Source: Candidatus Saccharimonadota bacterium
Lineage (GTDB): Bacteria > Patescibacteriota > Saccharimonadia > Saccharimonadales > Saccharimonadaceae
DNA length: 36,596 bases
Direction of reading: 5' to 3'
Assembly (NCBI GenBank): GCA_017406775.1
Contig: JAFQXV010000007.1
Location: forward strand, 1-36,596
A program made the translations under genes and the position numbers. Below, piece by piece: positions 1 to 36,596 of the stretch (positions are counted from its first letter, which is position 1; each line of letters opens with the position of its first letter). The notes beneath the pieces were generated by a model. The model had not been told where the DNA came from. It did no database searches and saw nothing but the letters and a program-made list of their open reading frames with translations.

Positions 1-1
1 A

Positions 2-142
2 AATTCCGGGGATCCGGCCGAAATTATTAACTTTGACCCTAGTTTATATCTATGGGGGATGAAAAGCTCTGACGAAACATCCTTAAATAAAAGCAATAAT
101 ATTGACACAGTTTATATTAGAGAGTTGGCGCCTAGGTACTAG
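2..142 (+). CDS. C-terminal fragment of an unidentified upstream gene
   Basis: An open frame enters from the left edge and runs 46 codons to TAG at 140-142, 20 nt before radA. It ends in the residues VYIRELAPRY. The composition looks protein-like, but I do not recognise a family and no domain can be assigned from this remnant. It is called because the frame is open from the first complete codon and stops just before the radA promoter. It could be chance, since 46 codons is short. Confidence 0.5.
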   Translation, partial: NSGDPAEIINFDPSLYLWGMKSSDETSLNKSNNIDTVYIRELAPRY

Positions 143-146
143 ATTG

Positions 147-155
147 TGCTATAAT
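147..155 (+). promoter_or_regulatory. Extended -10 promoter of radA
   Basis: TGCTATAAT lies at 147-155, with TATAAT at 150-155 and only 7 nt before the radA ATG. The expected transcription start is at or next to the start codon, so the mRNA would be leaderless. There is no convincing -35 box at 17 nt spacing. Confidence 0.7.
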
Positions 156-162
156 TGGGGAC

Positions 163-1512
163 ATGAAAAGTAGAAGCCAATTTGTGTGTCAACAATGTGG
201 GGCTGCTTATGCTAAGTGGGTGGGGCAGTGCGCAAATTGTAAAGCTTGGAATTCTTTGGTGGAGCAATTGGTCGTGGACGAGGCTGCTTCTAAATCGGCT
301 TTAGCAAAAGGTAAGGCTTCTGGAAAAAAATTGGATTTTGTTAAATTAAACGAAGTTGTACCGTCTGATGCAAAAGCTAGATTATTAACTGAATTTTCTG
401 ATTTAAACAATGTGCTGGGCGGTGGGATTTTGCAAGGATCGGTATCTCTTTTGGCGGGACAGCCTGGTATTGGTAAATCTACGCTCTTGATGCAGATATG
501 TGCGGAAATAGCCAAAACTAAAAATGTATTATACGTTTCGGGTGAGGAATCGGCTGGGCAGGTTAAACTCCGAGCGGTGAGGTTAGGGGCCAAGTCGGAA
601 AAATTAAATTTTGCTTCGTCTACTTCTAGTAATGATATCGCAAAAACAATCGAAACTGGAGATTTTGATTTGGTAATCGTGGATTCCATACAAACTTTAG
701 CGATGGATGAAATTTCTTCAGCTCCTGGTACGGTTTCGCAGGTAACTAATTCTGGGAATTTGATTATTAGGGCAGCTAAAGATACGGATACGGCTGTGAT
801 TATTGTGGGGCATGTGACTAAGGACGGTACGTTGGCGGGGCCAAAGGTTTTGGAGCATTTAGTGGATGTAGTATTGAATTTTGAAGGTGACCGATACGGT
901 GGATTTAAAACGGTACGCGCAATCAAAAATCGATTTGGCTCTACTAATGAAGTGGCGATTTTTGAAATGATAGAGTCGGGACTTAGGGAGGTACAGAATC
1001 CATCGGCGGCGCTTTTGGCGGAAAGAACCAACACGGATGGTTCGATCATCCTGGCAACATTAGAAGGAAATAGGCCAATTTTGGTGGAGATACAGGCACT
1101 AGCTACTAAAACAAATTTTGGTTATCCAAAACGTACGGCTTCAGGTTTTGATTTAAATAGACTTAATTTGTTAATTGCGGTATTAGAGCGAAGAACCAAG
1201 CTTAAATTGAGCGATAAAGATATTTTTATAAATGTAGTGGGCGGGATGAAAATTAATGATTCGGCGGCGGATTTGGCAATTTGTATGGCAATTGCCTCGG
1301 CGGCGGCTGGAAGAAAATTGGGTGAAGAATATGTAGTGTTTGGCGAGGTTGGATTAGGTGGCGAAATACGGTCGGCTTTTAGAGCAGATCAAAGAATTGC
1401 TGAAGCTAAAAAACTTGGGTTTAAGCATGCGATTGGGCCAGCTACGGTTCGTGATAAATTTGTAGTACCAGTTAAAGATTTGCGCGAAACTTTAATAAAA
1501 TATGTAAAATGA
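163..1512 (+). CDS. radA: DNA repair protein RadA (Sms)
   Basis: RadA is a RecA-like, DnaB-type ATPase that drives branch migration in recombination and repair. The 449-aa product has a four-cysteine zinc ribbon (C9, C12, C23, C26), Walker A GQPGIGKST (about 99-107), a Walker B region ending in VIVDS (about 171-175), the diagnostic KNRFG motif (255-259), and a Lon-protease-like C-terminal domain. The length is normal (E. coli about 460 aa). The ATG at 163 sits 7 nt after a TATAAT box. The stop overlaps the ruvC start (ATGA at 1509-1512), so radA and ruvC are translationally coupled in one repair operon. Confidence 0.97.
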   Translation: MKSRSQFVCQQCGAAYAKWVGQCANCKAWNSLVEQLVVDEAASKSALAKGKASGKKLDFVKLNEVVPSDAKARLLTEFSDLNNVLGGGILQGSVSLLAGQPGIGKSTLLMQICAEIAKTKNVLYVSGEESAGQVKLRAVRLGAKSEKLNFASSTSSNDIAKTIETGDFDLVIVDSIQTLAMDEISSAPGTVSQVTNSGNLIIRAAKDTDTAVIIVGHVTKDGTLAGPKVLEHLVDVVLNFEGDRYGGFKTVRAIKNRFGSTNEVAIFEMIESGLREVQNPSAALLAERTNTDGSIILATLEGNRPILVEIQALATKTNFGYPKRTASGFDLNRLNLLIAVLERRTKLKLSDKDIFINVVGGMKINDSAADLAICMAIASAAAGRKLGEEYVVFGEVGLGGEIRSAFRADQRIAEAKKLGFKHAIGPATVRDKFVVPVKDLRETLIKYVK

Positions 1513-2024
1513 AAATATTAGGAATTGATCCTGGGATTGGGATTTGTGGATTTGGTTTGATTGAGACGTCTGGGCGTTCTAATGCGCGGGCGCTTGATTT
1601 TGGCGTAGTGACTACTACTGTGGACGCACCTTTGCCATCGCGACTAAAAGAGCTATACGATTCACTATACGAAGTTTTTGAACAGACTAAACCAGAAAAA
1701 GTGGCAGTAGAAAAATTGTTTTTTTCTAAAAATATTACGACTGGAATAGCGGTAGCGGAAGCGCGTGGAATTGTGTTGCTTGTAGCAGAGCAAAGAGGCG
1801 TTCCAGTTTATGAATATACGCCTAATGAAATCAAGAAATCTTTAACTGGATATGGTTCTGCAACGAAAACGCAAATGGAGGAAATGGTTAAAGTGCATTT
1901 AGGACTTGAAAAAAAACCTAGGCCGGATGATGCGGCGGACGCATTGGCGGTAGCAATTACTTGTAGCTTTTTGCATCAACTTGGGCAGGGTAATGATTAT
2001 AGATTTTCTAATTCTCGTCGATGA
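1509..2024 (+). CDS. ruvC: Holliday junction resolvase RuvC
   Basis: RuvC is the endonuclease that cuts four-way junctions produced by recombination. The 171-aa protein keeps the RNase H-fold acidic tetrad: D7 in GIDPG, E68 in VEKLFF, and D141 and D144 in RPDDAADALA. Its start overlaps the radA stop by 4 nt. ruvA follows after 32 nt with its own -10 box. No ruvB is present in the window, although ruvA and ruvB are usually adjacent. Confidence 0.96.
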   Translation: MKILGIDPGIGICGFGLIETSGRSNARALDFGVVTTTVDAPLPSRLKELYDSLYEVFEQTKPEKVAVEKLFFSKNITTGIAVAEARGIVLLVAEQRGVPVYEYTPNEIKKSLTGYGSATKTQMEEMVKVHLGLEKKPRPDDAADALAVAITCSFLHQLGQGNDYRFSNSRR

Positions 2025-2041
2025 GACTTGATAAAAAATCA

Positions 2042-2050
2042 TGATATAAT
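2042..2050 (+). promoter_or_regulatory. Extended -10 promoter of ruvA
   Basis: TGATATAAT at 2042-2050 leaves exactly 6 nt to the ruvA ATG at 2057, which fits a leaderless transcript. There is no Shine-Dalgarno sequence. Confidence 0.7.
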
Positions 2051-2056
2051 GCTTAT

Positions 2057-2635
2057 ATGATAGCTCATCTTAAAGGAACTGTAGAAGAGAAATTTGGCAA
2101 CTCATTGATACTAGATGTACATGGTGTGGGATATGAGATAATGGTGTCTGGACTAGATTTTGAGGCCTGTAATTTAAAAGAAGAAAAAAAATTTTATACT
2201 TATCATGCGGTCAGGGAAAATGCGGAGGAATTATATGGTTTTTCTACATTAATGGCAAAAAAAGTATTTGAGCTCTTAATTGGAGTGCAAGGGATTGGCC
2301 CGAAGGCGGCGATGGCGATTTTGTCTTTGGCGGAACCAGAAGAAGTGCGCAATGCAATTGCTAATGCGGATACGGCTTTTGTGTGTAAGGCGTCTGGAGT
2401 TGGCAAAAAATCAGCAGAACGTGTGATTGTGGATTTGCGTGATAAAGTTGGAATACCATCTCGCTATGGTGCTACGGAGATAAAAACCACCACGATCAAT
2501 GCAGAACCGGATGAAGCATTAGATGCGTTGATTGCTTTGGGCTTTCCACTTAAAGAGGCTACTGCTGCACTGGAGAAAGTTGATAATAAATTGCCAGTGG
2601 AAGAAAGAATTCGATTGGCATTAAAAAAATACTAG
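2057..2635 (+). CDS. ruvA: Holliday junction branch migration protein RuvA
   Basis: RuvA binds Holliday junctions and loads the RuvB motor. The 192-aa product has an N-terminal OB-fold region (about 1-65), two helix-hairpin-helix motifs (GIGPKAAM near 79-86 and GVGKKSAERV at 114-123), and a C-terminal three-helix domain (about 150-192) of the kind that contacts RuvB. The length is normal. The start has no Shine-Dalgarno and sits 6 nt after TATAAT. The partner ruvB must lie elsewhere, because the next genes are tRNAs on the other strand. Confidence 0.95.
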   Translation: MIAHLKGTVEEKFGNSLILDVHGVGYEIMVSGLDFEACNLKEEKKFYTYHAVRENAEELYGFSTLMAKKVFELLIGVQGIGPKAAMAILSLAEPEEVRNAIANADTAFVCKASGVGKKSAERVIVDLRDKVGIPSRYGATEIKTTTINAEPDEALDALIALGFPLKEATAALEKVDNKLPVEERIRLALKKY

Positions 2636-2683
2636 TTTTATTTTTAATATTATGCTATGATATAACTTGTATTATTTAAAGGC

Positions 2684-2812
2684 ATGCGTATTATGAATTT
2701 AGAAGAGATATATTTAGAAGGAAAACGCCTAGAAGCGTGTTTTTTTGATTTTAGTAAAATAAGGGTAACTATAGCGCCAACGGCTTTTACACTTCCCACG
2801 TTGGCGCTATAA
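2684..2812 (+). CDS. Possible 42-aa small ORF spanning an inverted repeat
   Basis: An ATG at 2684 opens a 42-codon frame beginning MRIMNLEEIY and ending in TAA at 2810-2812. A weak extended -10 (TGATATAAC, 2657-2665) lies upstream. The last 14 codons are encoded by the palindrome at 2770-2811, which argues against a normal conserved protein. It is equally possible that this is only the untranslated 3' region of ruvA. Confidence 0.2.
   Translation: MRIMNLEEIYLEGKRLEACFFDFSKIRVTIAPTAFTLPTLAL
2722..2747 (+). terminator. Weak terminator after ruvA
   Basis: AAAACGC (2722-2728), loop CTAGAA and GCGTGTTTT form an imperfect stem with one bulge, followed by a T run to 2746. It is placed 90 nt after ruvA. 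Confidence 0.4.
2770..2811. repeat. 13-bp perfect palindrome
   Basis: TATAGCGCCAACG (2770-2782) and its exact reverse complement (2799-2811) flank a 16-nt loop. There is no T run on either side, so it is not a standard terminator. It lies between ruvA and the minus-strand tRNA terminator. The core differs from the hairpin elements at 7.9 and 13 kb. Confidence 0.75.
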
Positions 2813-2837
2813 TTGCGCTTATTTTGAACTAAAAAAT

Positions 2838-2867
2838 GGCCTCTTTTCACTTCGTGAAAAGCAGACC
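2838..2867 (-). terminator. Terminator of the tRNA-Pro cluster
   Basis: On the minus strand a 13-bp stem with one bulged G (2854-2867 pairs with 2838-2850) and a 3-nt loop is followed by ATTTTTT (2837-2831). It lies just past the last tRNA of the minus-strand cluster. Confidence 0.75.
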
Positions 2868-2894
2868 AAGCTGCGTCATATTCTGAAATGTGTT

Positions 2895-2970
2895 TGGTCA
2901 GGGTGATCGGACTTGAGCCGACGACTTCGGCGTCCCTACGCCAAAGCGCTACTAACTGTGCCACACCCTG
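2895..2970 (-). tRNA. Degenerate tRNA-Pro-like gene (anticodon arm AGG/GGG, 8-nt loop)
   Basis: The gene is 76 nt including encoded CCA. The 7-bp acceptor stem CAGGGTG/CACCCTG is intact, and C1-G72 with discriminator A is proline-like. Three parts are abnormal. The best anticodon stem (TTGGC/GCCGA) leaves an 8-nt loop, GTAGGGAC, whose outer bases can pair to leave only AGGG. The D loop has A instead of G18, and the D stem has an A-C mismatch. The T loop is CTCAAGT with C54 in place of T54. The three neighbouring tRNA-Pro genes already cover all proline codons, so this copy may be a decaying duplicate, a frameshifting tRNA or a non-translational tRNA-like RNA. Confidence 0.7.
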
Positions 2971-2979
2971 AAATATGTT

Positions 2980-3055
2980 TGGTCAGGGATACCAGACTTG
3001 AACTGGCGACCTCACGCCCCCCAGGCGTGCGCGCTACCAACTGCGCCAATCCCTG
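2980..3055 (-). tRNA. tRNA-Pro(GGG)
   Basis: A complete cloverleaf of 76 nt with encoded CCA. The acceptor is CAGGGAT/ATCCCTG, the D arm GCGC/GCGC, the anticodon stem CACGC/GCGTG with loop CTGGGGG (anticodon GGG), and the T arm GCCAG-TTCAAGT-CTGGT. C1-G72 and A73 fit bacterial tRNA-Pro. It reads codons CCC and CCU. Confidence 0.93.
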
Positions 3056-3061
3056 ATGAAA

Positions 3062-3138
3062 TGGTCTGGGATAGGAGATTTGAACTCCTGACCTCGGCAT
3101 CCCGAATGCCGCGCGCTACCAGGCTGCGCCAATCCCAG
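3062..3138 (-). tRNA. tRNA-Pro(CGG)
   Basis: A complete 77-nt cloverleaf with encoded CCA. The acceptor is CTGGGAT/ATCCCAG and the anticodon stem CGGCA/TGCCG with loop TTCGGGA (anticodon CGG). The T arm is AGGAG-TTCAAAT-CTCCT and the D loop is 9 nt. It reads codon CCG. Confidence 0.93.
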
Positions 3139-3149
3139 ATATAAAAATG

Positions 3150-3186
3150 GGGCTTTAAATTTTGCTTTGCAAAACTTAAAGAGCCC
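3150..3186 (-). terminator. Long hairpin after tRNA-Pro(UGG)
   Basis: 3150-3165 and 3169-3186 pair over about 15 bp with a 2-nt bulge and one mismatch. On the minus strand the stem is followed by CATTTTTAT, as expected of a terminator between tRNA-Pro(UGG) and the next tRNA. It may only partly terminate, or may act in processing. Confidence 0.6.
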
Positions 3187-3239
3187 ACTTTGCATTTTTG
3201 AAAAAAAGAAAATTTGGTTTCTTTTTACTCAAATGTTCG

Positions 3240-3315
3240 TGGTCTGGGTGACTGGACTTGAACCAGCGGCCTCGACTTCCCAAAAGTCGCGCGCTACCAA
3301 CTGCGCTACACCCAG
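3240..3315 (-). tRNA. tRNA-Pro(UGG)
   Basis: A complete 76-nt cloverleaf with encoded CCA. The acceptor is CTGGGTG/CACCCAG and the anticodon stem CGACT/AGTCG with loop TTTGGGA (anticodon UGG). The T arm is GCTGG-TTCAAGT-CCAGT. It is the first tRNA of the minus-strand cluster, 10 nt after a strong extended -10. Confidence 0.94.
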
Positions 3316-3325
3316 GCACGCTATT

Positions 3326-3334
3326 ATTATATCA
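3326..3334 (-). promoter_or_regulatory. Extended -10 promoter of the tRNA-Pro cluster
   Basis: The minus strand reads TGATATAAT at 3334-3326, 10 nt before the tRNA-Pro(UGG) 5' end. It is the same motif used by ruvA and gpmI. Confidence 0.65.
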
Positions 3335-3384
3335 CAAAATTGGCTCAATATGATAAAATTATATTGTATAAAGGAGATAAACAA

Positions 3385-5310
3385 GTGGCAGAAAAGATGT
3401 CTAATAAGACGAAAGGGCGACCTGACGTAAAAAATAAGTCAAATACTATCAGAAGTGTTATTTTTATGATAATGATGGTACTCTTTTGTTCACTTTTGAT
3501 TACAGAATTAAATCATGGAGAGCTAAAGAAAACAGAAGTACCGATTTCGGAGGTAATCGCTAGAGCAAATGATCCAAATGGTAATATTGCCAAGATTACA
3601 ATCACCGGTAATACTCTTGATATTACATTAAAAGGAAAAGATCAACCGACTGAGACTTCTCTTAAGGATGGTTCTGGTACATTATATGATCAAGGTTTAG
3701 TTAATTATTGCGATAAAAAGGAAGGTGAGGAATTAACTAAGTGTCAGGAAAACTATCCTATTATCGAGTACAAAGAGGACGTTAATGTATGGGGGATTGT
3801 GCTTGACGTGGCGCTAACGATACTACCGATAATTGCTATTGTGATATTCCTAAGTTGGATGATGAAGCAGGCAAATATGGCCAATAGCCAATCTATGTCT
3901 TTTGGCAAATCTAGAGCTAGATTGTATGGTGCAGATAAAAAGAAAGTCACGTTTAAGGATGTAGCTGGTAATGAATCTGCTAAACAAGATTTAACAGAGA
4001 TTGTAGATTTTTTGAAAAATCCTAAAAAATACGAGAAATTAGGAGCAAAAATACCACGTGGCGTGTTGTTGGCTGGAGAACCTGGTACTGGTAAAACTTT
4101 AATGGCGCGTGCGGTGGCTGGAGAGGCTAACGTGCCGTTTTTCTCGATTTCTGGTTCGGAATTTGCAGAAATGTTTGTGGGGGTGGGAGCTTCTAGAGTT
4201 CGGGATTTATTCAGTAAAGCTAAAAAGAATGCCCCTTCGATTATCTTTATTGATGAGATTGATGCGGTAGCACATAAGCGTGACGCACGTGGTGGGGCCG
4301 GGAGAGAAGACGAGCAGACTCTAAATCAGATTTTGGTAGAGATGGACGGATTCGATAATGATTCAGGTGTAATTGTGATGGCTGCTACTAACCGAGTGGA
4401 TATGCTTGACAAAGCGCTTCTTAGACCAGGAAGGTTTGATCGCCATGTAAATGTGACTTTGCCGGAAAGAAAAGATCGTCTGGAGATTTTAAAGGTGCAT
4501 TTTAAGGGTAAACCAGTTGAAGAAAATGTAGATCTAGAGTCTTTGGCTAAGAAGACGGCTGGTTCTAGTGGTGCGGATCTTGCCAATATTGCTAACGAGG
4601 CGGCGATTACAGCCGCGCGTGAAGGACACAAGGCAATTTCTAACAAGGATTTAACAGAAGCGTTTGAAAAAGTGGCGATCGGTCCAGAGCGAAAAAGTAA
4701 AGTTATGAACGAAAAAGAACGTAAAATTACTGCCTACCATGAGGCTGGGCATGCAATTGTGGGGCATGTATTGCCAGATTCAGACCCAGTACATAAAGTT
4801 ACGATTATTCCACGTGGGCAAACTGGTGGCGTAACATGGTTCTTGCCACCGGAGGATAGAAGCTATAAGAATATTTATGAATTAAAGGATATATTGGCTC
4901 GTGCAATGGGAGGGCGAGTAGCGGAAAAAATTATTTTTGGAACGGATGCAATTACTACAGGGGCTTCGTCTGATCTAAAGAATGTCGCGGAGCTTTCTAA
5001 ATCAATGATTATAGAAGAAGGTATGGGCACGGGGACCAGGAACTTGGTCTTTCCAAGTGAGTCGGCTGGCTATTATACGATTACAACTGGGAAGCCTTAT
5101 TCGGAAAAGACTGCAGAATTGATAGATGCTGAAATTAAAAAATTATCAGATGAGGCAGCAAAACGGGCTGAAGAAGTATTGAAGGCAAATAAGGCTATAC
5201 TTGATAAATTGGCAGAAGAATTATTGGTGCACGAGACACTAGAAGAGGCGGATTTGGCGCCAATTCTAAAAAATGCTAAGATGCCTGAAACAGCAAAACT
5301 GTATAAATAA
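3385..5310 (+). CDS. ftsH: ATP-dependent zinc metalloprotease FtsH
   Basis: FtsH is a membrane AAA+ protease that degrades misassembled membrane and regulatory proteins. In the 641-aa product a first membrane segment lies near 23-40, an extracytoplasmic domain near 41-134, a second membrane segment near 136-158, Walker A GEPGTGKT at 231-238, Walker B IIFIDEID at 286-293, and zinc site HEAGH at 452-456. I choose the GTG at 3385 because AGGAG lies 8 nt upstream. An in-frame ATG at 3340 overlaps the -10 region (TGATAAAAT, 3351-3359) and would add 15 atypical residues. The ATG at 3397 is also possible. Confidence 0.96.
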
Positions 5311-5311
5311 G

Positions 5312-5317
5312 TATAAT
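5312..5317 (+). promoter_or_regulatory. -10 box before pepN
   Basis: TATAAT at 5312-5317 follows the ftsH stop by 1 nt and precedes the pepN GTG by 16 nt, with GGAGG (5324-5328) in between. No -35 box is evident. Confidence 0.45.
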
Positions 5318-5333
5318 TTGATTGGAGGTAGTT

Positions 5334-7781
5334 GTGGAGAGGTTGTTAAAATACTTTGTTCCAGAAAAATATGTTTTGGATTTAGAAGTTAATAAATATT
5401 GCAAGGAAATTGGTGGCAAAGTAACGGTTGTTGGCGAGGCATTAAAAGAAACAATCAAATTTCATGCGGTTAAACTTATAGTGACGGATGTTTTGGTGGA
5501 TGGTAAAAATGTTTCTTTTAAAATTGAAGAAGATATGGTGGTAATTTCAAATATTAAGCTCGGAAAAACTGAAGTAGAATTATGCTATTATGGTACGTTA
5601 AATGAGAATATGTTAGGGGCTTATTTGTCTACATACAAATTAGGTGATAAGACTGAGATTATTGTAGCGACGCAATTTGAGAGTCATTATGCGAGAGAAG
5701 CATTTCCTTGTATAGATGAGCCGGCGGCTAAGGCGGTTTTTGAACTTGCAATTACGGTGCCAGAGAATTCTGTTAAAACTGGCGATATCGTACTGGCTAA
5801 TACGCCGGAAAAAAGTCGTAAAACAATAAAAGAAGCTACTAAAGCTTTGTCGGTAACTATGCCGATGATAAAAATAGAATTTGAACCTACACCACGAATG
5901 AGTACATACCTACTAACTTTTGTGATTGGAAAATTTCACGGCAAAACAATTAAGAATGCACATGGTGTAGAAATAACTACTTATTGTGCGCTTAATCAAG
6001 AAATTGATTCGGTAGACTTTGCGAATGAGATTGCGGCAAAGAGCTTGGAATTTTATGATGATAATTTTGGTGTGCCTTACCCATTAAAAAAATGTACGCA
6101 GGTGGCGTTACCAGATTTTGATGCGGGCGCGATGGAAAACTGGGGATTAGTGACTTACCGCGAGTCTATGATTCTAGCTAATAGCAATGCAACGATAGGT
6201 ACAAAGAAGGGCGTAGCGCTAACGGTAGCACACGAATTATCTCATCAATGGTTTGGCGATTTGGTAACTATGGAGTGGTGGGATGATTTGTGGTTAAATG
6301 AATCTTTTGCTAGCGTGATGGAATATTATGCCGTGGACTATATTCATCCAGAATACAAGATTTTTGAGAGTTTCTTTGTGGGGGATTGCTATGCGGCGTT
6401 AATTAGAGATGCTTATTCCGGTGTACAATCTGTACATCAGGAGGTTAGTAATCCGGAAGAAATTTCTACATTGTTTGATTCGGCAATTGTGTATGCTAAA
6501 GGTGCAAGATTGATGCTTATGTTGATTAGATTGATGGGTTGGGATAATTTTACAAAAGGTATACAGGATTACTTCAAAAAGTATCAGTACAAAAATACAA
6601 TCGGCGATGATTTATGGAATGCGCTAGCGCCGTATGCGGATTTTGATCCTAAAGAACTGATGTATGCGTTTATTGATAAGCCAGGGTATCCAGTAATAAC
6701 TAATGAGGCAGATAATTTTAAAAAGTTTTCGCAAAAGAAGTTTTCTTTGGATAGTAAAATGGTTGATTCTGATTGGCCATTGCCAAAAATTACAGAGGAT
6801 ATGTCTGGACATTATATTCTAAATTTATCGGAGGAAGAGTTCAAAGAGCGGCTAGATGCGTTTGATGAGCTTGAACTAGAAGAAAAAATTAGATTGCTGA
6901 TAGACCGTGACTTAATTACTAAAAGCGGAATGCAGAGTGCGGGGTCGCTAGTGCCATTAGTGATGAAATTTAAAAATGAGGACACGGCAGCGGTTTGGAA
7001 CAAAGTAGCAGGTTTGGTTGCTAATTTAAAAACTTACGTTGACGACGAGTCTGAGGAAGAAAAGAGACTCAAGAAGTATTGTTCTGTATTAGTGGATGAT
7101 AAGCTAAACCAAATTGGAATAGTAACAAGAGCGGGTGATGACGAGAACATTATTAGAATGCGGGCAAATCTTTTGGGACTAGATTATTATGCTGAGGATA
7201 AAGAGCGTTTGAAAGAACTTGCGGGCATGTACAAGGATAATTATGAAGAAATGGATACAGAGATCCGTGATGATATACTGAGTGCTAAAATTTATACCGA
7301 GCCAAAATATGTAGGCGAATTTTTGGCTAAATATGAGGAAATAGCGGATCCAGAAATTAAGTTTGATTATTTGGCTGCTGCTGCTTCGGCTAAGGATGAA
7401 AACGAACTTAAAAAAGTGCTTAAATTGTTAGGTGACACTAAAAAAGTAAAGCCGCAGGATCAATTTTATCTATTTTTGTGGCTATACCGGAATCCTAAAT
7501 CCAAAAAACAAGTTTTTGACTGGTTGACAAGTAACTGGGAAAAAGTAAAAAAGATGAGTGGGGATAAATCTTTAGATTATTACCCGACTTATATTGCGCG
7601 ACTGGCGAGAACTACAGACGAACTTAATAAATATCAAGATTTTTTCGGGCCAATGAGGAACGATTTGTCGCTAAAAAGGGCAATTAGTATTGGCGAAAAT
7701 GAGATTAAAGCTAGAATTAGAAATATTGAAAAAAACCGAGAGACAGTAAAAAAAGCGTTAGATGAAATAACGCTAGAGTAA
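5334..7781 (+). CDS. pepN: M1-family zinc aminopeptidase (PepN-like)
   Basis: This enzyme removes N-terminal residues from peptides and probably recycles amino acids for a cell with few biosynthetic routes. The 815-aa product has the exopeptidase motif GAMEN (265-269), the zinc motif HELSH (300-304) and the third ligand in WLNESF (E323), followed by a helical C-terminal domain (ERAP1-like). No signal peptide is seen, so it is likely cytosolic. The GTG at 5334 is chosen because GGAGG (5324-5328) lies 5 nt upstream; the TTG at 5322 overlaps that Shine-Dalgarno. It is convergent with tRNA-Leu. Confidence 0.94.
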   Translation: MERLLKYFVPEKYVLDLEVNKYCKEIGGKVTVVGEALKETIKFHAVKLIVTDVLVDGKNVSFKIEEDMVVISNIKLGKTEVELCYYGTLNENMLGAYLSTYKLGDKTEIIVATQFESHYAREAFPCIDEPAAKAVFELAITVPENSVKTGDIVLANTPEKSRKTIKEATKALSVTMPMIKIEFEPTPRMSTYLLTFVIGKFHGKTIKNAHGVEITTYCALNQEIDSVDFANEIAAKSLEFYDDNFGVPYPLKKCTQVALPDFDAGAMENWGLVTYRESMILANSNATIGTKKGVALTVAHELSHQWFGDLVTMEWWDDLWLNESFASVMEYYAVDYIHPEYKIFESFFVGDCYAALIRDAYSGVQSVHQEVSNPEEISTLFDSAIVYAKGARLMLMLIRLMGWDNFTKGIQDYFKKYQYKNTIGDDLWNALAPYADFDPKELMYAFIDKPGYPVITNEADNFKKFSQKKFSLDSKMVDSDWPLPKITEDMSGHYILNLSEEEFKERLDAFDELELEEKIRLLIDRDLITKSGMQSAGSLVPLVMKFKNEDTAAVWNKVAGLVANLKTYVDDESEEEKRLKKYCSVLVDDKLNQIGIVTRAGDDENIIRMRANLLGLDYYAEDKERLKELAGMYKDNYEEMDTEIRDDILSAKIYTEPKYVGEFLAKYEEIADPEIKFDYLAAAASAKDENELKKVLKLLGDTKKVKPQDQFYLFLWLYRNPKSKKQVFDWLTSNWEKVKKMSGDKSLDYYPTYIARLARTTDELNKYQDFFGPMRNDLSLKRAISIGENEIKARIRNIEKNRETVKKALDEITLE

Positions 7782-7783
7782 TA

Positions 7784-7870
7784 TGGTGCCCGCGACTGGA
7801 TTTGAACCAGCACATCTGTAAAGACACTAGCACCTGAAGCTAGCGCGTCTACCAATTCCGCCACGCGGGC
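7784..7870 (-). tRNA. tRNA-Leu(CAG)
   Basis: An 87-nt class II tRNA with encoded CCA. The acceptor is GCCCGCG/CGCGGGC, the anticodon stem CTAGC/GCTAG with loop TTCAGGT (anticodon CAG), with a long variable arm and T arm GCTGG-TTCAAAT-CCAGT. Its 3' end lies 2 nt from the end of convergent pepN. Confidence 0.95.
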
Positions 7871-7878
7871 TTTTCTAT

Positions 7879-7887
7879 ATTATAACA
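7879..7887 (-). promoter_or_regulatory. Extended -10 promoter of tRNA-Leu
   Basis: The minus strand reads TGTTATAAT at 7887-7879, 8 nt before the tRNA 5' end. Confidence 0.6.
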
Positions 7888-7900
7888 TAGCATGGCATAA

Positions 7901-7979
7901 GTAATCATCTAATACTATTCGAGACACACTCAAGGGCGTTCGCCCAAGCTTATGGTCTCGAATAGTATTAGATGATTAC
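7901..7979 (-). repeat. Hairpin element, copy A (perfect 25-bp arms, 29-nt core)
   Basis: Arms 7901-7925 and 7955-7979 are exact reverse complements over 25 bp. The 29-nt loop (7926-7954) holds a GGGCG/CGCCC stem. On the minus strand the core matches the core at 13013-13041 at 24 of 29 positions, although the arms differ completely. This suggests a conserved structured RNA or DNA element with free arm sequence. It fills the gap between tRNA-Leu(-) and pgi(+). Confidence 0.85.
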
Positions 7980-7980
7980 C

Positions 7981-8104
7981 TAATTATAACATCCAAGACA
8001 CAACATAAGGGCGTTCGCCCAAGCTTATGGTCTCGAATAGTATTAGATGATTATTTAATTATAATATTCAAGACGCAACTCAAGGGCGTTCGCCTAAGCT
8101 TATG
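7981..8104 (-). repeat. Hairpin element, copies B and C in 75-bp tandem array
   Basis: Copy B repeats 47 bp of copy A without change (8007-8053 equals 7932-7978). A third, partial core at 8081-8104 is again offset by exactly 75 bp, and 7981-8004 and 8056-8079 are also near-identical at 75-bp spacing. B and C lack the perfect left arm. C keeps only a short ACGCAA/TTGCGT closing stem. No coding frame is apparent. Confidence 0.85.
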
Positions 8105-8117
8105 GTTTTTTGCGTAT

Positions 8118-8147
8118 TTGAGAAATCTGAAAGGTTTATGGTAGAAT
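8118..8147 (+). promoter_or_regulatory. Promoter of pgi
   Basis: TTGAGA (8118-8123), an 18-nt spacer and TAGAAT (8142-8147) precede the pgi ATG by 9 nt. There is no Shine-Dalgarno. Confidence 0.6.
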
Positions 8148-8156
8148 AAAGTTATT

Positions 8157-9290
8157 ATGATAGAAGTTAATTGCAATCCAGAAATAGACGCCAAGAAAAC
8201 AGCGGGGATTTTGAGAGAAATTGCTAAAGATAAAATGGGGGGATGGGTTAATTTGCCGCGAAAAAACGATATGGGAGAATTTGTAAGAATTAAAGAAGCG
8301 GCTAAAAAGATAAACGAAGAAAGTGAATATTTGGTTTGTATTGGAATTGGAGGTTCTTATTTGGGGCACAGAGCAATTATTGAGGCCTTAAGGCCCAAAT
8401 TCGACACCGAGATTATTTATGCAGGAAATTCTTTATCTAAAAGGGAGCTAGACTTTGCTTTGGCTAAAGTAGGGGACCACGATTTTTCTATCAATGTAAT
8501 TTCTAAATCTGGAACAACCTTGGAGCCGGCGATTGCGTTTAGCGAATTTAAGAAAAAATTAGTGGAAAAATACGGTGAAAAAGAAGCATACGATAGAATT
8601 TATGCTACTACTGATAAAAAACAAGGTGCTTTGCATGATGAGGCGGTAGCTTTTAATTATCACAGATTTGTGGTGCCGGATAATATTGGTGGCAGGTATT
8701 CCGTATTAACGGCGGTGGGATTGTTGCCACTAGCGGTGGCGGGAGTGGATGTAGATAAGCTATTGGTGGGAGCGGCAGAGGCGGTAGAGACTGCAGTGGA
8801 ACCAGCTATAAAATATGCTTGGATGCGATATGCTTTGGGGCAAAAAAGATATGATACGGAAGTGTTTGCGAGTTTTGAGCCAGCGACGATGTATTTTAAT
8901 GAGTGGCTAAAACAATTATTTGGCGAATCGGAAGGCAAACAGAGACAGGGTATTTTACCAACTTCCGTAATTTACTCTACGGATTTACATTCTCTAGGCC
9001 AATTTATGCAGGATGGAAGAAGAAATCTGTTTGAAACGATTGTAGGTTATCCAACTGACGAACTAAATCGTAAGGTGGTGCAGGCGGTAAGAATTGCTCA
9101 TACGGATGGTGGAATTCCGGTATTGGATATTAAAGTGCCATCTTTTGATGAGAAGGGTTTTGGGGAGCTAATTTATTTCTTCGAACTAGCCTGTGCGATG
9201 AGCGCTAAATTATTTGGTGTAAATCCGTTTGATCAGCCTGGAGTAGAAGCATATAAAAATGAACTTAAAAGATTAATGGCGGAGGAATAA
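8157..9290 (+). CDS. pgi: Glucose-6-phosphate isomerase
   Basis: It interconverts glucose-6-phosphate and fructose-6-phosphate. The 377-aa product carries two SIS-like domains with GIGGSYLG (63-70), SKSGTTLEP (116-124), the family signature DNIGGRYS (175-182) and the later QDGRRNLFET segment. At 377 aa it is well below the 445-550 aa usual for bacterial enzymes; the N-terminal region is trimmed while active-site motifs remain. The start has a -10 box 9 nt upstream. arcC follows after 2 nt, so both belong to one transcript. Confidence 0.93.
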   Translation: MIEVNCNPEIDAKKTAGILREIAKDKMGGWVNLPRKNDMGEFVRIKEAAKKINEESEYLVCIGIGGSYLGHRAIIEALRPKFDTEIIYAGNSLSKRELDFALAKVGDHDFSINVISKSGTTLEPAIAFSEFKKKLVEKYGEKEAYDRIYATTDKKQGALHDEAVAFNYHRFVVPDNIGGRYSVLTAVGLLPLAVAGVDVDKLLVGAAEAVETAVEPAIKYAWMRYALGQKRYDTEVFASFEPATMYFNEWLKQLFGESEGKQRQGILPTSVIYSTDLHSLGQFMQDGRRNLFETIVGYPTDELNRKVVQAVRIAHTDGGIPVLDIKVPSFDEKGFGELIYFFELACAMSAKLFGVNPFDQPGVEAYKNELKRLMAEE

Positions 9291-9292
9291 AA

Positions 9293-10234
9293 ATGAAAAA
9301 GCGAATAGTATTAGCGCTAGGTGGCAATGCTTTACAAAAAAATGGTGAAGCTACGGCAGAGGCACAAAAACAGGTTGCAAATCAAGTTGGTGAGGTAGTG
9401 GCGGATTTAGCGGATAAATATGAGATAGTATTAGCGCATGGAAATGGGCCACAGGTTGGAAACATCCTGATTCACGAAGAGGTGGCTAGCACTAAAGAGG
9501 CGCCAGCTATGCCCTTAGAGACGGCGGTAGCGATGAGTCAAGGGCAAATTGGCTATTGGCTAACGCAAGCAATTAATAATGCTTATTTGAAGAAGGGTAA
9601 GACTGCTAAAGTAGCTACGGTGGTTTCGCAGGTAGTAGTAGATAAGGATGATGCAGCATTCAAAAATCCCTCAAAGCCGATCGGGCAATTTTATTCAGAA
9701 AAGGAAGCTAAGGTTTTAGCTAAGAAAAATGGCTGGACGGTAAAAGAGGATGCAGGCAGAGGTTGGCGGCGCGTAGTGGCTTCGCCGAAACCAGTTGATA
9801 TTGTAGAAAAAAAGGCGATATTGGATTTGGTAAAAGATGGCACAATTGTGATAGCGGCTGGTGGTGGCGGAATTCCAGTGTATCGGACTAAGGTTTTAAA
9901 AAGATTAAAAGGTGTAGATGCAGTAATTGATAAAGATTACGCAGCAGAAAAAATGGCGGAATTAGTAGGGGCGGATGTTTTTGTGTCGGTAACGGCGGTG
10001 GCAAATGTGTATATTAACTACGGTTTTCCAGAGCAAAGTGCAATTGGTACGGTTTCGGTAGAAGAAATGGAAGGATTAAAAAAGTTCGGTTATTTTAAGG
10101 CGGGATCAATGCTGCCTAAAGTGGAGGCGGCGGTAACTTTTGCTAAAAAAGGTGGCACTGGAATAATTACTGATATAGATAATTTGGCAGAAGCGCTAGT
10201 GGGTAAAGCGGGGACGATCATAAAAAATAGTTAA
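9293..10234 (+). CDS. arcC: Carbamate kinase
   Basis: It transfers the phosphate of carbamoyl phosphate to ADP, giving ATP, ammonia and CO2: the ATP-yielding last step of arginine or agmatine deiminase pathways. The 313-aa protein has the amino-acid-kinase start VLALGGNALQ, AHGNGPQVGN, AAGGGGIPV and the C-terminal TDIDNLAEAL. The length is standard. It sits 2 nt after pgi and upstream of ptcA-aguD-aguA, which makes it the carbamate kinase (aguC role) of the agmatine route. No arginine deiminase is present here. Confidence 0.95.
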   Translation: MKKRIVLALGGNALQKNGEATAEAQKQVANQVGEVVADLADKYEIVLAHGNGPQVGNILIHEEVASTKEAPAMPLETAVAMSQGQIGYWLTQAINNAYLKKGKTAKVATVVSQVVVDKDDAAFKNPSKPIGQFYSEKEAKVLAKKNGWTVKEDAGRGWRRVVASPKPVDIVEKKAILDLVKDGTIVIAAGGGGIPVYRTKVLKRLKGVDAVIDKDYAAEKMAELVGADVFVSVTAVANVYINYGFPEQSAIGTVSVEEMEGLKKFGYFKAGSMLPKVEAAVTFAKKGGTGIITDIDNLAEALVGKAGTIIKNS

Positions 10235-10247
10235 GCTAAAAAAATGC

Positions 10248-10276
10248 TTGCGTTTATAATAAAAGTAGTGTATACT
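10248..10276 (+). promoter_or_regulatory. Promoter of the 47-aa gene
   Basis: TTGCGT (10248-10253), a 17-nt spacer and TATACT (10271-10276) give a transcription start near 10283, about 21 nt before the ATG at 10304. Confidence 0.55.
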
Positions 10277-10303
10277 GGTTTAAATAAGAAAGGTCACACA
10301 AAA

Positions 10304-10447
10304 ATGAAAATAAATATCAAAGAACGCAGAGCTATTAACGTTAAAGAAGTGCGCACGATTGGTTTTAAAACGGTGCGGACAATTAATCTGATGACAGTAA
10401 GAGGTCTTAACGTAGCCGGCTCTAACGTAAAAGTAAGAATTGCGTAA
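10304..10447 (+). CDS. Small basic 47-aa protein of unknown function
   Basis: I do not recognise this family. The ATG at 10304 has AAAGG (10289-10293) upstream and a promoter at 10248-10276. The product is basic and carries an internal near-repeat with a roughly ten-residue period: VKEVRTI, FKTVRTI, MTVRGL and VKVRI. The pattern of alternating hydrophobic and basic residues suggests short beta strands or a nucleic-acid-binding peptide. It lies between arcC and ptcA, so it may also be a leader peptide of the agmatine operon. A start at 10244 would overlap the -35 box and is rejected. Confidence 0.55.
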   Translation: MKINIKERRAINVKEVRTIGFKTVRTINLMTVRGLNVAGSNVKVRIA

Positions 10448-10476
10448 AAAATAGTAAGTTTTGGTTAGCAAGAAGC

Positions 10477-10505
10477 TTGTGCTTTTTTGGTGACTAATAT
10501 ATAAT
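10477..10505 (+). promoter_or_regulatory. Promoter of ptcA
   Basis: TTGTGC (10477-10482), 17 nt and TATAAT (10500-10505) end 7 nt before the ptcA ATG. The mRNA would be essentially leaderless. Confidence 0.6.
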
Positions 10506-10512
10506 TTTATAT

Positions 10513-11529
10513 ATGGATAGGTACACATTAAGACATCAAACGCCTACGCGTAAAGATTTTATTGATACGGCTGATTTTGATCAGTCGGAAATTATTGACA
10601 TTATTAAATTGTCTCGAGTAGTGCGAGAATTTATTAAAAGTGGTGGCTACTTAAACTCTTTATATCACAAAACTTTGGCGATGCTATTTGAGCAGAAGTC
10701 TACTAGGACGCGAGTATCGTTTGAGGTGGCGATGGCTGAGCTGGGCGGGCATGCTTTAAACTTGGCACCAGGAGCGATTCAGTTAGGTGCGCACGAAACT
10801 ATAGAAGATACAGCGGTGGTGCTGGGTAGAATGTGCGACATGATTATGTCCCGGGTAGATAAGCACGAATCGATAGAGGCATTAGCTAAATATGCTAAGG
10901 TCCCAGTAATTAATGGCATGAGCGATAGAGTACATCCAACTCAGGGAATTGGTGATATGATTACCGTATTTGATCACTGGCCAGCTGGAAAAAAGCCACA
11001 TGATATTAAATTTGTGTTTGTGGGGGATGCTACGCAGGTTTGTAATACTTTGTGTGAGATTACTACTAAGCTTGGGTTTAATTTTGTGCATTATGGTCCG
11101 GAAAACCACAAAATTAGTGATGAATGGTTGGAAATCGGCCGTAAGAATATAGAAAAATACGGTGGTTCTTGTACTTGGACGGAAGATCCAGAAGCATTGA
11201 AGGGCGCTGACTTTATTTATACTGACGTATGGTATGGGCTTTATGATAAAGAAACTCCTAAAGAAGTATATATGAAGGATTTTTATCCTAAATATCAAGT
11301 TAATGATGAATTGATGGCTTTAACGGGTAATCCAAATTGTAAATTTATGCACTGTTTGCCAGCAAATCGCGGAGAAGAGGTGGCGGATTCGGTATTAGAT
11401 GGTCCGAATTCGGCGGCGTGGGACGAAGCAGAGAACCGTCTAACAGCTCAAAGAGGGTTGGTACTATATTTTGGTCGAGTTGCGCAGAAAGCGCTCGATG
11501 AAATTAAACTACAAAAGGAGGGCGAATAA
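10513..11529 (+). CDS. ptcA: Putrescine carbamoyltransferase
   Basis: It phosphorolyses N-carbamoylputrescine to putrescine and carbamoyl phosphate. The 338-aa product has the carbamoyl-phosphate site KSTRTR (62-67), HPTQ (141-144) and HCLPA (280-284), shared with ornithine carbamoyltransferases. The usual ornithine-site SMG region is replaced by DVWYGLY (238-244), as I recall for putrescine carbamoyltransferases, and the neighbours are aguD and aguA rather than arcA. Ornithine carbamoyltransferase remains the alternative. The stop overlaps the aguD start (TAATG). Confidence 0.88.
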   Translation: MDRYTLRHQTPTRKDFIDTADFDQSEIIDIIKLSRVVREFIKSGGYLNSLYHKTLAMLFEQKSTRTRVSFEVAMAELGGHALNLAPGAIQLGAHETIEDTAVVLGRMCDMIMSRVDKHESIEALAKYAKVPVINGMSDRVHPTQGIGDMITVFDHWPAGKKPHDIKFVFVGDATQVCNTLCEITTKLGFNFVHYGPENHKISDEWLEIGRKNIEKYGGSCTWTEDPEALKGADFIYTDVWYGLYDKETPKEVYMKDFYPKYQVNDELMALTGNPNCKFMHCLPANRGEEVADSVLDGPNSAAWDEAENRLTAQRGLVLYFGRVAQKALDEIKLQKEGE

Positions 11530-12974
11530 TGCCACAGAAAAAACGTAAGTTCAGGCTGTTTTCTGCAGTGCTTGCGACAGTCTGTATAATTTTGGTAGGA
11601 GATGCAGTTGCGCCTACAGCATCGATTGGGAATTCGATGTATGTATGGTGGGCGATCATGCTGATCGGCTTCTTCGTGCCATATGCGCTAATTAGCGCGG
11701 AACTAGGTACACAATACCCATCCGAAGGCGGTATGTATACCTGGATTAAAAAAGCTTTCGGAAAGAAATGGGCCTCACGCGTGGCCTGGTTTTACTGGGT
11801 AAACTATCCACTTTGGATTGCCTCACTGGCGGATCTTATCACTACAATGTTGATGCAGATGCTAGGCATTGAGATGGAGATTTGGATGGTTCTCCTTATC
11901 CAAGTAGTGTACATTGTACTAGTAACGATACTGGGTATGCTAAGGATTTCGCAATCGGCATGGGTATCAAACTTTGGCGCGATTGTTAAATTCCTCATTC
12001 TTGGTGGTATTAGCGTGCTTGGGTTTTATGTATTCTTTACGCAGGGTACGATGAACCCGATTGAATCATGGCATGATTTTATTCCACTAGCTTCTGCGGA
12101 TGGTGGCATAGATTGGGCTGGACTTTCGTTTGTATCGCTAATCATCTTTAATATGCTTGGCTTTGAGGTGGTAGGCACGTTTGTGGATGATATGGATAAG
12201 CCTAAAAAACAAATTCCGCAAGCTATTATCGTGGGCGGAATTTTGATTGCTATTTTCTATATCTTACCTTCGTTTGCAATTGGCGTAGGAACGGCGTTTT
12301 CTGATATTTCTACGGACACAGGTTTGCTTGATTCGTATGAAATTTTGATGGCAAACGCTGGGTTCTCGGCTACGATGATTAAAACTATTATTTTAACAGT
12401 AGGTACAGCATTTATTTTGACGTTAATTTCTAATATTTCGTCTTGGAACTTTGGCGTATATTCCGTAATTGCTTATGCAGCAGAAGATGGGATGTTCCCT
12501 AAATCTTGGAAGAAGCGCAACAAAGACGGTGTGCCTTACATGGTAGGCATTTGGACTGGCATCATTGCTACGATTTTGGCGGTGGCTGGTATTATCCTTG
12601 CCTATTGTTTCCCAGAATGGGAGGCCGGATCTAATATGTTCTGGGCGTTCTTTGACTTGTCGCTGGTATGTTTGCTATTGTCTTACATTCCAATGTTTGC
12701 GGCATTTATCAAGTTGCACAAGAACGGGCCACAAGTTAAGAACGGTTATTGGATTAAAGTTGATCCAGTAATGCGATGGATTATGGGTGTTGTACCACTA
12801 GTACTGCTTGGTATTTCGCTATTCTTTACTTTGATTCCAGAGCTTTCGCTAGAAGCAATTGCGGATAATTCGACGCTCTTAATTTCTTCTGCGGTTTGTG
12901 TAGTGATTGGCGAAGTGATGATTTGCAATATGGTACGAAAGGATAGGCAGAAGAAAATAGCACGTAAACATTAA
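11529..12974 (+). CDS. aguD: APC-family antiporter, probable agmatine/putrescine exchanger
   Basis: A 481-aa polytopic membrane protein with about 12 hydrophobic segments and the APC-superfamily pattern GDAVAPTASIGNSM in the first helix region, followed by AELGTQYPSEGGMYTWIKKAFG. Amino-acid/polyamine antiporters share this layout. Its position between ptcA and aguA, overlapping the ptcA stop by 1 nt, supports agmatine-in/putrescine-out exchange. Substrate specificity is inferred from context only. A 108-nt gap with a hairpin element separates it from aguA. Confidence 0.85.
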   Translation: MPQKKRKFRLFSAVLATVCIILVGDAVAPTASIGNSMYVWWAIMLIGFFVPYALISAELGTQYPSEGGMYTWIKKAFGKKWASRVAWFYWVNYPLWIASLADLITTMLMQMLGIEMEIWMVLLIQVVYIVLVTILGMLRISQSAWVSNFGAIVKFLILGGISVLGFYVFFTQGTMNPIESWHDFIPLASADGGIDWAGLSFVSLIIFNMLGFEVVGTFVDDMDKPKKQIPQAIIVGGILIAIFYILPSFAIGVGTAFSDISTDTGLLDSYEILMANAGFSATMIKTIILTVGTAFILTLISNISSWNFGVYSVIAYAAEDGMFPKSWKKRNKDGVPYMVGIWTGIIATILAVAGIILAYCFPEWEAGSNMFWAFFDLSLVCLLLSYIPMFAAFIKLHKNGPQVKNGYWIKVDPVMRWIMGVVPLVLLGISLFFTLIPELSLEAIADNSTLLISSAVCVVIGEVMICNMVRKDRQKKIARKH

Positions 12975-12985
12975 CAGTATTTTAA

Positions 12986-13067
12986 AAGAATATGGGTGGC
13001 CTACTTGAGGACCGTAAGCTCGGGCGTGCGCCCTTGAGCGTGTCCGAAAGGAGGCCACCATATTCTT
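12986..13067 (+). repeat. Hairpin element, copy D, in the aguD-aguA gap
   Basis: Outer arms 12986-13002 and 13052-13067 pair over 16 bp with one bulged G. GGAC (13009-13012) and GTCC (13042-13045) form an inner stem, and the core 13013-13041 contains GGGCG/CGCCC. This core is the plus-strand counterpart of the minus-strand cores at 7.9 kb. No T run follows, so it is not a simple terminator. It ends 2 nt before the aguA Shine-Dalgarno and could affect aguA expression or mRNA stability. Confidence 0.8.
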
Positions 13068-13083
13068 CAGGAGGAGAATTTTT

Positions 13084-14178
13084 ATGAGACTTAATTCAAC
13101 GCCAAAAGAAGACGGATTTTATATGCCGTCTGAGCTTTCTGAACATAAATGTACATATCTTTTGTGGCCAGAAAGACCAGACAACTGGCGGGGTGGCGCT
13201 AAGCCAGCACAAAAAGCTTTTCGTGAAGTAGTAGAAAAAATTGCTTTACATGAGCCTGTAGTGTTGGGAGTAAATCAATCCCAATATGCACATGTTCTTG
13301 GCATGAATATGAAAAATGTTCAGGTAGTAGAAATTTCTAACAATGATTCTTGGATTCGCGATACTGGTGCTACGATGGTAATAAATGGCCAGGGCGAGAT
13401 GCGAGCAGTAGACTGGGCTTTTAATGGCTACGGCGGCTTAGTTAACGGTATTTATTTTCCTTGGGATTTAGATGACGCGATTGCGGCTAAGATGGCGGCG
13501 ATTGAAGGCGTAGACAGATATCGTACAGATGATTTTGTGCTAGAAGGTGGCTCAGTGCATAGTGATGGCGAAGGTACTTTGTTAGTAACAGAAGAAACAT
13601 TATTGGACGAAGGACGGAACCCAGGTAAAACTAAGGAAGAAATAGAACAATATCTACTAGACTATTGCGGAGCGGAAAAAGTTTTATGGATTCCTTATGG
13701 GATTTATAAAGACGAGGATACTAATGGACACGTGGACAATATTTGTCAGTTTGTGGCACCAGGTAAGGTGGTTTTGGCTTGGGAAGATAATCCAGCTGAT
13801 CCACAACACGAAAGATCGGTAAGAGATTTGGAATACTTGCAATCTGTAACGGATGCGCGTGGTAGACAGCTAGAGATTATTAAGATTCACGTACCAAATG
13901 TTGTGACGATTACCAAGGAAGAGTCTGAAGGCGTGGATGTGGTAGAAGGAACCTTCCCGCGTAACGAGGGCGATCGTTTGCCGGCATCTTATATTAATTA
14001 CTATAATTGTAACGGCGCGATTATTTTGCCGATATTTAATGATCCTCACGACGAAGAAGCGGTTCGCACTTTGCAGGAGTGTTTCCCAGAACGCAAGATT
14101 GAGACTGTGTATGCAAGAGAGATATTGTTAGGAGGGGGAAATATTCACTGCATTACACAACAAGTTCCTAGAGCTTAA
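13084..14178 (+). CDS. aguA: Agmatine deiminase
   Basis: It hydrolyses agmatine to N-carbamoylputrescine and ammonia, the first step of the pathway. The 364-aa protein shows the guanidino-modifying-enzyme layout: WPERPDNWR (28-36), NDSWIRDTGAT (87-97), E154 in VLEGGS, H216 in NGHVDN and the nucleophile C356 in GGGNIHCITQQ. The length matches characterised enzymes. A strong CAGGAGGAG Shine-Dalgarno (13069-13077) lies 6 nt upstream. A terminator follows, so aguA ends the operon. It is not arginine deiminase, which is longer and has different motifs. Confidence 0.95.
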   Translation: MRLNSTPKEDGFYMPSELSEHKCTYLLWPERPDNWRGGAKPAQKAFREVVEKIALHEPVVLGVNQSQYAHVLGMNMKNVQVVEISNNDSWIRDTGATMVINGQGEMRAVDWAFNGYGGLVNGIYFPWDLDDAIAAKMAAIEGVDRYRTDDFVLEGGSVHSDGEGTLLVTEETLLDEGRNPGKTKEEIEQYLLDYCGAEKVLWIPYGIYKDEDTNGHVDNICQFVAPGKVVLAWEDNPADPQHERSVRDLEYLQSVTDARGRQLEIIKIHVPNVVTITKEESEGVDVVEGTFPRNEGDRLPASYINYYNCNGAIILPIFNDPHDEEAVRTLQECFPERKIETVYAREILLGGGNIHCITQQVPRA

Positions 14179-14183
14179 AAAGG

Positions 14184-14206
14184 CTGGCCGAAAGGCCAGT
14201 TTTTTT
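14184..14206 (+). terminator. Terminator after aguA
   Basis: CTGGCC, GAAA loop and GGCCAG (14184-14199) are followed by seven T residues. It directly abuts the gpmI promoter. Confidence 0.9.
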
Positions 14207-14207
14207 G

Positions 14208-14216
14208 TGATATAAT
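14208..14216 (+). promoter_or_regulatory. Extended -10 promoter of gpmI
   Basis: TGATATAAT at 14208-14216 is 6 nt before the gpmI ATG, so the mRNA is predicted to be leaderless. The preceding terminator T run occupies the place of a -35 region. Confidence 0.7.
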
Positions 14217-14222
14217 AAGCTT

Positions 14223-15869
14223 ATGGATAAATTATCGTATGATGGGCCGATAGTTTTGGCGGTGTTAGATGGGGTAGGGTTGGCACCAAATGGGCCGGGT
14301 AATGCAGTGGCGGGGGCCAGAACTCCGTTTTTAAATAGGGCAGCACGAGAATATTTGCGAGTAGCCTTAGATGCTTCGGGCGAATCAGTAGGGCTTTTGC
14401 CGGGTCAGATGGGGAATTCTGAGGTTGGCCATAATACGATGGGGGCAGGGCGAGCCATTAAACAGGGTATTGCTAAAATAGAGGAAGCTTTTAGGACTGG
14501 TGAAATATTTGAATCTGAGGCCTGGAGGAGTGCGATTACGCGAATTTTGAGTAATCAAAAAGCGCTTAAGGTTGACAATAACAGTGATTTGTGGTATAAT
14601 GAAAAGATTGAGCCTGCTACACTACATTTTGCAGGTATTTTTTCTGACGGTGGAGTGCACAGCCACATTGCTCATTTGGAACAAATGATTGATAAAGCCT
14701 ACGTAGAAGGTGTGCGCAGAATGCGGATTCACGCAGTATTTGACGGGCGTGACGTCCCACCGCAGAGTGAACCTAAGTACATAGAAGAAATTGAGGAGTT
14801 TGTTAAGCAATTTGCGGATGCGGATATTAAAATTGCTTCTGGTGGTGGACGTATGGTGACAGTAGCGGATCGTTATGAAAACGACTGGGGGGTAGTTAAA
14901 CGTGGCTTTGATATGATGGTGCAAGGACAAGCTGATTATTATTACCATTCTGCCAAGGAAGGAATTGAGGTTTTAAGGCGTAATGATCCTGGCGTGCAAG
15001 ATCAGTATTTGCCAGCTTTTGTGGTTGTGGATGAGGAAGAGAAGCCAGTTGGTAAAATAAACCAGGGGGATGCGTTAATCTACTTTGATTTTAGGGCAGA
15101 CCGAGCAATAGAGATCGCAATGGCATTTACTTACTTTGATTTTCCGTATTTTAATCGTGGGGATTATCAGCCTACGGATGTTTATTTTGTGGGAATGACG
15201 GAGTATAATTCTGACACACACGTACCGGAACATCGGTTGGTAGAGCCGGTGGTAATTAATGAAACTTTAAATCAGTTTTTGGGCCAAAGAAATATTTCCC
15301 AGATGGCAATATCGGAAACGGTAAAATTTGGGCATATAACGTATTATTTTAATGGTAATAGTTACGAAAAGGCTAACAAAGAAGAGTTTTTTGAAATTGA
15401 ATCTGATACGGAACCGTTTGAAACGCGTCCTTGGATGAAATCGGCGGAAATTACTGACAAAGTGATTGCGGAAGCGGATAAGTATGATTTTATACGGCTG
15501 AATTTTCCGGGTGGCGATATGGTGGGCCATACAGCGGATTACGAAGCGACGATGCAGGCGATTGAAGCGATTGATTTGTCACTAGCTAGAATCGCTAAAA
15601 AGGTTGACGAGCTTGGTGGCGTGTTGGTAATAGTGGCAGATCATGGTAATGCCGAGGAGCTTTTGGATGAGAACGGTACGCCTAAAACTGCGCATACTAC
15701 TAACTTGGTGCCGTGTATTTTTTACGACAACACATTAAATCGTAGTAAATATAAACTGGTAAAAGTAGATAATCCGGGACTTAAAAATTTGGCGGCGACA
15801 CTAGCAATGCTTTTGGGTCAAAATGATTATCCGAAGTCTTGGGATGTCTCACTGATTAGTGTGATATAA
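14223..15869 (+). CDS. gpmI: 2,3-bisphosphoglycerate-independent phosphoglycerate mutase
   Basis: It converts 3-phosphoglycerate to 2-phosphoglycerate in glycolysis. The 548-aa product has a first metal ligand in VLDGVG (D16), the phosphoserine motif GNSEVGH with S66, DGGVHSH, DGRDVPP and the C-terminal VADHGNAEE. It is longer than the usual about 510 aa. Part of the excess is an insertion of roughly 20-25 residues after ESEAWRSAI (about residues 108-132), encoded by a segment that contains a consensus promoter sequence (14572-14600). Confidence 0.95.
   Translation: MDKLSYDGPIVLAVLDGVGLAPNGPGNAVAGARTPFLNRAAREYLRVALDASGESVGLLPGQMGNSEVGHNTMGAGRAIKQGIAKIEEAFRTGEIFESEAWRSAITRILSNQKALKVDNNSDLWYNEKIEPATLHFAGIFSDGGVHSHIAHLEQMIDKAYVEGVRRMRIHAVFDGRDVPPQSEPKYIEEIEEFVKQFADADIKIASGGGRMVTVADRYENDWGVVKRGFDMMVQGQADYYYHSAKEGIEVLRRNDPGVQDQYLPAFVVVDEEEKPVGKINQGDALIYFDFRADRAIEIAMAFTYFDFPYFNRGDYQPTDVYFVGMTEYNSDTHVPEHRLVEPVVINETLNQFLGQRNISQMAISETVKFGHITYYFNGNSYEKANKEEFFEIESDTEPFETRPWMKSAEITDKVIAEADKYDFIRLNFPGGDMVGHTADYEATMQAIEAIDLSLARIAKKVDELGGVLVIVADHGNAEELLDENGTPKTAHTTNLVPCIFYDNTLNRSKYKLVKVDNPGLKNLAATLAMLLGQNDYPKSWDVSLISVI
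14572..14600 (+). promoter_or_regulatory. Consensus promoter sequence inside gpmI
   Basis: TTGACA (14572-14577), 17 nt and TATAAT (14595-14600) match both sigma-70 boxes perfectly. It lies in the segment encoding the extra residues of GpmI. No start codon follows at leaderless distance. It may be fortuitous, or may drive an internal transcript. Confidence 0.5.
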
Positions 15870-15870
15870 T
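15862..15870 (+). promoter_or_regulatory. Extended -10 promoter of galU
   Basis: TGATATAAT at 15862-15870 overlaps the gpmI stop and ends 9 nt before the galU ATG. Confidence 0.6.
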
Positions 15871-15879
15871 CGTTCTATT

Positions 15880-16713
15880 ATGATTACAAAAGCTATTATT
15901 CCAGTTGCTGGATGGGGGACAAGGCGACTACCAATCACTAAAATTATTGAAAAATCAATGCTTCCTGTAGGGAATCGCCCGTTAGTGGACTATTCTGTGC
16001 AGGAATTAATTAAGGCTGGAGTTAAGGATATTTATATGGTGATATCCAATGTAGAGCCTTGTCAGGTGCAGGAATTTTATAAGGATAATTTAGCATTAAA
16101 TCAATATTTGATCGAGCGTGGCAAGGAAGATCGTTTGGCGCTGGCAAAAACTTTGCCAGATGACGTAACGATTCATTATACCGTACAGGATCCAGCCGGT
16201 AAGTATGGTACGGCTGTACCGATTGCTTTGGTAGTGGAAGAATATCGGATTGATGAGCCGGTTCTAGTATTTATGGGTGATGATTTTATTTGGAATCCGG
16301 GTGGGGAGTCGGCGGCAGAAGCTTTAATTAAAGCGGCAGGAGAGAATGAATCGGCGATTTTAGGTGTAGAGATTGATAAGGAAAAAGTGGAAAAATATGG
16401 TGTGTTATCGGCTAAAGATGGAAAATTGGTAGGTGTAGTAGAAAAACCTACTCCAGAAGAAGCCCCATCTAATTTAATCAATGTTTCTAAGTATATCATG
16501 ACGCCGGATTTGCTCGACCGAATTGTGAGATATGTTAATGAGCATGATTTTGGGCCTCAAGATCAAGAATATATGGTAACAGATCCAATCGATGAGTATA
16601 TTAAGGATGGGGGCGTGATGAGAGTAGCTCCTACTACGGGTGAATATTTGGATGGCGGTTCGGTGGAAGGATGGCTACACGCAAATAATGTTGTGTGTGG
16701 CGATAAAAAATAG
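15880..16713 (+). CDS. galU: UTP-glucose-1-phosphate uridylyltransferase (GalU type)
   Basis: The enzyme makes UDP-glucose for surface glycans. The 277-aa product starts with the nucleotidyltransferase motif IPVAGWGTRRLPITK, then EKSMLPVGNRPLVDY, with FMGDDF and VGVVEKP further on, as in GalU. Length is slightly under the usual 290-300 aa. The W in the AGWGTR loop, where GalU usually has a leucine, leaves some doubt about the exact base or sugar, so other hexose-phosphate nucleotidylyltransferases are possible. No Shine-Dalgarno is seen. Confidence 0.85.
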   Translation: MITKAIIPVAGWGTRRLPITKIIEKSMLPVGNRPLVDYSVQELIKAGVKDIYMVISNVEPCQVQEFYKDNLALNQYLIERGKEDRLALAKTLPDDVTIHYTVQDPAGKYGTAVPIALVVEEYRIDEPVLVFMGDDFIWNPGGESAAEALIKAAGENESAILGVEIDKEKVEKYGVLSAKDGKLVGVVEKPTPEEAPSNLINVSKYIMTPDLLDRIVRYVNEHDFGPQDQEYMVTDPIDEYIKDGGVMRVAPTTGEYLDGGSVEGWLHANNVVCGDKK

Positions 16714-16717
16714 TTTA

Positions 16718-16848
16718 ATTTAAAACATACGCTTCACTCACGTCAGATAAAAATAATACTTTCAGGCATCTGCGCCGGAATTATCAGTTCCGTACTCGAC
16801 CTGTGAAAGTATTATTTTTATCTGGTTCGTTCAATGTATGTTTTAAAT
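16718..16848. repeat. Nested palindrome between convergent genes
   Basis: Outer arms 16718-16730 and 16836-16848 are perfect over 13 bp. Inner arms 16744-16764 and 16804-16824 are perfect over 21 bp. The 39-nt apex contains GGAA/TTCC. There is no coding frame across it. It fills the gap between galU and the convergent ligase gene and could end transcription from both sides, but lacks a plain GC stem plus T run. Its core does not resemble the 7.9/13 kb element. Confidence 0.85.
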
Positions 16849-16852
16849 CAGA

Positions 16853-18517
16853 CTATTTCTTTTTGTCATCCATTTCACGGACCATGCGTTCGAGCTTACG
16901 GAAGTCAACTTTGTCAGCCTTGGTAAGAGGGAATTCGTCCATAAAAATGATTTTGCGAGGGATTTCAGATGGCTTGAGCATGATGCGATCGCGACCGATA
17001 CGGAATGGTTCGGTGGCAGTTTTCATGATGGCGCGACGGGTTTCGTTGTTTTTAGGAACACCTTCTTTTGGGATTACATAGGCATAGGCGGCGGTTTCGT
17101 ACTTTTTATCTGGTCCTTTTACGATTTGGCAAGATTTTACTAAATCGGAACGCATTACGGCAGCGCGGACGTATTCGTAATATACTTTAGCTGGGACGTT
17201 ATTGATGAAGAATCTAGATCTACCTACGAGAGTTACAAAACCACTTGGGTTAACGGAGGCAAAATCTCCAGTAGCTAAATAACGACGGCCTCTGATCTTA
17301 AAGAATTTTTCATCGTTGATTTCTGGACGATTAAAGTATTCTTTCAGCATGTGTTTACCATTGACGTAGATCATGCCAACGCGGCTGAAATCCAATTCCT
17401 CGCCAGTATCTGGATCTACGATCATAACATGAACACCGGCAGGGATTTTGCCAACTGTACCAGGGTGATATGTTTGCCCCACTGAAGTAGAGATTAATCC
17501 TAGAACTTCTGCAAGACCATAACCGTTGCATAGCACGGCATGAGCGCCGTGTTGTTTTAGTAAATTGATGGCACGGTCGGCCACTTCTGGATCTAGGCGT
17601 TCGCCACCGGAGGCAAACATTTTGATGTGATCTAGGTTAATATCTGGTGAAAGATATTTTTCTAGTAATTCGATAAAAGCTGGGACGGCAAAAACAGTGT
17701 CGGGATTTTTACCCATGTAATAGTCAAAATTATCTGGATTAATATCTGGTGTAAGGATAACTTCGCCACCCCCTAAAATTGGTGACATCGTAGAAACCCA
17801 GAAACCATAGGGGTAGTTAAACTTAACAAATTGCATCCAGGTATGGATTCTTTTGTCCCACATTTTGACTTTGGCGGCAGTTTTATTAAAAATTGCGCCA
17901 GAAACTAAGGCTTTGTTGGTAAAAGATAAGGGTTTGGGGCCGGAGGTTGAGCCAGAGGTAAAGGTAATGAGGGCGACTTTATTGGCACTAAAAGTATTGC
18001 ATGGCACACGACCTTTGTATTTTTCGGCGATTTTAGGAATGCTGGTTTTGCCGACTTTGGCACCCTCCATGGTGGAACTACCGTCAAAATTGATGACGTG
18101 CTTAAGATTTTTAGCTTCTTTTTTGAAGTTTTTGATTTTACCTGGGGACTTTTCGTGGGTGACCATAACAGTAGAATTGTATTCTTCTAGATATTGTAAC
18201 AGGGTGTTTTTGGGGGTAGTTTCATCGAAGAAAGAAACGGCGGCGCCAATTTTATTGGCAGCTAGGAATAAAATGATGTTTTCGTATACCGGACGGCCGG
18301 ACGCTACTAGGATAATATCGCCAGATTTAACGCCAAGTTCTAGCAAGGCTTTGGCAAAGATTTTGCGGTCTCGCTTGGCCTCGCGACGGGAGAAATTTAG
18401 ATCTTTTTGATTTATTACGATGTCATTGTTATGACGAAAACAAGAAAGCGTGAAGAGTGCCGAAATACTGATATGTGGTACAAGTGGGTCGCGCTTCTGG
18501 TGCTTGATTTTTAACAT
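16853..18517 (-). CDS. AMP-forming acyl ligase (ANL superfamily)
   Basis: A 554-aa adenylate-forming enzyme that should activate a carboxylic acid as an acyl-AMP. Visible motifs are TSGSTSGPK (187-195, phosphate loop), YGLAE (333-337), TGD (416-418), GRSRFFIN (432-439) and a C-terminal TKADK whose lysine fits the catalytic position. The substrate cannot be read from the sequence: fatty acid, aryl acid or amino acid are all possible, and no carrier protein gene is adjacent. GAGAGGT lies 6-7 nt before the ATG. It is divergent from the 18.6 kb promoter. Confidence 0.88.
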   Translation of the reverse strand: MLKIKHQKRDPLVPHISISALFTLSCFRHNNDIVINQKDLNFSRREAKRDRKIFAKALLELGVKSGDIILVASGRPVYENIILFLAANKIGAAVSFFDETTPKNTLLQYLEEYNSTVMVTHEKSPGKIKNFKKEAKNLKHVINFDGSSTMEGAKVGKTSIPKIAEKYKGRVPCNTFSANKVALITFTSGSTSGPKPLSFTNKALVSGAIFNKTAAKVKMWDKRIHTWMQFVKFNYPYGFWVSTMSPILGGGEVILTPDINPDNFDYYMGKNPDTVFAVPAFIELLEKYLSPDINLDHIKMFASGGERLDPEVADRAINLLKQHGAHAVLCNGYGLAEVLGLISTSVGQTYHPGTVGKIPAGVHVMIVDPDTGEELDFSRVGMIYVNGKHMLKEYFNRPEINDEKFFKIRGRRYLATGDFASVNPSGFVTLVGRSRFFINNVPAKVYYEYVRAAVMRSDLVKSCQIVKGPDKKYETAAYAYVIPKEGVPKNNETRRAIMKTATEPFRIGRDRIMLKPSEIPRKIIFMDEFPLTKADKVDFRKLERMVREMDDKKK

Positions 18518-18541
18518 AATTACCTCTCTTTTATTAAAATT

Positions 18542-18550
18542 ATTATATCA
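18542..18550 (-). promoter_or_regulatory. Extended -10 promoter of the ligase gene
   Basis: The minus strand reads TGATATAAT (18550-18542), 24 nt before the start codon. GAGAGGT lies between them. Confidence 0.65.
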
Positions 18551-18588
18551 CATCGGCAGGGTAGTGGCAGTTAATGAAATACGTATTT

Positions 18589-18617
18589 TTGACAAAAAGC
18601 ATATTGTGTGGTATAAT
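18589..18617 (+). promoter_or_regulatory. Perfect consensus promoter at 18.6 kb
   Basis: TTGACA (18589-18594), 17 nt and TATAAT (18612-18617) match the sigma-70 consensus completely. It drives the region upstream of clpC and stands 6 nt before an ATG. Confidence 0.8.
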
Positions 18618-18623
18618 GTTGTT

Positions 18624-18683
18624 ATGTGGTCTCTTCTTGAGGTAATTTTGTACTTTAAAAGATTTTGGAAGGGGTATCAATAA
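18624..18683 (+). CDS. Possible 19-aa leaderless peptide
   Basis: An ATG exactly 6 nt after a perfect TATAAT opens a frame of 19 codons (MWSLLEVILYFKRFWKGYQ). It is hydrophobic at the start, aromatic and basic at the end, and could be a small membrane peptide. Alternatively the transcript is a non-coding RNA or a leader for clpC. No relatives can be checked here. Confidence 0.35.
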   Translation: MWSLLEVILYFKRFWKGYQ

Positions 18684-18823
18684 GTATTTCATTTTGTAAA
18701 GCAAAACAACGAATGGAGAAAGGCTAAGGATACTACAGCCTGCGAATCTCCGATTGGAGTGAGGCGGGCTAGGAGAACGGCAATATTTTAGAATACGAAG
18801 AATTAATGTTTTAAAATGGCGAA
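18684..18823 (+). other. Unassigned structured stretch before clpC
   Basis: There is no gene, but several pairings are visible. GGAGA (18715-18719) can pair with TCTCC (18747-18751), enclosing an AGGCT/AGCCT stem. TCTCC can instead pair with GGAG (18756-18759). These pairings exclude each other, as in attenuators. GTTTTGCTTTACAAAAT-like self-complementarity also lies near 18691-18706. I found no tmRNA, RNase P, SRP or 6S RNA signature. Confidence 0.35.
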
Positions 18824-18850
18824 TTAGCACTCTTGACATGTGAGTGCTAA
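18824..18850 (+). promoter_or_regulatory. CIRCE operator (HrcA site)
   Basis: TTAGCACTC (18824-18832), 9 nt and GAGTGCTAA (18842-18850) form a perfect CIRCE element. HrcA binding here should repress clpC and be relieved by heat or folding stress. The -35 box lies inside the 9-nt spacer. hrcA itself is not in the window. Confidence 0.95.
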
Positions 18851-18861
18851 TTTTGTACAAT
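18833..18861 (+). promoter_or_regulatory. Promoter of clpC-clpP
   Basis: TTGACA (18833-18838), 17 nt and TACAAT (18856-18861) lie 6 nt before the clpC ATG. The -35 box is buried within CIRCE. Confidence 0.85.
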
Positions 18862-18867
18862 AGAGGT

Positions 18868-21336
18868 ATGCAAGCAGAATTTAGTGAAATCATGAATCAT
18901 TTGTCGGAAAATGCACGGTTTGCGTTGCAAAAGGCCGATTATTATAGCAAAAGATACAATAATGGTTATATGGGTACAGAACACCTGCTTTTAGGTATTT
19001 TGTCCATGGATAATTCTACAGGTGCTAAACTAATCCGCGAAGAAGGCGCTACAGTTGAGGAGGTAGAAAAGGCGCTGAATAAAGTTGCGGTAGAGGTGCC
19101 TGGGAGTGATATGGCAATGATGTCTTTGTCGGAGGCGGTGATTTTGACGCTAAGAATGGCGCAAAATTACACTAAGGAACAGGGGCTAAGCGTGATTGGG
19201 ACGGAGCATATTTTATATGCATTGCTTTCACAACAAAATTCTAGAGCGGCCTTAATCTTGGAAGGGCTAAAGGTGGACAACGACCACGTCTTAGACGAAA
19301 TTGAAAAATTAGTAGAAGAGCAGACTAAGGATGAAAAATCCAAAGCTGAGAAGGCTAAATATATCAGAAAATCGCCACTTAAATTCTTAAATCGTTACGG
19401 TAAAGATTTAACTGAACAGGCTAGGACTGGTAAGCTTGATGCTGTAATTGGGAGAGAAAATGAGATAGAGCGTGTAGTTACTGTGCTTTCGCGCCGTACT
19501 AAATCTAACCCAGTTTTGATTGGCGAAGCGGGGGTAGGTAAAACAGCGATTGTGGAGGGGCTTGCTACTAGAATCGTAAAGAATGAGGTTCCAGGTAATT
19601 TAATTGGTAAGCATATTTATCAAGTTGATTTATCCAGTGTAGTGGCGGGTACTAAATTTAGGGGTGAATTTGAAGAGAGGATTAAGGGTATTATAGATGA
19701 AGCTACTGGTGATGATAGCGTGCTACTATTTATCGATGAAATTCATTTGTTGTCTGGTGCTGGTTCTAGCGAAGGTTCAATGGATGCGGCTAATATTTTG
19801 AAGCCGGCTCTGGCGCGTAATTCGATCAACCTAATTGGCGCTACTACTTTAGACGAATATCGTAAAACTATTGAAAAAGACAAAGCTTTGTCGCGTCGTT
19901 TTCAGACTGTAATGGTGGAAGAGCCGTCGGCTGCGGTAACGCTTCGTATTCTTAAAGGAATTAAGGGGCATTATGAAAAACATCATGGCGTAGTCATTCC
20001 GGACGATCTTTTAGAGACGGCGATTACAATGAGTCAACGATATATTAATGATCGTTTTATGCCAGATAAGGTGATTGACATTATCGACGAGGCTAGCGCG
20101 ATTGCTAGAGTGGCTGCAGATAAAAAGGGTGGCGGTAAATACAAAAAATTAAAAATAGAAAAATCTAGTTTAGAGGCAAAAATCTTAGAGGCAGCCGAAA
20201 AAGAGGATTACGAAAAAGCAGCAAATTACAAGACGGAACTGGCTAGGTTAGAAAAAGAGATTGAGAAGTTAGAAAAAGCTGGTGTTAAGGAGACGGAAAC
20301 GCCTAAATTAATAGAAGAGAATTTGGCAACAGCGGTTTCGCTTAAAACTGGTATTCCAGTTTCTAAAGTGCATGGCAGCGAAATGAAGATGTTAATGAAT
20401 CTCGAGGATGAGCTCAAAAAATCGATTATTGGTCAGGACGAGGCAGTAAAAGAAGTATCAAAAGCGATTCGGCGTGGTAGAAGTGGCATTGCGGATGCCA
20501 GAAGGCCAATCGGCTCATTTCTATTTATGGGGCCCACTGGCGTTGGTAAAACTGAATTAGCACGCGTGATTGCAAGAGAGGTCTTTGGTGGTGAAAACGC
20601 CTTAGTTAAAATTGATATGAGTGAGTTTGGTGAAAAACATAACGTTTCACGATTAGTGGGGGCGCCGGCTGGCTATATTGGTTATGATGATGGCGGAAAA
20701 TTGACAGAGGCAGTTCGGAGAAAGCCGTATTCGGTAATATTATTTGATGAGATAGAAAAAGCGCATCCAGATGTATTCAATTTACTTCTGCAAATTTTAG
20801 AGGACGGTGTATTAACTGACGGCCAGGGGAATAAAATTAAATTCAATAACACAATAGTAATTTTAACTTCTAATTTAGGGTCGGCGGACATGTATCGTGA
20901 ATCTGAGCTTGGTTTTGCGGCAAAAACTAAAAAGGATAAGAAAGCCTTAGCGGAAGAGTACGAGGAAAATAAATCTTATGCCATGAAAGCTCTTAAAAAA
21001 GTGATGCGACCAGAACTAATCAATCGCTTAGATAATATATTGGTATTTCACGCCTTAACCAGGAAAGATGTGGAGAAGATTTTTGATAATCTAATTGATG
21101 ATTTAAGGAAGCGCTTAGCTACTAAAGGGATAGGTATTAAGATTGACGAAAAAGCCAAAGATTACCTGATTGAAAAAGGTTATGACCCGAAGAATGGGGC
21201 AAGACCTTTGCGACGAGAGATTGAGGAGGAAGTAGAATCGCTACTTTCGGAGCAGATTATTGCGGGAGAGTTAAAGAAAGGAGATATCCCGACACTAGAA
21301 TGCGTTAATAAAAGATTAAAATTAGTTTTAGCTTAA
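18868..21336 (+). CDS. clpC: AAA+ unfoldase ClpC
   Basis: ClpC unfolds substrates and feeds them to ClpP. In the 822-aa product, two Clp N repeats span about 1-145, the first AAA+ module has Walker A GEAGVGKT (219-226), a UVR-type coiled segment with [12 protein letters not shown] lies between the modules, and the second Walker A is GPTGVGKT (555-562). SELGF after the second module fits the ClpP-docking loop. The ATG at 18868 is preferred because the promoter -10 ends 6 nt before it. A GTG at 18844 lies inside the operator. clpP follows after 18 nt. Confidence 0.96.
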
Positions 21337-21354
21337 AACTATAGGAAGGATTTT

Positions 21355-21936
21355 ATGAAAGATTACTTAGTGCCAACAGTGGTAGAAGAAACTAATAAGG
21401 GCGAGAGGGCATACGATATTTATTCTCGTTTACTAAACGATAGAATTGTATTTTTGGGTGAAGACGTGAATTCTCATACGGCTAATCTAGTGATTGCGCA
21501 ACTACTTTATCTTGCGCACGAAGATCCTAAGAAGCCAATCAAGCTTTATATTAATTCGCCTGGGGGTTCGGTGTATGATGGTCTTGCAATCATCGATACA
21601 ATGAACTACATTGAGCCAGATGTAGAAACGATTGGGATTGGTTTGCAGGCTTCGATGGGTGCGATGCTATTATCTAGTGGCGCCAAAGGCAAAAGATATT
21701 GTTTGCCCAATGCAAGGATCATGATTCATCAGCCATCTTCCGGTACGGAGGGTAAAATTACCGACCAGGAGATTATGTTAAAAGAGGGGATCTTCTTAAA
21801 GAAACGTTTGGCGGAAATATTCGCTAAAAATACTGGGAAAGATTTGGCGCAGGTAGAGAAGGATATGGATCGTGATAATTGGATGAGTGCTGAAGAGGCT
21901 AAAAAATACGGTATTATCGACGAAATTATTAAATGA
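21355..21936 (+). CDS. clpP: ATP-dependent Clp protease subunit ClpP
   Basis: This serine protease forms the 14-mer chamber that works with ClpC. The 193-aa product has the catalytic triad S100 (QASMG), H125 (MIHQPS) and D174 (DRDNWMSA), all in standard positions. AGGAAGG lies 6 nt before the ATG. It is cotranscribed with clpC and therefore under CIRCE control. The stop codon is TGA, which supports the standard genetic code. Confidence 0.96.
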
Positions 21937-21964
21937 GAATACTCTTGAAAAAATAAAATAACTA

Positions 21965-21973
21965 TGGTAAAAT
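21965..21973 (+). promoter_or_regulatory. Extended -10 promoter of rplS
   Basis: TGGTAAAAT at 21965-21973 gives a start near 21980 and a leader of about 26 nt with AAAGGT before the rplS ATG. Confidence 0.5.
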
Positions 21974-22005
21974 AACGGGTAATTGTTTAATAATAAAGGT
22001 AAGAT

Positions 22006-22470
22006 ATGAGTTTTTCTATTTTAAAGCAAATTGGTGACGCGCAAAAAAAGAAAGCTGTGGTTGATGTGCGTCCTGGTGATACCGTTAAAGTCACTCAAAA
22101 AATTAAGGAAGGTGAAAAATTCCGTTTACAGGTATTTGAAGGTGTGGTGATTCGTGTAGATCGCAAAGAATCACATACTGCGCGTATTGTAGTACGTAAG
22201 GTTACTTCAGGAGTTGGTGTAGAAAAATCTTATTTGATTCATTCCCCACTCGTAGAAAAGATTGAGATTACTAAGCGTGCTAAGGTACGTCGTAATAATC
22301 TTTCATATCTAAGGAATCGTTCTGGTAAGTCTGCTCGTCTTACTGGTAAGGACTTTGATCGTGCGGCAGTAAATGATGTAACCGTGAAAGATGCGGAAGT
22401 AGAAGTTGTAGAAACTCCGGCAGAGGATACACCTGTAGCAGAAGAAACTTCAACCGAAAAAACCGCCTAA
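22006..22470 (+). CDS. rplS: 50S ribosomal protein L19
   Basis: L19 sits at the subunit interface of the 50S particle. The 154-aa product has the typical PGDTVKV, FEGVVIR and RRNNLSYLRNRSGKSARL segments. The core is about 115 residues, followed by an acidic, low-complexity tail of about 35 residues (VVETPAEDTPVAEETS) absent from most L19 proteins. AAAGG lies about 7 nt upstream. The stop overlaps the rnhB start (TAATG). Confidence 0.95.
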   Translation: MSFSILKQIGDAQKKKAVVDVRPGDTVKVTQKIKEGEKFRLQVFEGVVIRVDRKESHTARIVVRKVTSGVGVEKSYLIHSPLVEKIEITKRAKVRRNNLSYLRNRSGKSARLTGKDFDRAAVNDVTVKDAEVEVVETPAEDTPVAEETSTEKTA

Positions 22471-23429
22471 TGGCAATACTTGGAATAGACGAAGTAGGAC
22501 GCGGACCCCTTGCGGGTCCGCTTGTTGTGGGGGCGGTAATTTTGCCAGACAAAAAACCGGATTGGGTTAATGAGTTAAAGGACTCAAAAAAGTTAACAAT
22601 TAAAAAACGTGAATTATTAAACGGAATAATTTTGAATGAGGCGCCGGCAACCGGTTTGGGATGGGTGAGCGCGTTAGAATTAGATGAGATTGGAATATCT
22701 GAAGCCTTAAAACTTGCCACTAAGCGAGCTGTAAAAAAGGTACAACAGTGCAGTGCGCCATTCTCGCAAATTATAATTGATGGGAAGGTGAATTTTTTGG
22801 CAGAAACTAGGATTGGCGAGTTTGTATCAACAATGCCTAAGGCGGATAATTTAGTAAAAGAAGTTTCGGCAGCTTCGATTATTGCAAAAGTAGCAAGGGA
22901 TCATTATATGACTAGGCTAGCTGAGGAATATCCCAAATATGGATTTGAGTCGCATGTAGGGTACGGAACTGCTAGACATCTAGCGGCAATTAAAGAATAT
23001 GGCATTTGTCCTGAACATCGAAAAAGTTTTGAGCCAATTAAGAGTATGGTTGGATTTACAAGAGAAACTATTAATAAGAAGAATACGACAGGAATTGGCA
23101 ATAGGGCTGAACAGGTTGTTAGTGATTATTTGGAAAAAAGTGGACATAAAATTATTGATAGAAATTATAAATCTAAGTTTTGTGAGATAGACATTGTTTC
23201 TGTACTGGGCGATAATATTTATTTTACGGAAGTTAAATATAGAAAAAGTAATTTATATGGTGGAGGACTAGCGGCTATTGATGCAAGGAAACGGCATCAA
23301 ATGGAATTTGCGGCTAAATATTTTTTGACGAACAATAATAAGTATAATAATTTACAACCTTTGATGGCGGTAGCGAATGTGGGCGGAGATTATGTTTTAG
23401 AGGATTGGTTTGTGCTAGATTTTAATTAA
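22470..23429 (+). CDS. rnhB: RNase HII fused to a YraN-family nuclease domain
   Basis: The first about 195 residues form RNase HII, which removes ribonucleotides from DNA: D7 and E8 in GIDEVGRG, D104 in IIDGK and D144 in VARDHYM are present. Residues about 208-319 form a YraN/UPF0102 domain with NRAEQVVSDYLEKSGH and the nuclease-fold residues D241, E254 and K256 (EVKYR). In most bacteria these are adjacent separate genes; here one frame encodes both, with no internal stop. The start overlaps rplS by 1 nt. Confidence 0.92.
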   Translation: MAILGIDEVGRGPLAGPLVVGAVILPDKKPDWVNELKDSKKLTIKKRELLNGIILNEAPATGLGWVSALELDEIGISEALKLATKRAVKKVQQCSAPFSQIIIDGKVNFLAETRIGEFVSTMPKADNLVKEVSAASIIAKVARDHYMTRLAEEYPKYGFESHVGYGTARHLAAIKEYGICPEHRKSFEPIKSMVGFTRETINKKNTTGIGNRAEQVVSDYLEKSGHKIIDRNYKSKFCEIDIVSVLGDNIYFTEVKYRKSNLYGGGLAAIDARKRHQMEFAAKYFLTNNNKYNNLQPLMAVANVGGDYVLEDWFVLDFN

Positions 23430-23448
23430 TTTTTAAGTTTAGCTAGTG

Positions 23449-23454
23449 TATAAT
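23449..23454 (+). promoter_or_regulatory. -10 box of the beta-helix gene
   Basis: TATAAT at 23449-23454, preceded directly by TG, lies 6 nt before the ATG at 23461. A longer frame starting at GTG 23446 would overlap this box. Confidence 0.6.
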
Positions 23455-23460
23455 TTAAGT

Positions 23461-24768
23461 ATGGAAGAAAAGAAGAATGAGCAAAATAATCAAAATAACG
23501 ACTCTTGGTCGGAAGAGGAAGTTATGAATAAACGGCAAAAAAATCAATTAAACCCAAAATCTAGGGAATTAATGAAAAAGTGGTTTTATGTTGGGGTAGG
23601 GGTTTTGGCGATAATTGTAACGGTGCTGTTGATAGTTTTAAATTTACCAAAAGATAGTGGTAGCAATAAAACTGAAGAAGATACAGCTGTGGCTGATACC
23701 TCTTCAGACGTTGCGGTAAATACGGAGCTGAGCACAGGGAGCGTAACTACAAGCATTGACGGTAAGAATATTACCTATAATGGCGCGTATGTAGTTGACG
23801 GAATTGAAGCAACGATTTCTTCTGGAACTTACGAGTCTTCTACGGATGATCAAGTGGTTTTCTTGGTGATAAATGGTGGTTCTTTGGTAATTGATGGTGA
23901 TGTTACGATAAATAAGACGGGCAGTGAGAACTTTCAGGGGAGAGGGGATAACTATAGTTTTTACGGTACCAACTCGGCGATAGTGGTGGTAGGTGACGGT
24001 TCCTCAGCGACGATTAATGGGGTTAAAATTAATACGGGCGTATCTGGTGCGAATGCAGTGGTAGCTACGAACGGCGGTGTGGTTGGAATATCTGACTCTA
24101 GTATTTCTACGACAAAAGATAATTCTAGAGGGCTTCACGCAACATATGCTGGCGCAATTGAGGCCGATACGGTGACAATTACTACTTTGGGCGGTTCTTC
24201 AGCTTCGCTAGCTACGGATCGGGGCGAGGGTACAGTTAAGGCAGAAAATATGACTTTATCTACGGCTGGAGCGGGATCACCATTGATTTACTCTACTGGT
24301 TCTATTGTAGTTTCCGATGCTACTGGTACAGCGACTGGCGCGCAAATTGCCGTGGTGGAAGGAAAAAATTCAATTTCTTTGGACGATTGTAATTTTACAA
24401 CTAATGGGATTGGCAACAGGAATAATGTAGACAATGCGGCGATTATGATTTATCAATCTATGTCTGGTGATGCGGGAGTAGGCGTGGGTACGTTTGAGGC
24501 AGAAGATTGCGAATTTACGGTGTTATCTGATTCTAGTGTATATACTACGACGCCGTTTTTCTTTGTAACTAACACTGAGGCAACTATTAAATTAACCGAT
24601 GTAAAAGCTAATTTTTACGAAGAGGGTTATTTTGTGTTAGCAGCCGGAACCAATGAATGGGGCAGATCGGGTAGTAATGGCGGCAAAGTGACAATTGATG
24701 CATCTAATTTAACAGCTACAAATACTAATCTTGGTGTAGATGAAATTTCCAGTGTAACAGGGTTATAA
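23461..24768 (+). CDS. Membrane-anchored beta-helix surface protein
   Basis: The family is not recognised. The 435-aa product has a charged cytoplasmic N-terminus, one membrane segment (about 42-62), a Ser/Thr/Asp-rich linker, then repeated short strands rich in G, S, T, N and V (for example INGVKINTGVSGANAVV and ISDSSISTTKDNSRG). This is typical of right-handed beta-helices of pectate-lyase or adhesin type. It should be displayed outside the cell, anchored as a type II membrane protein. No catalytic motif is evident. The start is set by the -10 box 6 nt upstream. Confidence 0.75.
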   Translation: MEEKKNEQNNQNNDSWSEEEVMNKRQKNQLNPKSRELMKKWFYVGVGVLAIIVTVLLIVLNLPKDSGSNKTEEDTAVADTSSDVAVNTELSTGSVTTSIDGKNITYNGAYVVDGIEATISSGTYESSTDDQVVFLVINGGSLVIDGDVTINKTGSENFQGRGDNYSFYGTNSAIVVVGDGSSATINGVKINTGVSGANAVVATNGGVVGISDSSISTTKDNSRGLHATYAGAIEADTVTITTLGGSSASLATDRGEGTVKAENMTLSTAGAGSPLIYSTGSIVVSDATGTATGAQIAVVEGKNSISLDDCNFTTNGIGNRNNVDNAAIMIYQSMSGDAGVGVGTFEAEDCEFTVLSDSSVYTTTPFFFVTNTEATIKLTDVKANFYEEGYFVLAAGTNEWGRSGSNGGKVTIDASNLTATNTNLGVDEISSVTGL

Positions 24769-24784
24769 AAAAGGAAGGAGATAT

Positions 24785-24979
24785 ATGGAGCCATCTAATG
24801 AAACGACCGAAAAAATAATTAAAAAATTGTTGGGGGCTTTGCCGGAGGAGGCGGAAGATGATTTTCAGGCTTGGCTTGAAGAGCCGAGCGAGGAAGGATT
24901 AAATGCACTACTTTATAAATATAATGTTGATGCAAATAAAATAGCGCGTGAGACAATTTTGGAGGGAAAAAATGCATAA
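24785..24979 (+). CDS. Small acidic 64-aa protein
   Basis: Family not recognised. The product begins MEPSNETTEKIIKKLL, is strongly acidic and predicted mostly helical, with no membrane segment. AGGAAGGAG lies 5-6 nt before the ATG. Its stop overlaps the next gene by 8 nt, so the two are translated together. It is placed between two envelope proteins. Confidence 0.75.
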   Translation: MEPSNETTEKIIKKLLGALPEEAEDDFQAWLEEPSEEGLNALLYKYNVDANKIARETILEGKNA

Positions 24980-25601
24980 TTTTGAGAGTAATTATGACCA
25001 AGCAAGTAGCGGAAATACTGGCTGGGAATCTCTGGGTGATGTAGAATTTGAGCGACGTAGGGCCGAGCGTGCTAATAGACGCTACGAAGCAATGCAGAAG
25101 TCGGAGGAGGCGAGGGCTAGCTTGATAAACAAGGCCAAATCTCTGGTAGCGGTGGCGCTTCTCGCAATTACTGTTGTGGGTGGAGCGACTGCTCATGGGT
25201 GTGCTACGCATGAAATCATGGAAACGGGCCATACTGAAGGAATCGAAACCATTAATGTTAGTTCAGTTGTTTTGATGGACGGACCAAATATTAGAAATGA
25301 CCCGTGGGTGCATGATGGGGAAGACGGCCCAACAACTTTTATAATGGATTTTGGCGAAGAGGGGCAGGTGGCGCATGTTCCTTATCAAGGAGAAGTTTAT
25401 CATTATCACAATCAGCATGATCCAAACGGAGATTGGTATGGATTTCCTGAAAGTGAATTCGTAGATGACTTGTACGAGAATGCATTTATTACCAAAAACC
25501 AAGCAGAGCGGTTAGCGGAAAAAGATGATGACGGTGTAATTTGGGTTAACGGTAATTATGTAAGAATTGACGAAGAGCAGGCGGCGCTAAATTATAACTA
25601 A
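24972..25601 (+). CDS. Membrane-anchored protein with SH3-like exterior domain
   Basis: The 209-aa product has a basic cytoplasmic head (RRRAERANRRYEAM), one membrane segment (about 57-75) and an outer domain. The segments NVSSVVLMDGPNIRND and GVIWVNGNYVRI are faintly reminiscent of bacterial SH3 domains that bind cell wall; this is a weak guess. GGAGGG lies 5 nt before the ATG at 24972, within the end of the preceding gene. An upstream ATG at 24948 lacks a ribosome binding site and is not preferred. Confidence 0.7.
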   Translation: MHNFESNYDQASSGNTGWESLGDVEFERRRAERANRRYEAMQKSEEARASLINKAKSLVAVALLAITVVGGATAHGCATHEIMETGHTEGIETINVSSVVLMDGPNIRNDPWVHDGEDGPTTFIMDFGEEGQVAHVPYQGEVYHYHNQHDPNGDWYGFPESEFVDDLYENAFITKNQAERLAEKDDDGVIWVNGNYVRIDEEQAALNYN

Positions 25602-25643
25602 ATTTTTTAGAATAAATCGTAGAATGTATGGATGGAGTAAGAC

Positions 25644-26639
25644 TTAGACGTTGAACTTGAATTCGACTACGTCTCCGTCCTGCATGATGTAGGTTTTGCC
25701 TTCGGTGCGGAGTTTGCCGGCGGCTTTGACGGCTTGTTCGGAGCCTAGTGCTGCTAGATCGTCGTAATTACAAATTGAAGCCGCAATAAACCCGCGCTCG
25801 AAATCTGTATGAATTGTGCCGGCTGCTTCTGGGGCTGTGGCGCCTTGCTTGATGGTCCAGGCCCGCACTTCTTTTTTGCCAGCAGTAAGAAAGGACTGGA
25901 GACCTAGGGTTTCGTAAGCGGCTTTGATGAGCTCCCCAAGAGCGTCGTTTTTTACGCCGTAGCTAGCTAAAAATTCTTTACGCTCTTCGCGGCTCATGCC
26001 AGACATCTCCTCTTCTAATTTAGCATTAACGAAGATAGCCTGAGCTGGTTTAACGAGTTGCTTTAAGCTCTCTTGGAGAGACATATCCGTAAGGCCTGAC
26101 TCGTCAACGTTAAACATATAAATAACTGGTTTATCGGTTAAATAGGGAATATTTTCATCGGTAGGGTCTTTTTTGCGTTTAGCTTCTACCTTGGCGCGGG
26201 TTTCTTCGTCTGCTAGTTGTAATTCTAGATTAATAATGTCGACGTCGTCTTTGGCTTGTTTTACGATGTCGTCTTCGGGTTTGTTGTCGGCGCGGACGAT
26301 ATCATTGTTTTTGAATGCACGTACTACATGGCAAATAGCCTGGCATTCGCGAATGTGAGCCAGGAATTTGTTACCTAGTCCTTCACCTTTTGATGCGCCT
26401 GCCACTAGCCCGGCAATATCTACAAATTCTACTGTAGCTGGTACTACCTTTTCGGTTTCGTATATTTTTGCGAGTACATCTAACCTTGCGTCTGGTACTG
26501 GTACGATCCCTACATTTGGCTCGATGGTGGCAAAAGGATAGTTGGCGGCAAGTGCGCCTGCATTTGTGAGTGCATTAAATAAGGTGGATTTACCGACATT
26601 CGGTAATCCTACAATTCCTATTTTTAAATTAATAATCAA
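25644..26639 (-). CDS. ychF: Ribosome-binding GTPase/ATPase YchF (OLA1 family)
   Basis: It has the G1 motif GLPNVGKST near the N-terminus, FVDIAG (G3), a helical insertion, and a C-terminal TGS-type domain ending DGDVVEFKFNV. The 331-aa length is about 30 short of the usual 363; the helical insertion is reduced. There is no in-frame ATG near the start. TTG at 26639 is contiguous with AAAGG, while an ATT at 26633 has better spacing from it and would give MNLKIGIVG. The promoter is TGATATAAT at 26672-26664 on the same strand. Confidence 0.93.
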   Translation of the reverse strand: MIINLKIGIVGLPNVGKSTLFNALTNAGALAANYPFATIEPNVGIVPVPDARLDVLAKIYETEKVVPATVEFVDIAGLVAGASKGEGLGNKFLAHIRECQAICHVVRAFKNNDIVRADNKPEDDIVKQAKDDVDIINLELQLADEETRAKVEAKRKKDPTDENIPYLTDKPVIYMFNVDESGLTDMSLQESLKQLVKPAQAIFVNAKLEEEMSGMSREERKEFLASYGVKNDALGELIKAAYETLGLQSFLTAGKKEVRAWTIKQGATAPEAAGTIHTDFERGFIAASICNYDDLAALGSEQAVKAAGKLRTEGKTYIMQDGDVVEFKFNV

Positions 26640-26663
26640 CCTTTCGTTAGATATCTATCTGTT

Positions 26664-26672
26664 ATTATATCA
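26664..26672 (-). promoter_or_regulatory. Extended -10 promoter of ychF
   Basis: The minus strand reads TGATATAAT, about 24 nt before the ychF coding start, with AAAGG between. Confidence 0.65.
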
Positions 26673-26723
26673 TAATTAAGGTAGGGGTTGAAAAATTGAG
26701 ATGGATTAGATATAATGCTCCGC

Positions 26724-27104
26724 ATGAAAAAAGGTAAGATTATCCCCAACGGCGTGATTCTCGAGAAGCATGAATATAAGACGGTTTTATTTTTCACTGA
26801 AATGGGAATTGATGTGGAATTGATACCAAAAAGCGAAAGAAAGGGGGTTCATGCGCCAGACGTTATAATGGACGAGTTGAAATGGGAGATAAAGAGTCCG
26901 AAGGGCGAGGGGAAGTATTTGATGCAAAATACAATTCAAAAAGCAGTGAAACAATCTAAAAATGTTATCGTTGATTTGAGACGGACTAAACGTTTACAGG
27001 AAAGATGTCTAAAAGAATTGGAAAAAGAGTTCAATAATTCAAGGAGTCTACGAAGATTAAAAATAATCACCAAATCCCGTAGGATACTTGATTTTGAAAA
27101 GTAA
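26724..27104 (+). CDS. Stand-alone CdiA C-terminal-like tRNase domain
   Basis: The 126-aa product looks like the toxin tip of contact-dependent inhibition proteins (CdiA_C tRNase family) without any delivery domain. The signature is the segment ELIPKSERKGVHAPDVIMD then WEIKSPKG, giving nuclease-fold residues D46, E55 and K57, with VIVDLRR and an IITKSRRILDFEK-type end. Family assignment is from memory of the motif pattern. TATAAT (26711-26716) lies 7 nt before the ATG at 26724; an ATG at 26715 overlaps that box. No immunity gene is adjacent. Confidence 0.75.
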   Translation: MKKGKIIPNGVILEKHEYKTVLFFTEMGIDVELIPKSERKGVHAPDVIMDELKWEIKSPKGEGKYLMQNTIQKAVKQSKNVIVDLRRTKRLQERCLKELEKEFNNSRSLRRLKIITKSRRILDFEK

Positions 27105-27126
27105 TTGATATATAATATGAATTATT

Positions 27127-27173
27127 GAAGGCGAGTCCTGCATTGGATATATGCGGGATGTCGCCTTCTTTTT
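27127..27173 (+). terminator. Two-tier hairpin terminator
   Basis: GAAGGCGA (27127-27134) pairs with TCGCCTTC (27161-27168), and an inner TCCTGCAT/ATGCGGGA stem stacks on it. Five T residues follow. It ends the tRNase-like gene. A TATAAT box only about 10 nt upstream of the hairpin makes a short RNA possible. Confidence 0.75.
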
Positions 27174-27326
27174 CATGTGGCAACAGGTTGATTTAAAAAT
27201 TCAAGATACCTATTTTAAATTCATAACTAACCTGTGTATCTGTTATTATTGGTATAACTATATTATAAAATGGTACTATGATAGAGATATGGTGGCATTT
27301 CTCTATATATACTTGAGGTAGAATCA

Positions 27327-27335
27327 TGATACAAT
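27327..27335 (+). promoter_or_regulatory. Extended -10 promoter of the metallopeptidase gene
   Basis: TGATACAAT at 27327-27335 lies 10 nt before the ATG at 27346. The stretch 27174-27326 is very AT-rich, with several TATA-like strings and no clear gene. Confidence 0.55.
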
Positions 27336-27345
27336 GGTTGTAATT

Positions 27346-28359
27346 ATGAAAAAACATTCAGGGAACGACACAGAGCCTTTGGGGACGCATAAAAAACGAC
27401 AAAAGTATTTACGATGGTTTTTTTGTCTGATTTTAGTAGGTTTTGTTGCTGTGCTATATTTGAATCGCCAGTGGTTTTATGATTATTACCGCGGAATAAC
27501 ATATCAACCAACTGCCGACATGGAAGAGCTTAGGGGTAATTTAGGATTAACGGAGCGGGGAAAATTCCTATTTAATGCCTCGCAACCAGAATTAAATAAC
27601 GACGAAAATTTTAACATTCACTGTAGGGACGAGGGCGAAGACACGGCGATTTTGGGTTGTTATACGGAGGATACTATTTATATTTACGACATTAGGGATG
27701 AGGAGCTGGCTGGAATTCGTGAGGTTACCACTGCGCACGAGCTACTACATGCGGTATTTGCTAGAATGTCTGCTGATGAGATTGAGAAATTAAGGAATGC
27801 CCTAAATATAGTTTACGAGCAAAATAAAAGCGTTTTTGATGATGATTTGGAGGCCTATGAGGAAGCTGAACGCTTTGAAGAGCTATATGTACGGTCTGGT
27901 ACAGAAATAAAAGATCTGCCAGAAATCCTAGAAACGCATTACGCATCAATTTTTGAGAGTCAGGATACGATTGCTGGCTATTATGATATGTATAATAAAG
28001 TCTTTAGAGAGATTGCAGCGGATTTAGGTAGATTGACGGAAGAAATGAAAGCTATAGACGCAGAGATAGAACAAAAAACTAATGATTATGAAAAAAGAGT
28101 GGGGCAGCTTGATGCTAATATTATCAGCTTTAATAGTTGTGCAGACACGGAGGGGTGTTTTAAAAGTGATGCGGAGTTTTATGCCAGAAGAGCGATTTTA
28201 GTAGGCGAACAGAGTGCTTTAAATGTTATGTATGACGAAATTAATAACTTAATTGACCAATACAACGAAAAAGTAGAACAATATAATAATGATGTATTGC
28301 ATAACCAAAAGTTAAACAGTATGATGAATTCGAGTACTAAAGTGAAGGAGATGGAATAA
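27346..28359 (+). CDS. Membrane-anchored HExxH metallopeptidase-like protein
   Basis: The 337-aa product has a basic head, one membrane segment (about 24-39) and an exterior domain with HELLH at 131-135 in TTAHELLHAVFARM, a zinc-peptidase signature. EEL near 178-180 could give the third ligand. Two cysteines (about 93 and 105) may form a disulfide. The C-terminal third is a charged coiled coil (DAEIEQKTNDYEKR). The family is not named with confidence. The start is the ATG at 27346, because the upstream ATG at 27334 overlaps the -10 box. Confidence 0.8.
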   Translation: MKKHSGNDTEPLGTHKKRQKYLRWFFCLILVGFVAVLYLNRQWFYDYYRGITYQPTADMEELRGNLGLTERGKFLFNASQPELNNDENFNIHCRDEGEDTAILGCYTEDTIYIYDIRDEELAGIREVTTAHELLHAVFARMSADEIEKLRNALNIVYEQNKSVFDDDLEAYEEAERFEELYVRSGTEIKDLPEILETHYASIFESQDTIAGYYDMYNKVFREIAADLGRLTEEMKAIDAEIEQKTNDYEKRVGQLDANIISFNSCADTEGCFKSDAEFYARRAILVGEQSALNVMYDEINNLIDQYNEKVEQYNNDVLHNQKLNSMMNSSTKVKEME

Positions 28360-28401
28360 ATGTTAAAAAAGACCCTAGGAAGGGCAACAATTAAAACGTG
28401 A
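28360..28401 (+). CDS. Possible 13-aa leader ORF
   Basis: ATG at 28360 starts MLKKTLGRATIKT and ends with TGA overlapping the GTG of the nuclease gene (ACGTGA). It begins at the last base of the preceding TAA stop. The arrangement would couple translation across the gap, since the nuclease GTG has only a distant AGGAAGG. Confidence 0.35.
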   Translation: MLKKTLGRATIKT

Positions 28402-29120
28402 AATTAAAAGGAAGACGGGCGTTTGCCGTTGTGGGTGCTTTAATTGGAGTGGTAGTTTGGGTTTTGATTAACCCAGAGAGTTACGATGTATTGTTTACGC
28501 CAATAGAAAATACTGGGGCAGAGGAAGGTGTCATCAGTAATGAATCAGGAGAGAGCGTTAGTTTAGCGATTGATATATTGGAAAAACTAGAAGTAAAGGG
28601 CAGAGCGCCTAAAAAAGGATACTCTAGGGAACAGTTTTATAGCGGATGGCCGACAGTGGACGGGTGTTCTTTGAGACAGAGGATTATTAAGCGGGAGCTG
28701 GGTGACTCTGCGGTGCTTGATGGTTGTAACGTGATTGCAGGAGAATTTGACGAGCCTTATACTGGCGAACATCGCGTGTTTGCTAGTAGAGAGGAAATTA
28801 GTAAAATACAGATTGATCATGTGGTAGCGTTATCTGATGCGTGGCAAAAGGGGGCACAATATAAAGATTATGAAGTTCGTAATGCGATTGCAACAGACCC
28901 ATTAAATTTGCTAGCGGTGGACGGGGCTGCCAATGAACAAAAATCGGATGGAGATGCAGCTACTTGGCTGCCTAAAAATAAGAAATTTAGGTGTCAGTAT
29001 GTGACGAGACAGGTTTCGGTTAAGTATAAATATGGGCTATGGGTGACAGAGGCAGAAAAAGGAGCGATTATGAGGATTTTAAGCAATTGTCCAAACGAAC
29101 GAGGGTTTGTAAACATTTAA
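28398..29120 (+). CDS. Membrane-anchored HNH nuclease (DUF1524-like)
   Basis: The 240-aa protein has an N-terminal membrane segment (about 8-24), then an exterior domain with IQIDHVVALSDAW (D140, H141), DPLNLLAVDGAANEQKSDGD and LPKNKKFRCQYV, the pattern of secreted HNH endonucleases of the DUF1524/GmrSD C-terminal type. Cysteines at about 90, 110, 199 and near the C-terminus may form disulfides. It probably degrades DNA outside the membrane, which would supply nucleotides. GTG start; the only Shine-Dalgarno-like AGGAAGG is 13 nt away, so coupling to the leader ORF is likely. Confidence 0.87.
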   Translation: MKLKGRRAFAVVGALIGVVVWVLINPESYDVLFTPIENTGAEEGVISNESGESVSLAIDILEKLEVKGRAPKKGYSREQFYSGWPTVDGCSLRQRIIKRELGDSAVLDGCNVIAGEFDEPYTGEHRVFASREEISKIQIDHVVALSDAWQKGAQYKDYEVRNAIATDPLNLLAVDGAANEQKSDGDAATWLPKNKKFRCQYVTRQVSVKYKYGLWVTEAEKGAIMRILSNCPNERGFVNI

Positions 29121-29130
29121 TTACTAAGTG

Positions 29131-29139
29131 TGATATAAT
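29131..29139 (+). promoter_or_regulatory. Extended -10 promoter of the rhodanese-like gene
   Basis: TGATATAAT at 29131-29139 gives a start near 29146, about 18 nt before the ATG, with GTGGAG in the leader. Confidence 0.6.
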
Positions 29140-29163
29140 TTAAGTAAATAAGTGGAGAATACA

Positions 29164-29850
29164 ATGAAAAAATATATTTGGGGTGGGGGAATTTTAGCGA
29201 TAGCATTAATATTGACGGCTTTTTTGATGGGTAAATTTGTTTTTCCATCAGAGAACTTAGCCACATTGCCAGCACCGGAAGTGGCAGAAGGTGAGCGGGG
29301 TGAACTTGGGATTGATAAAAATATTAACGAAGCCACAATAGATAATTATTTAAATCGCTCTGATGCGGTTTATCGTGATTTAAGAATGTTAGAGGATCCA
29401 GGTAACTATGAATCGATTGGGGGAGACTCATATCTTTCTGGGTATGTGAATGGATTCGAAGTAGTGCCTTTTCCATACATTATGAATGTAACAGGTTTGC
29501 CGGAAGAAGTTGGCCAAACTTACACAGGAGAAACATTGTTTACGCAAGATTCGGACGGGAATTATATAGAAAACTATGAAGAATCTATGAACGTAATAGA
29601 GGATTTATTCCCTAGGGATAAGGTGATTTTCTTGATGTGTGGCGGGGGCGGTTATTCTGGGATGATGAAAAAGTTATTGGTTTCTTTAGGTTGGGATGAG
29701 TCTAAAATTTATGATGTGGGTGGCTATTGGTTCTACGAAGGGGATAATAATGTAGAAGTTAAACGTGAGCTTATGGACGGCAGAACAATTTATGATTTTT
29801 ATAAAGTACCATACCACGATATTAATTTTGAGAGATTAACCAGGAAATAA
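29164..29850 (+). CDS. Membrane-anchored rhodanese-like protein
   Basis: The 228-aa product has a membrane segment (about 5-23) and an exterior rhodanese-type domain. The YRDLRMLEDPGNY region (about 70-82) corresponds to the usual LVDVR strand, and C159 in FLMCGGGGYSG sits where the active-site cysteine loop belongs, followed by LGWDESKIYDVGGYW. It may handle sulfur or phosphate compounds outside the membrane. The ATG at 29164 is chosen over GTG 29152, which itself forms part of the Shine-Dalgarno-like GTGGAG. Confidence 0.85.
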   Translation: MKKYIWGGGILAIALILTAFLMGKFVFPSENLATLPAPEVAEGERGELGIDKNINEATIDNYLNRSDAVYRDLRMLEDPGNYESIGGDSYLSGYVNGFEVVPFPYIMNVTGLPEEVGQTYTGETLFTQDSDGNYIENYEESMNVIEDLFPRDKVIFLMCGGGGYSGMMKKLLVSLGWDESKIYDVGGYWFYEGDNNVEVKRELMDGRTIYDFYKVPYHDINFERLTRK

Positions 29851-29852
29851 GC

Positions 29853-30332
29853 GTGAAAAAAATAAAAATTGGAGTACCAGGACTGATTATTGCATTGGTA
29901 ATTGTGTTGGTGGGGGGACTTTTATTCGTAGGTGCGGTGAGTGGGTGGTTTGATGGCCCAAAATTAGCTTTAAGTGAGGATTATCTTAATTATTCTGGAG
30001 ATTTAGTTGATATATCGGCGGAAGATTATGATAATTTGGTTAACGGGAGAGAGTCCTTTATCGTATTTGTTGACCAAGGCGGATGTACTACTGCGGATAG
30101 ATTAAGAGGATATGTAAAAGATTGGGCGGCCGAAAAGGGTATAAAGATATACAGGATTATGTTCCCAGAGATGAAAGAAACGTCTCTACATGAGCATATT
30201 AAATATTATCCATCTGTGGCGATGATTATGGACGGTAGAGTGATCGGGTTTTTGAGGGCAGATAAGGATGAAGATGCAAAAATGTATAATGATTACGGTG
30301 CTTTTAAACAGTGGATGGAGAATTATTTCTAA
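29853..30332 (+). CDS. Membrane-anchored thioredoxin-fold-like protein
   Basis: The 159-aa product has a membrane segment (about 8-31) and an exterior domain. FIVFVDQGGCTTADRL resembles a thioredoxin-family active-site strand and loop, and IKYYPSVAMIMDGRVIGFL matches the strand after the cis-proline. Only one cysteine of the usual CxxC is present, so it cannot work as a normal dithiol oxidoreductase. It starts with GTG 2 nt after the rhodanese-like gene, so they are an operon and may act together. Confidence 0.75.
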   Translation: MKKIKIGVPGLIIALVIVLVGGLLFVGAVSGWFDGPKLALSEDYLNYSGDLVDISAEDYDNLVNGRESFIVFVDQGGCTTADRLRGYVKDWAAEKGIKIYRIMFPEMKETSLHEHIKYYPSVAMIMDGRVIGFLRADKDEDAKMYNDYGAFKQWMENYF

Positions 30333-30346
30333 AAATGGGATTATGA

Positions 30347-30372
30347 TAGGCTCCAGGAAGGAGCCTATTTTT
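30347..30372 (+). terminator. Terminator-like hairpin containing the recombinase ribosome site
   Basis: TAGGCTCC (30347-30354) and GGAGCCTA (30360-30367) pair over 8 bp, followed by five T residues and then the recombinase ATG. The only Shine-Dalgarno sequence, AGGAAGGAG (30355-30363), lies in the loop and stem, so folding could block both transcription and translation of the recombinase. Confidence 0.7.
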
Positions 30373-31209
30373 ATGAAAAAGATTTATCAACAAATTCAGG
30401 ATTATTTAGAGTATTGTGCGGGAGTGAGGGGAATGTCGCCAGTAACTTTAAGGACTAAAGCGTACGTATTAAATGATTTTGTGAGTGAGGTTGGTTTAAG
30501 GGATTTTAAAAAGATTAATAATAGGATTTTTGATAAATGGATAATGGCGAAGGTGAATAGCGGAATTATGCCTAGTTCGGTTAATATGTATGGTTCGGTG
30601 GTGTTAGCAGCAATTAAATATCATGCTCAATTTGGTATGAGGCTTAATTTTAATTATGGTTTGGTGACAAGGCAAAAGTGGAAAAGAGGTGAGCGGAAAT
30701 TTTACACGGTCAATGAGATTAAAGCTGCAATCGGGTATGCAGATGCGGAAACTGCGCTTCAGATACGAATAATGTTTGAAACTGGTATGAGAATTGCGGA
30801 GTTGGCGGAGTTAAGACTGAAAAATTTTGATGGGCAGAGAATTTGTTTTATTGGTAAAGGGAGGAAGTTTAGGGAGGTTTATCTCAAAAAAGAAACAGAA
30901 GAAGAGATAAGAGATTTTGTTTTTAAGAGCGGAACTAATGACTATTTATGGGGAGGTGGCACTATAAATGGTGAGCCTCCAACGGTAAATACGATAAGGA
31001 ATCGGATGAAGCGGTGTTTTAGAGCGGCTGGACTCGAGGGATTTTATCCGCATGCCTTGAGGCACTCTTTTGCGACTAATTTGCAATTAAACGGGGCATC
31101 GGTGGCAGAAATTAAAGAGATGATTGGGCATTCTAATATTGCTACTACTGAACGTTATTTGCATGGATTTGATGGGAGATTAGAAGAGTTGTTTTTAAAA
31201 TATAACTAA
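30373..31209 (+). CDS. Tyrosine recombinase (XerC/D or integrase type)
   Basis: The 278-aa enzyme has an N-terminal SAM-like DNA-binding domain (about 1-100) and the complete catalytic set R140, K162, H227, R230, H253 and nucleophile Y262 (motifs TGMRIAE, HALRHSFATN, GHSNIATTERYLH). Length and motifs fit XerC/XerD and small integrases. It could resolve chromosome dimers, but it sits beside an inverted-repeat surface locus and may be its invertase. The start is set at 30373 because upstream residues in frame lie over the preceding gene and hairpin. Confidence 0.92.
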   Translation: MKKIYQQIQDYLEYCAGVRGMSPVTLRTKAYVLNDFVSEVGLRDFKKINNRIFDKWIMAKVNSGIMPSSVNMYGSVVLAAIKYHAQFGMRLNFNYGLVTRQKWKRGERKFYTVNEIKAAIGYADAETALQIRIMFETGMRIAELAELRLKNFDGQRICFIGKGRKFREVYLKKETEEEIRDFVFKSGTNDYLWGGGTINGEPPTVNTIRNRMKRCFRAAGLEGFYPHALRHSFATNLQLNGASVAEIKEMIGHSNIATTERYLHGFDGRLEELFLKYN

Positions 31210-31210
31210 A

Positions 31211-31239
31211 AAAAATACCGCCTTAGTGGCGGTATTTTT
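31211..31239. terminator. Bidirectional terminator
   Basis: A/T-flanked ACCGCC (31217-31222) and GGCGGT (31228-31233) form a stem with T runs on both strands. It ends both the recombinase (+) and the convergent DUF916-like gene (-). Confidence 0.9.
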
Positions 31240-32177
31240 TATCGGCTGTTTTTTCTGTTCTTAGCTTTTACAACTAGCCAGATAATGATGCTAACTATAG
31301 CAAACACTACGATAAATAATAGCCAGAGCGGACAAACGATGATGGTTTTTTCTACGGTAGAAATTTCGCCAAAGATTTTGACCTCTTGTTTTATTCTGAA
31401 AATCCCGATTGCAGGCAAATCATATTCCTGATTATGATACTTAGACGTACCTGGTAGAACCATAATCTTTTCTGGATCCTCTACATTAGTAAATAGTTCT
31501 TCATCGCCAAACATTGGCCATACTTGAAGTCTATATTCTGCATCAGTGTGTATATTTCCGTTATTTTTCACAATAGACGATGCTTGTAATTTATTTGTCA
31601 ATAAGAAAGAAGGGATGCTATTCTCTAAGATTTCGCCCTCTTCTCTAGTTTCGCCAGCCACTTCAGCATAAATAATGTGAGCCATCTGCATAACTTCTTT
31701 AATAGCCATCTGATCATCTTCTGGCTCCGTAGAATCATTCTCTCGAACCAAGAGCGCCGCATATTGACCACCACCAGGTGCATCATACGGCACATTAATA
31801 GTGAAAGATACTGTTTTTTGTTCATTTGGCTGAATTGTGCCTTCTGGGTTATCTATGGTCATCCAGCTAACTATTTGGTTATTATTCGTAACGGTTTCGA
31901 AATCAGAGCCGCCAAGATTGCTGTCGCTAGTTTCGTTGTCGGCTAAAGAATATGGGGCGAGTGACACGAGATAATTGAATTCTTCCACCGTGTCGGATGG
32001 CACTGCTACCGTAATTGCACCATGATATGTTTCTCCGGGTATTAAAACTACCCTTTGATTCATTGGAGATACCGCAAATTTCTTTCCTACAGCTAAAACG
32101 TTTTTAATCCCAACTACACCAGAAAAGACGAACAGAAGTGCGACCACTAGCAATTTATATTTAATGTTATTTTTCAT
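31239..32177 (-). CDS. DUF916/WxLIP-like surface protein, left copy
   Basis: A 312-aa exported protein with signal peptide (about 1-29), Ig-like domains and a C-terminal membrane segment (about 283-305) followed by a basic tail. FAVSPMNQRVVLIPGETY and NVPYDAPGGGQYAALLV resemble the DUF916 WxL-interacting family, which binds cell wall and partners surface proteins in Gram-positive bacteria. It is paralogous to the protein at 35211-36173 over its full length. AAAGGAGGAAT lies before the ATG. It is the last gene of the left mirror operon. Confidence 0.8.
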   Translation of the reverse strand: MKNNIKYKLLVVALLFVFSGVVGIKNVLAVGKKFAVSPMNQRVVLIPGETYHGAITVAVPSDTVEEFNYLVSLAPYSLADNETSDSNLGGSDFETVTNNNQIVSWMTIDNPEGTIQPNEQKTVSFTINVPYDAPGGGQYAALLVRENDSTEPEDDQMAIKEVMQMAHIIYAEVAGETREEGEILENSIPSFLLTNKLQASSIVKNNGNIHTDAEYRLQVWPMFGDEELFTNVEDPEKIMVLPGTSKYHNQEYDLPAIGIFRIKQEVKIFGEISTVEKTIIVCPLWLLFIVVFAIVSIIIWLVVKAKNRKNSR

Positions 32178-32194
32178 ATTCCTCCTTTTAAAAC

Positions 32195-32758
32195 TTATTT
32201 TTGAATTTCACAATGAAAACCTTTGTTTTTATAAATACCAGCAATTTCTTCTACCGAGTAATTGCCGATTTTTGCATATTGTTCGTCATTTAGGGAAATA
32301 ATTTTTGCTGTGGCAGATGTCAGTGTTTTGTCGTCTAAAGATAAATTAATAATGGCATTATTTCCTATGGTGGAAAAAGTTGGCTGCAGGGCCTCTTGAT
32401 CAATATTAGTTTTGCTCATATATATATTGTAGTCAGCATGAGAAGTAGCGATAGCCTCATTGGCCTGCTCATTAGAATTATATTCTCTTGTAAAAGTATA
32501 GTTAATTTTATCTATGGAGCCGTTAGAGAAAAGTATTTTTAATTCATGTAGGGTTTTATTGGCGTCATATGACACAAAGAAAGGCTCATTAATTACGCTT
32601 GCTGAGCAATAAACACTAGAAATTAAAGTAATTTTACCAGTATCTACCGAAGTATGTTCTTCTTTTCCACTAAATATAATAATAAAGGGGATAAGAATGA
32701 TCAGTATTAAGATACACATTACTCCGATTACTTTGTACCTTGAGCGATTCTCTTCCAC
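32195..32758 (-). CDS. 187-aa anchored protein, left copy
   Basis: Family not recognised. It has a membrane segment (about 10-30), then an exterior domain with two shared landmarks: a cysteine after SSVY and the end GFHCEIQK. The right-hand copy has the same length (187 aa) and matching features (SLEC, DFSCEITN), so the two are diverged paralogues. GTG start with AAGGAGG 4-5 nt upstream. The gene lies between the surface protein and the DUF916-like gene, 17 nt before the latter. Confidence 0.75.
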   Translation of the reverse strand: MEENRSRYKVIGVMCILILIILIPFIIIFSGKEEHTSVDTGKITLISSVYCSASVINEPFFVSYDANKTLHELKILFSNGSIDKINYTFTREYNSNEQANEAIATSHADYNIYMSKTNIDQEALQPTFSTIGNNAIINLSLDDKTLTSATAKIISLNDEQYAKIGNYSVEEIAGIYKNKGFHCEIQK

Positions 32759-32795
32759 TGATCCTCCTTATTTTAAATTAAATTTTCTTCGTATA

Positions 32796-32825
32796 AAAAA
32801 CAGCCCCACCCCCAGGGCTGTTTTT
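32796..32825 (-). terminator. Terminator after the left surface protein
   Basis: AAAAACAGCCC pairs with GGGCTGTTTTT (about 32796-32806 with 32815-32825), giving T runs on both strands. It lies between the surface gene and the 187-aa gene and probably passes only part of transcription, making the surface protein the most abundant product. Confidence 0.85.
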
Positions 32826-32835
32826 CAGACTTTTA

Positions 32836-33384
32836 TTAGTTAGAAGTCTTATCTGTAAATGTATAGGTGATAGTACCCTCATAAGTACCATTCTCTTGTA
32901 TAGCACTCGTGCGAGCTTTGTAGGCAGGAGTAACAGTGATAGCGTTAACCTGGGTACCAGAAACAACTACGGTGTTGCTTGCTGTTGTTCCAGCATAACT
33001 ATCCCAACCGGATGCAACAGTACCACCGGTAGCGGTGAGCTTTGCAGACCATTTAGATTCAGCTGTTGAAGGATACGCACCAAATGGGATAGCGGTTGTA
33101 CCAGCACCACCAGCCAAAGATGTAGCAGTTGCGCTAATTTCCCAACCTGCGGTACCGTTACAGGTAACCGTTAGGACGGAACCGGTTTTTTCTGCATATT
33201 CAGAACCTGCTACTGCGGAGCCTAGGTTAACAGTTTTTGCTGCAGCATCGGCATCCATTGCGCAAGTCTTTGTTACGGTAAGCTGAACGGTGTCAACTAC
33301 CGAAGTCTGAGTAGCTGCAAAAGTTCCGACTACTGGCATAGCTGCCAAAGCTGCAGATGCACCTAAGATTGCTAATTTTTTCAT
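32836..33384 (-). CDS. Secreted surface protein, left copy
   Basis: A 182-aa protein with a clear signal peptide (MKKLAILGASAALAAMPVVG, cleavage near AFA/ATQ) and a small beta-rich domain with two cysteines (TKTCAMD, VTCNGTAGWEIS) and the end NGTYEGTITYTF. It resembles pilin-subunit or WxL-type surface proteins in style, but no family is certain. The right copy has the same signal peptide and landmarks but a strongly diverged mature part. AGAGGAG lies 10 nt before the ATG. An in-frame start at 33486 would run over the promoter. Confidence 0.85.
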   Translation of the reverse strand: MKKLAILGASAALAAMPVVGTFAATQTSVVDTVQLTVTKTCAMDADAAAKTVNLGSAVAGSEYAEKTGSVLTVTCNGTAGWEISATATSLAGGAGTTAIPFGAYPSTAESKWSAKLTATGGTVASGWDSYAGTTASNTVVVSGTQVNAITVTPAYKARTSAIQENGTYEGTITYTFTDKTSN

Positions 33385-33440
33385 AGTAATTTTTCTCCTC
33401 TGCCTAAGCAGAATTATTTTATATTTTGTGTTAAATGTAT
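33326..33440. repeat. Left arm of a 115-bp inverted repeat
   Basis: This segment is the reverse complement of 33873-33987 with 5 mismatches in 115 bp. Bases 33386-33440, which are non-coding, match perfectly over 55 bp. The arm covers the leader, ribosome binding site and signal-peptide codons of the left surface gene. A TCTGC-TTAG-GCAGA hairpin lies within it. Confidence 0.95.
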
Positions 33441-33872
33441 AACCTTTAACATTTCTTATTTTACATAAGCTTAATTGTGTTGTCAAGCATTTTTAATGTA
33501 ATTTTAAGCTTCAAACTACCAGACTTTTCCACAAGTAAGTACTTTGTTATTAGAGTAGTATAGCTATATAAACAGGTATACATGTAACGCATTTTTTTCT
33601 TTAATGTTACCGTCGTATAATATATGGGCTCTTCTACTTGTTAAAAAAGTTCTTTACGGTATTTTTAAGTGAATATATCAGACATTTTTACTGGATTTTA
33701 CTTCGATCGGTATGATATTTTATTAGGTATCAACTTATTCTTTACTAACATATAATCTTTTTCCGCATAATCATAATCACAATTACAGCTCTTCAAGACC
33801 ATATTTTATTAAACATCGTAAAGTTATTTTGTATTCTAAGTAGCCATTTTATGCTTCATAAACGTAATTTCA
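33441..33872. other. Candidate invertible promoter segment (432 bp)
   Basis: The spacer between the inverted repeat arms has no plausible gene and is very AT-rich. It holds the left-facing promoter. A TATAAT (33616-33621) points right but has no good -35 and lies 250 nt from the right gene; near the right arm only TTGTAT (33828-33833)/TATGCT (33850-33855) is seen. Inversion would place the strong promoter before the right operon. Confidence 0.6.
33458..33486 (-). promoter_or_regulatory. Strong promoter facing the left surface operon
   Basis: On the minus strand TTGACA (33486-33481), 17 nt and TAAAAT (33463-33458) lie just inside the spacer, next to the left repeat arm. The start would be near 33451, giving a leader of about 66 nt. 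No equally good promoter faces right. Confidence 0.85.
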
Positions 33873-33987
33873 ATACATTTAACACAAAATATAAAATAAT
33901 TCTGCTTAGGCAGAGGAGAAAAATTACAATGAAAAAATTAGCAATCTTAGGCGCATCTGCAGCACTCGCAGCTATGCCAGTAGTCGG
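33873..33987. repeat. Right arm of a 115-bp inverted repeat
   Basis: Mirror of 33326-33440. It covers the leader, Shine-Dalgarno and signal peptide of the right surface gene. The 55-bp non-coding part (33873-33927) is identical to the left arm, while the mature coding regions beyond the arms are strongly diverged. Confidence 0.95.
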
Positions 33988-34519
33988 TGTATTTGCAGCA
34001 GATTTAAGCGTGACGGATACTATCCAAATCACCGTAAGTGATTCTTGTACAATCACGGAAGGTAGCACGACCGATGGTCTTGACAACAAGGATACTACTT
34101 ATGCTGATACGGTTGCAAACGGTGCGGAAACGACATTTAGTACCACACATAGTGGCAATCATACTTTCCATGTAACTTGTAACGATAAAGATGGTTGGTC
34201 TTTCTCGGCTACTCCAACTAATCTTACTGGTTATGTTGCTGCCAATGATTCAACAACGAATGGTGATTCTATTAACTTCGTGGCTTCAGGTAGCTATGTG
34301 AGTACTGGTGCTGCTGGTGATTGGACCGCTACAATTACTGCACCAGCTGGTATCACTGTTACGCAACCTTCGACAGCTGGAAGCTCCAATACGATTATCA
34401 CATCCTCCAATCAGGCTGCGAATGTCGAAATTGTTTCTGCTTACAAAGCATACGTAGGTACTGAAACTGCAGCTGGTTTCTATGAAGGTAGTATTTCTTA
34501 TGTATTAGCTGCCCTCTAA
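33929..34519 (+). CDS. Secreted surface protein, right copy
   Basis: The 196-aa protein has the same first 20 residues as the left copy and then diverges. Shared landmarks are a cysteine pair (SDSCTI, VTCNDKDGWSFS), a tryptophan strand (DWTATIT) and the end GFYEGSISYVL. It should be exported and beta-rich. AGAGGAG lies 10 nt before the ATG, in the repeat arm. In the orientation given here, no strong promoter is seen upstream, so it may be silent. A longer start at 33851 is rejected because the arm is otherwise non-coding. Confidence 0.85.
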   Translation: MKKLAILGASAALAAMPVVGVFAADLSVTDTIQITVSDSCTITEGSTTDGLDNKDTTYADTVANGAETTFSTTHSGNHTFHVTCNDKDGWSFSATPTNLTGYVAANDSTTNGDSINFVASGSYVSTGAAGDWTATITAPAGITVTQPSTAGSSNTIITSSNQAANVEIVSAYKAYVGTETAAGFYEGSISYVLAAL

Positions 34520-34537
34520 TATTTACATATTAGTAAT

Positions 34538-34565
34538 AATAATCCCCCTTTTCAGGGGGATTATT
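34538..34565 (+). terminator. Hairpin after the right surface protein
   Basis: AATAATCCCCC (34538-34548) and GGGGGATTATT (34555-34565) form an 11-bp stem; a T-rich stretch follows at 34571. It occupies the same operon position as the left-hand terminator at 32796-32825, though its sequence differs. Confidence 0.75.
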
Positions 34566-34613
34566 GTATGGTTTTTGTTTTAGATTTGTGGTATTCTTAA
34601 AGAAAGGAGGTAA

Positions 34614-35177
34614 ATGGATACTAAGAGAGAAAAAAGGTTCAATTTAACAGTTTGCTTTTTTGTTGTAGCGTTCGTTATTGTAATAATTTTTTTGTTAATG
34701 ATAATCTTTAATGGAGAGAAATCAGAGGATATCAGAATAACTGGTGGTGGAAAGAGCACGAGTCTAGAATGTACGGATTCGAGACTTTTGCATCCAGCGC
34801 TCAGAGATCGCACTCCTATTTCGCATATCAATACGATCACTGCGACTTTTAGTGATGATACTTTGTCTTCAATTACATTGTATTATGTGGGGACTTACAG
34901 CTCATCTGCGGAGGCCGAGCAGGCTGAGGCATATGCTCAGGCCGATTATGGCTTAATTCCAGCTAAAGAAATGCATATTAACGTTGAATCATTTTCGCAT
35001 TCATTTATGATGGATGGCGTAAAGGTTGGCATGACAATTACGGCAAAGAATGATGATGTTAATGATAAAAATGCACCATATTTTTTGTTAGAACAGGGGA
35101 GAGCTTTTCCAAGAACTTTAGATAGTATGAAACAGAGGTACGAAGAGAAAGATTTTTCTTGTGAAATAACTAATTAA
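34614..35177 (+). CDS. 187-aa anchored protein, right copy
   Basis: Paralogue of the left 187-aa protein. It has a membrane segment (about 11-32), then an exterior domain with SLECTDSRL, a helix rich in E and A (SSAEAEQAEAYAQADYG) that matches NEQANEAIATSHADYN on the left, and the end DFSCEITN. The two cysteines are shared. AAAGGAGG lies 4 nt before the ATG, and a weak extended -10 (TGGTATTCT) lies upstream. Function unknown. Confidence 0.8.
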   Translation: MDTKREKRFNLTVCFFVVAFVIVIIFLLMIIFNGEKSEDIRITGGGKSTSLECTDSRLLHPALRDRTPISHINTITATFSDDTLSSITLYYVGTYSSSAEAEQAEAYAQADYGLIPAKEMHINVESFSHSFMMDGVKVGMTITAKNDDVNDKNAPYFLLEQGRAFPRTLDSMKQRYEEKDFSCEITN

Positions 35178-35178
35178 T

Positions 35179-35187
35179 TGCTATAAT
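35179..35187 (+). promoter_or_regulatory. Extended -10 before the right DUF916-like gene
   Basis: TGCTATAAT at 35179-35187 overlaps the end of the gap after the 187-aa gene and gives a short leader with AAAGGAGGT. Confidence 0.55.
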
Positions 35188-35210
35188 TAAGTATAATTAA
35201 AGGAGGTAGA

Positions 35211-36173
35211 ATGACTTCAATCAAAAGAGTACTATTTGGGTTGGTGGGAATAACAATTATGGCCACTGGATTATTTTTGTCCCAGGAATCAGTTTCGGCT
35301 TTTTCTGTATCACCGATGAAGCAGACGATTTCTTTGGCTCCAGGGCAAACTTATTCAAACAGAGTTACAGTTTCTTTGCCGCTTGATGATAATAAGAATA
35401 TGAATTATGAAGTATCGATAGTTCCATTCAAAGTTAATGATAGCAACAATGGTTATAGTATAGATTTGACTAGTTCAGATGAACGTAACGAAATAGTTAA
35501 GTGGGTTTCTTTGTCGGATGGGAAAAAAGCTGTGAACGATGGAGATGTCCTGACTGGCGAGTTATCTCCTGGGGAAAGTATTGATTTTATTTATACTATT
35601 AATGTACCTTACTCGGTGTTGGGTGGTGGTCAGTATTTTGCCGTGTTGGTGAAATCAGTCCCTAATTCGTCTGATGGCGAGGATAATAATTTAGCGATTT
35701 CCGAAATTCAATCTATCGCATCGGTAGTGTATGCGGAATTACCAGGCGAAATTAAACTTGACGGAACGATAAAGGAAAACAATATAAATGGGTTCTTATT
35801 AAGTCCACCGATTAATGCGTCATTTGTCGCAGTAAATGACGGAAATACGCACTTTGCTGTAACTTACTATTTGCAAGTTTATCCTCTGTTTTCTGATGAA
35901 GAGATTTACACAAATGAAGAAAACGCACAAACAGATTATGTATTGCCAGGGACATCAAGATATATTAGTCAAAGTTGGGATAAAACGCCATCGATTGGGA
36001 TTTTTAAAGTGCGCCAGACTGCCTATATAGATTCTAATAAAGATGAGGCGAGTATTACGGAAAGGGTTGTGGTAGTTTGTCCAGTTTACTTGTTATTCTT
36101 GATTGTGTTTGCAATTATTATGATTGCCCTTTGGATTGTTTTTAAAATTAAGAGCCGCAAGGTTAGTCGCTAA
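35211..36173 (+). CDS. DUF916/WxLIP-like surface protein, right copy
   Basis: A 320-aa paralogue of the left DUF916-like protein. It has a signal peptide (about 1-30), FSVSPMKQTISLAPGQTY, NVPYSVLGGGQYFAVLV, LPGTSRY and a C-terminal membrane segment (about 292-312) with a basic tail. The shared outline with the left copy extends over the whole protein. AAAGGAGGT lies 5 nt before the ATG. It may hold or assemble the secreted surface protein of its own operon at the cell wall. Confidence 0.8.
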   Translation: MTSIKRVLFGLVGITIMATGLFLSQESVSAFSVSPMKQTISLAPGQTYSNRVTVSLPLDDNKNMNYEVSIVPFKVNDSNNGYSIDLTSSDERNEIVKWVSLSDGKKAVNDGDVLTGELSPGESIDFIYTINVPYSVLGGGQYFAVLVKSVPNSSDGEDNNLAISEIQSIASVVYAELPGEIKLDGTIKENNINGFLLSPPINASFVAVNDGNTHFAVTYYLQVYPLFSDEEIYTNEENAQTDYVLPGTSRYISQSWDKTPSIGIFKVRQTAYIDSNKDEASITERVVVVCPVYLLFLIVFAIIMIALWIVFKIKSRKVSR

Positions 36174-36197
36174 AAACGTTGTATAGATAAGAGCTCG

Positions 36198-36225
36198 AAA
36201 AACGCCCGCATGGGCGTTTTTTTTG
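36198..36225 (+). terminator. Terminator after the right surface operon
   Basis: AAAAACGCCC (36198-36207), GCAT and GGGCGTTTTT (36212-36221) are followed by further T residues. Confidence 0.92.
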
Positions 36226-36248
36226 ATAAAAAATCTTCAAAAATAGTA

Positions 36249-36277
36249 TTGACAAGTTGATTTTAGTGCGATATAAT
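36249..36277 (+). promoter_or_regulatory. Promoter of the 23S rRNA gene
   Basis: TTGACA (36249-36254), 17 nt and TATAAT (36272-36277) are a perfect match. The transcription start would be near 36284, leaving a leader of about 190 nt. Confidence 0.9.
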
Positions 36278-36283
36278 GGGGGA

Positions 36284-36471
36284 AGTTTAAGCAAGTCGCC
36301 TTTTGCGACCTCTACAAAAAGAAATGGAAAGCGAGGAATCTTTTGAGGTCGCTTTAACGGCTTCAAAATTATTCTTAAGGACTCTCCAATTAACAATTTG
36401 GAAACGATAAAGATTTTAAAGACGGAACGAGTAATCGAATATCGATTGCTAGTTAAGTCAATGCATAAAAA
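36284..36471 (+). other. 23S rRNA leader
   Basis: No gene. GTCGC/GCGAC (about 36295-36309) form a small hairpin, while GCGACCTC can alternatively pair with GAGGTCGC about 30 nt further on (near 36343-36350). These could serve rRNA processing or antitermination. No clear boxA was recognised. Confidence 0.6.
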
Positions 36472-36596
36472 GGTAATTAAGGGCACTGATAGTGGATGCC
36501 TTGACAATCAATACCGATGAAGGCCGTAGGACTCTGCGATAAGCCTCGGGGATCTGAGAACGAGAAATGATCCGGGGATTGCCGAATGGGGAAACC
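36472..36596 (+). rRNA. rrl: 23S ribosomal RNA, 5' part (runs off the window)
   Basis: The sequence shows conserved 23S domain I landmarks: GTGGATGCCTTG, CCGATGAAGG, CTGCGATAAGC, GATCCGGGGAT and CCGAATGGGGAAACC. The 5' end is approximate; 36472 gives a start like other bacteria, and a start near 36452 (GTTAAGTC) is possible. The preceding gene is protein-coding with a terminator, so no 16S rRNA is cotranscribed from within the window. Confidence 0.95.

Follow-up and report, generated by a model that had tools for sequence, protein, structure and literature searches.

A candidate promoter-inversion switch between two mirror-image surface operons in Saccharibacteria

Layout of the locus

Two mirror-image operons diverge within the window, the whole stretch of 36,596 nucleotides that was analysed, which is an entire contig (C3) of the genome of a tiny bacterium from the gut that belongs to the phylum Saccharibacteria. 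Members of this phylum have very small genomes and live on other bacteria. Each operon runs from a gene for a secreted protein (SEC) through one for an anchored protein (M187) to one for a WxLIP-like protein (D916), and the original prediction of two same-order three-gene operons pointing apart was confirmed to the base. The features are as follows.

30373..31209, plus strand: INT, a tyrosine recombinase of 278 aa and the proposed inversion enzyme (PF00589, E 3.6e-27)
31239..32177, minus strand: left D916, WxLIP-like, with two Ig-like domains and a C-terminal membrane helix (family matches to PF06030; model of the homologous right copy)
32195..32758, minus strand: left M187, membrane-anchored, 187 aa (open reading frame with a hydrophobic N-terminal segment)
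32836..33384, minus strand: left SEC, secreted, 182 aa, behind the promoter-bearing leader (signal peptide; conserved SEC family)
33326..33440, minus strand: left arm of the inverted repeat, comprising the 5' UTR of left SEC and the start of its signal peptide (115 bp, 5 mismatches against the right arm)
33418..33435, minus strand: left copy of the core, TTTAACACAAAATATAAA, the proposed crossover site (core length agreement within loci; degenerate without INT)
33458..33486, minus strand: left-facing promoter, TTGACA-N17-TAAAAT (sole 11-of-12 match)
33441..33872, no strand: spacer of 432 bp, proposed to be invertible, with the promoter at its left end (promoter-bearing end aligns reversed in the relative G018)
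33873..33987, plus strand: right arm of the inverted repeat, the promoterless leader of right SEC (upstream 200 nt without a promoter above background)
33878..33895, plus strand: right copy of the core (core pattern match)
33929..34519, plus strand: right SEC, secreted, 196 aa, a predicted pilin-like beta sandwich (model pLDDT 86; VIA)
34614..35177, plus strand: right M187, membrane-anchored, 187 aa (open reading frame; family position between SEC and D916)
35211..36173, plus strand: right D916, WxLIP-like, 320 aa (Foldseek and VIA fold matches)
36467..36596, plus strand: start of the 23S rRNA gene, inside which the contig ends (RF02541)

According to maps of relatives, the 23S rRNA gene bounds the locus on the right throughout the genus. 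The dimensions predicted for the inverted repeat were all reproduced: arms of 115 bp with 5 mismatches (33326-33440 and 33873-33987), of which 55 bp (33873-33927) are perfect, the first mismatch falling at 33928, enclose a 432-bp spacer with a GC content of 27%. Extended to 127 nt, the arms carry 9 mismatches (93%), and a search of the whole source genome returned no additional copy of the repeat. The single left-facing consensus promoter also held up, as TTGACA-17-TAAAAT at 33486-33458 on the minus strand is the only 11-of-12 match and, over the 200 nt ahead of the right arm, a promoter weight matrix does not rise above background. A promoter inside a 432-bp spacer between 115-bp inverted repeats meets one criterion for an inverton. 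In the assembled orientation, the left operon is inferred to be on and the right operon silent, an inference drawn from sequence without expression data.

The recombinase and the surface proteins

The gene beside the left operon had been called a complete tyrosine recombinase, and this is borne out by its length of 278 aa, a Phage_integrase match at E 3.6e-27 and intact catalytic residues, with R140, K165, H227, R230, H253 and Y262 invariant among 20 aligned family members. The source genome encodes just one other tyrosine recombinase, which lies elsewhere. Identification of INT as a housekeeping XerC, XerD or XerA was rejected, as it scores below the NCBIfam equivalog cut-offs (XerA 123/220 bits, XerC 107/335, XerD 85/330). 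NCBIfam DNA-invertase models are matched only far under the cut-off (29.0 vs 222).

Left and right proteins are 44.6% identical for SEC, 22% for M187 and 44.6% for D916, and in the mature part of SEC 57 of 153 residues are identical. In most loci, M187 family members lie between the SEC and D916 genes. The DUF916-like label given earlier to the third protein agrees with its fold: the right D916 model (pLDDT 92) has an E. faecium WxLIP as its best fold match (Foldseek 3.9e-10 to 9i1y; VIA Z 13.0 to 9i25_C), and D916 meets the WxLIP architecture criterion of two Ig-like domains and a C-terminal membrane helix. Matches to PF06030 (WxLIP_PGBD) are found in 24 of the 60 D916 family members; neither copy in the window reaches the gathering score, the left scoring 15.2 vs 27.3 bits and the right giving no match. 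Going by the predicted structure, D916 is rather a distant relative of WxLIP than a scored member of the family. None of the 63 SEC proteins matches a Pfam WxL domain model at E 0.01. For the right SEC model, the best VIA Z of 8.1 is to the CfaE/CfaB pilins, with Foldseek at 2e-3 to a Csu pilin; these values are middling, and the modelled likeness to pilins may reflect a common arrangement. VIA-align returns many Ig-like folds for both SEC and D916, and families that are not listed are not excluded.

Comparison across the genus

The locus was compared over 174 genomes of the genus, using sequence stretches for the comparisons between genomes. Where a species lacks INT, a single operon driven by a promoter precedes the 23S rRNA gene, and species with INT have mirrored operons in which exactly one leader has a promoter and all others are promoterless. 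INT is present in 20/174 genomes, always within the locus or at a contig end inside it. Silent mirrored leaders are found in 16/16 assessable INT genomes vs 0/50 without INT, a count in which G012, G035 and G058, each split over two contigs, were assigned by hand and G163 was assigned from its single visible leader, which is promoterless. All seven phylogenetically independent pairs agree with this tie (7/7, p 0.016), and the presence of INT in all 16 assessable silent-leader genomes meets a further inverton criterion, that a dedicated recombinase be linked to the element. Among the leaders of INT loci, 16 have a promoter and 22 lack one, and no locus has two promoter-bearing leaders, whereas 39 of the 40 leaders from genomes lacking INT are preceded by a promoter; active arms have a median promoter matrix score of 19.7, compared with 0.6 in silent arms and about 1 in shuffled sequence. 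Silent operons are intact where INT is intact. In G196, INT carries two in-frame stops, and the M187 and D916 genes of the silent operon are broken; the closest relative of this decayed operon is the only operon of G055, which is promoter-driven.

The leaders contain a core, TTTAACAC(A)AAATATAAA, whose copies match exactly inside any one locus; in genomes lacking INT it is degenerate. It is found in 15/15 active and 22/23 silent leaders of INT loci vs 3/40 leaders without INT (p 7e-11), and its length of 17 or 18 nt agrees within 15/15 multi-leader loci, with 0/100,000 permutations as good. The 28-base core pattern occurs exactly twice in the source genome, once per arm on opposite strands, and its reversed form occurs in no genome of the genus. 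Homology between the active and silent arms of a locus begins abruptly at the core, identity being at chance level upstream, 100% in the core and 75-94% downstream. Within-locus identity is 0.91 in the 5' UTR and 0.88 in the signal peptide vs 0.78 and 0.73 between loci.

A hairpin lies just upstream of the ribosome site and varies between leaders, with partly compensatory changes.

Judged by these alignments, the sharp identity of the arms is the mark of a recombination core, at 33418-33435 and 33878-33895, and the remaining 5' UTR and signal-peptide identity is a sign of concerted evolution, more than simple flipping. The original prediction had taken the identical arms beside diverged mature proteins as evidence of repeated exchange between the arms; exchange is supported by the excess of within-locus over between-locus identity, and the sharp identity itself belongs to the core. 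Homologous exchange between the arms appears also to act, because the identity spans the 5' UTR and signal peptide and is not explained by a crossover at the core only. It could be argued that general homologous recombination, through RecA-type inversion or gene conversion, is all that keeps the arms identical and that INT is incidental or otherwise employed, since identity of 55-115 bp could serve exchange and reaches beyond the core to a higher level within loci. This explanation is improbable, however: INT is tied to silent mirrored leaders in independent lineages, constraint on the core, whose length agrees within loci, is confined to loci with INT, the arm pairs of G117, G039 and G196 differ in their 5' UTR hairpin yet have the core in common, and the silent operon of G196 decayed where INT is dead.

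Comparison of spacer orientation among related genomes, which had been proposed as a check, revealed both orientations between species. Among 13 resolved species, including that of the completed G152 locus, the promoter points toward the rRNA gene in 10 and away in 3 (the window, G111 and G196). The right operon of the window is homologous to that of G018 (SEC 73%, D916 73%), and the two spacers lie in opposite orientations; G191 and G196 have colinear flanks that are 94.5% identical and a reversed promoter/leader block, with operons too diverged to trace. All evidence on orientation is between species, with no reads and none from within one population, and a contig scan found no second genome of one species, returning the same assemblies. 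Contig ends at leaders (G035, G009, G144) were not counted, as repeat collapse and mixed orientations both fit. Promoters face the rRNA gene in 10/13 species, and switching may therefore be biased or rare. The same skew, and the lack of within-population evidence for flipping, would also suit a static inverted duplication, with one operon expressed, the other a stable copy that is unused or separately regulated, and the orientation differences being old fixed rearrangements. Such a history is rated even lower, as silent operons are whole with intact INT and broken in G196 with dead INT, every resolved INT locus retains a single promoter despite high divergence, and the core is conserved genus-wide only with INT. 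Least credible is that the repeat is merely the conserved 5' UTR and signal peptide of paralogous genes that are both transcribed, a reading compatible with leaders that are alike between species even without INT and with the partly compensatory hairpin changes, but not with silent arms at promoter background over 200 nt when nearly all INT-free leaders have a promoter, or with common sequence that ends sharply at the core.

The proposed switch and related systems

Promoter inversion by the adjacent recombinase thus very probably decides which surface operon is expressed. This reading rests on sequence comparison, which shows a single promoter in each locus, both orientations among the species, the core, the association with INT and the decay of a silent operon with a broken INT. 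INT, inferred to perform the inversion, would invert the DNA between the two TTTAACACAAAATATAAA cores in the 5' UTRs of the divergent operons. Because the segment carries the only promoter, one operon would be transcribed and the other, inferred to be untranscribed for want of a promoter, would be silent; inversion, whose occurrence within populations is likewise inferred, would swap them. Every comparative test made supports the earlier proposal that spacer inversion picks the surface complex, the flip itself being unobserved within a population.

Shufflons exchange C-termini through multiple inversion of 3' cassettes. The relatives that have at least three leaders (G117, G152, G121) are similar in that their SEC genes lie both ways round between inverted sites; they differ in that the sites occupy the leader, at the 5' end, and entire genes would be exchanged. 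The same sites would also let individual SEC genes invert ahead of an anchor/WxLIP pair that stays in place, adding a second layer like that of a shufflon. On balance, although with much less assurance than for the promoter switch, a two-layer system of site-specific recombination is favoured, in which the sole promoter is inverted between entire WxLIP-type operons and, in the relatives with at least three leaders, alternative SEC genes, possibly pilin-like, are inverted before a fixed anchor pair; it would have been repeatedly gained or lost in the genus and would give a streamlined epibiont a combinatorial choice of surface proteins or fibres.

In the vpma locus of Mycoplasma agalactiae (recombinase Xer1) and the vsp locus of M. 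bovis, a unique promoter serves several surface-protein genes beside a tyrosine recombinase, recombination sites lie in conserved 5' UTRs, inversions join silent genes to the promoter, and signal peptides are conserved while mature proteins are diverged (PMC2268961). The criterion for this type is met here, with one promoter, silent paralogues, sites in 5' UTRs and a recombinase in the locus, and the Saccharibacteria locus likewise has conserved signal peptides and diverged mature proteins. Unlike in these Mollicutes, whole three-gene operons would be switched, the surface proteins are unrelated, and in most loci a divergent pair of operons occupies a constant position ahead of the 23S rRNA gene. 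In enterobacteria and Bacteroides, invertible promoters are short segments between inverted repeats that are flipped by a recombinase, often before surface structures (PMC6083910, PMC4747536). The locus resembles these, including fimS with FimB/FimE, in its short promoter segment between inverted repeats. Whereas fimS is an on/off switch, the promoter here would move between two operons. As in Gram-positive WxL/WxLIP clusters (PMC10599100), D916, with its WxLIP fold, shares an operon with a small secreted protein, but SEC has no match to Pfam WxL models. Searches of open-licence papers in PubMed Central found neither recombinase-driven switching of WxL/WxLIP clusters nor a report of such a switch in Saccharibacteria. 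The kind of switch is already known and the Saccharibacteria version is a new variant as far as the literature found; within that literature, no earlier work connects recombinase-driven phase variation with surface complexes of the WxLIP type.

A dedicated switch for whole surface complexes, repeatedly gained or lost at one fixed locus, suggests strong selection on surface variation, which could come from hosts, phages or immunity. It would show which surface proteins matter, and it is directly testable in existing metagenome reads. The claim is not extended to more remote paralogues of INT (30-42% identical), among them those in other genera of the family, because these have no leaders alongside and nearly all lack inverted-repeat pairs nearby, the exceptions being G129 and an other-genus locus, G455; this pattern also counts in favour of the switch at the present locus. 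A phage origin of INT is neither supported nor excluded, because a scan of viral contigs gave just two poor relatives, one partial (48%) and one weak. The core may resemble the XerD arm of dif, a likeness that has no part in the argument.

A promoter-bearing spacer between mirrored surface operons

Each surface operon encodes a secreted protein (SEC), a membrane-anchored protein (M187) and a WxLIP-like protein (D916), and the original prediction was that inversion of a promoter-bearing spacer between the two, with a tyrosine recombinase (INT) beside the left operon, chooses which surface complex is made. The elements on which it rests are as follows.

30373-31209, complete INT gene, beyond the left operon
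33326-33440 and 33873-33987, arms of the inverted repeat
33873-33927, perfect stretch within the repeat
33486-33458, left-facing promoter, TTGACA-17-TAAAAT

Re-measurement upheld this description: the arms are 115 bp long with 5 mismatches and enclose 432 bp, the promoter is the only strong one, and the flanking operons are divergent with the identical order SEC-M187-D916. Also as claimed, the left and right mature proteins are strongly diverged (57/153 residues identical for SEC, 22% for M187, 45% for D916). The signal peptides are near-identical. The window, which makes up an entire contig of a 720-kb genome, ends inside a 23S rRNA gene; besides INT, that genome has only one tyrosine recombinase. 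INT is XerA/XerC-like, far under the equivalog cut-offs, and the records holding its closest relatives are from uncultured Saccharibacteria, mostly of ruminant guts. Each operon has a terminator-like hairpin (32791-32830, 34536-34567) downstream of SEC and ahead of M187, by which the secreted protein could come to exceed the anchor proteins in abundance.

Among described systems the nearest parallel is vpma of Mycoplasma agalactiae, in which a single promoter serves a locus whose silent genes have conserved 5′ UTRs and signal peptides, the 5′ UTR holds the recombination sites, and the tyrosine recombinase Xer1 adjoins the locus; without Xer1, the mutants are phase-locked (PMC2268961). The locus in the window has the same combination of one promoter, conserved leaders and signal peptides, putative recombination sites in the 5′ UTR and an adjacent tyrosine recombinase, an analogy for which common descent is not claimed. 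No report of a phase-variation system of this kind in Saccharibacteria or Patescibacteria was found in the open-licence literature, subscription papers being outside the scope of the search.

Association with INT across the genus

INT and the neighboring GmrSD-type gene were each sought in 174 genomes of the genus, and about 110 loci were inspected. The position is constant: M341, GmrSD, rhod232, often thio159, the surface operons and the 23S rRNA gene. Loci without INT usually hold a single operon or tandem genes on one strand with promoter-bearing leaders (the 5′ UTR and signal-peptide start of SEC); loci with INT hold mirrored operons. INT (at least 47% identity) occurs in 20 genomes, invariably at this locus or at a contig end within it, and among assessable genomes silent mirrored leaders are present in 16/16 with INT versus 0/50 without. 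On the GmrSD protein tree INT requires 17 changes, at least 7 of them forced by well-supported branches, and INT and silent mirrored leaders are concordant in 7/7 independent pairs (p = 0.016), so that the association does not stem from one ancestral event.

By leader profile, INT loci contain 16 leaders with a promoter and 22 without, and no locus has two promoters, whereas 39/40 leaders without INT carry one, the sole exception (genome G208) having a variant promoter. Median promoter weight-matrix scores were 19.7 for active (promoter-bearing) arms, 0.6 for silent arms and about 1 for shuffled sequence.

In ten species the promoter points toward the rRNA gene; in three it points the opposite way. 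The window and G018 share flanks and homologous right operons (SEC 73%, M187 62%, D916 73%), but the spacer's promoter end has opposite orientations in the two. Similarly, G191 and G196 have colinear flanks that are 94.5% identical, and their promoter/leader blocks give the best alignment when one of them is reversed (82% over 220 bp). These orientation differences are between species, not within one population; inversion and its effect on expression are inferred, without reads or RNA, and the named records consulted are metagenome-assembled.

G196 resembles a natural knock-out: its INT has two in-frame stops, and its promoterless operon has stops in M187 and D916. Its decayed D916 best matches (66%) that of a close relative, G055, which lacks INT and has one intact, promoter-driven operon; in G191, of the same clade, INT and two operons are intact. 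This pattern is as expected if a silent operon is of use only as long as switching can activate it.

Several minor observations concern individual loci. At L105, L106 and L036 the species' flanks are 92-96% identical and the surface operons mostly only 30-66% (protein), indicating much faster replacement or diversification of the operons than of the DNA around them. The 5.6-kb contig L246 (G119:C5) has a silent leader, and the sequence upstream of this leader looks identical to the contig-end leader of G035 (L039); the contig may be mis-binned and continue a G035-like locus. At L245 (G129:C7:3203-4728), where the INT paralogue is more distant, a 98-bp, 73% inverted repeat lies ~1 kb downstream of the paralogue, and no leader or SEC gene was found. 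At L120 (G190:C7), two large SEC-related secreted proteins are encoded close to an INT paralogue (39% identity) that sits at a contig end, and no inverted repeat was found there.

A shared core as the proposed crossover site

Active and silent arms within one locus were compared (18 pairs), numbering from the ACAC of a short shared 5′ UTR sequence, the core, TTTAACAC(A)AAATATAAA, as position 0. As far as about position −16 identity stays at chance level; it reaches 100% at −1 to +11 and is 75-94% beyond. The core is present in 15/15 active and 22/23 silent leaders of readable INT loci, and in 3/40 leaders without INT (p = 7 × 10−11). It has two lengths, with a single length per locus in 15/15 loci (0/100,000 permutations as good), and G191 has an odd form, TTGACACAAATATAA, in both arms. 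Site-specific recombination would require just such an exchange region, identical inside each genome but not from one genome to another. In G117, G039 and G196 the arms are unlike in the 5′ UTR hairpin and the core is nevertheless common to both, which places the putative crossover in the core. Identity outside the core shows that the arms also trade sequence by another route.

The short 5′ UTR hairpin itself (33399-33412 / 33901-33914) lies directly upstream of the ribosome site, and other species maintain it by changes that are in part compensatory (4/6 pairs with double changes, though with several breaks).

Surface proteins and relatives with more leaders

D916 belongs to WxLIP as a distant member: 24/60 members of the D916 family match PF06030, and the model of the right D916 (pLDDT 92) has as its best match E. 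faecium WxLIP (Foldseek 3.9 × 10−10; VIA Z 13.0 and 12.3), followed by pilus chaperones. In Gram-positive bacteria, WxLIP has been proposed to bind WxL proteins and stabilize them at the cell surface (PMC10599100). Three further WxLIP-like genes, 21-32% identical to the right D916, occur in the window's genome: L066 (G000:C12:147525), L067 (G000:C1:4448) and L068 (G000:C14:11604). SEC is modeled (pLDDT 86) as a beta sandwich nearest to chaperone-usher fimbriae pilins, with middling scores; that it forms a donor-strand fiber is possible, but not shown.

In G152 a promoter-driven SEC precedes a second, convergent SEC that has a silent leader of its own, and M187 and D916 come next; inversion between the two leaders would exchange the SEC gene while leaving the anchor genes behind it unchanged. 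Three leaders each are present in G117 and G121, and a shufflon-like layer in such multi-leader relatives is inferred from gene order.
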